This document shows positions 1-64,000 of a DNA stretch of 64,000 nucleotides, piece after piece. The stretch is from Bacteroidota bacterium. GTDB lineage: Bacteria > Bacteroidota > Bacteroidia > Cytophagales > Cyclobacteriaceae. Location of the stretch: positions 62,001 through 126,000 of the forward strand of contig JAFEAM010000012.1 in NCBI GenBank assembly GCA_018266395.1, read 5' to 3'. The translations under genes and the position numbers were made by a program. Within the stretch, counting starts at the first letter, position 1. Every line of letters starts with the position of its first letter. The notes under the pieces were generated by a model. It was given only the letters and a program-made list of their open reading frames with translations. It did not search any database and was not told where the DNA came from.

Positions 1-482
1 GATTGGAGCTTCATCCGGTTGAAATGAACCTGAGTGTTCCCGTGAGTGCCATCAGATTTATGCTTACGGCCGAGGCAGCCGCCGCATTTGATGAGTTAAC
101 CCGATCCAATCGTGATAGCCTGCTGACAGATCAAAGGAAGAATGCCTGGCCCAATACCTTCCGCGGTGCGCGATTTATTCCCGCTGTAGACTACATTAAT
201 GCATCCCGCCAACGATACGAACTTGTGCAGGAGTTTCACCGCCTCATCAAAGACTATGATGTAATCATTTCACCCAGCTTCGGAGGCAATCAATTATTGG
301 TCACAAACCTTACAGGAACGCCATGCCTTGTAATGCCTGATGGCTATAATGATCAGAGAACTCCAACAAGCATATCGCTGCTTAGCAAACTGTACGGAGA
401 GGCACCGCTTATTGCACTGGCCCGAGCTTATCAGGAAGCCACCGCCTGGGAGGACAACATTCCTCCGTTATTCAAACCCTAA
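1..482 (+). CDS. Amidase, C-terminal part (cut by window start)
   Basis: The reading frame is open at the left edge, so only the last 160 or so residues are seen. They look like the C-terminal part of an amidase-signature (GatA/AmiC-type) enzyme, which hydrolyses amide bonds with a Ser-cisSer-Lys triad. The visible part has the family's late motif, a YDVIISPSFGG stretch followed by a conserved TNLTGTPCLVMPDG strand. The triad lies in the missing N-terminal part, so substrate and activity cannot be judged. The TTG near position 3 is only the first possible internal start and is not a real gene start. About 170 bases follow before the next gene. Confidence 0.75.
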   Translation, partial: LELHPVEMNLSVPVSAIRFMLTAEAAAAFDELTRSNRDSLLTDQRKNAWPNTFRGARFIPAVDYINASRQRYELVQEFHRLIKDYDVIISPSFGGNQLLVTNLTGTPCLVMPDGYNDQRTPTSISLLSKLYGEAPLIALARAYQEATAWEDNIPPLFKP

Positions 483-649
483 TCATGTTTACCCCCAGAT
501 CATCCAAAAAAGACCGGGAAATGACCAAGGACTGAAAGCTATTCGGTCAAATGCCTTTTGAGTCGATGATAAGATGATATCTATTTGTCAACTTGTACGA
601 ATATTATAAGCCAAACGTTCCAGATCAAAAGCCAATAAACTCCAACCTG

Positions 650-1186
650 ATGAAACGACTAATCTATATTCTGATGATCGCCGTCACGCATCCTGCATTC
701 GCCCAGGTGATAGGAAAAACTTTCCCATTAATGGAGGCTGAAACGGTGGAGGACAAGAAGGTGATTTTACCGGATCAGGCCAAGGGCAAATATACTTTGC
801 TGGGACTCGCCTACTCAAAGAAATCAGAAGATCAGTTGAATACATGGTTTGAACCCATCTTCTACAAATTCGTGCAGAAAGCTGAAGGTTTGCTCGCGGG
901 CATGGGGTATGATGTAAACGTCTACTTCGTTCCCATGTTTACGGGAATTAACGCGGCGGCTACCGGAACTGCCAAAAAGAAAGCCATGAAAAATCTCGAT
1001 CCCCAGTTGTTGCCTTATATCCTCTTTTATAAAGGTGATTTGAAACCTTATAAAGAGGCGCTCGATTTTGAACGCAAGGATACACCCTATTTCTTTGTTC
1101 TGGATACAACAGGAAAGATTGTTTATGCCACCTCAGGTGCATTTAGCGAAGATAAGATGGACAAGATCGAAAGCGTAATTGAATAA
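650..1186 (+). CDS. Exported thioredoxin-fold protein without CxxC
   Basis: A protein of about 178 aa starting at the ATG at 650, chosen because it directly precedes a signal peptide (MKRLIYILMIAV...AFAQ). An upstream TTG at 593 would add 19 unlikely residues. The rest looks like a thioredoxin-like/redoxin fold, possibly the ATP10-like group: a first strand (YTLLGLAYSKKS) at the place where CxxC normally sits, and a cis-proline region DTPYFFVLDTTGKIVY near the end. The active-site cysteines are replaced by SKKS, so a dithiol redox role is unlikely and a binding or chaperone role is possible. Its stop overlaps the start of the next gene (TAATG), so the two are translationally coupled. Confidence 0.55.
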   Translation: MKRLIYILMIAVTHPAFAQVIGKTFPLMEAETVEDKKVILPDQAKGKYTLLGLAYSKKSEDQLNTWFEPIFYKFVQKAEGLLAGMGYDVNVYFVPMFTGINAAATGTAKKKAMKNLDPQLLPYILFYKGDLKPYKEALDFERKDTPYFFVLDTTGKIVYATSGAFSEDKMDKIESVIE

Positions 1187-1677
1187 TGATTGATGAACGC
1201 CGACACATTCAGGCGCCTCTGGTTTACCTGTTACCATGGGCCGAATTGTGTTTTGAAGTATTGCTTGTCGTGGGTTTTGCACTCAAGGTTTTCAATTTGT
1301 ATAACGCGGGGGAAAGTCTGGTTCTGCTAAGTGCAGATGGCCTTGCTATCACTTTCTTCCTTATGGCATTTACATCCGGGAAAGGACTTCAATTCAACTC
1401 AGTACAAAAACCCACTTTCGGGGATCGACTGACGATAATTCTCAGAAGAATTATCTACCTGGGAATTTCCGCCAGTATAGCAGGCATATCGCTCCACTTT
1501 CTTCGTAAGGTCCAGGCAGTCTGGTTTCTCATCGGAGGTCTCGCCTTGCTCATCCTGGCACTTGGCGCCGGGGCTGCCCTGAACAGGGAACATCCGGAAA
1601 GGCTACGCTACTTAAGAGGCTCCATGATCAGAGGGATCCTGTTTCTTGTTATCGCCGGCATCTACGCCGTGTCTTGA
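1186..1677 (+). CDS. Small integral membrane protein, unknown function
   Basis: A 163 aa protein with four or five hydrophobic segments (roughly residues 13-37, 45-62, 88-105, 110-130 and 147-162) and short basic loops, consistent with an inner-membrane protein. I recognise no family. It begins within the stop codon of the thioredoxin-fold gene, so the two are probably made together, and the pair may act jointly at the membrane. No catalytic motif is visible. Confidence 0.5.
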   Translation: MIDERRHIQAPLVYLLPWAELCFEVLLVVGFALKVFNLYNAGESLVLLSADGLAITFFLMAFTSGKGLQFNSVQKPTFGDRLTIILRRIIYLGISASIAGISLHFLRKVQAVWFLIGGLALLILALGAGAALNREHPERLRYLRGSMIRGILFLVIAGIYAVS

Positions 1678-1727
1678 GCCGGGTTTTCTTTCTCAAGGCA
1701 ATAACTTAACTTCCGTCAGATAACTCC

Positions 1728-2432
1728 ATGAGTTTGACGATTCTTCTTGCTCTTGCATTAGCACCTGGCGCCTGCATTATATTTTATATCTACGTGAAGG
1801 ACCGGTACGAGAAGGAACCGATCCGTCTGCTGGCCATGGCATTTGGGCTGGGAATTGTCAGCACCTTCATCACCCTGATCATCAGCCTCCCGTTAGATGC
1901 GTGGATACCTATTGAAGAGCACGACCTGCGTGCGGAAGCAGTTCATGCATTTCTTCTTGTGGCGCTCGTTGAAGAATTCAGCAAGTTCATATTTCTTCGC
2001 TGGGTATTTTTCAAAAATCCCAACTTCAATGAACCCTTTGACGGAATTGTTTACTCCATCATGATTGGAATGGGGTTCGCTACCTTTGAAAATATTCTAT
2101 ATGTGATAGACGGCGGATTAGAAACCGCCATTCTTCGGATGTTCACGGCTGTACCAGCTCACGCGACATTTGCGGTATTGATGGGATATTATGTAGGTCG
2201 TCAAAAATTTGAACAAGACAAACCCTACTTGTCCTTTTTGGGATTGATCGCAGCAGTCCTCTTCCACGGAGCATACGACTATTGCTGGTTTGTATCTTAT
2301 GTACCAGGCATCTGGCTGGGCGCGATCGTTTCATTGGTGATAGGCGTTGCCCTTTCGCGCAAAGCTATTGTAGTTCAGCAAGAGGCCTCACCTTTCAGGA
2401 ATCCGGATCCGCCATCAAATGCAGCAATATGA
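1728..2432 (+). CDS. PrsW-family intramembrane metalloprotease
   Basis: A 234 aa polytopic membrane protein of the PrsW/CPBP-like glutamic intramembrane protease group. The family's four motifs are all present: an EExxK (VEEFSK) in the third hydrophobic segment, FEN (FATFENILY), HATF in the next helix, and HGAYDY near the C-terminus. These supply the Glu and His residues expected at the active site. B. subtilis PrsW cleaves the anti-sigma factor RsiW; the target here is unknown. It follows the small membrane-protein pair by 50 bases on the same strand and converges on the ompH end of the envelope operon, with a hairpin between them. Confidence 0.8.
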   Translation: MSLTILLALALAPGACIIFYIYVKDRYEKEPIRLLAMAFGLGIVSTFITLIISLPLDAWIPIEEHDLRAEAVHAFLLVALVEEFSKFIFLRWVFFKNPNFNEPFDGIVYSIMIGMGFATFENILYVIDGGLETAILRMFTAVPAHATFAVLMGYYVGRQKFEQDKPYLSFLGLIAAVLFHGAYDYCWFVSYVPGIWLGAIVSLVIGVALSRKAIVVQQEASPFRNPDPPSNAAI

Positions 2433-2452
2433 ACTATCGTCACAACCTGCAA

Positions 2453-2479
2453 TGAAAAAGCCCGGTGATTGCCGGGCTT
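2453..2479 (-). terminator. Intrinsic terminator of the bamA-ompH operon
   Basis: An 8-bp perfect stem (AAGCCCGG at 2458-2465, CCGGGCTT at 2472-2479) closes a 6-base loop. Read on the minus strand it is followed by CTTTTTCATT, giving the U-run of a Rho-independent terminator 23 bases after the ompH stop. On the plus strand it also sits just past the PrsW stop but lacks a good U-run, so it should work mainly for the minus-strand operon. Confidence 0.8.
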
Positions 2480-2501
2480 CTTCACTTAACGCTTTTTGAG
2501 G

Positions 2502-3077
2502 CTATTTCTTTGGCTGCACGGTGGTTGATGCAGTCGGCGTGATGCCAAGCTTCTTCAGCACCAGTGTGGAGATATTGTACTTTTCATCATTGTATAGAAG
2601 AATATCACCGCCTCCAACAAGCTGCGGGTTGATGATGAAAGAGTAGCCATTTTCTTTGGCCACTTCCTCAATGGCTTTGCCAACTTTTGCATAAACCGGT
2701 TCCATCAGATCGCTCTGCTTCTTTCTGAGTGAGGCCTCTGCATCCTGCTGAAACTTCTGAATGTTCTCCTGAAGTTGTGTAAGCTCAGTCTCTTTGTCTC
2801 TCCTTACGGCATCCACCATGGTAGACGCGCTGGCCTGGTAGGTTTTGAGTTTGGTCTCATATTCCTTGTATTTTGCCTGAAGCTGGGACTGCAGTTGATC
2901 TCCATGGGTTTTGAGGTCATTATCAATCTGCTTGAATTCAGGCAGCTGGCTGAAGATGTAATCCCATTCTGCATAGCCGATTTTCTGAACCACCGGCTGC
3001 GTTTGTGTGGTAGTGGTTTGCGCGGTAGCCCCGATAGAAACCAGACTTACCAGAAGAATCACGAAAAGAGTTCTCAT
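2502..3077 (-). CDS. OmpH/Skp family periplasmic chaperone (copy 2)
   Basis: A 191 aa protein with a signal peptide (MRTLFVILLVSLVSIGATAQ) and the Skp/OmpH pattern: a short beta core (KIGYAEWDYIFSQLPEF), a long charged helical arm at about residues 55-125 rich in K, E and Q, and a return to the core (NGYSFIINPQLVGGGDILLYND). Skp trimers hold unfolded outer-membrane proteins for BamA. It lies 13 bases after a second OmpH copy and is the last gene of the operon, just before the terminator. The C-terminal tail (ITPTASTTVQPKK) is short and disordered. Confidence 0.9.
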   Translation of the reverse strand: MRTLFVILLVSLVSIGATAQTTTTQTQPVVQKIGYAEWDYIFSQLPEFKQIDNDLKTHGDQLQSQLQAKYKEYETKLKTYQASASTMVDAVRRDKETELTQLQENIQKFQQDAEASLRKKQSDLMEPVYAKVGKAIEEVAKENGYSFIINPQLVGGGDILLYNDEKYNISTLVLKKLGITPTASTTVQPKK

Positions 3078-3090
3078 TGTCTATTTTGAT

Positions 3091-3624
3091 TTATTTTACT
3101 TTATCATTCGGATCCCCGAGTCCCAGTTCTTCCAGGACAAAGTCGGTATAGTCATGTCGGGGATCCGTGTAAATCATGACCAGCTCCGAAGACTTGTCAA
3201 AGATGATGGCCAATCTGTTCTGTTTGGCCACTTTCTCAACTGCCTCAAAGATTTTATCCTGCAAAGGTTTAATCAATTCTTGTTTTTTCAAAAAAAATAG
3301 CCCTCCAAAGCCAAATACCTTGCGCTGGTACTCTTTCAGCTCCGCTTCCTTCTTATGAATCAACCCCAGCCGTTCCTCTTTCATCTGCTCTGTAAGAAGG
3401 ACTTCCTCGGCCTTAAGCGCTGCATACATCGTTTCCACGTTCCGGGACATATCCTCCACTTCCTTCTGCCACCCGCTTGAAAGCTGATCTATTTCACTCT
3501 GCGCCTTGGCATATTCCGGCATTTTGGTCAAAATGAAGTTGGTATCGATATACCCGAACTTCTGAGCTACGGCAAAATTCAAGCCGAAGAGCAAAAAAGC
3601 AGCAGACAGCGTCAAAAACCTCAT
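3091..3624 (-). CDS. OmpH/Skp family periplasmic chaperone (copy 1)
   Basis: A 177 aa Skp/OmpH-type chaperone. The start at 3624 (MRFLTLSAAFLLFGLNFAVAQ) is preferred over one 33 codons upstream because it begins the signal peptide and lies one base after the bamA stop. It has the core YIDTNFILTKMPEY, a helical arm (about residues 45-105), then NRLAIIFDKSSELVMIYTDPRHDYTDFVLEELG. It presumably delivers outer-membrane proteins to the BamA encoded directly upstream. Two tandem copies after bamA are common in Bacteroidota; the two here differ clearly in sequence. Confidence 0.9.
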   Translation of the reverse strand: MRFLTLSAAFLLFGLNFAVAQKFGYIDTNFILTKMPEYAKAQSEIDQLSSGWQKEVEDMSRNVETMYAALKAEEVLLTEQMKEERLGLIHKKEAELKEYQRKVFGFGGLFFLKKQELIKPLQDKIFEAVEKVAKQNRLAIIFDKSSELVMIYTDPRHDYTDFVLEELGLGDPNDKVK

Positions 3625-3625
3625 T

Positions 3626-6340
3626 CTAGCGGATTTGCTGACCAATCGTGAAGTGGAACTGGGCACCACTCTTCTGGGTTGCCCCCGGCAGCGTATCAAA
3701 GCCGTATGCCCAGTTAAGGCCAATCAGACCAAAGGCGGGCATAAAAATACGGGCTCCCACACCGGCAGACCTGTAGGACCTAAACGGATTAAAGTCGTAA
3801 TAATTGTTCCAATTGTTACCCGCTTCAGCAAATGCCATTGTATAAATAGTGGCTGTCTGCCCGGTTGTGATGGGATATCTCAACTCCATTACAACCTTGT
3901 CGTAGACAATCCCTCCTTCAATGCTAGTGGACGACTGCGAATTTCTCAATGCATAAAGTGGCGGTGTCACAAGGTTGTCGCCATACCCCCTGAGACCGAC
4001 AATTTCCTGGCCCAGCACATATGAGTTGAATCCTCCGGCCAAACCCGCACCGCCCATAAAGAAGCGTTCAAAAGGTCCGGGAGGAAGGCGCTTATCGTAC
4101 GCCCCTATGAAGCCAAAGTGCGCCCTTGTCTCCAACACGAGGCTTCTCCCCTCAGGCTTATTGCTTCCCAACAACTTGATGTAAAACTTGCTGTCAAACA
4201 TCAACTTGTACAACTCGAGCCACTTGTACCGCTCATTTATATCGCTGTAGTAAGAAGGATCCCTGAATGACGAATAGGGCGGGGTGACAGACAAACTGAG
4301 TGATATCTGAGAACCTGAAGTCGGATACATCGGATTGTCAATGCTGTTCCTGGACAAGGTGGTATTCAGCATGATGCTGTTTGTCTGACCCACTGCAGGA
4401 AGCGCTGTACTTCCGTAGAGATAGTTATTGTAGTTGTAGACGAGGAATGAAAGGCTGTTTGACAATGTGAAATAGTTGTCAGGCCACTCCAGCCGTCTGC
4501 CCAAAGAAAGTGTCAGGCCATTTTGCTGCAATGAGAAGTCATTGGTGAATTCATAATTGCTGTTTGGTCTTCGGGAAATCGAGTGTGTCAAACTGATGGT
4601 AAATGAGTTGGGCTTCCTGCCGCCCAGCCAGGGCTCGGTGAAAGAAAGACTGTAGCTCTGATAGGACTGACCGTTGGCTTGCGCCTGAATGCTCAACTTC
4701 TGACCGTCGCCTACTGGCAACGGTCTCCACTTCTTGAAGTTCGGCACGTTGCGCATGGAGAAGTTGTTGAAGGTCAGGCCGACTGTTCCAACAAATCCAT
4801 AGTAGCCTCCCCAGCCACCTGATAACTGGATCTGGTCATTGGACTGTTCTACAAGTTTCCACTCGATGTCTACTGTGCCTTTCTGGGGATTGGGCCTTAC
4901 ATCAGGTTCCACTTTTTGCGGATTGAAATATCCCATAGTGGAAAGCATTTGTTGGGTGCGGATAATGTCAGACCTGCGGAACTTCTGCCCCGGAACGGTA
5001 CTGAGTTCACGCCGGATTACGTGATCACTCGTCCGTTCATTTCCGCTGATCAATACCTTGTCAATCGTAGCTTGTTCTCCCTCGAAAATCCTCATCTCGA
5101 CATCTATTGAATCGCCAACGATGGCCACTTCAACCGGAACAACGCGGAAGAACAGATAACCGTCATCCATATAGAGTCCGCTGATGTCTGCTCCCTTGGG
5201 ATTGAAGGAAGTCTTCTTGTCGATCAAATCACGGTTGTAAACATCACCCTTCTTGATATCAAGGATCTTGTTCAGCGTAGCTGTTGTATGTATGTAATTA
5301 CCTGTCCAGATGATGTTGCGGAAATAGTATTTCCTGCCTTCATATACCTTCAACACCACATCGATGCTGTTCCCGCCATGCTTGACAATGGAGTCTGAAA
5401 GAATATCGGCATCCCTGTAACCTTGCGTATTATAATAATCCAAAACCTTCTTCTTGTCCTCATCAAATTCATTTTTGAGGAACTTCGAAGCATTGAAAAA
5501 ATTAAGTTTCACGTTGTGGTTGATGAACTCCTTGATCTGCGCAAACGTAAGCTTGCGGCTCGAGTCCAATGCCGCTTTGTATTTCCGTGGCGGCGTACTG
5601 GTAATGGCACTGATGATGGTGCGATGAAGAGACACCCTGGCGTGTTCATGCGTCTTCTTCATCTTCTTTTTTAAATCGGTGTCAGAAATCATCTTGTTGC
5701 CTTCAAAACGAATTTCATTGATCCTGACCTTAGTCTTCAAATCCACGTTGATCCTGAGCCGAACTCCGCCGCGGTTCAGGGTGTCATGTTCCTGAATAAT
5801 CTTTACATCAGTGTTGAGGAAGCCCTTCTTGGAGAAGAACTTCTTCACGGAAAGTTCCGTGTTCCTGATCATGGCATCGTTCACAATCTTTCCCTTAATC
5901 AACTTAAGATCATCCTTCAAAGAAGACTGTCTTGATTTGTTGATCCCAACAAAATAGAAATCTGTCAACCGTGGCCGTTCAGCGAGATTGATTATCAAAT
6001 AGGCGTTGAGTCCTTCGAGTCGTTCCACGCTGATACTGACATCACCTACCAACCCGTGCTTCCAGAGTTTCCGGATTGCCGAGGCAATTTGATCGCCTGG
6101 AATCTTGATCTTATCCCCGATCTTCAGACCTGTAAGTGAAATCAAAGCATTCTTGTCCAGCACATTCAATCCGGTGATATCAATACCAGCTATGAAATAT
6201 TCTGAAGGGCTGCTGTAATTCAGTTTGCCTTCCGTTATGGGCGAACTGTCCTGCGCCTTATCCCGGTTTCTGCGGAATTGAGCGGTAGCCGAAGTCCAGC
6301 ATACCATGACAAGCAAAAACACAAAGAAAAGCTTCCGCAT
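3626..6340 (-). CDS. bamA: Outer membrane assembly factor BamA
   Basis: A 904 aa Omp85 protein that inserts beta-barrels into the outer membrane. A signal peptide (to about residue 20) is followed by tandem POTRA domains to about residue 500 (for example ITGLNVLDKNALISLTGLKIGD and VLISGNERTSDHVIRRELSTVPGQKFRRSDI) and then a 16-strand-type barrel with the Omp85 lid motif in the VRGYG-like stretch GLRGYGDNLV. The length fits Bacteroidota BamA, which is longer than the 810-residue E. coli protein. It starts 7 bases after uppS and ends one base before the first ompH, so all are probably one transcript. Confidence 0.96.
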   Translation of the reverse strand: MRKLFFVFLLVMVCWTSATAQFRRNRDKAQDSSPITEGKLNYSSPSEYFIAGIDITGLNVLDKNALISLTGLKIGDKIKIPGDQIASAIRKLWKHGLVGDVSISVERLEGLNAYLIINLAERPRLTDFYFVGINKSRQSSLKDDLKLIKGKIVNDAMIRNTELSVKKFFSKKGFLNTDVKIIQEHDTLNRGGVRLRINVDLKTKVRINEIRFEGNKMISDTDLKKKMKKTHEHARVSLHRTIISAITSTPPRKYKAALDSSRKLTFAQIKEFINHNVKLNFFNASKFLKNEFDEDKKKVLDYYNTQGYRDADILSDSIVKHGGNSIDVVLKVYEGRKYYFRNIIWTGNYIHTTATLNKILDIKKGDVYNRDLIDKKTSFNPKGADISGLYMDDGYLFFRVVPVEVAIVGDSIDVEMRIFEGEQATIDKVLISGNERTSDHVIRRELSTVPGQKFRRSDIIRTQQMLSTMGYFNPQKVEPDVRPNPQKGTVDIEWKLVEQSNDQIQLSGGWGGYYGFVGTVGLTFNNFSMRNVPNFKKWRPLPVGDGQKLSIQAQANGQSYQSYSLSFTEPWLGGRKPNSFTISLTHSISRRPNSNYEFTNDFSLQQNGLTLSLGRRLEWPDNYFTLSNSLSFLVYNYNNYLYGSTALPAVGQTNSIMLNTTLSRNSIDNPMYPTSGSQISLSLSVTPPYSSFRDPSYYSDINERYKWLELYKLMFDSKFYIKLLGSNKPEGRSLVLETRAHFGFIGAYDKRLPPGPFERFFMGGAGLAGGFNSYVLGQEIVGLRGYGDNLVTPPLYALRNSQSSTSIEGGIVYDKVVMELRYPITTGQTATIYTMAFAEAGNNWNNYYDFNPFRSYRSAGVGARIFMPAFGLIGLNWAYGFDTLPGATQKSGAQFHFTIGQQIR

Positions 6341-6347
6341 CGATCGA

Positions 6348-7121
6348 TCAGGTATTCGGTTCTAATACTCTCCCAAATCTTCTTTCTCTGTGCTGGTACG
6401 CGTGGATAGCCTCATACAGGTCTTCCTTTCGGAAATCAGGCCACAGGGTTTTCGTGATGAAGATTTCGGTGTAGGCAATTTGCCAAAGGAGGAAATTGCT
6501 GACTCTCATTTCGCCGCTTGTACGGATCAGCAACTCCGGGTCCGGGATTCCGGCTGTCTCCAATGCAGCGGAGAAGGTTCTTTCATCAATATCTTCGGAA
6601 TGGAGTCTTCCGCGCTGAACATCGTCGGCAAGCTTGCGCGCTGCTTTAAGAATTTCCCATCGGCCACTGTAGTTCAAGGCAAGAAGAACGGTGAGACCAA
6701 GGTTATTTCTTGTCAACTGCTGAGCTTCTTCGAGGTTGCGCTGGCAGGCTTTTGGCAGATGAGAAATGTCCCCGATTGTCCTCAACCTTACCTGATTGTC
6801 CATTAGGTGATTGATCTCCTTCTTGAGGGTGTTTACCAGCAACTCCATAAGCCCGTCCACCTCTTCCTTTGGGCGGCCCCAGTTCTCAGTACTGAATGCA
6901 TACAAAGTCAGGTATTTGATCCCCAACTCACCGCAGCCTTCGGTCACATCTGTAACAGCCTGAATGGCATTTCGATGACCAAAAATGCGAGCTGCACCTT
7001 TGCGTTTTGCCCATCGTCCATTCCCATCCATGATAATGGCAATGTGCAGAGGCAGGTTATTAGCGTCGATTTGATCCTTGAAAGAAGCCACAGGACCGCA
7101 AAAGTAGGCTATTTTGGACAT
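6348..7121 (-). CDS. uppS: Isoprenyl transferase (undecaprenyl diphosphate synthase)
   Basis: A 257 aa cis-prenyltransferase that makes the C55 carrier lipid for peptidoglycan and O-antigen. Diagnostic motifs are IIMDGNGRWAKRKG with the catalytic Asp, YAFSTENWGRP, and the C-terminal DPELLIRTSGEMRVSNFLLWQ with the conserved RTSGE-R-SNF pattern. The ATG at 7121 leaves about 28 residues before the catalytic Asp, slightly longer than usual. Its place directly before bamA couples wall-lipid supply with outer-membrane assembly, as in many Bacteroidota. Confidence 0.95.
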   Translation of the reverse strand: MSKIAYFCGPVASFKDQIDANNLPLHIAIIMDGNGRWAKRKGAARIFGHRNAIQAVTDVTEGCGELGIKYLTLYAFSTENWGRPKEEVDGLMELLVNTLKKEINHLMDNQVRLRTIGDISHLPKACQRNLEEAQQLTRNNLGLTVLLALNYSGRWEILKAARKLADDVQRGRLHSEDIDERTFSAALETAGIPDPELLIRTSGEMRVSNFLLWQIAYTEIFITKTLWPDFRKEDLYEAIHAYQHRERRFGRVLEPNT

Positions 7122-7198
7122 TTGCGCACTATTGTGTTGCCCTATTCCAGGCTAATGAAGATGCGCTACGGGCCCAAATGGTTGCCCCACCCTCTCAC

Positions 7199-7903
7199 CT
7201 ACTTGTAGGGATTTCTTGGGCAAGGAATGTCGTAAAATGTCTTCGTTATAGAGATCCCAAGGAAATAGTAGGTGTCGTAGTCAAACTTGTTGCCATACTG
7301 GTAGTTTTTCTGAGAAGGATCTCCATCAGAGATATTATCCAGGTAGTCGAAGAAAGTCTTGCGGACTCCGAATTCCAGGGCCAGGTAGTACTTGGGATTC
7401 AGCACATATTTGATCCCTCCGCCGAATGGAATACTCATTTGCACGTTACTATATTGAACAGTCTTGTTTGGGTTCCCCGAAATTGTGAACAAGCCCAAAC
7501 CGGCAAAAAGGTAGGGCGTGAATCTGAGCCTCCTCCGGTCTTCCCGCCAATCAAGGAAGTGGTATTCATAGACACCGGACAATTCAGTGAGGAAAATGTC
7601 AAAGGATGCTTTGCGCTGAGCAGCAAAGGCATCAATGGGAGCTCGGGTATCGCTGGCACTTAACTTTCCAGCTGTAAATGACGCCCTGAAACTTACCACT
7701 TTGCTCACGTTGGAGCGGTAGATCACAGTTGCCGCGGGCTGAGAAAAGGCAAAGTTGTAATTTCTGACCAGGTCACCTGTGTAATTGAACGTTCCAAGCC
7801 CGAAGCCGACTTCAGACCGTTGCTGAATCTGGGCGTCAACCTTTGCCTGGATAATCAGTATGAAGGCTGCCAACAAAACGTTGAAGCCTGTTTTCCGGAT
7901 CAT
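7199..7903 (-). CDS. DUF6089 outer-membrane beta-barrel protein (short copy)
   Basis: A 234 aa predicted outer-membrane barrel: a signal peptide (to about residue 25, ...KVDAQ) and alternating amphipathic strands such as EVGFGLGTFNYTGDL, FTPYLFAGLGLFTI, IPFGGGIKYVL and YYLALEFGVRKTFFDYLD. The pattern matches the DUF6089 family, typically found between nadK and bamA in Bacteroidota. Function is unknown; position suggests an envelope-biogenesis accessory role. The ATG overlaps the stop of the longer paralogue upstream by four bases (ATGA). Confidence 0.75.
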   Translation of the reverse strand: MIRKTGFNVLLAAFILIIQAKVDAQIQQRSEVGFGLGTFNYTGDLVRNYNFAFSQPAATVIYRSNVSKVVSFRASFTAGKLSASDTRAPIDAFAAQRKASFDIFLTELSGVYEYHFLDWREDRRRLRFTPYLFAGLGLFTISGNPNKTVQYSNVQMSIPFGGGIKYVLNPKYYLALEFGVRKTFFDYLDNISDGDPSQKNYQYGNKFDYDTYYFLGISITKTFYDIPCPRNPYK

Positions 7904-8958
7904 CTGAATTTAGCTCTGTGAAATGTAGCATTCAGAATGTAAGTCAGCTTGATGCTTGTTACCATATAAACATCATTCTGATTTTTGCTGCCACGTTTAT
8001 TCGTGGGATACTCCGAACCATACCCAGCCTCAACATTTACTCCAGGGATGCCGGAAGGAACAGGATTTGGCGGATTCCCGTTGTAAAGTTCGTTTGTCCT
8101 GTATGACATGGCCTGCGCAAGAGGCGAATTCAGCTTGGTCAGCGAAACGTAATTCTGACTGACATCATCAAGATAATCAGTGAATGTGTAACGGAAACCA
8201 AGGTCAGCCCACAAGTCCATAACTTCATTTAGCTTAAAACGCGCGCCTAGCCCAAATGGTATAGCCATCTGCAACAAAGAATATGGCTTTATTCCGTAGT
8301 TCACATCCGTACTGGCAAGATTGGAGTACTGGCCCTCGGTACCCAACGGTCTTAAGTCAACATACTTGCCTGCTTCCGGAAGGGGGTTCCCCTGCAAGTC
8401 TGTCGACGGCGCTTTTGCCTGCGGATTGTGAAGAAACAAGGTCACTCCTACATATGCGTAAGGTGTCCACTTCACCCGGCTGACATAGGTGGATTGGTTT
8501 TCAAACAAGTCGAACACACCAACAACGGTCAATTCCTTGATATGATTGCGAAATGAGAGATTTCGTTTGTACCGGTAAACGCCATTGCTAAGATCCGACT
8601 GCTTGGCTGACTCCGCATCAGATCCACTGATGGTACCATACATGAAAGAAGCCTGAAGCGAATATCTTGGTCCGAAACGGTGTGTGAATGAGATACCAAA
8701 GCCCGGCTTAGTGAATGAAATATCTGTGCTGGCCTTTGATGGGGATGGTGACAAATCGCCGTAGTAATTAAGGGCATTGACAGAAATTCCGATAGAATTA
8801 TACCGGTTGGCTTTACTGAACTTGGATTTCTTTCCTCGATATCCGGCCATCCGCTTGTTATCATGCTTGATAGTCTTGCGGTTAAACTGCGCATAACCAG
8901 AATTCATAGTCAGCAGGATGACTATTGACAGCATGCATACAAGTCGCAGATTCTTCAT
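7900..8958 (-). CDS. DUF6089 outer-membrane beta-barrel protein (long copy)
   Basis: A 352 aa relative of the next gene. The start at 8958 (MKNLRLVCMLSIVILLTMNSGYAQ) is preferred to one seven codons upstream because it begins the signal peptide. After a basic segment (KTIKHDNKRMAGYRGKKSKFSK) come barrel strands similar in order to the short copy: YNSIGISVNALNYYGDL, TPYAYVGVTLFLH, AIPFGLGARFKL, LWADLGFRYTFTDYLDDVS. Two long insertions near residues 175-215 and 270-320 account for the extra length and probably form extracellular loops. It is translationally coupled to the short copy, and tandem duplication then divergence is the likely origin. Confidence 0.72.
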   Translation of the reverse strand: MKNLRLVCMLSIVILLTMNSGYAQFNRKTIKHDNKRMAGYRGKKSKFSKANRYNSIGISVNALNYYGDLSPSPSKASTDISFTKPGFGISFTHRFGPRYSLQASFMYGTISGSDAESAKQSDLSNGVYRYKRNLSFRNHIKELTVVGVFDLFENQSTYVSRVKWTPYAYVGVTLFLHNPQAKAPSTDLQGNPLPEAGKYVDLRPLGTEGQYSNLASTDVNYGIKPYSLLQMAIPFGLGARFKLNEVMDLWADLGFRYTFTDYLDDVSQNYVSLTKLNSPLAQAMSYRTNELYNGNPPNPVPSGIPGVNVEAGYGSEYPTNKRGSKNQNDVYMVTSIKLTYILNATFHRAKFR

Positions 8959-9049
8959 GGTCAGATCGACGAACAACAAATGTATGAAATAACCATCTAA
9001 TTATTAGGTGTTTGATGCCGGATACCTTAAAGAGGTAAGCGGGTCGCAA

Positions 9050-9919
9050 TCAATTCCTCAGGTCCAGACCCCAGTTCAGTTTCTGACGAAGCGTTTTGAA
9101 ATAATGTTGCCCGGGCAACTGAATAAGATGCGCCTTGAACTTCTCTTTCTTGAGTTTGAGTTTGACGCTGTCATCCACTACTTCAAACCGTGAATCAAGA
9201 GAAACCAGGAATTTCTTGCTTCTGCCTTCAATCTTGAAACTTATCTCTGAATTATCCGACAGAACAATGGGTCTTGCGCCAAGGTTGTGAGGACTCACCG
9301 GCGTGATCAGGAAATTCTCAGATTCAGGATAAACCAACGGGCCTCCGCAACTAAGAGAATATCCGGTCGACCCTGTTGGTGTTGAAACAATCACACCATC
9401 AGCCCAGTAACTATTCAGCAGTTCTCCGTCGACAGTAACATGCACAGTAATCATGGAAGATGTGTCCTTCTTCATGATGGTGAAGTCGTTCAGAGCGAAG
9501 TTAAGGTTCTTGAAAAGCTTAGGCGACGAGACCAGCTTAAGCATCGTTCTTTTATCAACACGATAATTTCTCTTGAAGAGGTTGTCGATAGCCTCTTCCG
9601 TTTCATCCCGGTTGGTGGTGGCCAGAAAACCAAGCCTCCCGGTATTCACCGCCAGAATCGGGGTCTCATTTTCGGCGACATAGGTTAATGATTCCAGAAG
9701 GGTGCCATCACCACCCAGCGAAATAAAAAAGTCGAGATGCCTGAGGTCATCTCCCAATTCAAATACATGTCTCTTGATCCTGCTCCTTGGGTTGAGATGC
9801 TTCTGAAATTTTGAAGAGACAAAAATATCACAATGATAATGGCCGAGCCACGTCAGCACCTTCTCCATAAATCGTGAAGACTTCTGCTGAAAGTCCCTTC
9901 CATGAATCCCAATTCGCAT
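9050..9919 (-). CDS. nadK: NAD kinase
   Basis: A 289 aa ATP-NAD kinase that phosphorylates NAD to NADP. Visible motifs are the GGDGTLLES nucleotide-binding loop near residue 70, NTGRLGFLAT, the NDF motif (ALNDFTIMK), and the glycine-rich segment ADGVIVSTPTGSTGYSLSCGGP in the C-terminal beta-prism domain. Length and motif order are normal. It lies 40 bases after the pseudouridine synthase gene and about 90 bases before the DUF6089 pair, consistent with one operon. Confidence 0.95.
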   Translation of the reverse strand: MRIGIHGRDFQQKSSRFMEKVLTWLGHYHCDIFVSSKFQKHLNPRSRIKRHVFELGDDLRHLDFFISLGGDGTLLESLTYVAENETPILAVNTGRLGFLATTNRDETEEAIDNLFKRNYRVDKRTMLKLVSSPKLFKNLNFALNDFTIMKKDTSSMITVHVTVDGELLNSYWADGVIVSTPTGSTGYSLSCGGPLVYPESENFLITPVSPHNLGARPIVLSDNSEISFKIEGRSKKFLVSLDSRFEVVDDSVKLKLKKEKFKAHLIQLPGQHYFKTLRQKLNWGLDLRN

Positions 9920-9959
9920 CGGTTGTCAGATTGGAAGTGATGTTACAAAAAATTCAAGA

Positions 9960-11369
9960 CTACAGAAAGTGTTTCAGGCGAACGACCTCCTCTTGCCTCA
10001 GAAATCTCCAGTGTCCGCGCGGAAGTTCCTTCTTGTCCAGGGTTGCGTAGGCCGTACGGTCAAGCCTGACCACTTCGTAACCCAAAGCCTCAAAAATGCG
10101 CCTTACAATCCTGTTCCATCCAATATGAATTTCCAATCCTACTGTCTTGCCATCGTCCGACACCATGGCAAGGTCATCTACCATCGCTTTACCTTCATCT
10201 AATTGAACGCCGTCCAGAATTTTCTGAAAATCATTGCGCGTAAGCGGACGATCAAGTTCAGCCTTATAAATCTTCTTGACGTTGTATGATGGATGTGTGA
10301 GTTTCTCAGTAAGCTCTCCGTCGTTGGTAAGCAGAAGTAAACCCGATGTATTGCGGTCCAAGCGGCCCACCGGGTAAACACGCTCCTTGCAAGCACCTTC
10401 AATAAGATGCATGACGGTGTGGCGCTCTTGGGGATCATCGGTGGTCGTAATGTACCCTTTGGGTTTATTAAGAAGTATGTAGACCGGCTTCTCTGCCTTC
10501 AGTTTCTTTCCTTCATACCGAACATCATCGGTCGGCTTGACCTTGTAGCCCATCTCCGTAACGCTCTTGCCATTTACAGTAACCAGACCCATGGCAATAA
10601 GCTCATCGGCTTCTCGTCTGGAGCACACCCCGCTGTTTGAAATGAATTTATTCAGGCGGATCAATCCGTCGCCTGTTTTCTGCTGCTCCTGAGGTCTTTC
10701 TTCCAGTTGCTGACGCTCTATTCTGGATTTTACAAAACTCTTCCTTCCGCGCGCTCCTTCCGGTGTTTCCTTGCCGGGGCGTCTGCCTTGTTTGAACGGT
10801 CGACCACTCTCGTGTCTGGAATTGTCCTTTTTGTAGAATCCCCGCCCTTTTCCATGCTGAGCCGAATCACCCTGCCGACGACCTGATATCGGGCGCTTCT
10901 CGCCTCTTCCTTTATCGTCGGGCGAACGCTTGAATCCCTCACCCTTATCGTATCGCTGACCTCGCTTGCTGAAAAAAGGGGAACCACCTTCGGAACTGAA
11001 ATTGTCCTTTTTGTAGAATCCCCGCCCTTTTCCATGCTGAGTCGAATCTCCATCCCGACGACCTGATATCGGGCGCTTCTCACCTCTTCCTTTATCGTCG
11101 GACGAACGCTTGAATCCTTCACCCTTATCGTATCGCTGACCTCGCTTGCTGAAAAAAGATGAACCACCTTCCCCTCTGTCACCCCTGCCTCTGCCAGCTG
11201 CCTTCGGAAATCTTCCTGAACTCCTTTTTGGTTGATCCTCACCTTCAGGCCGATCACTGGTTGGTCGCTTGCCAAATGGTTTGCCTCCATCCTTTCTTTG
11301 TTTTGAAAAGGGCCTGGAAGCTCCTCTTCTGGAGTTTCCCGGGCCGGATGAAAAGTGGTTACGAGCCAT
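9960..11369 (-). CDS. RluB/RsuA-family pseudouridine synthase with long basic repeat tail
   Basis: About 469 aa from the start at 11369 (MARNHFSSGPGN); an in-frame upstream ATG would overlap scpB and add 26 unconvincing residues. Residues from about 240 on are a normal RluB/RsuA enzyme: an S4 RNA-binding domain (IRLNKFISNSGVCSRREADELI), the catalytic GRLDRNTSGLLLLTNDGEL with the active Asp, and the closing NRIVRRIFEALGYEVVRLDRTAY. It should convert a uridine in 23S rRNA to pseudouridine. The first half is a disordered tail rich in G, R, K, S and D with two near-identical 60-residue blocks encoded by the DNA repeat at 10821-11171. The tail resembles RNA-binding RGG/basic tails. Confidence 0.9.
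   Translation of the reverse strand: MARNHFSSGPGNSRRGASRPFSKQRKDGGKPFGKRPTSDRPEGEDQPKRSSGRFPKAAGRGRGDRGEGGSSFFSKRGQRYDKGEGFKRSSDDKGRGEKRPISGRRDGDSTQHGKGRGFYKKDNFSSEGGSPFFSKRGQRYDKGEGFKRSPDDKGRGEKRPISGRRQGDSAQHGKGRGFYKKDNSRHESGRPFKQGRRPGKETPEGARGRKSFVKSRIERQQLEERPQEQQKTGDGLIRLNKFISNSGVCSRREADELIAMGLVTVNGKSVTEMGYKVKPTDDVRYEGKKLKAEKPVYILLNKPKGYITTTDDPQERHTVMHLIEGACKERVYPVGRLDRNTSGLLLLTNDGELTEKLTHPSYNVKKIYKAELDRPLTRNDFQKILDGVQLDEGKAMVDDLAMVSDDGKTVGLEIHIGWNRIVRRIFEALGYEVVRLDRTAYATLDKKELPRGHWRFLRQEEVVRLKHFL
10821..11171 (-). repeat. Two tandem 180-bp coding repeats in the pseudouridine synthase gene
   Basis: Bases 10821-10991 recur at 11001-11171 with a period of exactly 180 bp and only a handful of substitutions. 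Each copy encodes about 60 residues starting FFSKRGQRYDKGEGFKR and ending GRGFYKKDN. Being in frame, the copy number can change without breaking the gene. The high nucleotide identity shows a recent duplication or ongoing exchange between copies. Confidence 0.93.
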
Positions 11370-11418
11370 ACAAGTGGTTATTACAAGGTAGGCACAGTGG
11401 CCCGTGAAAGAAAGAAAA

Positions 11419-11988
11419 TTATTGCTGATTTTCGGAATTCTCCCCAATGCTGTTGACTTCCTGTGTGAAGTCCTTGAGGGTAGGGAGTTCGCTCAATTCG
11501 TTAATACCGAAGTATTCCATGAACTTAGGACTGGTGCCATACAGCAACGGTCGGCCAACTGTATCACCTTTTCCCTGGATCTCAATAAGACCCTTTTCGA
11601 GAAGTTTCTGAACCGCATAGTCACAGTTGACCCCGCGGATAGTCTCAACTTCCGTTTTTGAAACCGGCTGTTTGTAGGCGATGATCGAAAGTGTTTCCAG
11701 TGCTGAGGTTGAAAGTCTCTTTTTCGATTGCTGTTTCAGCATTATGCCGATGCTGGCCTGGTACGCTGGCTTGGTAAGAAACTGATAGCCGCCGCCCGCT
11801 TTGTTAATTTGAAATGAATACTCGTCTTGCTGATACTTTTCCGTCAGTCGCTGAATGGCAGCGACTATATCTTCTTCGGGAACGTCAGCATTGAACATTT
11901 CAGACAAACACGACTTCAGCTCGTTGAGCTTAACCGGAGATGGCGAACAGAAGACAAGGGCCTCAATATGGTTTTGCAAAAAGTCCAC
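11419..11988 (-). CDS. scpB: Segregation and condensation protein B
   Basis: A 189 aa ScpB, the winged-helix kleisin partner of ScpA and SMC in the bacterial condensin. It has two winged-helix domains; recognisable stretches are IEALVFCSPSPVKLNEL, the YQFLTKPAY motif, and the highly conserved LSTSALETLSIIAYKQPVSKTEVETIRGVN followed by LLEKGLIEIQGKGDTVGRPLLYGTSPKFMEYFGI. It begins 9 bases after the DksA-like gene. Its nearness to a chromosome-organisation region (parS and putative origin lie about 50 kb away) may be coincidental. Confidence 0.95.
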   Translation of the reverse strand: MDFLQNHIEALVFCSPSPVKLNELKSCLSEMFNADVPEEDIVAAIQRLTEKYQQDEYSFQINKAGGGYQFLTKPAYQASIGIMLKQQSKKRLSTSALETLSIIAYKQPVSKTEVETIRGVNCDYAVQKLLEKGLIEIQGKGDTVGRPLLYGTSPKFMEYFGINELSELPTLKDFTQEVNSIGENSENQQ

Positions 11989-11997
11989 TATGTCAGT

Positions 11998-12705
11998 TTA
12001 ATCTGTTTGCATCATTTTTGCCTCAATAGATTGCGTGGTGTGCGGCACCGCAATCAATCTTTCCTTCGGAATAAGCTTCCCGGTAACCGTGCATATTCCG
12101 TAAGTACCATTCTTTATCCGCACAAGAGCATTCTCAAGGTTGGTAATGTACTTCAATTGACGTGCGGCCAGCTGGCTGAGGTTTTCCTTTTCTGCTGTCT
12201 CGGCTCCATCCTCCAGAACCTTTGTGTTCCCGCCCGAAGTCGCATCGGTGCCGGCGTCATTGTTACGGTTAAGTGTCTCTTTTAGAATTCGAAATTCTTC
12301 TCTTGACTTCTCGAGTTTTGCCTTGATAAGGGTTTCAAATTCCTTGAGCTCCTCATCGCTGTAGCGGGTCTTGTCTTCAGGAACGGTAACGGCCTTTGTG
12401 GGCTTGTGAGCTATAGGCCGTTGTGTGAGGGCCGGAAAGATGTTGAGCTGAAGTGGTGGCTTGGGGGCTGCGGGCGCTGTTTGTTTTACCTCTGCCTTCT
12501 TCACAGGTGCCACTACTTTTTCGACTGCTTTTTTGGGGGCCTCCTTCTTAGCCACAACCTTCTTAGCGACGGCCTTTTTTACCGCTTTCTTGACTGCCTT
12601 TTTTGCAGGAGCTTTAGCTTTCGCGGGTTTCTTTGCCTTTGCTGCGGGCTTGGAAGATGACTTCCGGGATGCCTTATTCGTTGATTTCTTAGCTGATTTC
12701 GCCAT
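11998..12705 (-). CDS. DksA/TraR-like protein with histone H1-like tail
   Basis: A 235 aa two-part protein. Residues 1 to about 80 are a K/A/P-rich tail with KKAVKKAVKKAVAKK-type repeats like histone H1 or other bacterial nucleoid proteins. Residues about 110-235 match the DksA/TraR fold: a coiled coil (YSDEELKEFETLIKAKL...), then GTYGICTVTGKLIPKERLIAVPHTTQSIE. DksA binds the RNA polymerase secondary channel and works with ppGpp. Only one of the four zinc cysteines of classical DksA remains; many Bacteroidota members have the same GKLIPKERL form without zinc. The tail suggests DNA or RNA binding. It is the first gene of the long envelope operon, with a good promoter and a leader hairpin upstream. 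Confidence 0.8.
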   Translation of the reverse strand: MAKSAKKSTNKASRKSSSKPAAKAKKPAKAKAPAKKAVKKAVKKAVAKKVVAKKEAPKKAVEKVVAPVKKAEVKQTAPAAPKPPLQLNIFPALTQRPIAHKPTKAVTVPEDKTRYSDEELKEFETLIKAKLEKSREEFRILKETLNRNNDAGTDATSGGNTKVLEDGAETAEKENLSQLAARQLKYITNLENALVRIKNGTYGICTVTGKLIPKERLIAVPHTTQSIEAKMMQTD

Positions 12706-12713
12706 AAAGGATG

Positions 12714-12729
12714 CAGTCCTCCAGGACTG
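12714..12729 (-). promoter_or_regulatory. Leader stem-loop before the DksA-like gene
   Basis: CAGTCC...GGACTG forms a 6-bp stem with a 4-base loop in the presumed 5' leader, 8 bases before the ATG at 12705. The GGAGG in the loop and right arm is the only Shine-Dalgarno-like sequence nearby, so the hairpin might modulate translation or mRNA stability. The stem is short, and Bacteroidota rarely use strong Shine-Dalgarno sites. Confidence 0.3.
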
Positions 12730-12745
12730 GGATTAAAAAGATGCG

Positions 12746-12774
12746 CAAAAATACTCGGCTGGGCCTAAAACAAA
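12746..12774 (-). promoter_or_regulatory. Bacteroidota-type promoter for the DksA-like gene/envelope operon
   Basis: On the minus strand TATTTTTG (12746-12753) matches the -7 consensus TAnnTTTG exactly. TTTG occurs at 12771-12774 with a 17-base spacer, or TTTT at the preferred 19-base spacer. The start codon would be about 34 bases downstream of the inferred start of transcription. This is the only gap of any size upstream of the ten-gene run. Confidence 0.5.
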
Positions 12775-12863
12775 AAATATCACAGTTTTAATTCCCTGAC
12801 TTCGAAAATCAGAGTAGTTGCTAATAGTTCCATTCGGGAGTCATTTCAGCACCTTTGCCAGGA

Positions 12864-15407
12864 CTACCTTGAAACAATCAATCGTCTTCTGAAAATTCGT
12901 ACATCGCCATTGGCATTGAATATCTGGAACCAGACGAGGTAGTATCCCGATCTCATGGCCTGACCTTCCATACTATAACCATCCCACCTGAAAAAACCTT
13001 CTGAACCGAGCCATTCTTGCTCCACGAGATTCAAAATTGCGTGGCCAGTCCCATCTAGAATTGTAACCTTTCCAATCCATCCTCCGGAGGAAAATTGGTA
13101 ATGGATTTGTGCGAAGGTCTCAAGCGGATTCAATGTCTCAGGTTCGATCCACACCTCATCAAAGGCTCCGTCATGAGATATCCTGTTTGATGAATTCAAA
13201 TAACCGGGCGTTGCATAGCCCTCAGTTGAACTTGCCGAAATCCAGTTGTCCTTTCGTGGCGGCAACGTAAGATCAATTCGTTCCAATGAAACGCCTTCCT
13301 CGTCTTTCAAAAAAACAGAATGCCATAGATGTGAATAATAAAGCCCATCAATTACTCTTCCCTCATTATTGAGTATAACAATGGAGCCTTCATCGTCGGC
13401 CAGTGATGGCAAGTCTGTCTGATACATGGCTTCCCTCACACTTTTAGAATATTGATTACATACAACATCCGGGCTGGAAGTGAGAACTGCGTAGGCACCG
13501 GGAACCAGTTGTCCTCCGGTGGACACCTTCAGTTGATGTGACGGAGATCCATCTTCACCAAGGCTTCCTAATCGAAGATCAGTCAGGTTGAAATACTTCT
13601 CTGACATGTTGACGAATTCCACAAAATCAACACCGTTTGTCCTTGGATTGAACAATACTTCACTAATCCGGATGTCTGCGCTGTCAGGGGCTTCCGTCAA
13701 TCCAAAGTTTTCAATCTTGATGTCACTGGCATTCCCGCTGCAATCCGAAACTTTCTCTCCTTCCAGATGATAAGGAACCCCTCGTTGAAGTGCTGAATTC
13801 AAATCAAGAAGCAATACCCTTTGGGTGTGGTCAAGAGTAATCCGTATAATGTCATTTGCCGGTTTTATGTTGAACTGCGTTGAAGAAGTCTTCGGATCGA
13901 TTTTCTCGCTGAATTTCAGTTCGAGCCGGGTATTTCCCACTACATCTGAAGAAAGAAGCAGGGGACCGGTCAGATCCGGTTTGTTAGCAAAAACAGAGTT
14001 GATTTTGCCGGGTGTCCCTCCATCAGAATTCTCTGAGGCTTCCCAGTTGTCTTCTTCTCCGCACGGATTATTGGGATCAATCAACTCAAGTGACCACCCT
14101 CCACCTGACTTGGCGGAATCACGATACCAGGTTATGTCATAATGCACGGTGTCAACCGGAGTACCTGCTTCATCGCAAAGAATTATCCCATCCCCATCAT
14201 TATTGAGCGAGGGGAGATTGTCCACCGGAATAACGCGACCCGCAAATGAAAATTTTTCAGCGAAGGATTTGCTGACCAGCAATGCATACTGCCCGGGCAA
14301 CAACACTATTGAAGGTATCCTTCCGATGCTGGAGCCATCTTTGATTAACCATTGATCGAGGTCGAATGGATTGGTGCTTCTGTTCAAGACTTCAATGTAT
14401 TCGGCCTCAGGAAGTCCAAGCGGAGGCGTTGGGTCCGCCATGATTTCGGTGATGATTATGTCTTTGGGGCGGGCTTTGACCTTTCGAAGAAATCTGACAG
14501 GAACTTCGGTCAATTCAAGTTTGTTCCCTGCCAGGTCGGCTATATCGATCACCTGCAGGCTGTAACTGATGCCGTTGGCAAGGGGGGAGCTAAGTGTGAG
14601 ATTAATAGTTTGCTCATCATCCAAAATGAAACTGATGGGAGTTTCCAACCCATTAAGCCGGAATTTGCCCGTACCGGGAATAAGGGCTTCGGAAAAGACA
14701 ATAGATACATGTACCGAATCTTGTACCATCACGCCGGCGATTGACGGAGGTTGAGTATCGGGTACCGGTGTGCCCGTTACGAGTATATCATCAAACCAGA
14801 ATTTGTCAGAACGGGTGGATGTGTAATAACAAACAACACCAAAGAAGTATGACTTTGTAATGGTGTCATCGACAATTGTTCCCTCCATTACATAGTTTCC
14901 CGTAGCCCCTACATCAACGTACAGTTTCCATTCTGCGGAAGCACTGCGCGTCAATCTGATTTTGACTTTTGGAGCACTCTGATTCAGTCTTCCATCCAGC
15001 CCGTCAATAATTCTGGTTTCACCTAATCCCTGCATTCGGTAGAGAGAGATATCATCCGTGGCTCCCCCGGCTTTAATAAAATAGCCGTTAAGTGGATCCG
15101 TTAACACCTTCTGATCAGCTATCAAATATATCTTCGCATAATTGCTGCTGCTGGGATTGAAATCCATTTGAAGCAGGAATTCCCAACTGGCCTGATGTAT
15201 TGCCCCGCTTGGTGACGACAGGAAGGCTACCCCATTTTGTGCAGGTGCTTGAAGCTTCAGCATTCCGTTAACGATTGTAAACCGTGAAACATCACCATCC
15301 CATGACGCCTGTTGCGTGACGTCCCCGTCAGAGAAGTTTTCTGACAGTTGTGCCAAACTAACAACCGGAAGGAAAATTGCAGATAAGATCAAATTCAAAA
15401 ACCTCAT
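12864..15407 (-). CDS. Exported lamin-tail domain surface protein
   Basis: An 847 aa protein with a signal peptide (to about residue 19, ...VSLAQ). Domains in order: an N-terminal jelly-roll-like region (about 20-210), an Ig-like Big_5/SbsA region (about 215-310), a lamin-tail domain (IIITEIMADPTPPLGLPEAEYIEVLN, about 320-460), a second Ig-like region (about 475-570), a second lamin-tail domain (IRISEVLFNPRTNGVDFVEFVN, about 575-750), and a C-terminal module (FFRWDGYSMEGQAMRSGYYLVWFQIF) resembling FlgD Ig-like or gliding-motility-associated tails. Lamin-tail proteins in Bacteroidota are usually cell-surface or secreted; function is unknown. It is divergent from asd with 53 bases between starts. 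Confidence 0.75.
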   Translation of the reverse strand: MRFLNLILSAIFLPVVSLAQLSENFSDGDVTQQASWDGDVSRFTIVNGMLKLQAPAQNGVAFLSSPSGAIHQASWEFLLQMDFNPSSSNYAKIYLIADQKVLTDPLNGYFIKAGGATDDISLYRMQGLGETRIIDGLDGRLNQSAPKVKIRLTRSASAEWKLYVDVGATGNYVMEGTIVDDTITKSYFFGVVCYYTSTRSDKFWFDDILVTGTPVPDTQPPSIAGVMVQDSVHVSIVFSEALIPGTGKFRLNGLETPISFILDDEQTINLTLSSPLANGISYSLQVIDIADLAGNKLELTEVPVRFLRKVKARPKDIIITEIMADPTPPLGLPEAEYIEVLNRSTNPFDLDQWLIKDGSSIGRIPSIVLLPGQYALLVSKSFAEKFSFAGRVIPVDNLPSLNNDGDGIILCDEAGTPVDTVHYDITWYRDSAKSGGGWSLELIDPNNPCGEEDNWEASENSDGGTPGKINSVFANKPDLTGPLLLSSDVVGNTRLELKFSEKIDPKTSSTQFNIKPANDIIRITLDHTQRVLLLDLNSALQRGVPYHLEGEKVSDCSGNASDIKIENFGLTEAPDSADIRISEVLFNPRTNGVDFVEFVNMSEKYFNLTDLRLGSLGEDGSPSHQLKVSTGGQLVPGAYAVLTSSPDVVCNQYSKSVREAMYQTDLPSLADDEGSIVILNNEGRVIDGLYYSHLWHSVFLKDEEGVSLERIDLTLPPRKDNWISASSTEGYATPGYLNSSNRISHDGAFDEVWIEPETLNPLETFAQIHYQFSSGGWIGKVTILDGTGHAILNLVEQEWLGSEGFFRWDGYSMEGQAMRSGYYLVWFQIFNANGDVRIFRRRLIVSR

Positions 15408-15429
15408 GCCCTCAAACTACCATTTGTAT

Positions 15430-15437
15430 TACTTTTG
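15430..15437 (+). promoter_or_regulatory. Possible asd promoter (-7 element)
   Basis: TACTTTTG fits the Bacteroidota -7 consensus TAnnTTTG exactly, 23 bases before the asd ATG, but no TTTG is seen at the expected -33 distance. It is the only such match I noticed in the short divergent gap shared with the lamin-tail gene. Confidence 0.35.
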
Positions 15438-15460
15438 CGGTTCACGATTCAAAAACAGTC

Positions 15461-16453
15461 ATGAAAATAGTTGTGGTCGGGGCGACTGGCCTCGTAGGTC
15501 AGGAAATCCTGAGCGTAATGGAGGAAAGGAATTTTCCTTATGAGCAATTGTATCTGGTGGCCTCTTCCAAAAATGTTGGAAAGGAAATAGAATTCAGAAA
15601 CAAGACGCACACCATCATCGGGATAGAAGAGGCGTGCAATCTGGCAGCAGATGTTGCCATCTTTTCGGCAGGGGGCGGAACTTCACTGGAGTGGGCTCCC
15701 AAGTTTGCAGAAAAGGGTACTATTGTGATTGACAACTCCTCAGCATGGAGAATGGATCCCACCAAGAAGTTGGTTGTGCCCGAAATCAACGGACATGTAT
15801 TGAAGATTGACGACAGGATTATTGCCAACCCCAATTGCTCCACCATTCAAATGGTAATGGCGCTTGCACCCCTGCATGTGAGATACAAACTCAGGAGAAT
15901 TGTAGTTGCCACATATCAGTCTGTTACAGGAACAGGAAAGGATGCTGTGCAGCAGCTAATGGATGAGCGAAGCGGCGTAAGCGGCAATAAAGTGTATCCC
16001 TACCCCATTGATCTGAATGCGCTTCCCCACATCGATGTATTTCTTGAGAACGGATATACCAAGGAAGAAATGAAGATGGTGAATGAAACAAGAAAGATAC
16101 TTGGGGACGACAGCATCGGTGTCACCGCAACAACCGTACGGGTGCCCACCATTGGTGGCCATTCCGAGGCCGTTAACGCCGAGTTTCACAAAAACTTAGA
16201 TCTGAAAGAAGTGCGTTCTATTCTGGAGGCCACCCCCGGCGTCGTTGTGATGGATGATGTTAAGAACAATGTGTATCCGATGCCCATTCTTTCAAAAGGC
16301 CGCGACGAAGTTTTCGTCGGAAGAATCAGAAGGGATGAATCGCAACCCAATACACTAAACATGTGGGTTGTTGCCGACAACCTGCGCAAGGGTGCCGCCA
16401 CCAACGCCGTACAGATTGCGGAATTCATGATGGAAAAGAATCTCGTTTACTGA
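15461..16453 (+). CDS. asd: Aspartate-semialdehyde dehydrogenase
   Basis: A 330 aa enzyme that reduces aspartyl phosphate to aspartate semialdehyde with NADPH, the branch point to lysine/diaminopimelate, threonine and methionine. The ATG at 15461 is chosen because it starts the Rossmann motif MKIVVVGATGLVGQEIL; the 28 upstream codons lie over the divergent gene's start. Key residues: the catalytic Cys in NPNCSTIQMV, the conserved QSVTGTGKDAVQQL, and the substrate-binding VRVPTIGGHSEAVNAEF with its His. Length is normal for the family. Confidence 0.95.
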   Translation: MKIVVVGATGLVGQEILSVMEERNFPYEQLYLVASSKNVGKEIEFRNKTHTIIGIEEACNLAADVAIFSAGGGTSLEWAPKFAEKGTIVIDNSSAWRMDPTKKLVVPEINGHVLKIDDRIIANPNCSTIQMVMALAPLHVRYKLRRIVVATYQSVTGTGKDAVQQLMDERSGVSGNKVYPYPIDLNALPHIDVFLENGYTKEEMKMVNETRKILGDDSIGVTATTVRVPTIGGHSEAVNAEFHKNLDLKEVRSILEATPGVVVMDDVKNNVYPMPILSKGRDEVFVGRIRRDESQPNTLNMWVVADNLRKGAATNAVQIAEFMMEKNLVY

Positions 16454-16501
16454 GATTCTCTTCCAAATCAAAGGACTGATTCAAATTTACCGACTCCTTA
16501 T

Positions 16502-18682
16502 TTACCTGGAAACTGCGGCAGGTGGTTCAGGATGATGCGCATACCGTTCAAAGAACTCAATGACACGCAACAAGTGATCCATCATCCTGCCCGGATTCCC
16601 GCTTCTGGTCAGTTCATGCCCTTCCCTTGGGTAACGCACATACTCGACCGGCCTGCCCAGAATCTTCAGACTCTTATATAGCATTTCGGACTGGATGACT
16701 CCCGTTCTAAGATCCTGATCTCCATGAATGATCAGCAGGGGTGTAACGATCTTATCAACATATGAGTATGGTGACTGGTCGTCAAGAACCTTTCGTATGG
16801 CCGGATCCCAGGGATATCCGCCAAAATGATCGGGCACCAACCTCCATGCGTTCCCCTCACCCATGAATGTGGTCAGGTCATAAACACCCCTTTGCGCATT
16901 GGCCGCCTTGAAGCGGTTGTCATGACCGATAATCCAAGCCACCATGTAACCGGCGTAACTGCCTCCTTCGACAAATAGCTGGTCCATATCAATCCATGCA
17001 TTGCCCTTGATCGCATCGTCCAGAGCCGCCAGAATATCTCCGGCTGGACCGGGTCCCCAATCCTGAAAATTGCCCTTCTTGAATTTGTCGCCATAACCCC
17101 CGCTGCCTCTCGGATTGCAATAGACCACACCATAGCCCCAACTGTTTTCCAACTGATACTCGTGCCACATCGAAAATGCTCCGGGTCCCCACATCGCTGA
17201 CGGACCACCGTGAATGTTCAAGATGGTGGGGTACTTGACCCCATCTTTTCTGCCCACAGGTTCCATCACCCAGTATTGAACTTTTGTGCCATCCGCCCTG
17301 GTTAGCCAGAATTCCTTCGGACCGCTGATGGTCTTTTCCTTGATCCAGTTCTCATTCAGCTTAGTAAGCTGTCGGCTGGATTTGTCTTTAAGACTGAATA
17401 GATACACCTCCCATGGATTTTTGGTCTCGGTGTAAGCATAAACAACCTTATCGCCCCTCACGTCATAATCATTAACACCACTTTCGTTACCAAGCCATCT
17501 GGTTTCCTTTCCTCCTTTTGCAGGAATGCTATACAATGGTATGTCCCCTTCTGTCTCAGAGGAAAAGAATATTGACTTGCTGTCAGAAGACCAGGTTGCA
17601 TTACTGATATCTCTGTCAAAGTCTGCTGTAAGGATGAGGGGCTTGTCTCCGATAGCAGAAACTACTGCCAATTGTGCCTGGGTAGCATGACGGTTTTGAA
17701 CAGAGCGCACATAGAACAGGATCGTTTGCCCGTCATATGAATAGACTGGATTCGATAAGCTGTATTCAGGCATCTTAAGAAATTCCTTTGCCGCTTTAGA
17801 TGTGACATCTATAGTCCAAAGATCTGTATCGGGTTCCTTGTCAGGTTCAATTTTGTAGGCTCTGCTGTGACAAATTATGGACTTGCCATCGGTTGACCAC
17901 TCCGCACCCTGGTAATCCTGGAATCCCTGTGTGAGCTGAACCGGTTTTTCATCTGATCCGATCTTGAGCAGAAAGACATGAGAAAACTCTTTAATGGGCT
18001 GGAGACCTAACTCGCCCTGAATGTTCTGACGTGTCAACACCCGTGGATTGGCATCAGTTGTGTTTTTTGCAAGCCAGGCTCGAACTTCATCAAGATTCCC
18101 GTCTGGTGAACTGATGACTTTCTTCTTCTCCTCATCCTTCATCCTTCTCCAGTTTGGCTCGTCGCCCAGTTTTCTTCCTGGCCGCGCATAGCTCCACGGC
18201 ACGGTGCCTTCAATTGCATAATAGGGAATATTTGAGGTGACCATCAAAGTCTTCCCGTCGGGTGACCACCGAGGGCGCGTCGCACCATAATCGAGTTTGG
18301 TAATAACATGTGCCTCCCCGCCGGTCAACGGCAGCAGCCAAACCTGGGCCTTTTCTCCTTCCATTCTTACAAAAGCTATTTGCTTACCGTCAGGAGACCA
18401 CTGCGGTTGACCATCGTTCTTATCGCCAAATGTCAGTTGAACGGGCTCTGCATTTCCGGTTAATTCCACCATGAAAAGCTGTCGCGTGTAGTAATAATCA
18501 TTCTCGTTCTTGACTGCCTTCCTTGTCACAACCATCACTGCTTTGGTTCCATCCGGAGAAATCTGAATCTGGTTGGCGGTTGTGAGTTTCATCAGATCAG
18601 TGGCAACAACTGGCTTCTTCTGTTGAGAAAAGGCCTGGAATGAAATGACCAGCACCAGCAATAAATTGGCAAAAGACTTCAT
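16502..18682 (-). CDS. Exported S9 prolyl oligopeptidase-family peptidase
   Basis: A 726 aa protein with a signal peptide (to about residue 20), a WD40-like/DPP-IV beta-propeller (about 30-450, with repeated SPDGKQIAFV and WSPDGKTLMV blocks), and a C-terminal alpha/beta hydrolase. The nucleophile is in GGSYAGYM, the Asp in HGDQDLRTG and the His in REGHEL. It resembles acylaminoacyl-peptidase/DPP-like S9C enzymes that cleave short peptides in the periplasm. It stands alone, convergent with asd and divergent from the serine hydrolase, with a small dyad (ACCACA-N2-TGTGGT, 18735-18748) in the divergent gap. Confidence 0.9.
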   Translation of the reverse strand: MKSFANLLLVLVISFQAFSQQKKPVVATDLMKLTTANQIQISPDGTKAVMVVTRKAVKNENDYYYTRQLFMVELTGNAEPVQLTFGDKNDGQPQWSPDGKQIAFVRMEGEKAQVWLLPLTGGEAHVITKLDYGATRPRWSPDGKTLMVTSNIPYYAIEGTVPWSYARPGRKLGDEPNWRRMKDEEKKKVISSPDGNLDEVRAWLAKNTTDANPRVLTRQNIQGELGLQPIKEFSHVFLLKIGSDEKPVQLTQGFQDYQGAEWSTDGKSIICHSRAYKIEPDKEPDTDLWTIDVTSKAAKEFLKMPEYSLSNPVYSYDGQTILFYVRSVQNRHATQAQLAVVSAIGDKPLILTADFDRDISNATWSSDSKSIFFSSETEGDIPLYSIPAKGGKETRWLGNESGVNDYDVRGDKVVYAYTETKNPWEVYLFSLKDKSSRQLTKLNENWIKEKTISGPKEFWLTRADGTKVQYWVMEPVGRKDGVKYPTILNIHGGPSAMWGPGAFSMWHEYQLENSWGYGVVYCNPRGSGGYGDKFKKGNFQDWGPGPAGDILAALDDAIKGNAWIDMDQLFVEGGSYAGYMVAWIIGHDNRFKAANAQRGVYDLTTFMGEGNAWRLVPDHFGGYPWDPAIRKVLDDQSPYSYVDKIVTPLLIIHGDQDLRTGVIQSEMLYKSLKILGRPVEYVRYPREGHELTRSGNPGRMMDHLLRVIEFFERYAHHPEPPAAVSR

Positions 18683-18811
18683 AGGTTAGGGGAATCTGTT
18701 CCTGTAAAAATGAATAGACCGGGCCATCCAAACAACCACAGATGTGGTGAGTGGATTCTCCTGTGCAGTTGTCGGTCAAATGGGTAAATTGAATAGTTAA
18801 ACCACGCTTTC

Positions 18812-20680
18812 ATGAAAAGACTTCTTGTCGCCCTATTGAGTGGCCTCTCCTTCCTCGGCTACTCGCAATCACTCGAAGATACATTGGCACTCCGCAATTT
18901 TATGGATGGCATTATTCAAACGCATCTGCGCGACAAACACATTGCAGGCGCCACCGTTTCCGTTATCAAAGACGGACGCATTCTGCTAAAGGCAGGATAT
19001 GGCTTCTCTGACGAAAAGAAGCAGAGGAAAGTCAGTCCGGATTCCACCCTCTTCCGGATTGGTTCCATCTCCAAAATGTTCACCTGGATGAGTGTCATGC
19101 AACTTGTTGCTGAGGGCAAACTGAACCTGGAAGAGGACGTGAACCATTACCTGAAGGATTTTACCATTCCGGCCACCTATGAAAAACCGGTCACCCTTCA
19201 CGATCTGATGGCGCACACACCCGGCTTTGAGGATAAAGTAATCGGGCTATTTGGAAGGGATTCTACAACTCTTAAACCGCTCAGCGAGATTCTTTCCAGG
19301 GAAATGCCTGCAAGGGTAAGGCCCGCCGGCACTTTTGCGTCTTATTCAAATCACGGGACAGGTATAGCGGCCTATATCGTGGAACAGGTATCCGGAATGT
19401 CATTCAATGACTATGTTGAGCAGCATATCCTTAATCCGCTTGGCATGAACCTGACCACTTTCAGACAGCCCTTGCCCACCTCATTAAAGCCGCATATGTC
19501 AACCGGATATGAATATAAAGGAGGTGAACTTAAGGCACAGACTTTCGAATATGTGCCGCTCTTTCCTGTCGGGGCGGCGGCCAGCACTGCAGTGGATATG
19601 ACGCATTTCATGCAGGCTATACTTGGAAACGGGCATTTCAAGCAGTTCCAGATGGTGGATAGTGCAACTCTGGCCCTGATGGAAAGCCCTGCACACCGCC
19701 ATCATCCAGATGTCAATCCCATGCGATACGGATTTATGGACCTCAGTCAAAACGGTGTTACCGTGATCGGACATGGTGGAGACACTTTCTGGTTTCACTC
19801 CCTCATGGTAATGATTCCATCCAGGAATGTGGGGCTCTTTGTATCGTTTAATACAAACACCGGAGGCGGCACTTATTTGACTGTGCTTGACCAATTCATG
19901 GAAAGGTATTTTCCGGAATCATCTCTGCGCCCGGTAAAAAAGTTTTCCGCAGAGTATTTGAAGAAATTTGCAGGTGCTTATCGGGGCAATCGCTACGCAT
20001 ATTTTGATATCACAACAATCGTCTCCCTTTTTGGAGATGTAAGAATTTCTGTACGCGACTCCACTGCATTAAGGATGGCAAGCGGTGAAAATGTCCGATA
20101 CCTTGTACCTGTTGACAGCCTTACTTTCCGTGAAGAACATTCCTCCAAAGTGGTAGCCTTCAAAAGAGATTCCAGCGGGAACATTTCCAACATGTTCGTG
20201 GGGCAACTTCCCATCTTTGCGCTGGACAAAGTACAGGGATTACGCTCGTTGAGTTCCCAGACAACAATATTCCTCATTTCGACCATTGTGCTTTTGTGCG
20301 TTCTTTTTTACTGGCCGCTCGCCTATATAAGTCGGCGTGGGTATCAACGAACTACTTCTTATTCTTCAGTAAGCGGTGGCGCCAAGTGGATTGCGTGGCT
20401 TAATTACTTTTTGTTGTTGTCCTTCTACCTTGGGCTGATGATTGTAATTTCTGACCAAACCGATATTGTCTACGGCATTTCGGGATCCCTGAAATTTGTG
20501 CTTATCCTGCCTTTGATCTGCATACTGTTGAACGTCTTGATGATTTATCAGAGCCTCAATATGTGGCGATCAGGGCAGGTGAAACTCAGCAGCAGGTGGT
20601 ATTATCTCCTGATTACGCTTGTTTCGGTGGTATCTCTCTGGCAACTTAATTACTGGAATTTTATCGGATTCCATTACTGA
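18812..20680 (+). CDS. Exported serine hydrolase (beta-lactamase/class C-like) with membrane tail
   Basis: A 622 aa protein. After a signal peptide (to about residue 18) comes a serine beta-lactamase-like/penicillin-binding-protein-like domain (about 25-370) with SxxK (SISKMF, nucleophile near residue 87), YxN (SYSNHG) and HGG (IGHGGDTFWFHS) motifs. A linking beta-domain (about 375-470) is followed by four hydrophobic helices to the end (about 480-615). Such enzymes are DD-peptidases, esterases or D-amino-acid peptidases; the substrate cannot be told. The helical tail anchors the enzyme in the inner membrane facing the periplasm. It ends 3 bases from the convergent DDAH-like gene. Confidence 0.85.
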   Translation: MKRLLVALLSGLSFLGYSQSLEDTLALRNFMDGIIQTHLRDKHIAGATVSVIKDGRILLKAGYGFSDEKKQRKVSPDSTLFRIGSISKMFTWMSVMQLVAEGKLNLEEDVNHYLKDFTIPATYEKPVTLHDLMAHTPGFEDKVIGLFGRDSTTLKPLSEILSREMPARVRPAGTFASYSNHGTGIAAYIVEQVSGMSFNDYVEQHILNPLGMNLTTFRQPLPTSLKPHMSTGYEYKGGELKAQTFEYVPLFPVGAAASTAVDMTHFMQAILGNGHFKQFQMVDSATLALMESPAHRHHPDVNPMRYGFMDLSQNGVTVIGHGGDTFWFHSLMVMIPSRNVGLFVSFNTNTGGGTYLTVLDQFMERYFPESSLRPVKKFSAEYLKKFAGAYRGNRYAYFDITTIVSLFGDVRISVRDSTALRMASGENVRYLVPVDSLTFREEHSSKVVAFKRDSSGNISNMFVGQLPIFALDKVQGLRSLSSQTTIFLISTIVLLCVLFYWPLAYISRRGYQRTTSYSSVSGGAKWIAWLNYFLLLSFYLGLMIVISDQTDIVYGISGSLKFVLILPLICILLNVLMIYQSLNMWRSGQVKLSSRWYYLLITLVSVVSLWQLNYWNFIGFHY

Positions 20681-20683
20681 CCA

Positions 20684-21562
20684 TCAGGCCCATCTCCACA
20701 ATGGCCGTGTCAGACAGGTGGGGCCTCCGCCTCCTTTGACACTGATTTCATTCCCTGAATAGGTCAGCACTTCGCAGCCGGCCTTCTCAAGTCTCGCCCG
20801 CGTAATCGGGTTGCCATCGGTCATCACACACTTCCTTGGTGCGATTGCCAGTACGTTGCAACCCATGCTGTCAAATTCCTGATCAGGTACTTCAACCAGT
20901 CCAAAGCCACGCCGGATCAGCTCCTCCCTGAACACAATCGGCATGAGAGGCGAGTAGACGACAGCCAGATTATGATCCACAGGACTCAGAATCGACATGA
21001 GGTGAAAAACATCGGAGGGGCCCCGATAGTGCGGCAGCGGCACTACTGTAACTTGAATGCCTGAAGGCTCAAGCAAAGCCTTCAACTGACGTATGCCTTC
21101 ACGATTAGTCCGATATGTGTAGCCTACCGCCAATGTCTTCTGATCGAGCCAGGCCACATCGCCTCCCTCTACAGTTCCCGGAGACTCAATTCTTCCAAGA
21201 ACAGGAATACCCTGTTGACGAAAGTATTCTTCTTCAGCGGCGGGTTCATTCCGTCTCGCTTCCTTTCCCATCGCACAAATGATCACGCCCTTATCTGTAC
21301 ACAATGCCGCATCACGACAGTAAATAGAATCAATGCTGACCATGGCGCTGAAAGGGAAATTGTGAATTGTGCAGCCATCCTGCTTCAGAAGCTTTTCAAA
21401 AGCTGAATATTCCTTGCAGGCCCCTGTGAAGTCAGGCTTGCTCAGGAATTGATGTCCCTGCCATTGTTTTTCCAGCACCTCATCGCTGACAAAGGCATCC
21501 TTGGCCTGCTTGATAAATACGGTTTCCAGCTTGCCGAATTCAGATTGACACGTCTTATTCAT
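20684..21562 (-). CDS. Dimethylarginine dimethylaminohydrolase/arginine deiminase-family protein
   Basis: A 292 aa guanidino-group-modifying enzyme fold. Signature stretches: the early IYCRDAALCTDKG, GTVEGGDVAWLD with the substrate-binding Glu/Asp, HLMSILSPVD with the catalytic His, and a C-terminal GGGPTCLTRPLWR with the nucleophilic Cys. Members hydrolyse methylated arginine or arginine to citrulline, or transfer amidino groups; DDAH-like hydrolysis fits the length and the C-terminal motif best. It overlaps the amino-acid permease gene by 8 bases, so an arginine or related guanidino substrate is probably imported and then hydrolysed. Confidence 0.82.
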   Translation of the reverse strand: MNKTCQSEFGKLETVFIKQAKDAFVSDEVLEKQWQGHQFLSKPDFTGACKEYSAFEKLLKQDGCTIHNFPFSAMVSIDSIYCRDAALCTDKGVIICAMGKEARRNEPAAEEEYFRQQGIPVLGRIESPGTVEGGDVAWLDQKTLAVGYTYRTNREGIRQLKALLEPSGIQVTVVPLPHYRGPSDVFHLMSILSPVDHNLAVVYSPLMPIVFREELIRRGFGLVEVPDQEFDSMGCNVLAIAPRKCVMTDGNPITRARLEKAGCEVLTYSGNEISVKGGGGPTCLTRPLWRWA

Positions 21563-22865
21563 TTCTCACCCTTTTCATCCATACAAAAAATGGAATTCCT
21601 ACTAGAATTGCCAGGAATCCCCAATACACAGCATCCTGGGTAGTGCCTACCACCGCCCATATCGAGTATCCAAAAGCAACAGCAGCAATGGCGAGTTTAC
21701 CAGGATGCTCCTTCCACTCCGGTCGCCTCAGCAATATCATTCCGTACGCTGCAGCCGAGAACAGGTAAGCGACCAGAACACAGACTGTGGTCAGGAGAAT
21801 CATAAATGTAAACGTGTCAGTCAGTCCACGGCTGAACCGCATCATGGTGAGCGCCGAAATAAGCGCGCTAGAAACTACCAATGCGGTGACAGGAAGTCCG
21901 CGTTTGTTCACTTTGCGAAAGATCTCTGGAAACATTTTGTCCTGTGCTGCCGCCATTGGGATTTGCCCCTGCAAAAGTATCCAGCCGTTTAAGGCACCAA
22001 ACGCCGACACAAGAGCGCCGAATGCAACCCATTTCCTGGCACCCTCACCCCAGATGATTGCAGCGGCATCTGCATACGGTGCATTCGACTGCTGCAATTC
22101 AGCAGGAGGAATCATTCCCATTACGGCGGCAGATCCCAGCACGTAGACCAACATGGTTACGACGGTCCCAATCATGGTCGCTCGAGGAATTGTCTTTTCA
22201 GGAGATTCAATGTTGGCAGATGGCACCGTTGCACTTTCAAGCCCCTGGAATGCAAAAAGTGTGAGGGTTGCCGATGCCGTGATTGCGGCGAAATCAGAAC
22301 CTGCGCTGACGTTCAGCGGCGTGTAGTTCGAGAAATCCATGTAGAACAAACCCACCACTGAAATCAAAATGAGAGGGGTCAACTTCAAAATAGTTGTGAT
22401 GAGTTGAACCATACCTGTCTCTTTCACTCCCATGCTGTTCACCCATGTGAGGAGCCAGACCGCACCCAGTCCGGTGCAAACAGACAACAGTGAATTCGTC
22501 GCAAGGACCGGAATGAATACCGTGAGATAACTCACGAAAGTCACTGCAATGGCTGCATTCGTACACCAGATGGAAATCCAATAACCCCACGCAACAATAA
22601 ACCCGGCAAACTCACCGAGACCTTCGTGTGTGTAGGCGTATGGACCGCCCACTGCATTTGGAATGATTTTGCTGAGATTGCTGAAGAGTAGGGCAAGGGC
22701 TATCGCTCCGATTGAGGAGCCTATCCATCCCAAAAGGGAGATCCCGCCGTAAACTGCGAGTGACGCGGGCAAGAGGAAGACCCCGGAGCCGATCATGTTT
22801 CCAATGACAAGCGCAGTACTGGTCCACAGGCCGATTTTGCCGGAAGGTGAAGGTTGGTTGCTCAA
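21555..22865 (-). CDS. APC-family amino acid permease (AdiC/PotE-like)
   Basis: A 436 aa protein with 12 hydrophobic segments. The N-terminus (TALVIGNMIGSGVFLLPASL) carries the APC GxGxF-type unwound helix and is close to arginine/agmatine and putrescine/ornithine antiporters; GGPYAYTHEGLGEFAGF and the FAFQGLESATVPSANIESPEKTIPRAT motif also fit. It is likely a transporter for arginine or a related cationic amino acid. It starts 10 bases after the S9 peptidase gene and overlaps the DDAH-like gene, so it is the middle of a catabolic operon. Confidence 0.88.
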   Translation of the reverse strand: MSNQPSPSGKIGLWTSTALVIGNMIGSGVFLLPASLAVYGGISLLGWIGSSIGAIALALLFSNLSKIIPNAVGGPYAYTHEGLGEFAGFIVAWGYWISIWCTNAAIAVTFVSYLTVFIPVLATNSLLSVCTGLGAVWLLTWVNSMGVKETGMVQLITTILKLTPLILISVVGLFYMDFSNYTPLNVSAGSDFAAITASATLTLFAFQGLESATVPSANIESPEKTIPRATMIGTVVTMLVYVLGSAAVMGMIPPAELQQSNAPYADAAAIIWGEGARKWVAFGALVSAFGALNGWILLQGQIPMAAAQDKMFPEIFRKVNKRGLPVTALVVSSALISALTMMRFSRGLTDTFTFMILLTTVCVLVAYLFSAAAYGMILLRRPEWKEHPGKLAIAAVAFGYSIWAVVGTTQDAVYWGFLAILVGIPFFVWMKRVRNE

Positions 22866-22875
22866 TCCAGATTAG

Positions 22876-24939
22876 TTAATTCTTACCGGACTTTTCTCCA
22901 GTCGGCAGCTCGATATTCTCACCCCACAAATATTTTCCAAACCATTGCCAATTATGCCATAGAGCCGCCAATCTTTCTTTGGGTTTCGTTATCCCGTGAC
23001 CGAACCCTTTATATACAATAAGTTCACTGGGAACACCATTGTCTCTCAGACCTTGCAACAACTCATAAGCATTCGCAATGGGTACTCTTCGATCGAATTC
23101 ACCATGTTGGATCAAGGTAGGAGTTTTTGCTTTACGAATATTGCTCATGGGAGAAGTCTGGCGATAGATATCTTCGTCAGACCAGGGAGTGGCTTTCAAA
23201 TATTGCCTAGTAAATGGATGAATATCGGTACTGACATAATAAGTCATCCAGTTTGAAATTCCTGCGCCTACTGATATGGCCTTGAATACATCGGAATTCG
23301 TTGTCAGGAAAGCACTGATGTATCCACCCTGACTCCATCCCATGCAGCCCATGCTTGAACGCTCAATCAAACCCTTGCTGTCGAGGTAGTCCACTCCTGA
23401 CAAAACGTCCCACGCATCTCCTACGCCAAGATTCCTCACGTTGAGGGAGCGAAATGCTTCTCCATATCCTGCCGAACCACGATAGTTGGGACGCAGCACC
23501 AGACATCCCTTGTCAAGCCATTGAACGATTGGGTATACACTACCCGGAACAGGAGCCGGAGTATCAATACCGGTCGGGCCACCGTGAATGACGACCAGCA
23601 AAGGATACTTTTTTCCGGGATCATAATTCTTAGGCTTATGCAGTACACCTTCTATCTCCACGCCGTCCTTGCTCTTCCAGCGGATGACTTCACTTTGTGC
23701 GACTTTCCAATCCCGGATTTGCGCAGATAAGTCAGTAAGCTTCTCTGATTGTGGTGACAGCATGTTTCCTACCTGGAAGATTTCGGTCAACTGGTCCCCA
23801 TTTCTGGCCGTGCATATCATTCGATCACCAGCTTTTGAAAGGCTGATCCCAAGCACCTGTTCGGGATTAGTAATGAATACCACACTCTTTCCCGTTTTCG
23901 CATCGATCCTGTAAACCGGGCGCTTGGTTTTGTTCCATACTGTACCAAAAATGCCGTTAGGGCGCCAAACCATTGTTCCCAGGTTTTCATCCAAATCAGG
24001 GGCAATGGGTCTTAGCTCCCTTGTGTCAACCTTGATTGCAAACAATTTTTGATTCTTATAAAAGTGGGAAACCGTATCATCAAGGTGTGTGCTGAATAAT
24101 AATTCCTTTGAGTCAGGAGACCAGTCCTCAATATTATCCGCGCTTTTGTTTTGCACCAGTATGGTGATAACACCAGTGCTTACATTTACTATGGATATAT
24201 CTGATTTCACAGATGTATTGATCAGTGGATCCGGCTGGCGCGTAAAGGCTATGTTTGCTCCATCGGGTGAAGGGATGAAGTCAACTACCGTAAATCTGCC
24301 ATCGGTGAGACGGCGAGGCTTGGGCAGCTGGATACATCCCGTCTTCTGTTTCAGCGAATCGACGGTTTCATAGCACGGTCTTTCAGAGGGATCAGGTGCA
24401 TCAGGCTTGAATTCCACCTCCCATAGATGCGCATTTACATAATCCTTGTCGTCTGCATCAAATGCGCCATATCTCCGTTCTCGTTCCTTCCTTTGGTCCT
24501 CCTTCTCTGGCTTGAGAAACAGCAATGTCTTTCCTGAAGGATGCCATTCAAATGACGAAATACCTTCGTCTTCTTTTGTAATGACTTTCGCTTCGCCGCC
24601 ATCCAGTCGGATTACGTGAATCTGATTCTTGTTTCCACGGTCTGCCAGAAAAGCAATCCACTGTCCATCGGGTGAAAAAGATGGCGAAGTGCTGCTGCCC
24701 TTAGCCGTATTGGTTAGCTGAAAACCAGTCTTTCCTGGCTTAATCAACCAGATTTCAGTGTCATATCGGTTGTCATTCCAGTCAGTGGTTTGAACTGTAA
24801 AGGCTATGTTCTTTCCATCAGCCGACAATACTGCGTTGCCAACACCTCTAAGTGAAATGACTTCTTCAAAAGTGGGAACATGTTGGCCGATGGATAGGTG
24901 CGCCATCACGAGTAACAAAAAGGTGAATATCTTCTTCAT
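22876..24939 (-). CDS. Exported S9 prolyl oligopeptidase-family peptidase (operon copy)
   Basis: A 687 aa S9 peptidase from the start at 24939 (MKKIFTFLLLVMAHLSIGQ), which begins the signal peptide; a frame extension of 27 codons upstream is unlikely. A beta-propeller (about 30-420; SADGKNIAFTVQ, SPDGQWIAFLAD) precedes an alpha/beta-hydrolase with nucleophile GWSQGGY, Asp in HGEFDRRVP and His in GFGHGI. It is only a distant relative of the S9 enzyme at 16502-18682. Being followed by a permease and preceded by two M20 hydrolases, it probably supplies amino acids from periplasmic peptides. Confidence 0.9.
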   Translation of the reverse strand: MKKIFTFLLLVMAHLSIGQHVPTFEEVISLRGVGNAVLSADGKNIAFTVQTTDWNDNRYDTEIWLIKPGKTGFQLTNTAKGSSTSPSFSPDGQWIAFLADRGNKNQIHVIRLDGGEAKVITKEDEGISSFEWHPSGKTLLFLKPEKEDQRKERERRYGAFDADDKDYVNAHLWEVEFKPDAPDPSERPCYETVDSLKQKTGCIQLPKPRRLTDGRFTVVDFIPSPDGANIAFTRQPDPLINTSVKSDISIVNVSTGVITILVQNKSADNIEDWSPDSKELLFSTHLDDTVSHFYKNQKLFAIKVDTRELRPIAPDLDENLGTMVWRPNGIFGTVWNKTKRPVYRIDAKTGKSVVFITNPEQVLGISLSKAGDRMICTARNGDQLTEIFQVGNMLSPQSEKLTDLSAQIRDWKVAQSEVIRWKSKDGVEIEGVLHKPKNYDPGKKYPLLVVIHGGPTGIDTPAPVPGSVYPIVQWLDKGCLVLRPNYRGSAGYGEAFRSLNVRNLGVGDAWDVLSGVDYLDSKGLIERSSMGCMGWSQGGYISAFLTTNSDVFKAISVGAGISNWMTYYVSTDIHPFTRQYLKATPWSDEDIYRQTSPMSNIRKAKTPTLIQHGEFDRRVPIANAYELLQGLRDNGVPSELIVYKGFGHGITKPKERLAALWHNWQWFGKYLWGENIELPTGEKSGKN

Positions 24940-24991
24940 AAACCTCGTCAGTTGATATTGTGCTACTTCATTCTTGTCCAGAAACATGTAT

Positions 24992-26296
24992 TCACCTGGG
25001 TGATGCATACATATAATCAACTGTCAAATCAATCATCGCTCGAACTCCGGTGATAAATCCTTTCTCATCAATAAAGAAGTCGGGGGTGTGATGTGCAGCT
25101 ACTTTTGAAGGATCCGCTTCAGCAGGCATGCCACCCGTGAAAAAGAACAGGCCAGGAACAACCCGCTGGTATTCCGAGAAATCCTCAGACCCAGTAATAG
25201 GTAATGTAAGCGCTACTTTGTCTTTACCTGCAGCCTTTTGAAGGCTGGGGAACATCTTGTTGGTTAATACAGGGTCATTATAAGTGACATACCCGAATTT
25301 TCCAATTTCAACTTCAGCCGTTGCACCAGCGCTTTCAGCAATTTTGGTTGCTGTTAGTTTGATCTTCTCATGTATTTTATCCCTCATCCCCTCGTCGAGG
25401 GTCCGGATTGTTCCTGAAAGATTGGCCTCTTCCGGTATTATGTTTTCGCGGATGCCGCTGTTGAATCTGCCCACTGTCAATATCGCGGCAGCTTTTGTCA
25501 GCTCCGACTGCCTGCTGATGATGGTCTGAAGTCCCATTACAATCTCGGATCCGATTACTATCGGATCGATTCCATTCCATGGCGCAGATCCGTGAGATTG
25601 CCGCCCCTTAATCCTGATTGAGAAAAGGTCCGCAGCTGCCATCAGATCGCCAGGCCGGTACAGTATAGTGCCCACCGGTGCTGTGGCCCAGATGTGCTGA
25701 CCAAATATCACATCCACCCTCGGATTCTCCAGCACTCCTTCTTTAATCATCTGTGCTGCTCCTCCTTCACCTTCCTCCCCTGGCTGAAAAATAAATTTTA
25801 CGATTCCCCTCAAGTCTGATTTGTTCCTTGTGAGGACTTCGGCCACACCCATTAACATGGCCATGTGTGAATCATGACCACATGCATGCATAACGCCCGT
25901 TTCCTGTCCATTGAACACTGTTCTTTCTCCGGAAGCGAAAGTAAGATTGCCTCTTTCGTTGACCGGAAGGGCGTCCATATCAGCCCTCAAGGCAATCACA
26001 GGACCGGGCCTGCCGGTTTCGAGCAGGGCAACGACTCCGGTTTTGCCCACTGGATATTGAACCTTAAGTCCAAGTTGCTTCAGAAATTCCGCAACGTATT
26101 GACCCGTCTTTTTCTCTTCGAATGACAGTTCGGGGAACTGGTGAAAGTGTCTTCTCCATTCGATGACTTTTGGAGTAATGTCTTGTGCCTGCTGATCCAG
26201 CTTTGCCTGCAGTTTGGGATTCATCTGGGCGTGCAATCCAGTAAAGGCCGCACTCAGCGCAAATACTATTATAGTCTGTCTCATTGCTGCTTTCAT
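24992..26296 (-). CDS. Exported M20 amidohydrolase (N-acyl amino acid hydrolase-like), second copy
   Basis: A 434 aa M20D-type metallohydrolase with a signal peptide (...AFTGLHAQ). Two-metal ligands are in MHACGHDSHMAML, QPGEEGEGGA and the C-terminal AAHHTPDF; the dimerisation lid lies at about residues 205-320 (GRQSHGSAPWNGIDPI). Relatives remove acyl groups from hippurate, indole-acetyl or N-acyl amino acids. It is a clear paralogue of the gene upstream, overlapping it by four bases (ATGA), and leads into the S9 peptidase 52 bases on. Confidence 0.9.
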   Translation of the reverse strand: MKAAMRQTIIVFALSAAFTGLHAQMNPKLQAKLDQQAQDITPKVIEWRRHFHQFPELSFEEKKTGQYVAEFLKQLGLKVQYPVGKTGVVALLETGRPGPVIALRADMDALPVNERGNLTFASGERTVFNGQETGVMHACGHDSHMAMLMGVAEVLTRNKSDLRGIVKFIFQPGEEGEGGAAQMIKEGVLENPRVDVIFGQHIWATAPVGTILYRPGDLMAAADLFSIRIKGRQSHGSAPWNGIDPIVIGSEIVMGLQTIISRQSELTKAAAILTVGRFNSGIRENIIPEEANLSGTIRTLDEGMRDKIHEKIKLTATKIAESAGATAEVEIGKFGYVTYNDPVLTNKMFPSLQKAAGKDKVALTLPITGSEDFSEYQRVVPGLFFFTGGMPAEADPSKVAAHHTPDFFIDEKGFITGVRAMIDLTVDYMYASPR

Positions 26297-27615
26297 TTGG
26301 ATGAACTTACCGGCCTACTCATATACATGTAATCAATTGTGAGTGTGAGAAGCGATTTCATCCCCACTACCAGGCTTCGCTCATCAATCATAAAATCTGC
26401 AGTATGATGAGTGGGCTGGTGGGTCGGTTTCATTTCCTCCGGATAGGCACCCACAAAAAAGAACAACCCGGGTACTTTCTGCTGAAAGAATGAAAAGTCC
26501 TCCGCCATGGTCACAGGCTGGATCACTTTCGTCATTCCCGGTCCTGCCGCGCGCTCCAGACTCGGCGCCATCATCTGTGTTAGTTTGACATCGTTATACG
26601 TGACCGGATACATGATATCGATGTCTACATCTGCTTTGGCACCTGCGCTCTCGGCTATTTTGGTCGCAGTTCTGACAATCCGCTCATGAACAGCTTTTTG
26701 CATTTCGGGATCAAAAGTTCTGATAGTGCCTTCCATGATGGCTTCTTCCGGAATGATGTTTCTTCTCACCCCTGCATGAAAGCTTCCGATCGTAATGACC
26801 GCGCCTGCCTTTGTAAGCTCAAGCTGCCGGCTGACAATGGTCTGCAATCCACCAATTATTTCACTGGAGATCACAATGGGATCCACCGCATCCCACGGCG
26901 TTGCGCCATGAGCTCCCTTTCCTGACACTTTGATATTAAGGCCATCCACTGAGGCCATTAACCCTTCAGGTCTGTAGGCGACCGTGCCCAATGGAAGAAG
27001 GGACTGCAGATGCAGACCAAATATGACATCAACTTTTGGATTGTCGAGGACGCCTTCTTCAATCATCAACTCTGCTCCCGCCTTCACACCTGCAGGGGCA
27101 CCCTCTTCAGCGGGTTGGAAAATAAATTTTATTGTGCCTTTAAGGTCAGCCTTGTTTCTAGCAAGTATCTGCGCCACACCCAGCAAAATGGACATGTGAC
27201 CATCATGACCGCAGGCATGCATTACGCCTGTCTCCATTCCATTGAACACAACTTTTTCTTTAGAAATAAACGGGAGATCATTTCGCTCTGTCACAGGTAG
27301 TGCGTCTATGTCGGCTCGGAGTGCAACCACTGGTCCGGGCTTGACTCCTTTCAGAATTGCCACTACACCGGTTTTTGCAACCGGATATTTTACCTCCAGA
27401 CCCATTGCTTTAAGTTCCTCCGCAATCCGCGCCCCTGTTTTAAACTCCTGAGTGGAAAGTTCAGGATTTTGATGAAAGTAACGTCTCCACTCCACTACCT
27501 TCTGATTCATTTCATTCGCCTGCATCATGAGTTTGTTTCGCAGGGTCGGCTGGGCCTGGCCTAAAGCGTTAAAGGCCGCAGTCCATGCAGCAAGGCACAG
27601 ATATATTTTTTTCAT
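26293..27615 (-). CDS. Exported M20 amidohydrolase (N-acyl amino acid hydrolase-like), first copy
   Basis: A 440 aa paralogue of the following gene and the first of the five-gene operon. Signal peptide MKKIYLCLAAWTAAFNALGQ; metal ligands in MHACGHDGHMSIL, QPAEEGAPAG and THHTADF; lid motif GKGAHGATPWDAVDPI. The pair probably arose by tandem duplication and may differ in acyl or amino-acid preference. A Bacteroidota-type promoter lies just upstream, and the Rieske gene diverges from the same 62-base gap. Confidence 0.9.
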   Translation of the reverse strand: MKKIYLCLAAWTAAFNALGQAQPTLRNKLMMQANEMNQKVVEWRRYFHQNPELSTQEFKTGARIAEELKAMGLEVKYPVAKTGVVAILKGVKPGPVVALRADIDALPVTERNDLPFISKEKVVFNGMETGVMHACGHDGHMSILLGVAQILARNKADLKGTIKFIFQPAEEGAPAGVKAGAELMIEEGVLDNPKVDVIFGLHLQSLLPLGTVAYRPEGLMASVDGLNIKVSGKGAHGATPWDAVDPIVISSEIIGGLQTIVSRQLELTKAGAVITIGSFHAGVRRNIIPEEAIMEGTIRTFDPEMQKAVHERIVRTATKIAESAGAKADVDIDIMYPVTYNDVKLTQMMAPSLERAAGPGMTKVIQPVTMAEDFSFFQQKVPGLFFFVGAYPEEMKPTHQPTHHTADFMIDERSLVVGMKSLLTLTIDYMYMSRPVSSSK

Positions 27616-27639
27616 CTTTGTAAAATTGAGCCTACGAGA

Positions 27640-27669
27640 GAAAGGTAGAAAAAAGATATCCGACTCAAA
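27640..27669 (-). promoter_or_regulatory. Possible promoter of the peptide/amino-acid catabolic operon
   Basis: On the minus strand TTTG (27666-27669) and TACCTTTC (27640-27647) stand 18 bases apart, close to the Bacteroidota TTTG-N19-TAnnTTTG pattern with one mismatch in the -7 element. The M20 start codon follows about 25 bases further on. Confidence 0.35.
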
Positions 27670-27677
27670 ATAATTGC

Positions 27678-27998
27678 TTGAATTGGGTAAAAATCTTTAC
27701 GTCAAGTGGTGAGATGCAGGCGGCCTTGCAGGAAGAAACGCCTCGCCTGCTCCTGATAGGAAGCAAAAGGATTTGCCTGGTCCGGCACAAAGAGGTATTA
27801 CTTGCCGTGGAAGATACTTGCACACACAATGGCGAATCGCTCAGCAAGGGCAAAGTCAACTTTCTGGGAGAAGTAGTATGCCCCTGGCACGGGTATCGAT
27901 TCAATCTTCGCACAGGCAGGGAATGCGCGGAACGTTCCCGCGACCTGATAACTTATCCCATCCAGGAGACCCTGGAAGGTATTTTTATTGGCATTTAA
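27678..27998 (+). CDS. Small Rieske [2Fe-2S] protein
   Basis: A 106 aa single-domain Rieske ferredoxin-like protein. The cluster ligands are clear: the first pair in CTHNGESLSKG (Cys-x-His) and the second in CPWHGYRF (Cys-x2-His), about 18 residues apart. Size and lack of a signal peptide fit the soluble ferredoxin or small NirD-like subunits that pass electrons to an oxygenase or reductase. The start is a TTG giving NWVKIF, since no ATG is available before the first strand. No oxygenase partner lies next to it; the following gene overlaps only if an unlikely early start is used. Confidence 0.85.
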   Translation: MNWVKIFTSSGEMQAALQEETPRLLLIGSKRICLVRHKEVLLAVEDTCTHNGESLSKGKVNFLGEVVCPWHGYRFNLRTGRECAERSRDLITYPIQETLEGIFIGI

Positions 27999-28032
27999 AA
28001 TAGAAACCAGAAAACTTCGTTCCCTCATCAGC

Positions 28033-29031
28033 ATGCGGTCTTTTACGCTTATAGTTGTGGTTTTTTTCTGCATTTCCGGGCTGAACTGTCCTATATTAAC
28101 CTATGCTCAAACTTATTTCCCTGCAGGACTTCAGTTTTCCTCAATTGTCCTTCCGAATATCCTAGGCGGCAGATCCGTGACGATATTTCAGCCAACTTAT
28201 ACACAAGCCGAACTGGAACAGATTCAAAAGTCTTTTCAGCAAATCGGAATTGATGCCGAAGCCTATTTTCCCGATGACCTGATTTTTTCCGGTCGCGAAG
28301 TAACAAGTGCTTATTCAGCCTATTTTAACACCAGGCAAATTCAATTCATCATCACCCTGCTAAAAAGTGCTGCCGGCTATGAATTGGTTGCGGCAGCGTA
28401 CAGCCAGTCTGTTGCGATTTATGATGTGAGTAAGCCTGCATGGCAGGTGAAGAACAGCAATCTGACAGAAATGCTCCGGACCGTTTTTCAGGATTCATGG
28501 AATAATCAAAAGAAGCAGAATTTTCTGGTCAACGATTACCCTGAAATGGATATCAGGGTTAACCCGTTCAAAGGCGTACGCTATGAGTTATATGCAATCG
28601 ATCTCAAGGTAGACCAGCTCGCAGTTCCAAAATTCGGACAACCTGAATTGGATCAGCAGCTGGAGGCATTCATGAAAGAGAATTATCCCCTCAAGTATGT
28701 CCTGACAAATCCTGGCATTGATGACCAGCGGCTCAGGTCAGACGGCAGCCTTTATGTGCTGTGTTTTGTTCGCACACGAGGCAGTGTCGCAAGAGAAGTG
28801 CTTGGTTATGATATGACAAAAGCAGAAACTGCATATGCGTCCATTACCTATCCTGCTGGTCAGTTGCAGCTCAAGACAATTCCATCAGGTGCTCCTGTAT
28901 ACAAGTTTTACTTCAGGCATCTCGTAAACGGAAATATCTATTTAGGACCTAAGTGGGATGCTGATGAGAACTGGCTTGACGCCCTTCGGAATCACATCAC
29001 GGGTTTCAAGGCTGAAGTTAAGCTGCGCTGA
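28033..29031 (+). CDS. Exported protein of unknown function
   Basis: About 332 aa from the ATG at 28033 (MRSFTLIVVVFFCISGLNCPILTYAQ), which opens a signal peptide; an in-frame TTG at 27988 inside the Rieske gene is less likely. The mature part has no family I recognise. It is mixed alpha/beta with several aromatic-rich strands (YELVAAAYSQSVAIYDVSKPAW, SDGSLYVLCFVRTRG, APVYKFYFRHLVNGNIYLG). The lack of membrane segments or lipobox suggests a periplasmic or secreted protein. Its stop abuts that of the small membrane protein on the other strand. Confidence 0.5.
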   Translation: MRSFTLIVVVFFCISGLNCPILTYAQTYFPAGLQFSSIVLPNILGGRSVTIFQPTYTQAELEQIQKSFQQIGIDAEAYFPDDLIFSGREVTSAYSAYFNTRQIQFIITLLKSAAGYELVAAAYSQSVAIYDVSKPAWQVKNSNLTEMLRTVFQDSWNNQKKQNFLVNDYPEMDIRVNPFKGVRYELYAIDLKVDQLAVPKFGQPELDQQLEAFMKENYPLKYVLTNPGIDDQRLRSDGSLYVLCFVRTRGSVAREVLGYDMTKAETAYASITYPAGQLQLKTIPSGAPVYKFYFRHLVNGNIYLGPKWDADENWLDALRNHITGFKAEVKLR

Positions 29032-29337
29032 TCACCTGCGGTTCTTCAGCAACAGTATGACAACGATGATTACTGCAAACCAGATGAAAGTGTGACCGTG
29101 CCAAAATGAAAATCCCCAGTGCCCCCAATGCCAGGATCCCCAGCCAAAGATCAGTTTAAACGGAAGCGCGATGATTGCCACGCAAGCGCCAAAAACGGCT
29201 GCAACAACTCCAATCAGTGCTCCAAATATCCCTGCTACCATACCAAACAGAGCAGCTCCTATTGCAAACCATATGGGGAATGTTACTACGAGCAGGATTA
29301 TAAGTAGTATGCTGGAGGTGTTATCGCGGGTTGTCAT
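29032..29337 (-). CDS. Small W/H-rich membrane protein
   Basis: A 101 aa protein with two or three hydrophobic helices (about 9-33, 35-60 and 82-97) separated by a short loop very rich in Trp, His and Gly (GWGSWHWGHWGFSFWHGH). The His cluster could bind metal or haem, but this is only a guess. Similar small glycine-rich inner-membrane proteins occur in Bacteroidota without known function. Its hydrophobic pattern and a good start after a 131-base gap from the efflux operon support a real gene. Confidence 0.5.
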   Translation of the reverse strand: MTTRDNTSSILLIILLVVTFPIWFAIGAALFGMVAGIFGALIGVVAAVFGACVAIIALPFKLIFGWGSWHWGHWGFSFWHGHTFIWFAVIIVVILLLKNRR

Positions 29338-29468
29338 GTTTGGATTTGCAGGGATGCCAGCAATAATTGTTCTGGAACGCCGATGCTCCTGTTTTCGCGC
29401 AATACAGCCACTTCCGGGGCCTGCACAGGTCAGAAGTGTACAGGCAAATGTGCGAATTTGAACAATGT

Positions 29469-30587
29469 TCAGCTTCTCTTTCGGTAATTCCAGACCGCGA
29501 GGCCGTTCAAGACCACAGCAAATCCAAACATGATGATCAGATGCCGTTGGATATCAGCGAGGCTGCTGCCTTTCAGAATCACCATGCGCATGACTTCAAT
29601 AAAATATGAGACTGGATTGAATACTGTAAATGCTTGTGCCCACTTAGGCATGCTTTCAATTGAAGTGTAGAGACCGCCCAGAAGAATAAACAAGATCATC
29701 ACAAAGAAAGACAACAGCATTGCTTGCTGTTGTGTGTTCGCCATTGTGGACAAAAGCAGACCCAATCCAAGCACAGCGAGAAGAAAGACTGCTGCAAAAG
29801 CATATATTGTTAGCACATTGCCGGCAGGCACTATCCCATATACAGCCCAGGCCAGCCCCATTCCAATAGTCAGCACAACAAGACCAAGAATCCAGAAGGG
29901 AATCAGTTTGCCCAGCACAAAATGGTACTTGCGGATTGGTGTAACATTAATTTGTTCAATCGTCCCAATTTCCTTTTCCTTTACAATGTTGAGCGCCGAA
30001 AGAAAGCCCCCCACCATGGTTACGAGAATAACAAGAATACCCGGCACCATGAAGAAGCGATAGTTCATTTGCGGATTAAACCAATTGTTGGATACGATCT
30101 GGATGATGGGCTGAACATTATATCTGGGAAGTTGAATCCAATCCTGACGCACTTCCTGGTTGAAGTCGTTGATGATACTGCGCAGATAAACGCCGCCGAG
30201 ATTGGCCTTGACTCCATTAATCGCATTGAGTGCCATGAAGAGCTTCGCCTGATTCTCGCGCACCAGGTCCTTCTCAAATGAGGCCGGTAGCTGCAGAATA
30301 ATGTCTGTTTCTTCCTCCTCGATATAGTGAAGTGCCTTGTCGTAAGAATCAGTGTAATCCACCAGATGGAAATACGAGGTGGCTGTGATCTTGTTGATTA
30401 GTCTCCTTCCATAATCGGAATGATCATAATCTACCACGCATAATTTCACGTTGCGCACTTCATAATCCGCAGCCAGAGGCATTACCAACAGCATGACTGT
30501 TGGCACTACTAACATGATCCTTAGTATGGCGGGATTCCTGAAAACCTGGCGGAACTCCTTGTTCAGCAGAATAAGCAGCGTTCTCAT
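29469..30587 (-). CDS. ABC-2 type transporter permease (efflux operon, second)
   Basis: A 372 aa permease of the YhhJ/YbhR type. The start at 30587 (MRTLLILLNKEFRQVFRNPAILRIM) overlaps the previous stop by four bases; a frame extension of 27 codons upstream is rejected. It has an N-terminal helix (about 20-40), a large periplasmic domain (about 45-170), then five C-terminal helices including the ABC-2 motif EKEIGTIEQINVTPI in the coupling loop. It should pair with the permease gene upstream and the two ATPases to form an efflux pump spanning to TolC through HlyD. It is the last gene of the operon. Confidence 0.9.
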   Translation of the reverse strand: MRTLLILLNKEFRQVFRNPAILRIMLVVPTVMLLVMPLAADYEVRNVKLCVVDYDHSDYGRRLINKITATSYFHLVDYTDSYDKALHYIEEEETDIILQLPASFEKDLVRENQAKLFMALNAINGVKANLGGVYLRSIINDFNQEVRQDWIQLPRYNVQPIIQIVSNNWFNPQMNYRFFMVPGILVILVTMVGGFLSALNIVKEKEIGTIEQINVTPIRKYHFVLGKLIPFWILGLVVLTIGMGLAWAVYGIVPAGNVLTIYAFAAVFLLAVLGLGLLLSTMANTQQQAMLLSFFVMILFILLGGLYTSIESMPKWAQAFTVFNPVSYFIEVMRMVILKGSSLADIQRHLIIMFGFAVVLNGLAVWNYRKRS

Positions 30588-31690
30588 TCCAACCTTGTTT
30601 TGAAATTCTTTACGCTTACAGTCATGAAAAAAACTGTCATCCCAAAAAGTATTAGCGTTTCTTTCCACACATTCTCAAAGCCAAGGCCTTTGATCATCAC
30701 ATTCTTAACGATATAGTAGAACCATTTCGATGGCACTACATTTGAAATCCATTGAAGCAGAATAGGCATGTTTTCTACAGGGAACATGAATCCACTCAGC
30801 ATCACGGTAGGGAGGAAAAGTCCCATGAGAGAAGCCAGCATGGCGACCTGTTGAGAACCCGCAACCGATGAAATCAGCATGCCCAGGGCAAGAACTGTAA
30901 CCGTGAATAAAAGGCATTCAAATACCAACAGCATCAGGCTTCCCTTGATAGGAACATCCAGAACATAGACGCTGAGCAACAGGATGCTGGCTATGTTGAT
31001 CATGGAGAGGAGGAAATAAGGTATGAGTTTCGCCATGATCACCCGGATCGGGACGATGGGCGACACAAGTATTACCTCCATGGTTCCCATCTCCCTTTCG
31101 CGGACAATTGAAATAGAGGTCATCATGGCACATACGAGCATCAACACCATGGCCATGACACCCGGCACAAAATTGTACGCTCCCTTAAGTTGAGGATTAT
31201 ACAGCATCCTTATTTCTGTGCCGATTGAATAGGGTGAAGCACCCTGTCCCCTCTGGCCCCTTTGGTAGTCCATAATCACCGAAGAAGCATAGTTGATAAG
31301 GGTTGTGGCCACGTTGGGGTCCGTCGCATCGCCTATCAATTGTACGGACGCTGAATTATTGTGATCCAGGTGATTCCCGAAATTCTCCTCGAAGATCACG
31401 GCAAGTCTGATCCTGCCGGATTGAAATGCAGGAGCCAGATCCTTCTCTGAATTTATGTTGTCAACAAGATCAAAATAGCGGCTTGCTTCAAGTCCCTGAA
31501 TGATAGTTCGTGTCGTTTCATCACGGGATTTGTCGAGGACTCCTATTCTTGAATTCTTCACTTCATTTGTCAGGGCGAATCCGAATATAAGTATAAGCAT
31601 CAGCGGCATGCCCAAAAGAATCAGCATGGTTCGTTTGTCTCTCCATACGTGGAAGAACTCCTTCTTGATCAAAAACAGGAATTGCTTCAT
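30584..31690 (-). CDS. ABC-2 type transporter permease (efflux operon, first)
   Basis: A 368 aa permease paralogous to the next gene: an N-terminal helix at about 22-42 (TMLILLGMPLMLILIFGFAL), a periplasmic domain to about residue 175, and a C-terminal membrane domain with REREMGTMEVILVSPI as the ABC-2 coupling motif. YbhS/YbhR in E. coli form the same arrangement. It follows the second ATPase gene by 8 bases and overlaps the other permease by four (ATGA). Confidence 0.9.
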   Translation of the reverse strand: MKQFLFLIKKEFFHVWRDKRTMLILLGMPLMLILIFGFALTNEVKNSRIGVLDKSRDETTRTIIQGLEASRYFDLVDNINSEKDLAPAFQSGRIRLAVIFEENFGNHLDHNNSASVQLIGDATDPNVATTLINYASSVIMDYQRGQRGQGASPYSIGTEIRMLYNPQLKGAYNFVPGVMAMVLMLVCAMMTSISIVREREMGTMEVILVSPIVPIRVIMAKLIPYFLLSMINIASILLLSVYVLDVPIKGSLMLLVFECLLFTVTVLALGMLISSVAGSQQVAMLASLMGLFLPTVMLSGFMFPVENMPILLQWISNVVPSKWFYYIVKNVMIKGLGFENVWKETLILFGMTVFFMTVSVKNFKTRLE

Positions 31691-31698
31691 TGGCGCAC

Positions 31699-32445
31699 TC
31701 AGTTGTCCGATCGTTTGGCCCCGCGAGCCAGTTTAAGAAAAACATCAGCCATGTCGTCAGCTTCATACTTACCCTTAAGTTCACCGGGAGAGCCCATCGC
31801 CTCAATTCTACCATCCACCATAATTGAAACGCGATTGCAGTATTCGGCTTCATCCATATAGTGCGTGGTCACAAAAACGGTAGTGCCTTTGTTGGCCGCT
31901 TCATAAATCAAGGTCCAGAACTCTCTTCTTGTTATTGGATCAACCCCGCCTGTCGGCTCATCCAGAAAGACAATTCTTGGATTGTGCACCATGGCAACGG
32001 AAAACGACAACTTTTGTCGCCAGCCAAGTGGCAGGGATTTCACTAAGCTGTCCACCTCCTTGCCCAATTTGAGGTTCCTTGTCATTTCCGCTGTCTTATC
32101 CTTTATCTGCTGATTAGATAAACCATAGATGCCTCCGTAGAAGCGAATGTTCTCACGAATGGTTAGATCCTCATACAATGAAAATCGCTGGCTCATATAG
32201 CCGATCTTCTGCTTGATCTTTTCCGCGTCACGATATAGATCGAAACCTGCCACAGTTGCCTCGCCGGCAGTTGGCAATGACAAACCACAAAGCATTCTCA
32301 TGGCAGTTGTTTTGCCCGCGCCGTTTGCGCCCAGAAATCCGAATATTTCTCCTGGTTTAACGTCAAAGGTTATGTGATCCACAGCCGTGAAGCTGCCGAA
32401 ACGCTTGGTGAGATCCTTAACTGATATGACTGTATTAGTGCTCAT
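31699..32445 (-). CDS. ABC transporter ATPase (efflux operon, second)
   Basis: A 248 aa ATPase: Walker A GANGAGKTT, Q-loop GYMSQRFSLYEDL, Walker B IVFLDEPTGGVD, His switch FVTTHYMDEAEYCNRV. The signature is LPLGWRQKL in place of LSGGQ, the form usual in the second half of YbhF/RbbA-like dual ATPases, so it is not degraded. The fused E. coli YbhF is here two genes; this one overlaps the other by 11 bases. It powers the ABC-2 permease pair. Confidence 0.93.
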   Translation of the reverse strand: MSTNTVISVKDLTKRFGSFTAVDHITFDVKPGEIFGFLGANGAGKTTAMRMLCGLSLPTAGEATVAGFDLYRDAEKIKQKIGYMSQRFSLYEDLTIRENIRFYGGIYGLSNQQIKDKTAEMTRNLKLGKEVDSLVKSLPLGWRQKLSFSVAMVHNPRIVFLDEPTGGVDPITRREFWTLIYEAANKGTTVFVTTHYMDEAEYCNRVSIMVDGRIEAMGSPGELKGKYEADDMADVFLKLARGAKRSDN

Positions 32446-33391
32446 TGTTACGCCCAGCTGTCATTCGATTCTCCGGATGATTCATCAAATGCATGAAGCA
32501 GTCCTCAATAGTGGGTGCTATTGGCGCCAGGTCAATGTCCGGAAACCCCATTGCTCTGATTTTATCTTGTGCCTGAGTGATGTTGAAATCCTTCTCGGGA
32601 ACGACATGATGTACCTGCCCAAAAGGATAGCATGAAACTATACCTTGCATTTCACGCAGGCTTAGGATGAGATCGTACATTTTCTCAGTCCTTGCCGACC
32701 AGAGCTGCCGGGAGAATTTCCCTGTAATTCCCTGTGGGGAATCGATATCAAGAATGCTCCCCTGCTGCATTAATGCCACCCGGTCGCACAGACCAGCCTC
32801 ATCCATGTAGGGTGTCGATACCACTATTGTTATCTTCTGCCTTTGCAGATTGCGAAGAAGCTCCCAGAATTCCTTTCTGGAAACTGCATCAACTCCTGTT
32901 GTTGGCTCGTCCAGGAATAATACAGTGGGCCGGTGAATGAGCGCACAGCTGAGCGCGAGCTTTTGCTTCATCCCTCCCGACAATGCGCCCGCCTTTCGTG
33001 TCTTGAACCGCTCGATCTGAGAATATATGTCTTTGACTAAATCATAATTTTCATCTATTGAGGTGTTGAAAAGCGTGGCAAAAAAAGTAAGATTCTCTTC
33101 AACACTCAGATCAGGATAAAGTGAAAATCGACCCGGCATGTAACCCACTCTTTTCCTGATCTCCCGAAAGTCCTTCACCACTTCCAATCCATCAACAGTG
33201 GCTGTCCCTTCATCGGCGAGCATGAGGGTAGTCAATATTCTGAAAAGTGTTGTTTTCCCTGAACCGTCCGGCCCTATGATGCCAAAAAGTTCTCCTTGTT
33301 CCACGTCAAGAGAGACGGTTCGCAGGGCTTCAGTAACAGCTTTTCCGTTCTTGAAGGATTTTCTGATGTTGCTGACTGTAACGGCTTTCAT
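32435..33391 (-). CDS. ABC transporter ATPase (efflux operon, first)
   Basis: A 318 aa ATPase with Walker A GPDGSGKTT, signature LSGGMKQKLAL, Walker B TVLFLDEPTTGVD and a C-terminal extension (about 215-318) containing a DrrA-like accessory fold. It corresponds to the first nucleotide-binding domain of YbhF. It overlaps the HlyD gene by four bases upstream and the second ATPase by 11 downstream. Confidence 0.93.
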   Translation of the reverse strand: MKAVTVSNIRKSFKNGKAVTEALRTVSLDVEQGELFGIIGPDGSGKTTLFRILTTLMLADEGTATVDGLEVVKDFREIRKRVGYMPGRFSLYPDLSVEENLTFFATLFNTSIDENYDLVKDIYSQIERFKTRKAGALSGGMKQKLALSCALIHRPTVLFLDEPTTGVDAVSRKEFWELLRNLQRQKITIVVSTPYMDEAGLCDRVALMQQGSILDIDSPQGITGKFSRQLWSARTEKMYDLILSLREMQGIVSCYPFGQVHHVVPEKDFNITQAQDKIRAMGFPDIDLAPIAPTIEDCFMHLMNHPENRMTAGRNNEH

Positions 33392-34287
33392 TTGTCAACA
33401 AACTTCACCTCACCATACATTCCCAACTTCAGGTAGCCATCATTTTTTACGCTGATTTTGATTGCATAGACGAGGTTAGCCCGCTCATCTTTGGTCTGAA
33501 TCGTCTTGGGTGTGAATTCAGCTTTGTCTGAGATCCATGTAACATATCCCTTATAGGTCTTATAGTGGTCCTTGTCAGCATCCACGCTGACATCCACGAT
33601 TTGACCAAGCTTCAGCTGAGGTAACTGATCACCGGAAACGTACGCTCGCAGAGTCAGCGTCTCAAGATCCGCAATCTTATACAGAGGTTTGCCAGCGCCC
33701 GTAATTTCATTTGCCCGCGCATACTTTGACAAGACTGTGCCTTTTATCGGGTTGATAATAGTGCACCTCTTCAGCTGATCACTGATTACCGCCAGCTGGG
33801 CCTGCAGGGCGCTACTCTGTTCATTTAGTGCAGCTGTATTTGTCTGAAGAGAATTTTTCTGTGCGACCAGTCTCGCGTCAAGCACCGCCAGCTTAGCGTT
33901 CACATCATCAAGCTGCTTCTGTGTGGCTACTCCGCCTTTCACCAGGTTTTCTGTTCTCTTCTGGTCAATACGTGTACTTTCGATTTCTTTTTGCGTGGCT
34001 TCAATTTGTGTTTTGATGTCAGGGCGGCTGGCCAATACGGCCTTACGGCTTTCTTTTATTTGAAGACTGGTAAGATAGAGCTGAGTGCTGTCCACGTATC
34101 CCACCTTTTGGCCTTCCGAGAGAATGTCCCCCTCTTCGGGCGACAATTGCAGAATGCGCCCGTTGGTTTCTGATGAAACAATCACTTCTGTGGCTTCAAA
34201 AGTTCCTGTTGCATCAAACGTGTTCCTGTTCGTGTTGCAAGAGGCAATAAGGAGTGATGTAATGAAAAGTAGTGGATAGGTTTTCAT
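33388..34287 (-). CDS. HlyD/membrane fusion protein (periplasmic adaptor)
   Basis: A 299 aa adaptor linking the inner-membrane ABC pump to TolC. The N-terminus (MKTYPLLFITSLLIASCNTNRN) is a lipoprotein signal with lipobox IASC, so the protein is probably lipid-anchored. It then has a biotinyl-like half (GRILQLSPEEGDILSEGQKVGYVD), an alpha-helical hairpin (about 75-165), and a beta-barrel part (LTLRAYVSGDQLPQLKLGQIVDVSVDAD). It is similar in size to YbhG. Confidence 0.9.
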   Translation of the reverse strand: MKTYPLLFITSLLIASCNTNRNTFDATGTFEATEVIVSSETNGRILQLSPEEGDILSEGQKVGYVDSTQLYLTSLQIKESRKAVLASRPDIKTQIEATQKEIESTRIDQKRTENLVKGGVATQKQLDDVNAKLAVLDARLVAQKNSLQTNTAALNEQSSALQAQLAVISDQLKRCTIINPIKGTVLSKYARANEITGAGKPLYKIADLETLTLRAYVSGDQLPQLKLGQIVDVSVDADKDHYKTYKGYVTWISDKAEFTPKTIQTKDERANLVYAIKISVKNDGYLKLGMYGEVKFVDK

Positions 34288-34299
34288 GCAGTTTCAGGT

Positions 34300-35562
34300 T
34301 CAGTTGCCGGATACGTTTTTATACTGATAGATGCTCATTAACAGTTGCAATTCATGAAGTGACTTATTACTTCCGGCTTCACTTTCAGCATTCACGGCTG
34401 CAACGAGATCATTCACGGAACATATGCCATTCTGGTATTTCAGTTCATATGCGTTGCGAATCGAACTTCTCAGTCTTAGTATCTCTGAGTCTTTGCCCAG
34501 TATGGATTTTTGCTTTTCCAGATCCTGCTGAACTTGTGCCAGTTGAAGATTGGTATTGAAAAGGAATGTCTCCTGCTGGTTTTGAATCCGCTGAAGATTT
34601 ATCTGCGTAATCTGGCGAGTATTGCCATTGCGATAAAGACCGGAGGTATTCCAGGACAGGTTGAGACCGGCAATGGACAATGACTCCAGCGAGCCGGCGC
34701 CTAACTTTGTACCCGGAGCCAGTCTGATCCCCACTGCAAGGAGTCCGATCTTCGGCATGTAGCCCACCTTGGACTGCTTGTCCTGCTGCTGGGCCAGCTG
34801 TCGCTGATACTCATAGAGCGTCAGTTCGGGTCTGGTTATCGTCACTGTGGTCCCGGGTTCTTCCATCGGAGGTCGTTCCAACTGAACGTCCTCCTGCAAA
34901 GGTTCACTCATCATCAGAGAAAGCATTATAACATATGCCTTACGTGTAAAGACGAATTCATCGGTGCGCTGATCAACCTTTATAATTTCAACTCTCACTT
35001 CGTCTGCATCAGACTTGTAGGCCAGACCATTTTCAGCTGATTGCTCAATCTTTTTAAGGTTTCTTTGAAGGTTGCCTTTGACAAGCTTCATTTGGTTGAT
35101 CTGCTCGTTCACCATCAAAATGCCAAAAAACAATTGGTTCACTCTTTCCCTGATTGAATAGAGCGTGACTTCTATACCAGCCCGCTCAACGTCTGTACTG
35201 GAGTGCACGATGTCCTTTTGGGTCCTCGTTGCGCCGCCATCCCAAATGGTCTGACTCAATTGTCCCAAGCCGATGAATTTGAATGTTCCATTGTCGGTGG
35301 ATGCTCCTGGTACGAAAGCTGGCAGTCCGCTGATGAGATACCCCTCAATTGCGGTTATACTTAATTGAGGCAGGTATCCCTTATTGGCGTTCGAAATATT
35401 GTATTCAGCTGTCTTCTCAATCAGATCAAGTTGCCTGATCAAAGGATAATTTGCCCTCGCCTTTTCCTGGCAAGCAGATAATTGAAGTTGAGCTTCTGCC
35501 GGCAGGCTCAGTAAAACAAGCAGAAGCCAAATCACAAACCGATGAAATCGCTCCATGATCAT
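34300..35562 (-). CDS. TolC-family outer membrane efflux protein
   Basis: A 420 aa TolC-type channel: signal peptide (MIMERFHRFVIWLLLVLLSLPAEAQ, cleaved near residue 25), long coiled-coil helices (for example QMKLVKGNLQRNLKKIEQSAENGLAYKSDADEVRVEI), barrel strands between them, and a second repeat at about 230-410. It gives the pump its exit through the outer membrane. It overlaps tetR by four bases (ATGA) and precedes hlyD by 12. Confidence 0.9.
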   Translation of the reverse strand: MIMERFHRFVIWLLLVLLSLPAEAQLQLSACQEKARANYPLIRQLDLIEKTAEYNISNANKGYLPQLSITAIEGYLISGLPAFVPGASTDNGTFKFIGLGQLSQTIWDGGATRTQKDIVHSSTDVERAGIEVTLYSIRERVNQLFFGILMVNEQINQMKLVKGNLQRNLKKIEQSAENGLAYKSDADEVRVEIIKVDQRTDEFVFTRKAYVIMLSLMMSEPLQEDVQLERPPMEEPGTTVTITRPELTLYEYQRQLAQQQDKQSKVGYMPKIGLLAVGIRLAPGTKLGAGSLESLSIAGLNLSWNTSGLYRNGNTRQITQINLQRIQNQQETFLFNTNLQLAQVQQDLEKQKSILGKDSEILRLRSSIRNAYELKYQNGICSVNDLVAAVNAESEAGSNKSLHELQLLMSIYQYKNVSGN

Positions 35563-36200
35563 TTCTTAATAGAGTTGATAATGAATTCGTACGTTTCTTC
35601 CTTACGACGCTCCATCAGTGCCGTAAATTGTTCGCTGTTCAGTTGCATTAGCGTCTCCAGAACAGGCCTTGCTACAAATGGATACAGACACAGCGACATG
35701 ATATGGATTAGCAGCATTCGGCCCTCAATGGGTCTGATGGTGCCGTTCTTGATTTCTTCCTCGGTCTGCTTCTCAAATGCCTCAATCAGAATTCTTGGAT
35801 TGATGCCGATCTTACTGCCGTGTTTCAACAAACGTTCTGGATCTTGTGCAATTTCATTGATCACAAATCTGGCGAGGTCAGGATGCTTCAGGAGTGTGTT
35901 GATTTCATGATGAATCATCCTTCTGATCTTCTCGAAGAACGAAATATTTCCGGCATCGAAAATCACAAACAGTCCCTTGAAGAATTCCGAGAACCTCGTT
36001 TCAAAGATGATGTTGAAGATGGTCTGCTTATCCCTGTAATAGTAATGCAATAACGCGCGGTTCATTCCGGCTTGCCTGGCTATGTCTTCGGTACGCGTGG
36101 CAGCAAATCCCTTCTTGGTGAATACCATCGAAGCTGCATCCAATATCTTCTCCTCAGTTGTCCTGTCGTCTTTCAAGTGTTTAACTAAATTGTTTAACAT
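35559..36200 (-). CDS. TetR-family repressor of the efflux operon
   Basis: A 213 aa regulator. The helix-turn-helix is clear at about residues 17-60 (TEEKILDAASMVFTKKGFAATRTEDIARQAGMNRALLHYYYRDKQTIF), followed by a helical ligand-binding domain. As the first gene of the tolC-hlyD-ABC operon it very likely represses its own transcription until a toxic ligand binds. The ATG at 36200 lies inside an inverted repeat; a TTG eight codons in (residue 9) is an alternative start that would leave the repeat entirely upstream. Confidence 0.92.
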   Translation of the reverse strand: MLNNLVKHLKDDRTTEEKILDAASMVFTKKGFAATRTEDIARQAGMNRALLHYYYRDKQTIFNIIFETRFSEFFKGLFVIFDAGNISFFEKIRRMIHHEINTLLKHPDLARFVINEIAQDPERLLKHGSKIGINPRILIEAFEKQTEEEIKNGTIRPIEGRMLLIHIMSLCLYPFVARPVLETLMQLNSEQFTALMERRKEETYEFIINSIKK

Positions 36201-36213
36201 TCAAATTAAACAA
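36190..36213 (-). promoter_or_regulatory. Candidate TetR operator
   Basis: TTGTTTAA (36190-36197) and TTAAACAA (36206-36213) form a perfect 8-bp inverted repeat spaced by 8 bases across the tetR start codon. Site size and location fit autorepression by the adjacent TetR protein. The surrounding sequence is AT-rich and has further partial dyads (TTTAAC and GTTAAA), so the exact edges are uncertain. Confidence 0.5.
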
Positions 36214-36252
36214 CTAAATACGTTAAAATCAAGGCATTTTTAGCATCTAATG

Positions 36253-36279
36253 AAAAAAGCCAGCCTTTGGCCAGCTTTT
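36253..36279 (-). terminator. Terminator of the beta-oxidation operon
   Basis: Read on the minus strand: AAAAGC, a 2x2 internal mismatch (TG/TG), GCC, loop AAA, GGC, then GCTTTTTT. The stem is interrupted but the U-run is good, and it lies about 25 bases after the acyl-CoA dehydrogenase stop, before the tetR promoter. Confidence 0.6.
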
Positions 36280-36302
36280 GGAAATTCAAAGGTTCTGTTT
36301 GA

Positions 36303-38120
36303 TTAAAAAGGGTAGTCTCCTTTGTCGATAATATAATCGGCAACCTTTCTTCTCGCCTCCTTCAGGTTATAAGGATCAATCTTTGTGAACCGCTTCAGTC
36401 CCAGGAGCATGAGACGCAGCTCATCACCTTCTGCAAATGCATAGATGGCTTGCCTTCCGGCGACATGTGCTTTTTCGACTGCGAAGTGCAAGTAGATCAG
36501 CGCCATTTCTTTGTGTACAGCACAAGCCTGCTCTCCCCTGATGCCGATCATTTTCTCGACACGCAATAAAGTTGATTCAGCAACATATCCCTGAATCAGC
36601 ATGTCTGCCAGATTCATGAGGATTTCCTGCTCATCTGAAAGCTTCATCAAAAATTTTTGCACAGCTGCGCCCGCAACCATCAATCCTGCCTTCTTCAGAT
36701 TGGCCAATACCTTCTTCTCTTTGACAAAAACCCCTCCTTCATCAGCAGATCCAAAATCCGGAATGGCCATTAACTCCTTCTGAACTGCCATGGCAGGTGT
36801 CATCAGGTCCAATGTGCCCTTCATCGCCCTTTTTAGCAGCATGTCTATAGTGAGGAGGCGATTGATCTCGTTAGTGCCTTCAAATATCCGATTAATCCGC
36901 GCATCGCGATAAGCACGGTCCATTGGCCCTTCGGCTGAAAAGCCCATGCCGCCATAAATTTGCACCCCTTCATCCACTGTAAAGTCAAGCACTTCGCTGC
37001 CATGAACTTTCAGAATCGCACATTCAATTGCAAACTCCTCCAATGCTTTCAGGCGGGCCTGTGCCGGCGCGAGTCCTGATGCTACAAATCCCTCATAGGC
37101 ATCGTCGATGTTCTGTGATGCCCGATAATGCGCCGATTCTGATGCGAAGATGTGCGTTGCAACTTCTGCAATCTTGTGCTTGATGGCTCCAAAGTTTGCA
37201 ATAGAAGTTCCGAACTGCTTTCTCTCTTTCGCATAGCGCGTAGCATTGCCTATGCACATCTTACTTCCACCAACTGCTGCGATGCCCAATTTGATGCGTC
37301 CTATATTCAGAATGTTAACAGCAATCTTGAATCCGTTTTCCCGCTCACTTAAAAGGTTCTCCACGGGGACAGGACAATCATTGAAAAATATCTGGCGTGT
37401 CGAAGATCCTTTGATACCCATCTTTTTCTCCTCCTCATTCATCGTGATTCCGCCAAATATCTTTTCGACTATGAATGCTGAAAGATTTTTGTCGTTATCA
37501 ATTTTAGCAAACACCACGAAAATGTCGGCAAAGCCTCCGTTCGTAATCCACATCTTTTGCCCGCTTATCAAATAGTGCTTACCGTCTTTGCTCAAAGTCG
37601 CGCGGGTCTTTCCGCTGTTGGCGTCAGAACCAGAGTCAGGCTCAGTGAGACAATATGCAGCTTTCCACTTTCCTGAAGCCAGGTTGGGAATATATTTCTT
37701 CTTTTGTGATTCATTTCCATAATACAGGATCGGCAATGTGCCGATGCCCGTGTGTGCCGAAATACTTACCGCAAAGGAGTGCCCCGCACCCAGCATTTCA
37801 GCGACAAGCATGGTAGTATTAAAGTCCATTCCGAAACCTCCAAGCTCTGGAGGAACGGATGTGCCCAAAAGGCCGAGTTCACCGGCTTTATCCAACAGGG
37901 ACGGTACGAGTTTCGGGTCCTTTTGCGAATCTATCTCATCCAGTCTCGGAATGATTTCCTTGGCAAGAAAATCCCTGCATTGCTGCTGAATCATTCTTTG
38001 CTCTTCATTGAATTCTTCTGGAATGAAGATTTCATGGGCTTTCGTTTCACGGATCAGAAATTCACCGCCCTTGATTGCTTTCTTCTCTGCTGTCGCTGTA
38101 CTCATATTAACTGCATTCAA
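36303..38120 (-). CDS. Acyl-CoA dehydrogenase
   Basis: A 605 aa flavoprotein that catalyses the first, alpha-beta desaturating step of beta-oxidation. Motifs: CLTEPDSGSDANSGKTRA and MWITNGGFADIFVVFAK for FAD binding, RKQFGTSIANFGAIKHKIAE, and IYGGMGFSAEGPMDRAYRDARINRIFEGTNEINR with the FAD/CoA-contacting C-terminal part of the core. About 190 extra C-terminal residues make it a long (VLCAD/ACAD9-like) type. The start could be at 38120 or at the ATG five codons later. It is the last gene of the MarR-headed operon. Confidence 0.93.
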   Translation of the reverse strand: MNAVNMSTATAEKKAIKGGEFLIRETKAHEIFIPEEFNEEQRMIQQQCRDFLAKEIIPRLDEIDSQKDPKLVPSLLDKAGELGLLGTSVPPELGGFGMDFNTTMLVAEMLGAGHSFAVSISAHTGIGTLPILYYGNESQKKKYIPNLASGKWKAAYCLTEPDSGSDANSGKTRATLSKDGKHYLISGQKMWITNGGFADIFVVFAKIDNDKNLSAFIVEKIFGGITMNEEEKKMGIKGSSTRQIFFNDCPVPVENLLSERENGFKIAVNILNIGRIKLGIAAVGGSKMCIGNATRYAKERKQFGTSIANFGAIKHKIAEVATHIFASESAHYRASQNIDDAYEGFVASGLAPAQARLKALEEFAIECAILKVHGSEVLDFTVDEGVQIYGGMGFSAEGPMDRAYRDARINRIFEGTNEINRLLTIDMLLKRAMKGTLDLMTPAMAVQKELMAIPDFGSADEGGVFVKEKKVLANLKKAGLMVAGAAVQKFLMKLSDEQEILMNLADMLIQGYVAESTLLRVEKMIGIRGEQACAVHKEMALIYLHFAVEKAHVAGRQAIYAFAEGDELRLMLLGLKRFTKIDPYNLKEARRKVADYIIDKGDYPF

Positions 38121-38186
38121 AATTCAGACGTTAGATTCTTCTCACCTGGCCCAACGTCTTATTAAGCCAGGATTTGGATTGATTTT

Positions 38187-39362
38187 CTAGTTCAACAATT
38201 CATAAATGCCTGCCACACCTTGTCCTCCTCCCACACAGGCTGTGACCATACCGTACTTCTTCTTCTGTCTGCGCAATTCATTGAATAGCTGAACTGACAG
38301 ACGAGCTCCTGAGGAACCTAAAGGGTGGCCAACAGCGATTGCCCCGCCATTCGGGTTTAGTTTATTCCGGTCAATGCCCAACTCCTTCACAACTGCCAGT
38401 GATTGAGCGGCGAATGCCTCGTTGAGTTCAATGAGGTCGATATCATCCAGTTTTTTGTCAGCTATCTTCAAAGCTTTTGGAACTGCGGCTACAGGACCTA
38501 TTCCCATGATACGCGGATCCACACCGGCAGTAGCGTAACTCAAAAGACGAGCGACAGGCTTAAGATTAAGCTGCTTCATTATCCGCTCGCTCATTACAGC
38601 GACAAATGCAGCGCCGTCTGAAGTCTGGGAAGAGTTTCCCGCTGTAACAGTGCCTCCAACAGCAAATACCGGCTTCAACTTTGACAATCCTTCAACTGTG
38701 GTATCCGCGCGGATGCCTTCATCCTTGTCAACAATGAATTCCCGTGTCTTCTTCTTCATGTTCTCATCCAGGTATACCTCCTTCACCGTGATTGGAACAA
38801 TTTCGTTCTTGAACTTCCCTTCCTTCCAAGCTGCGGCTGCCTTCATGTGCGATTGATAGGAAAATTCATCTTGCGCTTCCCTCGTAATCCCGAATTGGCG
38901 TGACACCTCTTCAGCGGTCAGTCCCATGCTGGTATAGTAGGTAGGATTTTCCTTTGCAATGGTATAATTGAGCGCAGTCTTAAATCCCATCACCGGAACC
39001 AGCGACATTGATTCAGTTCCGCCTGCGATGATAATGTCGGCTTGACCGGCATGAATGCGGTTGGATGCTATCGCGATGGCTTCCAGTCCGGAGCCGCAAT
39101 AGCGATTGATGACCATGCCAGGAACATCTGTGCCCAACGCCAGTAAGGAAATCATCCGACCCATCTGCATCCCTTGCTCGGCTTCCGGGACGGCATTACC
39201 AACGATGAGATCGTCTACCATCTTGTTCTCAAGTCCCGGAATGGACTTCACAAGGTGCTTGATCACATCAGCTGCAAGATCATCAGGGCGTACAAATCTG
39301 AAGCCTCCTTTTTTGGCTTTGCCAACCCCTGTTCTGAAGCCCGATACTATGTATGCGTCCAT
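38187..39362 (-). CDS. Acetyl-CoA acyltransferase (thiolase)
   Basis: A 391 aa thiolase that releases acetyl-CoA in the last beta-oxidation step. The nucleophilic Cys is in NRYCGSGLEAIAIA, the His in NGGAIAVGHPLGSSGAR, and the second acid/base Cys in VTACVGGGQG. The length fits FadA. It begins 20 bases after the multifunctional enzyme gene, the classical FadBA pairing. Confidence 0.95.
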   Translation of the reverse strand: MDAYIVSGFRTGVGKAKKGGFRFVRPDDLAADVIKHLVKSIPGLENKMVDDLIVGNAVPEAEQGMQMGRMISLLALGTDVPGMVINRYCGSGLEAIAIASNRIHAGQADIIIAGGTESMSLVPVMGFKTALNYTIAKENPTYYTSMGLTAEEVSRQFGITREAQDEFSYQSHMKAAAAWKEGKFKNEIVPITVKEVYLDENMKKKTREFIVDKDEGIRADTTVEGLSKLKPVFAVGGTVTAGNSSQTSDGAAFVAVMSERIMKQLNLKPVARLLSYATAGVDPRIMGIGPVAAVPKALKIADKKLDDIDLIELNEAFAAQSLAVVKELGIDRNKLNPNGGAIAVGHPLGSSGARLSVQLFNELRRQKKKYGMVTACVGGGQGVAGIYELLN

Positions 39363-39382
39363 ATCGTGTAATGTTAACTTGT

Positions 39383-41782
39383 CTAGTTTCTCAATGGTTT
39401 TCCGCCAGTCAATATCGCCTGAATCCTCTCCAAGGTTTTTTTCTCACCAGTAAGCGAAAGGAATGCTTCCCGCTCCAAATCCAGCAGATACTGCTCTGTC
39501 ACCTCCTGCGGAGAGGTCAGGTCACCGCCACACATAATATTGGCCACCCATTTGGCCACTTTAGCATCATGCTCAGAAATATATCTGCCCATGATCATCC
39601 CCTGAAGTCCCGCGAGAAACAGTGCCTGACCGGAGCGCCCCAGGACTTTGATATTACGTGCAGGCATTGGCATCGTGTACCCAGCGTCAGCAAGTTCCAG
39701 CACAGTGTTTTTTGCATCTGTAATCTGCCGATCACGGTTCATAGACACCCGGTCCACCTTCTTGAGGATACCCATTTCCCTGGCTTCCTCAGCTGAAGTG
39801 GCCACTTTTGCTGTTGCGATATTCATGAATGCATTTTGCAGGGAGTTTAATTCCACATCACCTTCTTCCAGGGCATCACTTACCCGTTTGGTCAACTCCT
39901 TTGTGCCGCCTCCACCGGGTATTAAACCCACACCTACTTCTACAAGGCCGATGTAGGTCTCCGCCGCCGCCTGAGCTACATCTGCGTGAAGGGTCATTTC
40001 ACAACCACCCCCCAGCGTACGACCTTGTGGACATACGACTACAGGTACACCTGAATACCGTATTCTCATGACAGACTGCTGGAACGCACGAATCATGAAG
40101 TCTATTTCATCATAGTCTTGCTCGATGGCATACATAAATACCAATCCAAGATTCGCACCCAAAGAAAAATCCGATCCCTGGTGGCCGATGACCAATCCTC
40201 TGAAATGCTTTTCGGCCAGATCGATGGCCTTGTTCATGCCTTCTATCACTTCGCTTCCAAGCGTGTAGCTCTTGGTGTGCCACGAAAAATTCAAGACGCC
40301 TTCTCCGAGGTCAATGATCTTCGAACCTGGATTTTTCCACACCACCCGGTCGCCCTTGTTCTCGAGAATGATAAAGCTTTCCCTGCCTGGTATCGGCTTA
40401 TACGATCGCGTTGCAATGTCATAGTACTTCTTCTTGCCCTCTTCGCTCTTGTAAAATGATTTATTGCCGGCGGAAAGCATATCATAAACCCACTGTGCGG
40501 GTTTATATCCAAGTGCTTCCATTTGAGGAACGGATTTTTCAAGACCTGCAGCATCCCAGGTTTCAAAGGGTCCAAGGTCCCATCCAAATCCGCTGCTAAC
40601 GGCATCATCTATTCTGAATAATTCATCGCTTATCTCCGGAATGCGATTGGTGACGTATTGAAACAAACCAAAGAAGGCATCCCTGTAGAAATCGCCTGCC
40701 TTATCTTTACCTGCAAGGAGCACCTTGAAACGATCCTTGAGATTATCGATAGTCTTTGTTGTTTCAAGCGTGGCAAACTTCACTTTTGTTTTTGGCTGAT
40801 ATTCCAGTGTTTTCAGATCAAGGGTCAAGATCTCCGTTTGACCCTTTGCATTTTTGGTTTTCTTGTAAAAGCCCTGCCCTGTCTTGTCTCCAAGCCACTT
40901 GTTTTGCTCAAGCTTGGTAACTACATCCGGCAGTTTGAACATGTTTCGGCTTTCATCATTAACCAATGCCGCATGAAGGTTTCCTGCCACCTTCACCAAC
41001 GTATCGAGTCCTACCACATCTGAGGTCCGGAATGTTGCTGACTTCGGCCTGCCAATTACCGGGCCTGTCAGTTTATCCACTTCATCCACATTCAGGTCGT
41101 ATTTTCTCATGGAATCGATGACCTTCAACAGACCGTAAATCCCGACACGGTTACCGATGAACGCCGGAGTATCCTTGCACAACACGGTTGTTTTCCCAAG
41201 GAAGAGATCCCCATAATGCATGAGGAATTTTGTCACTTCAGGGTCAGTTTTCGAGGTGGGAATGATTTCCAGGAGCTTCAAATATCGCGGCGGATTGAAA
41301 AAGTGGGTGCCAGCAAAATGTCTTTGAAAATCCTCGCTTCTTCCTTCAGCCATCAGATGGATCGGTATGCCCGAAGTATTTGAGGTGATTAACGTACCTG
41401 GTGTTCGATACCTTTCTACTTCAGTGAATACTTTTTTCTTTATGTCAAGGTTCTCCACAACGACTTCAATAATCCAATCACTATCCTTAATCCTGGGCAT
41501 ATCATCAGTAAAATTGCCCAGCCGCACCCTGGACGCAAATCGCTTGCTGTACAATGGGGCAGGATTTGATTTCAATGTTGAGTCAAATGAAGACTGAACT
41601 ATGCGGTTGCGCACAGCCGGATGGTCGGGTGAAAGTCCCTTCTTCTTTTCTTCCTCACTTAACTCTGACGGCGCAATGTCCATCAAAAGGACATCACAAC
41701 CGATGTTGGCAAAATGGCAGGCAATCCGCGAGCCCATGATTCCGGATCCCAGGACGGCTACTTTGCGAATGGTACGATTCAT
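39383..41782 (-). CDS. 3-hydroxyacyl-CoA dehydrogenase/enoyl-CoA hydratase (FadN-type)
   Basis: A 799 aa two-function enzyme hydrating enoyl-CoA and oxidising the hydroxyacyl-CoA. The dehydrogenase comes first: an NAD-binding VAVLGSGIMGSRIACHFANIG, then HFFNPPRYLKLLEIIPT with the catalytic His. The crotonase domain is C-terminal (about 510-710; SDFSLGANLGLVFM, then GVPVVVCPQGRTLGGGCEMTLHAD and ETYIGLVEVGVGLIPGGGGTKE). This order matches B. subtilis FadN rather than E. coli FadB, where hydratase is first. It follows marR by 27 bases. Confidence 0.94.
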   Translation of the reverse strand: MNRTIRKVAVLGSGIMGSRIACHFANIGCDVLLMDIAPSELSEEEKKKGLSPDHPAVRNRIVQSSFDSTLKSNPAPLYSKRFASRVRLGNFTDDMPRIKDSDWIIEVVVENLDIKKKVFTEVERYRTPGTLITSNTSGIPIHLMAEGRSEDFQRHFAGTHFFNPPRYLKLLEIIPTSKTDPEVTKFLMHYGDLFLGKTTVLCKDTPAFIGNRVGIYGLLKVIDSMRKYDLNVDEVDKLTGPVIGRPKSATFRTSDVVGLDTLVKVAGNLHAALVNDESRNMFKLPDVVTKLEQNKWLGDKTGQGFYKKTKNAKGQTEILTLDLKTLEYQPKTKVKFATLETTKTIDNLKDRFKVLLAGKDKAGDFYRDAFFGLFQYVTNRIPEISDELFRIDDAVSSGFGWDLGPFETWDAAGLEKSVPQMEALGYKPAQWVYDMLSAGNKSFYKSEEGKKKYYDIATRSYKPIPGRESFIILENKGDRVVWKNPGSKIIDLGEGVLNFSWHTKSYTLGSEVIEGMNKAIDLAEKHFRGLVIGHQGSDFSLGANLGLVFMYAIEQDYDEIDFMIRAFQQSVMRIRYSGVPVVVCPQGRTLGGGCEMTLHADVAQAAAETYIGLVEVGVGLIPGGGGTKELTKRVSDALEEGDVELNSLQNAFMNIATAKVATSAEEAREMGILKKVDRVSMNRDRQITDAKNTVLELADAGYTMPMPARNIKVLGRSGQALFLAGLQGMIMGRYISEHDAKVAKWVANIMCGGDLTSPQEVTEQYLLDLEREAFLSLTGEKKTLERIQAILTGGKPLRN

Positions 41783-41809
41783 ATTAAGATCTGTTGATTG
41801 AATTGACTT

Positions 41810-42265
41810 TTATGCCGTTGCTTTTTCTCTTTCAAAAATTTCATTGCGGTCAATGAGCCTGACTATTTCCTGCAGTACTTCAAAGAAGTACTTAAGCTTT
41901 TCGGGCGGAACTTCGCTTCTTACTGCTTCATTAAATCGAAGCACGGTTTCGCGGGCCTTCTCCTTTCTTCTCTTCCCTTCTTTTGTAAGCATTACCCTTA
42001 CGGACCGTTTATCGGTCTTGTCCGCTTGCCTGTAAATCAGACCTTTTTCTTCCATGGATTTCAAAAGTCGGGTCAGGCTTCTGGTCTCCAGTCCCATCAT
42101 GGGTCCGATCTTCGTGGCGGGCGTTCCTTGTTCGCCATGAATATTGAGCAGCGCATATCCGATTGACATGGTTCCTCCATATTTTATCGCCTGCTGCTGA
42201 TACATCCGGGCGATTGCGTGCCACGCAGCCTTGATGTTGAAATCTATGGTCTCTTCCCTCTTCAA
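41810..42265 (-). CDS. MarR-family regulator of the beta-oxidation operon
   Basis: A 151 aa winged-helix regulator: LLNIHGEQGTPATKIGPMMGLETRSLTRLLKSMEEKGLIYRQADKTDKRSVRVMLTKEGK covers the recognition helix and wing. The start is a TTG (42263-42265); no ATG lies at a position that would keep the first helix. Placed first in the operon with acyl-CoA genes behind it, it probably senses a fatty acyl-CoA, as FadR-type MarR/TetR proteins do elsewhere. A 12-bp palindrome lies upstream. Confidence 0.9.
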   Translation of the reverse strand: MKREETIDFNIKAAWHAIARMYQQQAIKYGGTMSIGYALLNIHGEQGTPATKIGPMMGLETRSLTRLLKSMEEKGLIYRQADKTDKRSVRVMLTKEGKRRKEKARETVLRFNEAVRSEVPPEKLKYFFEVLQEIVRLIDRNEIFEREKATA

Positions 42266-42290
42266 GGTATCGAAGGTAAATAAAATTAGT

Positions 42291-42302
42291 ATGCATGCAT
42301 AA
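42291..42302. promoter_or_regulatory. Candidate MarR operator palindrome
   Basis: TATGCATGCATA is a perfect 12-bp palindrome in AT-rich sequence, 25 bases upstream of the marR start and in the divergent gap shared with a MacB-like gene. MarR dimers bind palindromes of this size. It is flanked by ATTAG and ATAAT, which extend the dyad only partly. Confidence 0.4.
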
Positions 42303-42425
42303 TAATTCTAAATTTCCTTTTAAGCCATTCGGGGTCTTCAATGGCCATTATTTTGGCAGTCAGGTGTTCCGGCGTAACCCCAGACCTCAGTTTGGCGTCT
42401 TTGTTGATGGAATCAGAGCATCACC

Positions 42426-44855
42426 ATGATCAAGAATTACTTTACCGTTGCCCTCAGGATTTTAGTGAGACAAAAGGGCTATTCCGTAATCAACCTCTTT
42501 GGCCTTACACTCGGCATCAGCTGCAGCTTACTCATCTTATTGTACATAGCGGATGAATTGAGTTATGACCGTTTTCATCCTGATGCTGCCCGCATCTACA
42601 GGTCCAGTTTTCACGGAAGGATTCAGGACCGCGACTTTGACGCTGCAGATACCGGTGTGCCCATGGCAGAGGCACTGCAGCGAGAAGTACCTGCTGTGGA
42701 AAGTACCCTCAGACTAACCAAGTGGGGCACACAACCGGTACGCTTTGAAGAGAAATCCTTTACTGAAAAACATTTTTTGCTGGCTGACTCCAATTTTTTC
42801 GAATTCTTTTCTTTCAGGCTTATCATCGGCAATGCCAATCAGGTACTAAAGGGACCGAACAAACTGGTGATTACCGAAAGGGCGGCGAAGAAGTACTTCG
42901 GATATAAAGGGCAAGGCGATTTGACCCCTATCGGTAAAATGCTTGTTCTGGGTAGCCGCGGGGAAATGACAGTAGAAATTACCGGGATTGCCGCAGATCC
43001 TCCTCATAACAGTCAGATTCAGTTCGACATGATCCTTTCGCTTGCCTCCTGGGACGTGATCAAACAGGCTATTTGGCTGAATTCATCTGTACAGACTTAC
43101 TTCAAGTTGAGGCCTGGCGCATCGATCGAATCCGTTCAAAATCAATATCCCAAATTCATCGAAAAGTACTGCGCGCCTGAAATCCAGCAATTTCTTAACA
43201 TTTCGCTGAATGACTTCCAACAACAAGGCGGCAGAATAAGATTTGACAGTATGCCCCTCACTGACATTCACCTGCATTCAAAATTGATGGGTGAAATAGA
43301 GCCTGTTGGAAGCATTCAATATATCTATCTGTTCTCTGCCATTGCCATCCTGATCATTCTCCTGGCCTGCATCAATTTTATGAATCTCAGCACGGCCAGG
43401 TCAGCCAATCGCGCAAAGGAAGTCGGTATCAGAAAGGCAATTGGTGCTTTGCGAGGGTGGCTGGTACGGCAGTTCATGATGGAATCATTCTTGTATACTG
43501 TTTTGGCTGTTTCTTTTGCCCTTTTACTGGTCATGCTCGTTCTCACTCCGTTCAATGAACTCACAGGCAAAGAACTCACCGCATCAATGCTTTCCAGACC
43601 CTGGTTTATTTCAGCATTGATTGGATTTACTATTATGGTAGGGCTTGTTGCAGGAAGCTATCCAGCCTTTTATCTGACGTCTTTCAGGCCTGCCGAAGTA
43701 CTTAAAGGAAAGATGAGAGCGGGTCTCAGAAGCTCAGGCATCCGGAATACCCTGGTGGTATTTCAGTTTTTTATTTCCATTGGGCTGATCATCTCCACCC
43801 TGATGGTTTACCGTCAATTGAAATTTGTACAGGAAAAAAATCTCGGCTTTGAAAAGGAGCATGTAATGAACCTGCTCCACACCATGCGTCTTGACAAAAG
43901 CGGAAAGGCGTTCAAAAATGAACTTCTGACCCATCCTGAAATCATAAGTGCAACCTACTCCAATCGCCTCCCGCCCAACATAGACTGGAATTCAACATTT
44001 ACAGTGCCCGAGACCAATCAGCCCCATCTCTTATCCATTTACATCATGGATGAAGATCACCTGAAGACCATGGGATTTCAAATGATAAAAGGACGGTTCT
44101 TCTCAGCCGATCATCCATCCGACTCCAATGCCTACATCGTAAACGAAACCGCTGCCCGTCAAATGGGGTATGATACCTATGAGGGAAAAAAATTAAACTC
44201 CCTGTTCAACAGTTCAACGCCGGTAACAATTGAGTGCATCGGTATTATTAAGGATTTCAATTTTGCTGATCTGCATAGCCCCATTGGACCATTGATCATA
44301 CTCCCGGGAAAGCAACCCAATTGGGAAATGGCTATTCGACTCACACCCGGAGACGAAGCCAAAAAGCTCAAGCTTGTTGAGAGCGTTTGGAAAAAGTATG
44401 CTCCCGATGCTCCATTTGAGTACAGTTTTCTTGACGACAACTATAATGCACGGTTCCATGCAGAGCAACAAATGGGTCAAATCTTCATTGTATTTACTTC
44501 TCTTGCCATCGCAATTGCATGCCTCGGCCTATTTGGTCTCGCAACATTTACTGCTGAGCAACGTGCTAAAGAAATCGGTATCCGGAAAGTCATGGGCGCT
44601 GATGTACCTCAAATTGTCACCTTGTTGTCAAAGGACTTTGCAATATTGATTTCGATTTCGCTCATCCTGGCTGTGCCTGTAACCTGGTATGGCATGGAAA
44701 AATGGCTGCAGGGTTATGCCTACCGTGTGAGTTTCGATGTATCTATCGTACTGGTCGCAGGAGGAATTGCCTTGTTGATTGCAATGCTCACTATAAGCTA
44801 TCAATCCCTGCGTGCGGCGCTCTCCAATCCGGTGCAATCATTGAAAAGTGAGTAA
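42426..44855 (+). CDS. MacB-like FtsX-domain permease (no prefix domain)
   Basis: An 809 aa permease of the MacB/LolE class: an N-terminal helix (VINLFGLTLGISCSLLILLYIADEL), a large periplasmic MacB_PCD domain (about 45-280), three helices with an FtsX core (LACINFMNLSTARSANRAKEVGIRKAIGALRGWL), a second periplasmic domain (about 440-640) and a second FtsX core (TAEQRAKEIGIRKVMGADVPQIVTLLSKDF). Such double-FtsX permeases work with a separate ATPase in mechanotransmission or export of peptides and antibiotics. No ATPase gene is adjacent. The gene is divergent from marR and convergent with the HhH protein gene. Confidence 0.9.
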   Translation: MIKNYFTVALRILVRQKGYSVINLFGLTLGISCSLLILLYIADELSYDRFHPDAARIYRSSFHGRIQDRDFDAADTGVPMAEALQREVPAVESTLRLTKWGTQPVRFEEKSFTEKHFLLADSNFFEFFSFRLIIGNANQVLKGPNKLVITERAAKKYFGYKGQGDLTPIGKMLVLGSRGEMTVEITGIAADPPHNSQIQFDMILSLASWDVIKQAIWLNSSVQTYFKLRPGASIESVQNQYPKFIEKYCAPEIQQFLNISLNDFQQQGGRIRFDSMPLTDIHLHSKLMGEIEPVGSIQYIYLFSAIAILIILLACINFMNLSTARSANRAKEVGIRKAIGALRGWLVRQFMMESFLYTVLAVSFALLLVMLVLTPFNELTGKELTASMLSRPWFISALIGFTIMVGLVAGSYPAFYLTSFRPAEVLKGKMRAGLRSSGIRNTLVVFQFFISIGLIISTLMVYRQLKFVQEKNLGFEKEHVMNLLHTMRLDKSGKAFKNELLTHPEIISATYSNRLPPNIDWNSTFTVPETNQPHLLSIYIMDEDHLKTMGFQMIKGRFFSADHPSDSNAYIVNETAARQMGYDTYEGKKLNSLFNSSTPVTIECIGIIKDFNFADLHSPIGPLIILPGKQPNWEMAIRLTPGDEAKKLKLVESVWKKYAPDAPFEYSFLDDNYNARFHAEQQMGQIFIVFTSLAIAIACLGLFGLATFTAEQRAKEIGIRKVMGADVPQIVTLLSKDFAILISISLILAVPVTWYGMEKWLQGYAYRVSFDVSIVLVAGGIALLIAMLTISYQSLRAALSNPVQSLKSE

Positions 44856-44861
44856 GTCTTG

Positions 44862-45695
44862 CTATTGATGTCGCCGCACGAGCGCAATGGCCTGACCAAT
44901 CCAGTTGTCACGACCAATGCGTCTGGGGAAGAATTTGATACCTTTGCTGATTCGTTCTATCTGTGCAGCATCCAATTCACTGATCTGCTGGAAAGTGAAG
45001 AAGCCGAGCTTGTTCAATTTTCGCTGAATTACCGGGCCGATGCCGCTGATCCGTGTCAGATCATCTTTGGTTTGCCAGCTGGATGGAGTAAACCTTGACT
45101 TTGCCGATGCGGTAGTCGTAACCGCAGTCACTTCGGGTGAAGACATGGTGGCAATGGTCGACGCCTGTGGTGAGTGGACTTTCTTTTGCCTGGATTCCTC
45201 AAGTTGTTTTCTCAATTCCTCAAGACGCTCACGCAATTCGTCATTCTCTCTTTTAAGATGGTCGTATCTTCTCAGTGAAGAGTCCAATTCATCCTGAAGG
45301 CGGATGTTTCTGAGGTTCGACTGATCCCATTGCCGCCTTTCCTGCTGAAGGAGCGAGAGTGCATTCTGAAAATCAACAAACTGCTTCCGTAAACTTCTGT
45401 TCTCTTTCTGTAAAGCCGGTACCTGTGAATGCAGCAATTGAAGATCCTCATTCTTCTTCCGGTTATGCTCTCTGATCGTTCGAATAAACGAGTTTTGAAA
45501 GAGCCATGCTACACCAAACCCAATAAGGAACGCAGTAAGAAGACCCAGGAGAATCTCAATAATTGCAACTAGCTTGTCACCAGCAACCTGGTCCGCCGGC
45601 AGTATGCACAAACCCTTCACGGTGCACAGGTACCAGCGGGTCAAAAACGCACAGAAACCCAGAAAAATCACTATCAGAAAGTAGACCCACCTCAT
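44862..45695 (-). CDS. Membrane-anchored coiled-coil protein with helix-hairpin-helix domain
   Basis: A 277 aa protein of three parts: two N-terminal transmembrane helices (about 4-20 and 40-65) joined by a short Cys-containing loop (YLCTVKGLCILPADQ); a charged coiled coil (about 70-170); and a C-terminal helix-hairpin-helix domain (DDLTRISGIGPVIQRKLNKLGFFTFQQISELDAAQIERI, about 210-265). The last resembles the HhH_5-type 'flap endonuclease-1-like' domain often annotated in Bacteroidota, but no nuclease active site is seen. A role tethering DNA or a protein to the membrane is possible but unproven. Confidence 0.75.
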   Translation of the reverse strand: MRWVYFLIVIFLGFCAFLTRWYLCTVKGLCILPADQVAGDKLVAIIEILLGLLTAFLIGFGVAWLFQNSFIRTIREHNRKKNEDLQLLHSQVPALQKENRSLRKQFVDFQNALSLLQQERRQWDQSNLRNIRLQDELDSSLRRYDHLKRENDELRERLEELRKQLEESRQKKVHSPQASTIATMSSPEVTAVTTTASAKSRFTPSSWQTKDDLTRISGIGPVIQRKLNKLGFFTFQQISELDAAQIERISKGIKFFPRRIGRDNWIGQAIALVRRHQ

Positions 45696-45793
45696 AATCT
45701 TATTGAAAGTTAGCCCCTGGAACGCCAGTTCGCAACTGATATTCAGGGCAGAAGCAAGGCTGCCGGTGCAACCTTTTTCGGATTTAATCAGTC

Positions 45794-45820
45794 TAAATAC
45801 CTAAATAACTTAGGTATTTA
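45794..45820 (+). promoter_or_regulatory. Candidate PadR operator
   Basis: TAAATACCTAA (45794-45804) and TTAGGTATTTA (45810-45820) form a perfect 11-bp inverted repeat spaced by 5 bases. It ends two bases before the padR ATG, so a bound PadR dimer would block both the promoter and the ribosome site. This is the strongest operator-like dyad in the window and implies autoregulation of the padR/MacB-like pair. Confidence 0.75.
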
Positions 45821-45822
45821 CC

Positions 45823-46155
45823 ATGCACTCCCCCGAACTGCTCAAAGGCACCCTTCAAACCATTATCCTTAAAGTGCTAAAAGATCACGGCACCATGTAT
45901 GGATATGAGATCACACAACGTGTGCGTGACCTGTCCGATGGGCGAATAGAACTGACAGAGGGTGCCTTATACCCCACGCTGCACAAGCTTGAAGCTGATG
46001 GGCTTCTCAAGACGGAAACGGTGATGATGGGAAGGAGAATCAGAAAATACTACTCACTTACTCAGGCAGGAAAATCCGTTGCGCGAGAGAGGGTCCTTGA
46101 ATTTCTTGACTTTATAAGGACCATGGGAATTGTATTACAGGTAAAACTAACCTGA
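45823..46155 (+). CDS. PadR-family transcriptional regulator
   Basis: A 110 aa winged-helix protein of the short PadR-s2 class. Core: KGTLQTIILKVLKDHGTMYGYEITQRVRDLSDGRIELTEGALYPTLHKLEADGLLKTETVMMGRRIRKYYSLTQAGK. Such regulators repress a neighbouring transporter and are relieved by a small molecule or drug. The MacB-like permease starts 5 bases downstream, so the two form an operon. Confidence 0.93.
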   Translation: MHSPELLKGTLQTIILKVLKDHGTMYGYEITQRVRDLSDGRIELTEGALYPTLHKLEADGLLKTETVMMGRRIRKYYSLTQAGKSVARERVLEFLDFIRTMGIVLQVKLT

Positions 46156-46160
46156 TTACA

Positions 46161-48860
46161 ATGGGACTTTCCGACGAACATGTTTGCTATATCATCAAAG
46201 ACCTTCACCAGCGGGGAATCGTCGCGGAGGATATCCAGGATGAAATCATAGATCACGTCTGCTCATCCGTCGAGGATGAAATGAGAGGCGGAAAGAAGTT
46301 TGCGGAAGCCTATCAACTCACCATCACCAGGTTTGGTCATAGTGAAGGGCTTCTGCGTGTACAAAAGGAAGTTGTTATAGCTGAAAATAGAAATGCCACG
46401 ATTATGCTGAAAAACTATTTGCTCATCGCCATTCGCAATCTCAGGAAGAATAGTTTCTACACAGGTATTAACATTGCCGGACTTGCTGTAGGCATTTCAA
46501 CCTGCATGGTCATTGTGCTCTATCTGTTGCACGAGCTAAGCTATGATCGCCATCATGCTGCAGCGGATCGGATTTACAGGGTTGATTGTGAAATTAAATT
46601 CGGACCCAATCATCTCAGATTGGCTGTGGCGCCAGGACCTATGGCTGAAGCCCTTCGAAATGATTATCCCGAAGTAGAAGCATCAGCGAGATTCTGGAAT
46701 GTGGGCTCCATGCTTTTTCGGCGCACTGACCAAAACTTCAAGGAACAGCATACTGCATTTGCCGACAGTTCCGTTTTCTCAGTTTTTACAATTCCGCTCA
46801 TTCAAGGCAATCCAAAATCAGCGCTTACTGAACCGTACACCATGGTCATAAGCGAAAGGACCGCTGAAAAGTATTTTCCCGGTGAGAACCCAGTTGGTCA
46901 AACGCTGATCGTAGAGAACAAGGATAACTACAAGATTACCGGCGTATATGAGGACATGCCTCTCACAAGTCATTTTCAGCTGGACCTTATGCTTTCTCTG
47001 GTTAGTAATGATTATAACAAAGATCCAAACTGGCTGAGCAACAATTTCAGTACGTACGTTAAGTTAAGAAAGGGTGCCGATGTCAAAGGACTGGGTGAAA
47101 AGATGCCGCAGATGGTGGAAAAATATGCCGGACCGCAGGCAAGGCTTGCACTCGGCAAAGACTTCACCATGGAAAAGTTCAAGGCGGCTGGCAACAAATT
47201 GGAATGGACGTTCCGGCCATTAACCGACATTCATCTTCATTCAGATCTTACGGCGGAACTGGGCACAAACAGTGACATTGTTTACATCTACCTGCTCTCT
47301 GCCATCGCGCTGTTTATCCTGGGAATTGCCTGTATCAACTTCATGAACATGAGTACTGCCCGTTCTGCCAATCGTGCAAAAGAAGTTGGTGTAAGAAAAG
47401 TAATGGGCTCTTTGCGAGGACATCTGATACGACAGTTTCTTACAGAGTCTATCTTGCTGACAGCCGCGTCTTTTGTTCTTGCCCTTCTCCTGGCATGGAT
47501 TGAACTTCCGTATTTCAATGGCCTCGCTCAGATGGAACTGTCTCTTCCTTTTGGTGACAGGAACTTCTGGTTGCTTGTGTTGGCCGGGATCGTTTTGATT
47601 GGCATGCTGGCCGGTCTATACCCTTCCTTTTTCCTGTCAGCATTCAAACCTGTAAATGTATTGAAGGGCCATGTTTCTCTTGGCATGAGAAGCGGCCTGG
47701 TAAGGAGTGCCCTCGTAGTATTTCAATTTTCAATTTCCATTTTTCTCATCATCGCCACGCTTGCGGTGAACAGTCAACTCAACTTCATTCAGAATAAGAA
47801 ACTGGGATTCACGAAAGATCAGATCATCATAATAAAGGATGCGTACGCATTGGAGAACCAGATCCAGGGTTTCAAGGAAGAGGTTCTCAAAGACAATAAA
47901 GTGATCAGCGGTACCATATCAGGATTCTTGCCAGTAACCGGTACCAATCGTAACGACAATACTTACTGGCCGGAGGGAATGCAGCCCACACAGGAAAATA
48001 TGGTGAGCTTGCAATGCTGGCGCGTCGATCTCGATTATGTAAAGACCCTGGGAATGAAGATCAAGGAAGGGCGGGATTTCTCATTGGAGTTCCCTTCGGA
48101 TTCAGGTGCAGTTATCCTTAATGAATCTGCTGCTCGACTTTTTGGCTATGCTGATGCGCCTCTCGGCCGAAAGATCAGCACCTTTGGCCGCGACACAACA
48201 CCTTTGCAGGACCAGGCTGAACGAACCTATGAAAACTATCCCATCATCGGCATTGTCGAAGACTTTCACTTTGAGTCACTGAAACAAAATATTACTCCGG
48301 TGGCGCTTTTCCTGCGCAAGAGTACAGGATTGGTGTCATTCAGATTCGCCGCAACTCATGCCAATGACGTTATTCAGAGTATTGAAAGTGTCTGGGAAAA
48401 AATGGCACCCAATATGCCTTTCAGCTATTCATTCCTTGATGAGGATTTTGCTAAAATGTACGAGGCCGAGCAGCGCTTAGGTCGGGTCTTTGTAATCTTC
48501 GCCGGGCTTGCTATTATAATCGCTTGCCTGGGCTTGTTTGCATTGACAGCATTTACCGCCGAGCAACGAACCAAAGAGATAGGAATTCGAAAAGTGCTGG
48601 GAGCTACCATCTCCAACATTGTGTTTCTTCTTTCAAAAGAATTCGGAAAGCTTATCCTCATTGCATTTGTTATCGCTTCTCCTGCCGCAGGGTACGGCGT
48701 AAAATGGTGGTTGACGGGTTATACTTACAAAGTAGAGTTAGGGCCAGGTCTTTACCTTATTGCCGGAGGAATTGCAATCGTGATTGCATGGCTTACAATG
48801 GGATTTCAGTCCATTAAAGCGGCCTCCTCTGATCCGGTCAGGTCGCTTCGCAGCGAATAA
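46161..48860 (+). CDS. MacB-like FtsX-domain permease with N-terminal prefix domain
   Basis: An 899 aa double-FtsX permease. Residues 1 to about 75 (LSDEHVCYIIKDLHQRGIVAEDIQDEIIDHVCSS...) form a soluble helical 'permease prefix' domain absent from the 42426 paralogue. Then the usual order follows: NIAGLAVGISTCMVIVLYLLHEL, MacB_PCD periplasmic domain, FtsX core (FMNMSTARSANRAKEVGVRKVMGSLRGHL), second periplasmic domain, second FtsX core (TAEQRTKEIGIRKVLGATISNIVFLLSKEF). The prefix may bind PadR or the ATPase. Coupled to padR; its stop abuts that of the convergent M20 gene. Confidence 0.92.
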   Translation: MGLSDEHVCYIIKDLHQRGIVAEDIQDEIIDHVCSSVEDEMRGGKKFAEAYQLTITRFGHSEGLLRVQKEVVIAENRNATIMLKNYLLIAIRNLRKNSFYTGINIAGLAVGISTCMVIVLYLLHELSYDRHHAAADRIYRVDCEIKFGPNHLRLAVAPGPMAEALRNDYPEVEASARFWNVGSMLFRRTDQNFKEQHTAFADSSVFSVFTIPLIQGNPKSALTEPYTMVISERTAEKYFPGENPVGQTLIVENKDNYKITGVYEDMPLTSHFQLDLMLSLVSNDYNKDPNWLSNNFSTYVKLRKGADVKGLGEKMPQMVEKYAGPQARLALGKDFTMEKFKAAGNKLEWTFRPLTDIHLHSDLTAELGTNSDIVYIYLLSAIALFILGIACINFMNMSTARSANRAKEVGVRKVMGSLRGHLIRQFLTESILLTAASFVLALLLAWIELPYFNGLAQMELSLPFGDRNFWLLVLAGIVLIGMLAGLYPSFFLSAFKPVNVLKGHVSLGMRSGLVRSALVVFQFSISIFLIIATLAVNSQLNFIQNKKLGFTKDQIIIIKDAYALENQIQGFKEEVLKDNKVISGTISGFLPVTGTNRNDNTYWPEGMQPTQENMVSLQCWRVDLDYVKTLGMKIKEGRDFSLEFPSDSGAVILNESAARLFGYADAPLGRKISTFGRDTTPLQDQAERTYENYPIIGIVEDFHFESLKQNITPVALFLRKSTGLVSFRFAATHANDVIQSIESVWEKMAPNMPFSYSFLDEDFAKMYEAEQRLGRVFVIFAGLAIIIACLGLFALTAFTAEQRTKEIGIRKVLGATISNIVFLLSKEFGKLILIAFVIASPAAGYGVKWWLTGYTYKVELGPGLYLIAGGIAIVIAWLTMGFQSIKAASSDPVRSLRSE

Positions 48861-50306
48861 TCAGTTCAGATTTCTTATCAGCCGGTCATAAAAACCGATG
48901 GCGAGCCGATAGCTCTCCAGACTTACATGTTCGTCAATGCCATGGTATCCTTCAGGGTCGACCATAGGACTGAACTTGATGATATTGTCCGAGATTTCGC
49001 CGAAATGTCTTGAATCAGTTCCTCCAATCATAAGAAAGGGTGCGACAACCGCCCGGGGAAAAGATTCCCTGACGACACGGCTTACATGCTGAAAACCGTA
49101 ACCATCAACCGGACTGACTTGCGAAGCTTCTGCCAAGAATCCATTGTGGATGTTAACCTTGACCCTGTCGTCTGCAATCAGGCGCTTCACCCTTTCAATT
49201 ATATCCGCTCCTTTGTCCCCCGGCAACAGCCTGAAATTGACGGTAGCGCTTGCAACAGCAGGGATCACATTGTCTTTAACTCCTGCGGAAATAATAGTTG
49301 GAACAGCGGTGGTCCTGATAATGGCATTTCCGGAAGGGGTGCTCTCGTAGATTTTTTTGATCACTCCTGAAAATAACCAGGGATTGGCGAATACAATCTT
49401 CCTTGAGAAGGGCATTTCCGGCCCGAGGTATTCCAGAAATCCTCTTGTCGATTCAGATAAATCTGTATCAAAAGGATTCTCTCTTATTCTTTGCACAGCT
49501 TTAAGTAATATGTCGATGGCCGTTTCGGGATCTGGCTGTGAAGAATGGCCACCGGCCTTTTCGACGGTTAACTCCAAAGACATGTACCCCTTTTCAGAAG
49601 TGCCGAGCAAAGCCACAGGCCGTTCGAACTGCGGAATCTTGTCAGTAGTGATAATGCCTCCTTCATCGAGAACCATGTCTGCCTTAACACCTCTCCTTTT
49701 GAGAAGCGCTGCCAGGGCAGCCGCTCCCTTCCCGCCCAGTTCCTCATCATGACCAAAAGCGAGATAGATTGTACGATCTGGTGAGAATCTTTGCACCAAA
49801 AGCTTTTCAACCGCCTCCAGGATGGCGATCAGATTAATTTTGTCATCGGCGGTTCCCCTTCCCCAAATTGCATTGTCCTTTACAATCCCGCCAAATGGAT
49901 CAATTGTCCATCGCGAACGGGTTGCCTCCTCGATAGGCACCACATCCTGATGAGCCATGAGGATTACCGGCCTCAGCTCAGGGTGCATTCCCTCCCAACG
50001 ATAGAGAAGGCTGTATTTTCCCACTACCTCCCTGGTCAGTGCGGCGTGAACGAGAGGATAGGCCGAAGAGAGAAAATTTCTGAATCCGACAAAGGCCGTC
50101 GAATCAAACCGGGTACTGTCTCCATAGGAGATAGTTTGATATTGAATGGCTTTTTGCAAGCGTTCCAGCGACCGCTTTTTGAGAGAGTCAAGGGCAACAG
50201 GTTCAATACTTTCCTGCTTGGATTCAAATCGAAGGGTGTTGAAAACCAGCACGCCTGACAGCACCAATACTATTGCCGCTATTGCAAGCAGTGCCTTTCG
50301 AATCAT
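48861..50306 (-). CDS. Membrane-anchored M20 peptidase (PM20D1/CPS1-like)
   Basis: A 481 aa M20-family metallohydrolase with an N-terminal membrane anchor (LLAIAAIVLVLSGVLVFNTL). Metal and catalytic motifs: VILMAHQDVVPIEE, WGRGTADDKINL, GHDEELGGKG, and the terminal YHGIDEHVSLESY. Anchor, size and motifs resemble PM20D1/carboxypeptidase S, which cleave or form N-acyl amino acids. The start overlaps the stop of the amidohydrolase gene by one base (TAATG), so the two are co-translated. Confidence 0.88.
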   Translation of the reverse strand: MIRKALLAIAAIVLVLSGVLVFNTLRFESKQESIEPVALDSLKKRSLERLQKAIQYQTISYGDSTRFDSTAFVGFRNFLSSAYPLVHAALTREVVGKYSLLYRWEGMHPELRPVILMAHQDVVPIEEATRSRWTIDPFGGIVKDNAIWGRGTADDKINLIAILEAVEKLLVQRFSPDRTIYLAFGHDEELGGKGAAALAALLKRRGVKADMVLDEGGIITTDKIPQFERPVALLGTSEKGYMSLELTVEKAGGHSSQPDPETAIDILLKAVQRIRENPFDTDLSESTRGFLEYLGPEMPFSRKIVFANPWLFSGVIKKIYESTPSGNAIIRTTAVPTIISAGVKDNVIPAVASATVNFRLLPGDKGADIIERVKRLIADDRVKVNIHNGFLAEASQVSPVDGYGFQHVSRVVRESFPRAVVAPFLMIGGTDSRHFGEISDNIIKFSPMVDPEGYHGIDEHVSLESYRLAIGFYDRLIRNLN

Positions 50307-51631
50307 TACTTGTATCGCTTGCCTTTCTTCACAACAATATCAACGCGCTGAAGCAGGTCAATGTGCCTGAGTACATCGCCTTTTACTGCAATGATATCGG
50401 CATATTTCCCCTCCGACACGGTACCAAAATCTTTGTCCACACCCATTGCCACCGAGGGCCAATATGTTGCGGCCCGGATAGTGTACATCGGATCGAATCC
50501 AAATTTATTTACCCATACATCCAATTCATTCCACGTACTCTGGCTGTGAAACTTCATTGGGATGCCGCTGTCGGTGCCGATAAGCAAAACTGCGCCGGCT
50601 TCCTTGAGCTGCTTTACTTTTCTTTCCAATGTCGGTCTCCGGATTGGATTCAGTTGGAAGTATGGCAGTTGACCCGGCTTGGCGATCGACTCCTTAATAT
50701 CCTTGATGACATTTTCCGGCAAATCGAGGTGCCAGGAATCGTTGTCGAGCAATTCAGGGTTGTCCCTTACATATTCATAGTTGTACAAACCCTCGACTGT
50801 GGGTGTCCAAAACATCGGCCCCAGGCTCATTTGGGCCGTCCGTTCTTTCAACATGGCGAGAATGTCCTCGGGGTACTCAGGAGCTGAAGAGAGTCCCGTG
50901 TGTTCGAAGCAGTCAACACCAGCTTTCAGTCCGCGACGAATTTCTTCCGGACGGTGCGAATGGGCCACAACCTTTAGTTTGTTCTTGTGCGCTTCATCCA
51001 CCACCGCAATAACTTCCTCCATTGTCATTTGATCCTGATCAATGAGCTTGATGCAATTCACACCGGCTTTGACCAGGGTGCGAACCTTTGCGCGCGCATC
51101 CTCAGCTCCTTTTACGCCCCAGCGAAAAGCCTCGGTGCCAGGGTATGGCTCATGTTGAATAAATGGGCCAGACATATACATGGTCGGGCCTGGAATTTCA
51201 CCCTTATTGATCCGATCACGCACGGATATGCTCGCTTCCAGTGGACCACCCAGGTCACGGGCACTTGTGACTCCTGCCATGAGCAGTTGATGGGCCGACG
51301 CAGGCATGATTACATCTTTGGCGCTCGACAAATAGGTCTGGTCCCAATGCGGATAGTCGCTATGTCCGTTAATGTATAAGTGTACATGCATATCCCATAG
51401 CCCGGGCATTATGCTCATACCTTCTGTCGAAATGATTTCAGCATTATTCGGAATGGTCAACTGACCTACTTGACCTATCGCCTTGACCCGCTCTCCATCA
51501 ATAATTATCACTGAATTCTGAAGTGGCTTGCCTCCGAATCCATCAATAAGAGTTCCGCCAACAAGTGCTTTTACTTGTGCCATTGAGGGAAGCGTTACTA
51601 TCATGACCAGTATCCATATCAGTCTCTTCAT
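50306..51631 (-). CDS. Exported metal-dependent amidohydrolase (imidazolonepropionase-like)
   Basis: A 441 aa amidohydrolase with a signal peptide (MKRLIWILVMIVTLPSMAQ). TIM-barrel metal motifs are MPGLWDMHVHLYINGHSD (HxH), KVVAHSHRPEE with a His ligand, DCFEHTG, and the late GTDSG with the catalytic Asp. Relatives include Xaa-Pro dipeptidase-like and isoaspartyl or cyclic-imide hydrolases; the substrate is unclear. It heads a two-gene operon with the PM20D1-like peptidase. Confidence 0.85.
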   Translation of the reverse strand: MKRLIWILVMIVTLPSMAQVKALVGGTLIDGFGGKPLQNSVIIIDGERVKAIGQVGQLTIPNNAEIISTEGMSIMPGLWDMHVHLYINGHSDYPHWDQTYLSSAKDVIMPASAHQLLMAGVTSARDLGGPLEASISVRDRINKGEIPGPTMYMSGPFIQHEPYPGTEAFRWGVKGAEDARAKVRTLVKAGVNCIKLIDQDQMTMEEVIAVVDEAHKNKLKVVAHSHRPEEIRRGLKAGVDCFEHTGLSSAPEYPEDILAMLKERTAQMSLGPMFWTPTVEGLYNYEYVRDNPELLDNDSWHLDLPENVIKDIKESIAKPGQLPYFQLNPIRRPTLERKVKQLKEAGAVLLIGTDSGIPMKFHSQSTWNELDVWVNKFGFDPMYTIRAATYWPSVAMGVDKDFGTVSEGKYADIIAVKGDVLRHIDLLQRVDIVVKKGKRYK

Positions 51632-51737
51632 AAATCAATCAGTTTATGGCGTCAAAGTATGCAAATCAATCCGAAAAGTATGACAAAATTAATTAAGCGG
51701 AGTGGGCTGATCTCCGTGCGGATAAAAATCGGTGGTG

Positions 51738-52481
51738 TCAGAAGATTCTAAAGTTAACAATCATGTCGCCCTGCTTCTCGGTGATTTTGCCATTCTGGGA
51801 ATGTCCGCTGATGTATGCAGAAGAAGTCGCCGGAATTCTCCAGACTTGCTCAATGCCCTGGTAGTACATGTCCTGAAGTGAAAGTGATGATCGAATGATA
51901 ACGGTCACACGCTTATATCTGACCCCAATTTCATACCGGAAGAAAAATGACTGTGGCACGGCCAATTTGGTCACGTCGCGACTGTCCTCATAGTGCGTAG
52001 TTGGCGGAGCGGCGAGCGCTGAAAATCCAACATGGTCTGAAGTTTCGGAAATCTTTGCCTCCATCAGCCAGTTGGAAACGACACCCATTCCCAGAAAGAG
52101 ATGGAAGTCCTCCACTAATGGAGAGGGCTGCCAGTTGAGCCTGAGAACGAATGGGACCTGAATGTATGTCTGTGAAATATTGGTTGTTCGCGCATCATAA
52201 TAGAGCCCCGAAATGGTAAAAGAAGAACTCAGATTGTATCCATTTGCCAGGTACGCCGCTCCGGTAGCTGCTGCCAAATGAAACCGACTAATTCTTTTTG
52301 GTTTGAGTCTTCCTTCCAGATCGATTCCATAAATAGGATAAGTTCCTCCGTTTTTCAATTCACTTCCCAGATTCAAAGATGTGGACGAAGCTCCCGCATA
52401 AGCATCCAGATGGATCTGAGCATGCGTCTGATTGACACAAGTCAGAATGAGAAGACACCATATGGTTAATCCGTATCTCAT
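51738..52481 (-). CDS. Outer-membrane beta-barrel protein of the CHAT operon (second)
   Basis: About 247 aa from the start at 52481 (MRYGLTIWCLLILTCVNQTHAQ), which opens the signal peptide and overlaps the CHAT gene stop by four bases (ATGA); nine more upstream codons are unlikely. The mature part has alternating barrel-type strands (FHLAAATGAAYLANG, YIQVPFVLRLNWQPS, FHLFLGMGVVSNWLM, FFFRYEIGVRYKRVTVIIRSSLSLQ) and ends in MIVNFRIF with a terminal Phe, the usual Bam signal. It is like PorT/outer-membrane barrel proteins of Bacteroidota. Function unknown; encoded with the exported CHAT protein, so it may be its membrane partner. Confidence 0.7.
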   Translation of the reverse strand: MRYGLTIWCLLILTCVNQTHAQIHLDAYAGASSTSLNLGSELKNGGTYPIYGIDLEGRLKPKRISRFHLAAATGAAYLANGYNLSSSFTISGLYYDARTTNISQTYIQVPFVLRLNWQPSPLVEDFHLFLGMGVVSNWLMEAKISETSDHVGFSALAAPPTTHYEDSRDVTKLAVPQSFFFRYEIGVRYKRVTVIIRSSLSLQDMYYQGIEQVWRIPATSSAYISGHSQNGKITEKQGDMIVNFRIF

Positions 52482-55018
52482 TTGCCGAGCATCACAAAGG
52501 CACCCCAATAGAAAGGCTGTGGATATTTCTTTCGAAGTGCACGCTGTGCTTCTCTGAACTCCCTCGTATTATCCGTTCCCGTCCATGATTTGTAGAATGT
52601 CGTCATCAGGTCGGCAGTCGCTGCATCATCCACCTTCCAGAGAGACATAATCAGGTTTTGAGCGCCGGCAACTACAATTGCACGCTGCAAACCATAAACG
52701 CCTTCACCGTTTCTGACCTCCCCCAAACCAGTCTGACAGGCCGACAAGACAACAAGTTGAGTTCCTTCCAGATCCAGATTGGTTGCCTCATACGCTGTCA
52801 GGATCCCATCCTCCTGTTCTGTAGCATGCCCAGAATTCCTAACGCCAGCCAGCACGATGCCTGAGCGAATCATCGGGTTCACGGCGCTTGCCGCATCATC
52901 CACGAAAAATCCATGCGTGGCGATATGCAGAACAGATGGATGGTGGACCGCCTTCACATTTTCCTCAAGCGCTGTCTCTCCCTTATATGCTTTTACCGTA
53001 AGGGCATGCTGTTCAAGAATAGGCTCAATGACCTTGATTTCCGTTTCAGTACCAGGAAGGTCTTCAAATTCCTGCTCCTTGAAAGACTGGAGTTCCTCCG
53101 ATATCACATTTCGCTGTCCATAGACCGCATTACTTGCCCCTGACATAGCGGACTCTTCAAAATCATATGAAGGCCGGCCGATGAGTACCGCCAATTTCTC
53201 AGGACTTACTTCGGCCTTCTTCTTGAGCAGGTCACTTGAATTCGTCAGATACACAAGGTCTGTTTCATCAATGAGATAATTCTTTGTTGCTGGATTCTGC
53301 AGTGTATTCAGGTTGATCTGGTTGTACACTCCATCAGGCGAGATATAGAGCTTGTTGATTCCCGTTAATTCTCTTCTTATCGGTTGCCAGAATTGGTCAT
53401 AGGAATTGCTGTCTTCCAGCCTGGACATTATCGCATTTCGGTAATAGGCCAGGTATCTTTTCTCAAGTTGATTTCCATTGGCTACCATAAATAACTGAGG
53501 TGAAGCAGAAGATTCTCTCAGCAAAAGAACCGCATATACAACACTGTCACCCACCATGCCAGCCCGTGACTTATCTGCCAGTCGCACACGAATCAATTCG
53601 ACTGATGCTTCCTTCTGTTGGAGATTTGCTTTTACATCTTTCCAGCTCAGCGCATTCAGGCTGCCGGAAAATAATCCAGATGCGGCATTCAGTTTCTTTT
53701 CTAGGTCATCAATTGTCTTCTCAAGTTCATCAATCTTGCGTGGATCGGTTTCTTCATAATAGGATGCTGAAAGTGCTGCTTTGCTGTATTCCCATTTCTT
53801 GAGCATGTCAATCAATTCGGGATTACCACTTTCAAGGATATTGTTTTTTTGACGATTTGATTCATTGAGCAACAATGCCTTTGTATTAAGCGCATTATCA
53901 TACATGTTTTCGGCCAGCATCACGGCCGATGCTGAATTTTGCTGGTCCAGAACGAAGGCATTAAAAAGATCAAAGTCCTTCTTCAGTGATGCATAAAACT
54001 GCTCCTTTTCATAATCACTCATTGCCACGAAATTCTGAGCTATATACTCACGATAAGCTTGCACCAGTCCGGAGAAAGCTTTGGCTGCTTCATCTGAATG
54101 ACCTTGATACCATTCAAGCATTCCTCGTGTTTTCAACAGCTTGAATTTTACATCAGAAACGCTTTTTGCGGGCTGATAATAATCCGCCCTGTCCAGATAA
54201 TCGCGGGCCTTATCGTAATCTTTCAGCATCAGGTAATAGCGGGCCTTCATCTCAAGCACCCTGGCCGTTTCCGATCTGGCAATGGTTTTTGTGGTAAACT
54301 TTCTTGTTCCGCTGCTGGCCAGTGCCAGTTTATTGATGTAGTAGTCGGCCTCGTCCATTTTACTCAGCGTAAGACATATCTCGGCAAGATCATTCAGGTA
54401 AAGCCGGTTTAATATGTCATAGTCGTAAGCCGAAGACATCGAACGGTTGATTTCCCTTTCTGCTTCATTAAACTGCTGATAAGTTTGTTCGATCAACCCT
54501 CGTCTGTAACTAAGTGAGCCCATGCCTATGAGTGGATGCACGCGATGAATGCTCCTCTTGCCGACGAGCGCATCCCTCAGCGCTTTTGACTCTGTGAAAT
54601 ATTGCTCGGCTGTTCTGAGGTTGCCGATCTTCAGGTAATAGTAACCCAGACGGTCAATAGGATCGAAGATGGTAAGCTGAAAATTAAGGAACATCGGCAG
54701 CTTGAACCGGCCGTTGCGTTTGACTGGCATGTTCTTTTTTGCAACCTGATAGGCTTCGGCGTAGCTGTGTTCTGCCTTGGAAAAGTCGTTGGTCCTCAGG
54801 TATTGATCCCCCAGCAGCGTTTGGTAAAGAATATATTCCTTTGGTTTGGATTTACTCTGTGCCAAGGCGCTTAGCTGTTCAATGCTCGCTTTTACTTTAT
54901 CCGGGTCTTTACTGTTATACAGCGAATTCAGTATTCTTTGTTTTCCTTTCTGAGCCAGTATGGGCTCATGTATTGCCAGCATGAGAAGCGCTAACCAGAT
55001 CGTGGCAATTCTCTTCAT
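52478..55018 (-). CDS. Exported TPR-CHAT caspase-like protein
   Basis: An 846 aa protein. A signal peptide (MKRIATIWLALLMLAIHEPILAQ) leads to TPR/helical repeats at about 40-400 (YLRTNDFSKAEHSYAEAYQVAKK, YYLKIGNLRTAEQYFTESKAL, YYLMLKDYDKARDYLDRADYY), a coiled-coil linker (about 410-455) and a C-terminal CHAT domain (about 560-846). CHAT is a caspase/separase-related Cys protease fold; both catalytic residues are present, His near 702 in LHIATHGFF and Cys near 761 in VVLSACQTGLGE, with GVYGLQRAIVVAGAQNLIMSLWKVDD after them. The signal peptide puts it in the periplasm or outside. It is coupled to barrel genes on both sides. Confidence 0.9.
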   Translation of the reverse strand: MKRIATIWLALLMLAIHEPILAQKGKQRILNSLYNSKDPDKVKASIEQLSALAQSKSKPKEYILYQTLLGDQYLRTNDFSKAEHSYAEAYQVAKKNMPVKRNGRFKLPMFLNFQLTIFDPIDRLGYYYLKIGNLRTAEQYFTESKALRDALVGKRSIHRVHPLIGMGSLSYRRGLIEQTYQQFNEAEREINRSMSSAYDYDILNRLYLNDLAEICLTLSKMDEADYYINKLALASSGTRKFTTKTIARSETARVLEMKARYYLMLKDYDKARDYLDRADYYQPAKSVSDVKFKLLKTRGMLEWYQGHSDEAAKAFSGLVQAYREYIAQNFVAMSDYEKEQFYASLKKDFDLFNAFVLDQQNSASAVMLAENMYDNALNTKALLLNESNRQKNNILESGNPELIDMLKKWEYSKAALSASYYEETDPRKIDELEKTIDDLEKKLNAASGLFSGSLNALSWKDVKANLQQKEASVELIRVRLADKSRAGMVGDSVVYAVLLLRESSASPQLFMVANGNQLEKRYLAYYRNAIMSRLEDSNSYDQFWQPIRRELTGINKLYISPDGVYNQINLNTLQNPATKNYLIDETDLVYLTNSSDLLKKKAEVSPEKLAVLIGRPSYDFEESAMSGASNAVYGQRNVISEELQSFKEQEFEDLPGTETEIKVIEPILEQHALTVKAYKGETALEENVKAVHHPSVLHIATHGFFVDDAASAVNPMIRSGIVLAGVRNSGHATEQEDGILTAYEATNLDLEGTQLVVLSACQTGLGEVRNGEGVYGLQRAIVVAGAQNLIMSLWKVDDAATADLMTTFYKSWTGTDNTREFREAQRALRKKYPQPFYWGAFVMLGK

Positions 55019-55668
55019 TTGATCCGGTAGCTGAGTTTGACCGAGGTAATATAGAAATCCGAGTATCCGTTGGATCCCAGATAAGTGGATTGTTGCTGAT
55101 TAAGCGGCCAGTGATGGGTGAGCGTGGAGATGGATGATTGTCCGCCAAATGGAATAGTAACGGAAAATCCGACCATCAGTCTGTTAATCATATACTGAAT
55201 CTGAAACCTGGGGCCCACATAGATCCTGTTGGAATATTGTGTGATATCACCGCTGTATGTTCTGGTGTCACCGAATTTTGTGATGGTTTCTTCCAGCCGG
55301 GCATTAACGAGATAGAATGGCTGAATCCCGAAATCAAAGCAGACCAGATTTTTGTTTCCAAAATTCCATCGCATCAACATCGGTACACCTATGAAATACG
55401 CATTAAACTTACTTCCTGAGCCAAATGAAGATTCTGTCGTGGTGTATGCAGCACCAAAAAAGGTGGCCCCGGTCACCAGGCTGACAGAGCCGGCCAATCT
55501 CTTTTCATATTCAAGCTCTCCAAATGGAGTAATTGGTGTTGAGGCAAGATAAGTTGAGAAACTTCCACCCGAGCTGACGGAAAATCCCAGCCCCATCCTG
55601 ATTCGTGATTGAGCGATCGCGCCCCAGGCACACAACAGGATCGAGAGAATGACTATGGCTCTTCGCAT
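55015..55668 (-). CDS. Outer-membrane beta-barrel protein of the CHAT operon (first)
   Basis: A 217 aa barrel protein with a signal peptide (to about residue 20, ...WGAIAQ) and strands such as RIRMGLGFSVSSGGSFSTYL, SVSLVTGATFFGAAY, YFIGVPMLMRWNFG, LVCFDFGIQPFYLVNARLE, RIYVGPRFQIQYMINRLMVGFSVTIPFGG and a terminal FYITSVKLSYRIK. Similar to porin-family/PorT-like proteins (outer membrane protein beta-barrel domain). It follows the lipoprotein gene by 3 bases and overlaps the CHAT gene by four (ATGA). Confidence 0.72.
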   Translation of the reverse strand: MRRAIVILSILLCAWGAIAQSRIRMGLGFSVSSGGSFSTYLASTPITPFGELEYEKRLAGSVSLVTGATFFGAAYTTTESSFGSGSKFNAYFIGVPMLMRWNFGNKNLVCFDFGIQPFYLVNARLEETITKFGDTRTYSGDITQYSNRIYVGPRFQIQYMINRLMVGFSVTIPFGGQSSISTLTHHWPLNQQQSTYLGSNGYSDFYITSVKLSYRIK

Positions 55669-55671
55669 ATA

Positions 55672-56118
55672 TCAGAACGAGTATTGATAAGTAATATTCA
55701 GTTCTGTGACCACACCGCTCGCATTCACCGTCCACGAGTCGATAAACAGCCTGCCGTATGTATTGTCCGGCAGCAGTACAACGTATCCGTGCTTGAGTTT
55801 TGCTTCGATTTTGTATACATAACCGGTCGTTGGCTTTACCTTCACTTCGCCCAAGCATTTAATCTGTCCCGCATCCGCAATCATGGCAACCATGCTGCTC
55901 GGGTAAGTGCCGGTATAGTCTATTGCCCATAAACTCCGGTCAGAAGCAGTGAGTGGTGTAACGAAGCAACCACTCATTCCATCCTTGAAGCAAAAGATGC
56001 CGTTATTCTTGGTCGTGATATTTTTCGAGCCAATAGGATCCGTACAAACTGTGACCAGGTTGGGATCTTCCTGACAAGATAGAACCAGTATGAGCAATGG
56101 AAAGATTACCTTCCGCAT
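55672..56118 (-). CDS. Small lipoprotein of the CHAT operon
   Basis: A 148 aa protein with a lipoprotein signal (MRKVIFPLLILVLSCQEDPN; lipobox LVLSC, Cys 15). The mature part is small and beta-rich with three further cysteines (VCTDPIG, IFCFKDG, SGCFVTP) in the first half and a fourth (IKCLGEV) later, so disulphides are possible. No known family is recognised. It is the first gene of the four-gene CHAT operon, with about 100 bases upstream for a promoter. Confidence 0.65.
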   Translation of the reverse strand: MRKVIFPLLILVLSCQEDPNLVTVCTDPIGSKNITTKNNGIFCFKDGMSGCFVTPLTASDRSLWAIDYTGTYPSSMVAMIADAGQIKCLGEVKVKPTTGYVYKIEAKLKHGYVVLLPDNTYGRLFIDSWTVNASGVVTELNITYQYSF

Positions 56119-56218
56119 GATTTCCGGTCAAACGCTTAAGTTGGTGAGGCCTTTTCGCAAAACCTTCACAACATTCAACGAATGTAATCAGCCGCTGGCG
56201 CGATACTATTGACTTTCG

Positions 56219-58246
56219 TCAGTTTGGCAGTTTCTCAGCCTGAAAATCGCCCCTAAGGGTCCGGTATCTCTTCCTCGCTTCCGCAGCATAGACGCTGCCG
56301 GGATATTTATCAAGAAAATTTCTGTAGATCTCCATCGCCTTCTCCTTGTCTTTCAGCTGCCTTTCGTAAATCTCGCCTTCTGTGAAATATGCATCATCAG
56401 CGTAAATGTCATCGCCGTATTCCAGGACAATTTTTTCAAGCAACTCCAATGCTTTGGGAAATTCGCCCCGCTTGAGCCTCACACCTGCTTCTAACCAATA
56501 GAGATCATCCAGAATTGCACGGTTAGGATATTGCAAAGCCTCCTCGTTTGTTCCCACCAGCCTGAAGCCCCGGGCAAGCAAATCCATTCGCCGAAGTGCC
56601 TCGTCATCTTTATTCTGGACAAGCAGCAATTCAATGGATGCAAATTCATGCAAGGATTCGGCGGTAGAGTCAAATGCTGTATTCTCCTTAATACGCATGC
56701 TCAGGTCCATGGCATCGTTCGCAATTTCCCGGCTGGTCGCCTGCTTGAGAATGTCAAGATGTTCCTGCGCCAGCCTGAAGTCGCCCTTGTAATAGGACAA
56801 CTTCGCATTACGCAGTTTAGCTTCATATCCCAATGGCGCATCGCGTTGGTTTTTTTCAACCTGGGAGTATAGCAAGGTAGCTTCCCATGGCTCTTCCTTA
56901 AGAATGTAGATATCGCCCAATTCAAGTTTTGCCTTCGCTTTCAGATATGGTGCCACACGTGGATGATTGGACAATGCCGTTAGTTTTAGAATGGCCGAGT
57001 CCTTCTCATCAAGATAGTAAGCATGCAGCATGCCTTCCGACAAAATAGCCTCATAACTGTTTGCATTATCAGGATAGCGTGCAATGAAGGAAAGATATTC
57101 TCTTGTGAGGTAACGAACAGAATCTCTGTTCACCGGAAATCGCGTCTTAACCTTGGCCTCTCTTGCTTTGATCAGCCCCAGTCTTGCAGGCAGGTAATTG
57201 TCTGTATTCGGAAATTCCCTGACAACATAGGAGAAACTGCGATCCGCATTTTCATAGTCTTTATTGTTGAGCGCGATCTGCGCGATTTCAAGTGTCTTCG
57301 AATTTTCCTTCCTGAACCTTTTGTCATAAGCACGAGCCTGAATGTAAGCTCCATAAAAATTCTTTTGCTGTAGATTTACCCAGATGAGCAGATCGGCATA
57401 GACTTCAGATTCAGGATTCTTCTGAACTCTTTCCACCAGCATGTGTTCAAGGCTTTCGAGCTCATCGGGCTTATTGAGGAAAAGCTGAAGAAGGTTTTTT
57501 ACGTAATTGAGATTGGTTGGAGATTGTGTTATGTAGCGGAGATATTCTTCCACCATTTCGTCTCTCTTTCCCTGCATGCGGTAAAGGTTTGCCATCTCCA
57601 GGGTAAAAATTGTAGGATTGTTAAGAGACTGCCTCAGCTCCTGCAGTGCCCAAATCGCATAATCAGGAAGATTATGTGCCGCAAGGTAATCTGATATGGA
57701 CTTGGTACGGTAAACATCCTGAATGTTACTCTTCACGAGTGCCTTAAAATATTTGTCAGCTTTACTTGTTTCTCCGGATCTCACATAAACAATCCCGAGA
57801 TCAACCCTGTAGGTTATTCTGTCATCAACCTTTCTGATGACTTTCTCTACATAATCTTCCGCCTCCTTGTACTTACCCATGTCCAGGAGGAGCGATAGAT
57901 AGTTCGTGTGAATGGCAGGAATATTTTCGGCGTTTCGCGACAGTACCTGATACATTGCCAGCGCCTTTTCCTTTTCGCCTTTCAAGAAGTATTCATTTGC
58001 AATCCGGACATCCATCTCCTGGGCTAACGAGAGGGTTGGGACAGACAGTAAACAGGCTATTAGTATTCTATTAAATGATATATATATGTAATTGGTATAA
58101 TTATCGATGTTGAATTGTACATACTGGGAAGGCTGAGTTTTTGGTGGATGATTTGTGAGTGTCTCGTTTGGGTGGGAACTGGTATTATGATGAGAAAGAC
58201 CGCATGCAGGTGAAATATCCACAATGTGCATAACGTGTGCTTTCAT
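56219..58246 (-). CDS. Exported tetratricopeptide-repeat protein (start uncertain)
   Basis: Up to 675 aa. The convincing protein begins at a signal-like segment, FNRILIACLLSVPTLSLAQ, at about 58015-58080, and continues as TPR-like helical pairs (NEYFLKGEKEKALAMYQVLSRN ... YADDAYFTEGEIYERQLKDKEKAMEIYRNFLDKYPGS). The frame stays open to 58246 but no ATG, GTG or TTG lies near the signal segment; the first in-frame ATGs would add over 55 residues that look non-coding and lie over origin-like sequence. Removing one AT unit of an (AT)5 run at 58078-58087 would bring an ATG at 58120-58122 into frame. Function unknown; the repeats suggest a periplasmic protein-protein scaffold. Confidence 0.75.
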   Translation of the reverse strand: MKAHVMHIVDISPACGLSHHNTSSHPNETLTNHPPKTQPSQYVQFNIDNYTNYIYISFNRILIACLLSVPTLSLAQEMDVRIANEYFLKGEKEKALAMYQVLSRNAENIPAIHTNYLSLLLDMGKYKEAEDYVEKVIRKVDDRITYRVDLGIVYVRSGETSKADKYFKALVKSNIQDVYRTKSISDYLAAHNLPDYAIWALQELRQSLNNPTIFTLEMANLYRMQGKRDEMVEEYLRYITQSPTNLNYVKNLLQLFLNKPDELESLEHMLVERVQKNPESEVYADLLIWVNLQQKNFYGAYIQARAYDKRFRKENSKTLEIAQIALNNKDYENADRSFSYVVREFPNTDNYLPARLGLIKAREAKVKTRFPVNRDSVRYLTREYLSFIARYPDNANSYEAILSEGMLHAYYLDEKDSAILKLTALSNHPRVAPYLKAKAKLELGDIYILKEEPWEATLLYSQVEKNQRDAPLGYEAKLRNAKLSYYKGDFRLAQEHLDILKQATSREIANDAMDLSMRIKENTAFDSTAESLHEFASIELLLVQNKDDEALRRMDLLARGFRLVGTNEEALQYPNRAILDDLYWLEAGVRLKRGEFPKALELLEKIVLEYGDDIYADDAYFTEGEIYERQLKDKEKAMEIYRNFLDKYPGSVYAAEARKRYRTLRGDFQAEKLPN

Positions 58247-58360
58247 GATTGTGTTGTACTTGGTTGTTGAATAGTCGTGGAGAACTTGTTGCGGGATTGG
58301 GTTTTCTGTGCTTTATGCTAAGCTATGGGTTTGCATTAGCATTTATTCACGGTTTGTTAA
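58050..58360. other. Candidate replication origin (oriC)
   Basis: Three things coincide here. (1) An AT-rich stretch at about 58060-58115, containing (AT)5, could be an unwinding element. (2) DnaA-box-like 9-mers: TGTGCATAA at 58225-58233 is a perfect TTATNCACA on the minus strand, ATATCCACA at 58215-58223 and TTATTCACG at 58343-58351 each match 8 of 9. (3) The + strand changes from slight C excess on the left to about twice as many G as C on the right (hand counts), although genes on both sides are minus-strand. It overlaps the doubtful 5' end of the TPR frame and the 121-base gap upstream. Two parS sites lie 4.4 kb away. dnaA is not nearby, which is common in Bacteroidota. Confidence 0.5.
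58225..58233 (-). promoter_or_regulatory. DnaA box
   Basis: TTATGCACA on the minus strand matches the TTATNCACA consensus at all positions. The near match ATATCCACA lies one base away at 58215-58223 in opposite orientation. Confidence 0.5.
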
Positions 58361-58367
58361 CAAGTTA

Positions 58368-59984
58368 TCAGAATTTGAGGATGAGAGGGCCAAGTTCCCA
58401 GTTTGCGCGGATTGGAAAACTGCGCTTCTTTTCATTAGTGAGGTAGTAGATAACGGGTTCAGGTTCTATTGCCAGGATTGGATTGCCCGCATCCCATCGT
58501 TGGTTTCCGTTGGCATCGATAATGATTCTTATTGCATAATCTCCGGGTGGAATTTGTTTGATCGTCTGTTTGACAAGGTTAGGGTAGCTATGCAAAATAT
58601 GGCCTTCTGGTGAGAGTAGCTGTACTATGTAATTCTTGTGTGTGGTCTCTGTTTGCAGCAGGAGTATACCGGTAGTTTCTGGCCATGGTATGGTTGGCTG
58701 ATCCTTCAGTGCTTTTGTGGAATCGTTATCAATGCTGACGAGGAAGCCTTTTCCGATTGTAATATTAAGGAGAGGATCGGCATTGCCTTCGAAGATTTTT
58801 TTGTCCATTTGATAGTGAATATTGATTTTCTTCAGCTTGGTGTTGATGTTGAATTGTTCTTTTGGGATGTGAAATATGGCAGTTGTATCCAGCAATATGC
58901 TGATACTGTCATACTGAATTGATTTCAATGGTTTATTGAAGCGTATGTTCGTGGTGAAGAGCCCTGTCTCTGGATCGATGAGAAGCTTATCTGCAGCCCA
59001 TTTGAAGTTGTCTTTTACTGTTCTCGCATCAGTCTTTTTAACATAGAATGTGGTGTCGAGTTTGTTGTCCAGACTGTCAGTTGCGGAGAGTGTAATTTTG
59101 ACACTGTCAGTGAGAGATTGGGGGTTCCAGATTACAAGTTCATCGGGGGAGTCGGGTATGGTATGCTGCAGCGTTGGCTGGGATTGAATATTGTAGTCCA
59201 CAACAGCCTTGCTGAAACGGATCCTGGAAAGCGATCCTGCCCTTCTGATGGTGTTCAGCTTGAGTGGTCGGGTATCCAGGCTGATGAGTCCGAGGTGGAG
59301 TGAATCTATATTTTCGCTTAGGTGGAGGGTATCTTTTAGAAAGCCGAATTTTTCTGTACGGCTTTCTATTTTAAGGTTTTTGTTTTTGTCATCGAATGCA
59401 TAAATGTGGTAGTCACCTTCCTTCAGGTTATCGAGCCTGAATACACCGTGTTTGTCAGATTTGGTGAGGTAGGATGCTGGATGTTTAAATATATTGAAGG
59501 TGTCGGACTGATAGACTGCCACTGTGATTTTTTCGGCGTTTGAACCCTTGAGCAGATAGGTAACCCGACCGCTGATATGCAGGGTGTCGATTTCAGGGCC
59601 GGTACTGAATGCCAGCCGCAGATCGGCGGGTACGTTGCCTTCTGTAATATCCTGGATGGCTTCACGAAATACAATATTGTATGTGGTGGAATCAGCCCAT
59701 CCATTTTTTGGTGTGATAAGTACTCTATTTCCCTTTAGCGTTACATCTATTTCCTTTCCTACAGAAGGGCTGATGATCATTTCCTCTTTCGGATTTTTCA
59801 GTTTGAGATCCTCATCGAATGTGAGTTGTATTGTCTTGCCGCGGAAGCCGGTTGTATTGTGCTGAGGTAATGAGGATAAAAGTTTGGGCGGAATTTTGTC
59901 TTTCGGTCCGCCATTTGGGGAACTAATACTGGCGCATCCGGCTAGAATGAAAACAATCGGAATAAGTGATTGGATTCGATTCAT
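58368..59984 (-). CDS. Ig-like domain lipoprotein
   Basis: A 538 aa lipoprotein: signal with lipobox LAGC (Cys 17), then CASISSPNGGPKDKIPPKLLSS, the start typical of the Bacteroidota 'Ig-like domain-containing protein' with an SbsA-type Ig domain (about 30-130; TIQLTFDEDLKLKNPKEEMIISP). A carboxypeptidase-regulatory-like beta-sandwich follows (about 135-230; GVFRLDNLKEGDYHIYAFDDKNKNLKI), then further beta domains and a closing PGDYAIRIIIDANGNQRWDAGN. It is probably surface- or periplasm-facing. It overlaps the methyltransferase gene by four bases (ATGA). Its coding strand is unusually C-rich and G-poor, as expected for a lagging-strand gene beside an origin. Confidence 0.85.
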   Translation of the reverse strand: MNRIQSLIPIVFILAGCASISSPNGGPKDKIPPKLLSSLPQHNTTGFRGKTIQLTFDEDLKLKNPKEEMIISPSVGKEIDVTLKGNRVLITPKNGWADSTTYNIVFREAIQDITEGNVPADLRLAFSTGPEIDTLHISGRVTYLLKGSNAEKITVAVYQSDTFNIFKHPASYLTKSDKHGVFRLDNLKEGDYHIYAFDDKNKNLKIESRTEKFGFLKDTLHLSENIDSLHLGLISLDTRPLKLNTIRRAGSLSRIRFSKAVVDYNIQSQPTLQHTIPDSPDELVIWNPQSLTDSVKITLSATDSLDNKLDTTFYVKKTDARTVKDNFKWAADKLLIDPETGLFTTNIRFNKPLKSIQYDSISILLDTTAIFHIPKEQFNINTKLKKINIHYQMDKKIFEGNADPLLNITIGKGFLVSIDNDSTKALKDQPTIPWPETTGILLLQTETTHKNYIVQLLSPEGHILHSYPNLVKQTIKQIPPGDYAIRIIIDANGNQRWDAGNPILAIEPEPVIYYLTNEKKRSFPIRANWELGPLILKF

Positions 59985-60856
59985 TTTTGGAGAACGTAGA
60001 TAAGACTGGAATAATTTTGGTTTCGGCGTGCGGAGAAGTTGGAGCGCAGTCCAACCGTAATGGCGTTGAGTATGCCAGCGGCGGTATGTTTGCCGCGTCT
60101 GTATTTTTCACTGAGCATTGAAACGTAATAGGCGTCCAGTTTCATTGGATATATAGCCTTAATCTGGAAGCCATGCTTTGCTGCCAATTTGGTCATGGTC
60201 ATTTTTGAGAAGTGCCAAAGGTGTCGTGGCACATCAAAGGCTGCCCAGTCTTGGTGGTAATATTGTGCATCAAGGGATTCGTGATTAGGTACTGCTATAA
60301 AAATAGTGCCATTGTCTTCCAGGTGGGTTTTGAGAAAGGTCATGGTTGCCGGGAGATCATGAAGGTGTTCCAGGACGTGCCATAATGTTATGATATGAAA
60401 AGAGCGCGATGACAATGATTGCAGGTTTGGTAGTACATCCAGCCTTTCCCGTTGACAAAGTGACCTGGCATTGTCAGAAGGTTCGACGCCAACAGCATGA
60501 AACCTTTTGCTTGAATATTTGAGGAAGGATCCTGTTCCGCATCCTATGTCAAGGAGGTTGGAACCAGTTGCATATTGAGAGACGAGTTTGAACTTTGAAC
60601 GGATAGCGAAATATCTGATAATCAGATAGATAAGATCAAAGATTCCTTTTGCGTGCGCGGCATGTGAGATATAACCAGGCGTTTGATAGTAACGGATCGA
60701 TTCTACTTCGGACGGTCTTGGGGATGTAAAGAGCAGATGGCAACCTGAACATTGTTTCACATGAAACGATTCTCCAGTTGCGGTAAAGTCTTTACAGGTG
60801 ATAAGAGATGTGTGTTCATTTGAACCACAGAGAGGACAAGGGGATATGGACATCAC
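59981..60856 (-). CDS. Class I SAM-dependent methyltransferase with zinc ribbon
   Basis: A 291 aa methyltransferase. An N-terminal zinc-ribbon-like motif (CPLCGSNEH ... [10 protein letters not shown]) is followed by a Rossmann methyltransferase fold: [28 protein letters not shown] (motif I and II), [20 protein letters not shown] (motif IV with the His-Val-Leu-Glu-His pattern) and [34 protein letters not shown]. This type often methylates sugars, quinones or surface polysaccharide. It overlaps mnmG by four bases and the lipoprotein by four, so all are one operon. The substrate is not predictable. Confidence 0.85.
60753..60768. other. Degenerate parS-like site
   Basis: TGTTTCACATGAAACG matches the parS-type 16-mer TGTTTCACGTGAAACA at 14 of 16 positions. 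It sits within the methyltransferase gene 2 kb from the two good sites. The CACATG core breaks the palindrome, so ParB affinity would be weaker, and chance cannot be excluded. Confidence 0.3.
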
Positions 60857-62718
60857 CGGCCAAGATATACGGTCAGGATTGAAACATCTGCCGGTGAAAC
60901 TCCGCTGATGCGAGACATCTGTCCTATTGTTGAGGGTCTGATTTTTTTGAGTTTTTCCCGGGCTTCAGCAGAAAGGGCTTTTACCCGATCGTAATCAAAA
61001 TCATCCTTGATTCGGAATTCTTCCAGGCCTTCAATTTTCTCTGCAAGTTTTTGTTCCCTGTCAATGTAAGGCTCATACTTTATGAGGATTTCTGCCTGTT
61101 CAGCAACTTCTCTCGGGACACTGCTTAGCAGTTGTGCAGCGGAATCACTCAGGGCTTTCAATTCTGCAAGGTTTATTTCTGGTCTGCGGAGCAGGGAAGC
61201 AACAGAAATTTTCTCTTTCACGGGTGATGAATCCATCTGAATAAGACGATCGTTGATGTCGTCAGGTGTGAGCTTCATGAGATCCAGGCTGTTAAGAAGA
61301 TTGCTCAGTTTGGATTTCTTTTCTCTTAGAAGGTTCAAACGATCCTCGCCAGCCAAACCCAGGAGATGACCCTTCTCTGTGAGCCTGAGGTCTGCGTTGT
61401 CCTGACGCAGTAGGATGCGGTATTCTGCACGGGAAGTGAACATTCTATAGGGTTCGGTGGTACCCTTGTTTACCAGGTCATCTATAAGTACGCCGATATA
61501 GGCCTCAGATCTTTTAAGAACGAATGGATTTTTCCCATGGACTTTATTGTTGGCGTTAATGCCCGCCATGAGTCCCTGGCAGGCGGCTTCCTCATACCCG
61601 GTAGTCCCATTGATTTGACCTGCGAAGTATAGATTTTGGATCAATTGTGTCTCCAGCGTAGTCTTCAGTTGTGTTGGGGGGAAATAGTCGTATTCAATTG
61701 CATAGCCAGGCCTGAACATCTTGGCGCGTTCAAAGCCTGGAATTTTGGTAAGGGCTGCATATTGGATGTCTTCGGGCAGAGAAGTTGAAAACCCATTCAC
61801 ATAGATTTCGACGGTGTTCCATCCTTCCGGTTCAACGAAGACCTGGTGCCTATCCCTTTCTGCGAAGCGGTTGATCTTGTCTTCAATTGAAGGACAGTAT
61901 CTCGGTCCCACTCCTTTGATCCTTCCCTGAAACATAGGGGACTTGTCGAAACCCTTTTCCAGGCTGCGGTGTACGGCTTCATTGGTATAGGTAATCCAAC
62001 AGCTGAGTTGCTTTTCGGGCGGGCTTGTAGACGGTAGAAAGGAGAATTTTGAGGGATCATCATCGCCCTTTTGCTCTTCCATTTTGGAGTAATCCAATGA
62101 TCTGCCGTCGAGGCGGGGTGGGGTACCTGTTTTCATCCTTCCGGATTCAAAACCCAGCGCCACCAGGTTTTCTGTCAGTCCTGTTGCAGCCTTTTCGGCA
62201 GTGCGGCCACCGCCGAAATTCTTTTCACCTATGTGAATCTTTCCGTTCAGAAAAGTCCCGTTGGTTAGTACCACGGACTTTGCTTTGATCTCGAGACCGA
62301 GCGCTGTTTGCACCCCAGTCACATGGTTGTCTTCAACTATAATGCCAGTGACCATTTCCTGCCAGAAATCGAGTCCTCGTGTTTGTTCGAGCATTTTCCT
62401 CCATTCTTCAGAGAAGCGCAGTCTGTCATTCTGTGTGCGGGGGCTCCACATGGCTGGCCCCTTTGAACGGTTTAGCATCCGGAATTGCAGCATTGACCGG
62501 TCCGACACCAGGCCTGAATAGCCGCCCAGAGCATCAATTTCACGAACGATCTGACCTTTGGCTACGCCACCCATGGCTGGATTGCAAGACATCTGACCTA
62601 TTGTGGTCATGTTCATCGTGACCAGCAGAACACGGGAACCCATATTGGCTGCCGCGGCTGCAGCCTCGCACCCGGCATGACCGGCACCCACTACAATGAC
62701 ATCGTATTCTGGAAACAT
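60853..62718 (-). CDS. mnmG: tRNA uridine-5-carboxymethylaminomethyl modification enzyme MnmG
   Basis: A 621 aa FAD protein that, with MnmE, modifies U34 in the wobble position of certain tRNAs. The FAD site is [21 protein letters not shown]; other signatures are [41 protein letters not shown] and the [23 protein letters not shown] stretch, with the C-terminal helical domain (about 540-620; [18 protein letters not shown]). Length and order are standard. In many bacteria mnmG lies close to oriC and parS, which agrees with the signals nearby. Confidence 0.97.
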
Positions 62719-62734
62719 GGCTTATGAAAACACA

Positions 62735-62750
62735 TGTTCCACGTGAAACA
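62735..62750 (+). other. parS-type ParB binding site 1
   Basis: TGTTCCACGTGAAACA fits the bacterial parS consensus TGTTNCACGTGAAACA at every position. It lies in the 60-base gap between mnmG and ybeY, 17 bases beyond the mnmG start codon. Confidence 0.85.
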
Positions 62751-62774
62751 GTTCAGTCCTTCGGGAGGGTCTTC

Positions 62775-62790
62775 TGTTTCACGTGGAACT
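62775..62790 (-). other. parS-type ParB binding site 2
   Basis: Read on the minus strand, AGTTCCACGTGAAACA differs from site 1 at a single position. The two sites point towards each other with a 24-base gap, and their shared 16 bases form a perfect inverted repeat (62736-62751 and 62774-62789). Site 2 includes the last codons and stop of ybeY, so its sequence is kept despite coding constraint. Confidence 0.85.
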
Positions 62791-63207
62791 GGGCCACAAA
62801 GATAGGCAAGCTTCTTCTTTCTGACGCATCAGCGCCTTGTCGCGCAACAGCTTGTCCTTATATCCCAAAAGGTGAAGCAACCCATGGGCAATAACGCGGT
62901 GGAGTTCGGTCCGAAATGGTTGGCCATAGGACCTGGCATTTGATCGCACTCTTGGGATGCTGATGTAGATTTCGCCTCTGAGCAATGAATCCTCAGAAAG
63001 ATCAAATGTGATGATGTCGGTGAGTGTATGATGATGGAGGTACTCTTTATTCAGGCGCAGGAGGAAGGGGTCCGAACAGAAAACGTATGTCAGCCCACCA
63101 ATCTGTCTGCCTTCTGCAGCAGCCAATCGCTCAATCCAACGTCTGATTTTATGTGGTTCGTTTAAACGGAATGAAATTCCCTCCTTGAAAAAATGGATTT
63201 CTGCCAT
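62779..63207 (-). CDS. ybeY: rRNA maturation endonuclease YbeY
   Basis: A 142 aa zinc endoribonuclease involved in 16S rRNA 3'-end maturation and ribosome quality control. Recognisable features are the strand LRLNKEYLHHHTLTDIITFDLSED and the metal motif HRVIAHGLLHLLGYKDK. The third His of the classical HGxLHLxGYDH motif is replaced (GYKD), a form seen in Bacteroidota. The start overlaps the previous stop by one base (TGATG), and the final codons lie within parS site 2. Confidence 0.9.
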   Translation of the reverse strand: MAEIHFFKEGISFRLNEPHKIRRWIERLAAAEGRQIGGLTYVFCSDPFLLRLNKEYLHHHTLTDIITFDLSEDSLLRGEIYISIPRVRSNARSYGQPFRTELHRVIAHGLLHLLGYKDKLLRDKALMRQKEEACLSLWPSST

Positions 63208-63611
63208 CAGGCATTCATATAGAAGCTGAGCTCCACCACCCTGCCACCTTCTTTGAAATCCACCTCATCAGAAAGATGCTTCATGAGGAAAATACCCCTT
63301 CCACCAGGTTTTTCCAGGTTTTCCGGTGCCGTTGGATCAGGAAGGTTGTGATAGTTGAATCCCTCCCCTTCGTCTTCGATACGGAACTTTATCATGGAAT
63401 CATCCAGGGAGAGGGAAATGGAAACATTCTTGGAGGAGTCATTGTGACTGCCATGTTTGATTGCATTGTTTACCGCCTCCGTGACGGCAATCATGATATT
63501 GCCGTAAATGTCATCATCCAGGTGGAACTTGTCCTTCGAATTGTCAATGAAGCTCTCAATCATTCTGATGTTCTCAGGAATGGCGGGCACCTGGATTCGA
63601 ATAGTCTTCAT
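63207..63611 (-). CDS. RsbW-like ATP-binding anti-sigma/serine kinase
   Basis: A 134 aa GHKL-type ATP-binding protein, the single-domain form typical of RsbW/SpoIIAB-like anti-sigma factors. It has an N box (AVTEAVNNAIKHGS), G1 (RIEDEGEGF) and G2 (GGRGIFLMKHLSDEV). These proteins phosphorylate or sequester a partner STAS protein or sigma factor; neither is seen here. It is coupled to ybeY by a one-base overlap and follows the DUF4175 gene by 4 bases. Confidence 0.85.
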   Translation of the reverse strand: MKTIRIQVPAIPENIRMIESFIDNSKDKFHLDDDIYGNIMIAVTEAVNNAIKHGSHNDSSKNVSISLSLDDSMIKFRIEDEGEGFNYHNLPDPTAPENLEKPGGRGIFLMKHLSDEVDFKEGGRVVELSFYMNA

Positions 63612-63615
63612 GTTG

Positions 63616-64000
63616 TTACTTCTGATTGCCGAGCCTCTTAAAGTACTCGTTGACTTCCTTCTTATAATACGGATAAAGCTTTGGTGGCACCGTCTTGAGC
63701 AATTCTACCTCTTTTTCCTTTAATCGTAAATATTCCTCAAAGGCCTTGGGCATTTCTTTCTGGTAATCTTTTGCAGTCTCCCCTTTCCGCTCTTCATCTA
63801 ATTCCTGCTCACGCATGGATTTTTCAGACTCAAGTAGGCGGGTCAGAATGTCCTTTTGTCTGCGGATGGTTTGTTCGGTAAGTTGTTTGTTCACGAGATC
63901 GAGTTCAGTCTGTTCCATCTTGCCAGGTATATCATTACCCAGTGGTTTGCCTCCCTCCTGCTTCAAACGTTCCTGCATTTCACTAAGGGCGCGACGGATA
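63616..64000 (-). CDS. DUF4175-family protein, C-terminal end (cut by window end)
   Basis: The frame is open at the right edge: an ATG at 63978 is internal, because codons continue to the edge without a stop (...IRRALSEMQERLK). The visible 128 residues are highly charged and coiled-coil-like (TELDLVNKQLTEQTIRRQKDILTRLLESEKSMREQELDEERKGETAKD ... LKTVPPKLYPYYKKEVNEYFKRL), matching the C-terminus of the large Bacteroidota DUF4175 membrane proteins usually found upstream of an anti-sigma-like ATPase and ybeY. Function is unknown. Confidence 0.7.
   Translation of the reverse strand, partial: IRRALSEMQERLKQEGGKPLGNDIPGKMEQTELDLVNKQLTEQTIRRQKDILTRLLESEKSMREQELDEERKGETAKDYQKEMPKAFEEYLRLKEKEVELLKTVPPKLYPYYKKEVNEYFKRLGNQK

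Follow-up and report, generated by a model that had tools for sequence, protein, structure and literature searches.

A probable chromosomal replication origin between a lipoprotein-like gene and a TPR gene in a Cyclobacteriaceae bacterium

The locus and its neighbours

The stretch of DNA analysed here (the window, 64,000 nucleotides of contig C3) contains a short gap on the minus strand between the stop codon of a lipoprotein-like gene and the gene for a TPR protein. The gap and the larger features around it are as follows.

56219 to 58246, minus strand: open reading frame of the TPR protein; the extension up to 58246 is not common to relatives
58060 to 58367, no strand: proposed oriC, the gap reaching from the lipoprotein gene to where the TPR gene encodes its signal peptide, with approximate outer limits; skew break here, box cluster kept in relatives
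58368 to 59984, minus strand: Big_5/DUF2141 lipoprotein-like gene, a conserved neighbour of the proposed origin
60853 to 62718, minus strand: mnmG (gidA; TIGR00136, 844.6 bits)
62735 to 62750, no strand: parS, TGTTCCACGTGAAACA, the genome's sole exact match to TGTTYCACGTGRAACA
62775 to 62790, no strand: parS, TGTTTCACGTGGAACT, one mismatch, overlapping the last bases of the ybeY open reading frame

The original prediction had placed a candidate oriC here partly on account of a nearby mnmG and parS, and both are indeed present. The two parS sites are the only ones in the genome with at most one mismatch and lie 4.4 kb from the candidate origin, and a parS with up to two mismatches occurs at the equivalent of position 62775 in 46 of 49 loci, this one included. 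In Escherichia coli, oriC adjoins gidA/mnmG; mnmG is close by here too, but it stands 2.5 kb off, behind the lipoprotein-like gene and a methyltransferase gene. ParB was not found in the genome in a search with PF02195, TIGR00180 and the ParB of a relative; it is present in 48 of 54 relatives, and three of the six without it are rated 97-99% complete.

The dnaA gene is intact and is carried on another contig, C28, 1.3 kb from the contig end. C28 was considered as the site of the origin and rejected, as it has at most two boxes per 500 bp and only a slight skew dip in its first 4 kb, an exclusion that is partial in that the far side of dnaA falls outside the view of the assembly.

Strand composition, DnaA boxes and the AT tract

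A sharp change in the composition of the plus strand had been reported from a count by hand, and the recount agrees to within one base: positions 57121-58020 hold 209 C and 184 G (208 and 184 by hand), and 58021-58740 hold 102 C and 202 G, as stated. None of the other positions in the window, out of 62,380 tested, shows as strong a contrast as 58020. The weakening of the G excess within and beyond mnmG, which had been given as a reason for caution, is likewise seen in the raw skew, and the raw cumulative skew of C3 alone is ambiguous, its two lowest points (about 118 and 134 kb along the contig) being of nearly equal depth. This ambiguity is resolved when fourfold-degenerate sites are split by gene strand. 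Over the 244 kb of C3 analysed in this way, the best single break in fourfold skew, from C towards G as predicted, falls between the two open reading frames, at 58246|58368 (delta log-likelihood 65.3; maximum 17.2 over 300 permutations), with breaks one to three genes leftward nearly matching it at 62.9-64.6. From C3:122001 on, minus-strand genes keep the G excess, with a plus-strand fourfold skew of 0.11 to 0.24 in ten of eleven 12-kb bins, the eleventh, with one gene, standing at -0.11; values for plus-strand genes on that side differ in sign (-0.13 to 0.25) but exceed those of plus-strand genes on the left (-0.03 to -0.20). Such a strand-separated test can place an origin within a draft contig when gene content blurs the raw skew.

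The small features of the gap are listed below, with offsets counted from the lipoprotein stop codon.

58343 to 58351, plus strand: DnaA box 1, TTATTCACG, eight of nine, offset 17
58225 to 58233, minus strand: DnaA box 2, TTATGCACA, fits TTATNCACA, offset 135
58215 to 58223, plus strand: extra DnaA box-like ATATCCACA, eight of nine, facing box 2
58116 to 58124, minus strand: degenerate DnaA box 3, GTATGTACA, two mismatches, offset 244
58106 to 58108, minus strand: ATC, aligned with the ATG start of the TPR gene in relatives that include L098, L091, L074 and L090
58096 to 58104, minus strand: three DnaA-trio-like triplets, ATA-ATT-ATA, separated from box 3 by 11 nt
58078 to 58087, no strand: (AT)5 tract, offset 281
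57907 to 57915, minus strand: possible degenerate DnaA box 4, CCATTCACA, two mismatches, within the TPR gene, offset 453

The three boxes named in the original prediction are there: its perfect box is box 2, which is perfect for TTATNCACA though not for TTATCCACA, and its two boxes of eight of nine are box 1 and the box-like sequence facing box 2. Together they form a cluster that has no equal in 244 kb of C3, where nowhere else do three boxes differing from TTATNCACA at one position at most fall inside 140 bp, and genome-wide no three TTATNCACA fall within 600 bp of one another among the 100 listed of 123 matches. This genome's copy is partly degenerate, having a single exact box, and boxes 3 and 4 carry two mismatches each. 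A score of two mismatches is reached at 14 places in 57850-58370, so that box 3 rests on its position and not on its score.

Conservation of the boxes in related genomes had been proposed as a check, and boxes do recur there at fixed offsets to which those of this genome correspond. An exact box in the orientation of box 1 is found at offsets 15-17 in 9 of 46 close relatives and at 6-7 in 8 more; the equivalent of box 2 is exact and in the same orientation at offsets 131-137 in 9 of the 46; that of box 3 is exact at offsets 197-258 in 24 (20 of those at 242-258), and that of box 4 at 418-476 in 14. Across 50 relatives TTATNCACA is enriched 56-fold in the same gap, with 89 occurrences in 27.5 kb vs 56 in 970.7 kb of flanks. 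The 399 permuted motifs used as a control average 1.9 occurrences in the gaps, and their maximum of 29 belongs to TATCNACAT, which overlaps the box shifted by one base; the two commonest gap 9-mers in the table are ATATATATA (90) and TTATCCACA (53). An exact box within 600 bp is absent in 10 of the first 51 loci and in 2 of 4 further loci, and at one locus (L064, genome G055) there is neither a box nor a next long open reading frame.

The AT-rich patch also stands: its (AT)5 is the only one in 244 kb of C3, and GC content falls to 29% in a pair of overlapping windows of 100 bp (at 58041 and 58061), a value undercut by only eight of 24,390 windows. The median offset over all AT tracts of at least 8 nt, this one included, is 280, and the (AT)5 is probably the core of an unwinding element. 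The basal origin unwinding system (BUS) of bacterial oriC, as in Bacillus subtilis, is described as beginning with a DnaA box, followed over a spacer no longer than 16 bp (peak 10-13) by three or more DnaA-trios (PMC8287927). With a box of at most two mismatches, a spacer of 0-16 and at least three trios taken as the rule, the module of this genome conforms, though the box and the trios are each at the limit, having a box with two mismatches, a spacer of 11, a length shared by many relatives, and the minimum of three trios; in this much the box, the spacer and the trios at an AT-rich site resemble the published BUS (PMC8287927). Across relatives, and against mononucleotide shuffles, trio runs occur in 20 of 43 cases (shuffle mean 10.2, maximum 18) and CTA is counted 22 times (mean 5.9, maximum 13), which lends at most moderate support to reading ATA-ATT-ATA as DnaA-trios.

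An origin or a regulatory site

On the strength of its sequence anatomy, the skew break, positional conservation among relatives and the proximity of parS, the gap at about 58.06-58.37 kb, followed along the minus strand from the lipoprotein stop codon to the TPR gene, is very probably the chromosomal replication origin. DnaA would bind boxes 1 and 2 and, from box 3, would spread over the trio-like triplets into the AT tract; the tract would then melt, helicase loading would follow, and forks would depart in both directions. Because this genome has ATC in place of the usual start codon and only degenerate versions of boxes 3 and 4, its own origin would depend mainly on boxes 1 and 2 or else on weak ones.

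It has also to be considered that the conserved boxes might instead serve the TPR gene, as a promoter under DnaA control or as a site that titrates DnaA, the true origin lying within some tens of kb. The boxes do lie on either side of a gene start, a break as much as three genes leftward comes close to the best one in score, and the skew of relatives assembled as single contigs agrees with the locus in part. The sign change expected of an origin brackets the locus in G023 (sampled skew negative up to 2.49 Mb and positive from 2.65 Mb, the locus at 2.57 Mb) and in G030 (negative up to 1.68 Mb and positive from 1.82 Mb, the locus at 1.75 Mb), with samples some 50-95 kb on either side; but in the densely covered stretch of G023, with 33,033 bases left out, the raw cumulative skew is lowest at 2,545,373, some 29 kb away from the locus. 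G039 fits poorly, as the sign of its sampled skew switches between 3.50 and 3.62 Mb, roughly 50-170 kb off the locus at 3.67 Mb, and the sampled skew of G044, tried as a control, has no clean pattern. A regulatory site is nevertheless improbable, given that the best fourfold-skew break sits inside precisely this gap, that the AT tract holds its position beside box 3, and that over 51 loci (this one included, about 9 kb on each side) the boxes concentrate in the two 250-bp bins that follow the lipoprotein stop codon, with 56 and 36 boxes, other bins having at most five.

As an origin, the gap resembles the predicted oriC of another member of the Bacteroidetes, Prevotella intermedia OMA14, where several DnaA boxes sit at a point of skew reversal that is not next to dnaA, an arrangement said there to be common in the phylum (PMC4755523); the likeness concerns boxes, skew and the separation from dnaA. 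The finding would provide an origin position with box-level anatomy for a Cyclobacteriaceae-like group that is known mostly from metagenome bins. Such a position is of use for growth-rate estimates from read depth and for the design of oriC plasmids, of which that of C. hutchinsonii is the subject of Xu 2012, as referenced in PMC5891637.

The start of the TPR gene

The original prediction proposed that 58081-58246 is origin rather than coding, and this is supported, with a refinement. The frame up to 58246 is indeed not conserved; in relatives, however, the module of box, spacer and AT tract carries the start codon and the signal-peptide front of the TPR protein. Of 46 close relatives, 35 have the ATG of the TPR gene no more than 16 nt past a DnaA box (in shuffles 4.4 on average and 11 at most), and because this start codon comes just after box 3 the probable unwinding module doubles as coding sequence in them. 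In the present genome a signal-peptide-like stretch is seen by eye at about 58020-58075. It is very unlikely that the TPR protein truly begins with all of the 58081-58246 frame and that the origin-like features are coincidental. The frame is open with an ATG at 58246, and this genome has ATC at the usual start and no in-frame ATG, GTG or TTG from box 3 up to the mature protein; but a stop codon separates the gene from the equivalent of 58246 in 45 of 46 close relatives, the DNA motifs of the gap are conserved, and a genuine extension in one genome would leave the evidence for an origin standing. A sigma-70 promoter scan of 57900-58500 gave one match vs 1.7 in shuffles, and a search of 55-64 kb with Rfam gave none at the gathering score.

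DnaA occupancy and expression of the TPR gene would thus involve the same DNA in relatives, and mutual regulation is likely. A fuller scenario is put forward tentatively, and may well prove too strong: in this lineage the unwinding module would be protein-coding, translation of a secreted TPR protein would begin at a codon between the DnaA box and the trios, the trios and AT tract would encode an Asn/Tyr/Ile-rich signal-peptide front, and initiation and gene expression would regulate each other. No report of an origin overlapping a coding start was recognised in a literature search at the level of abstract openings, which is no proof of absence. In the BUS of B. subtilis the box is followed by spacer and trios, whereas here the stretch after the box carries a start codon in those 35 relatives and the module is translated, so that the coexistence of origin opening and gene expression on one stretch of DNA is directly testable.

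Position and composition of the candidate origin

The gap between a lipoprotein-like gene and a TPR gene is very probably oriC. It lies on contig C3 (363,395 bp), whose bases 62001-126000 form the window, in a draft genome of 4.43 Mb in 56 contigs, with a completeness rating of 97.6%.

56219-58246, minus strand: TPR gene
about 58.06-58.37 kb: candidate oriC
58078-58087: AT tract, (AT)5
58368-59984, minus strand: lipoprotein-like gene

The original prediction placed an origin here on the basis of a change in composition at 58020, the (AT)5 tract and three DnaA-like boxes. On recounting, its base counts were correct to within one base, the contrast at 58020 was the highest of 62,380 positions, and the tract and boxes were found where it had put them. 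Our scans used the usual consensus sequences for the DnaA box and parS. The box described as perfect fits TTATNCACA but not TTATCCACA, the latter also being the standard DnaA box in PMC8287927.

Up to the locus the raw skew of C3 (2001-246000) stays mostly negative; past it the sign is mixed, and the raw cumulative curve has a second, near-equal minimum 16 kb further on. The skew was also computed at fourfold-degenerate sites split by gene strand, which removes amino-acid effects, using 200 greedily called ORFs, some of them possibly spurious. The best break separated 58246 from 58368, with a delta log-likelihood of 65.3 that none of 300 within-strand permutations matched (maximum 17.2). On the + strand, plus and minus genes have skews of -0.165 and -0.001 to the left of this break, and of +0.009 and +0.160 to its right. 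Moving the break leftward by one to three genes gave scores of 62.9-64.6, and moving it rightward by one gene gave 58.8; fourfold skew by itself therefore locates the change to about 3 kb. The two genes immediately right of the origin (58368-60856) have extreme fourfold skews (coding strand -0.44 and -0.39), exceeding every other gene listed in 50-78 kb.

Whole chromosomes of four relatives were sampled as well. In G023, one contig of 4.26 Mb, the locus is at 2.57 Mb. Its 20-kb samples are negative at 0.64-2.49 Mb; from 2.65 Mb onwards, past the contig end and on to 0.43 Mb, they are positive, as are all four extra samples (0.02, 3.76, 4.10 and 4.24 Mb). Dense sampling, which skipped 33,033 bases, put the cumulative minimum 29 kb off the locus, on a flat floor. 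In G030 the skew is negative at 0-1.70 Mb and close to zero at the locus, which is at 1.75 Mb. Its samples at 1.82-4.37 Mb are positive save one (-0.0145), and those at 4.80 and 5.25 Mb return to negative values. The switch in G039 falls between 3.50 and 3.62 Mb, the locus being at 3.67 Mb, and the samples of G044 gave no clear pattern.

Conservation of DnaA boxes

The lipoprotein-like gene is present in 54 of 57 relatives (this genome not counted) and in 42 named loci, from Cyclobacteriaceae, Flammeovirgaceae, Chryseolinea and other Cytophagales or Bacteroidetes records. Boxes were counted in this genome and 50 loci, namely all 42 named and 8 of 20 further stretches; of the other 12, 8 correspond to named records and 4 (L053, L057, L058, L062) were counted separately. 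The conserved boxes that the original prediction had proposed seeking in related genomes are indeed concentrated past the lipoprotein stop: in the 50 relatives TTATNCACA occurs 89 times in the next 550 bases (27.5 kb) versus 56 in 970.7 kb of flanking sequence, and 399 permuted motifs in the same gaps gave a mean of 1.9 and a maximum of 29, although some loci are close kin and thus not independent. Of the 250-bp bins, the first two past the stop contain 56 and 36 boxes, and every other one at most 5. At least one exact box lies within 600 bp in 41 of 51 loci, this genome included, and in 2 of the 4 counted separately.

Positions were compared in 46 close relatives (42 named and 4 same-genus), four same-order loci being kept separate. 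These hold 75 exact boxes, spread over 37 loci.

Exact DnaA boxes in the 46 close relatives, by offset (distance past the lipoprotein stop, read on the minus strand), and this genome's own boxes, which agree with them in place and strand
Box 1: offset 6-17, opposite strand, 17 loci; own TTATTCACG, offset 17, 1 mismatch
Unnumbered: offset 75-77, 6 loci
Box 2: offset 131-137, 9 loci; own TTATGCACA, offset 135, 0 mismatches
Box 3: offset 197-258, 24 loci; own GTATGTACA, offset 244, 2 mismatches
Box 4: offset 418-476, within the TPR gene, 14 loci; own CCATTCACA, offset 453, 2 mismatches
Other offsets: 5 boxes

As two mismatches are reached at 14 places in 57850-58370, it is position that supports own boxes 3 and 4. 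AT tracts of at least 8 nt occur in 24 of the 46; the own tract lies at offset 281, the median of all such tracts (own included) being 280.

A predicted unwinding module at the TPR start codon

PMC8287927 requires a box no more than two mismatches off, followed by a spacer of 0-16 and three or more DnaA-trios whose middle base is A. Own box 3 lies only just inside this rule, being followed by an 11-nt spacer and three triplets. Among 43 close relatives whose box 3 has at most one mismatch, 20 carry at least three trios in place, against an average of 10.2 and never more than 18 in mononucleotide shuffles. CTA occurs there in 22, against a shuffle mean of 5.9 and maximum of 13. These counts lend moderate support to a predicted unwinding module.

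The original prediction also held that 58081-58246 of the TPR frame is origin rather than coding. This N-terminal stretch is not conserved: in 45 of the 46 close relatives (all but L054) a stop intervenes between the gene and the position corresponding to 58246. The frame is nevertheless open well upstream of box 3 in some (e.g. L080, L098, L074, L075), so that what is excluded is a start at 58246 only, not every upstream codon. An in-frame ATG lies at most 16 nt past box 3 in 35 of 46 (shuffles of that stretch: mean 4.4, maximum 11), possibly an underestimate, since the script that chose box 3 took a different box in some of the other 11 (e.g. L069, L086). The first start codon in those 35 is at +1, +7 or +14 nt past the box, two being TTG with ATG at +7; signal peptides downstream were judged by eye.

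This genome has ATC at 58106-58108, where relatives carry the ATG, and no ATG, GTG or TTG in the frame from there up to the mature protein; L075 and L100 likewise lack the usual start codon at that place. The ATC may be used as a start, the frame may begin higher up, or the base may be an assembly error. The locus is very probably a chromosomal origin of known kind, its variant part being a predicted unwinding module that overlaps a start codon; the literature searched yielded no description of such an overlap.

Partition genes and neighbours

An intact DnaA of 477 aa is encoded on contig C28, where its gene lies 1.3 kb short of the contig end; oriC is commonly distant from dnaA in Bacteroidetes, according to PMC4755523. 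The whole genome has just two parS sites with at most one mismatch. They are spaced by 40 bp between mnmG and ybeY, and the second overlaps the final bases of the ybeY ORF. When up to two mismatches are allowed, 46 of 49 loci, this genome among them, have a parS in the same position; the three that do not are same-order loci. ParB was not found in this genome despite the two sites, nor was DUF5683, whose gene follows parB in relative G005; the best ParA match was 28%, with no close parA. Their joint absence suggests that the draft assembly probably has a gap, the alternative being a parS pair without ParB. ParB is present in 48 of 54 relatives, but the other six likewise lack it, three of them rated 97-99% complete.

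A third, weaker parS-like site (60753-60768, 2 mismatches) also has equivalents in several relatives, where it precedes the lipoprotein start by about 0.8 kb. On the other side, counting leftward from the origin, the fourth ORF (52478-55018) encodes a TPR protein with a CHAT domain. Further out, two plus-strand genes (42426-44855 and 46161-48860) encode permeases whose best match, below cut-off in each case, is the ADOP family; smaller ORFs lie between the two.
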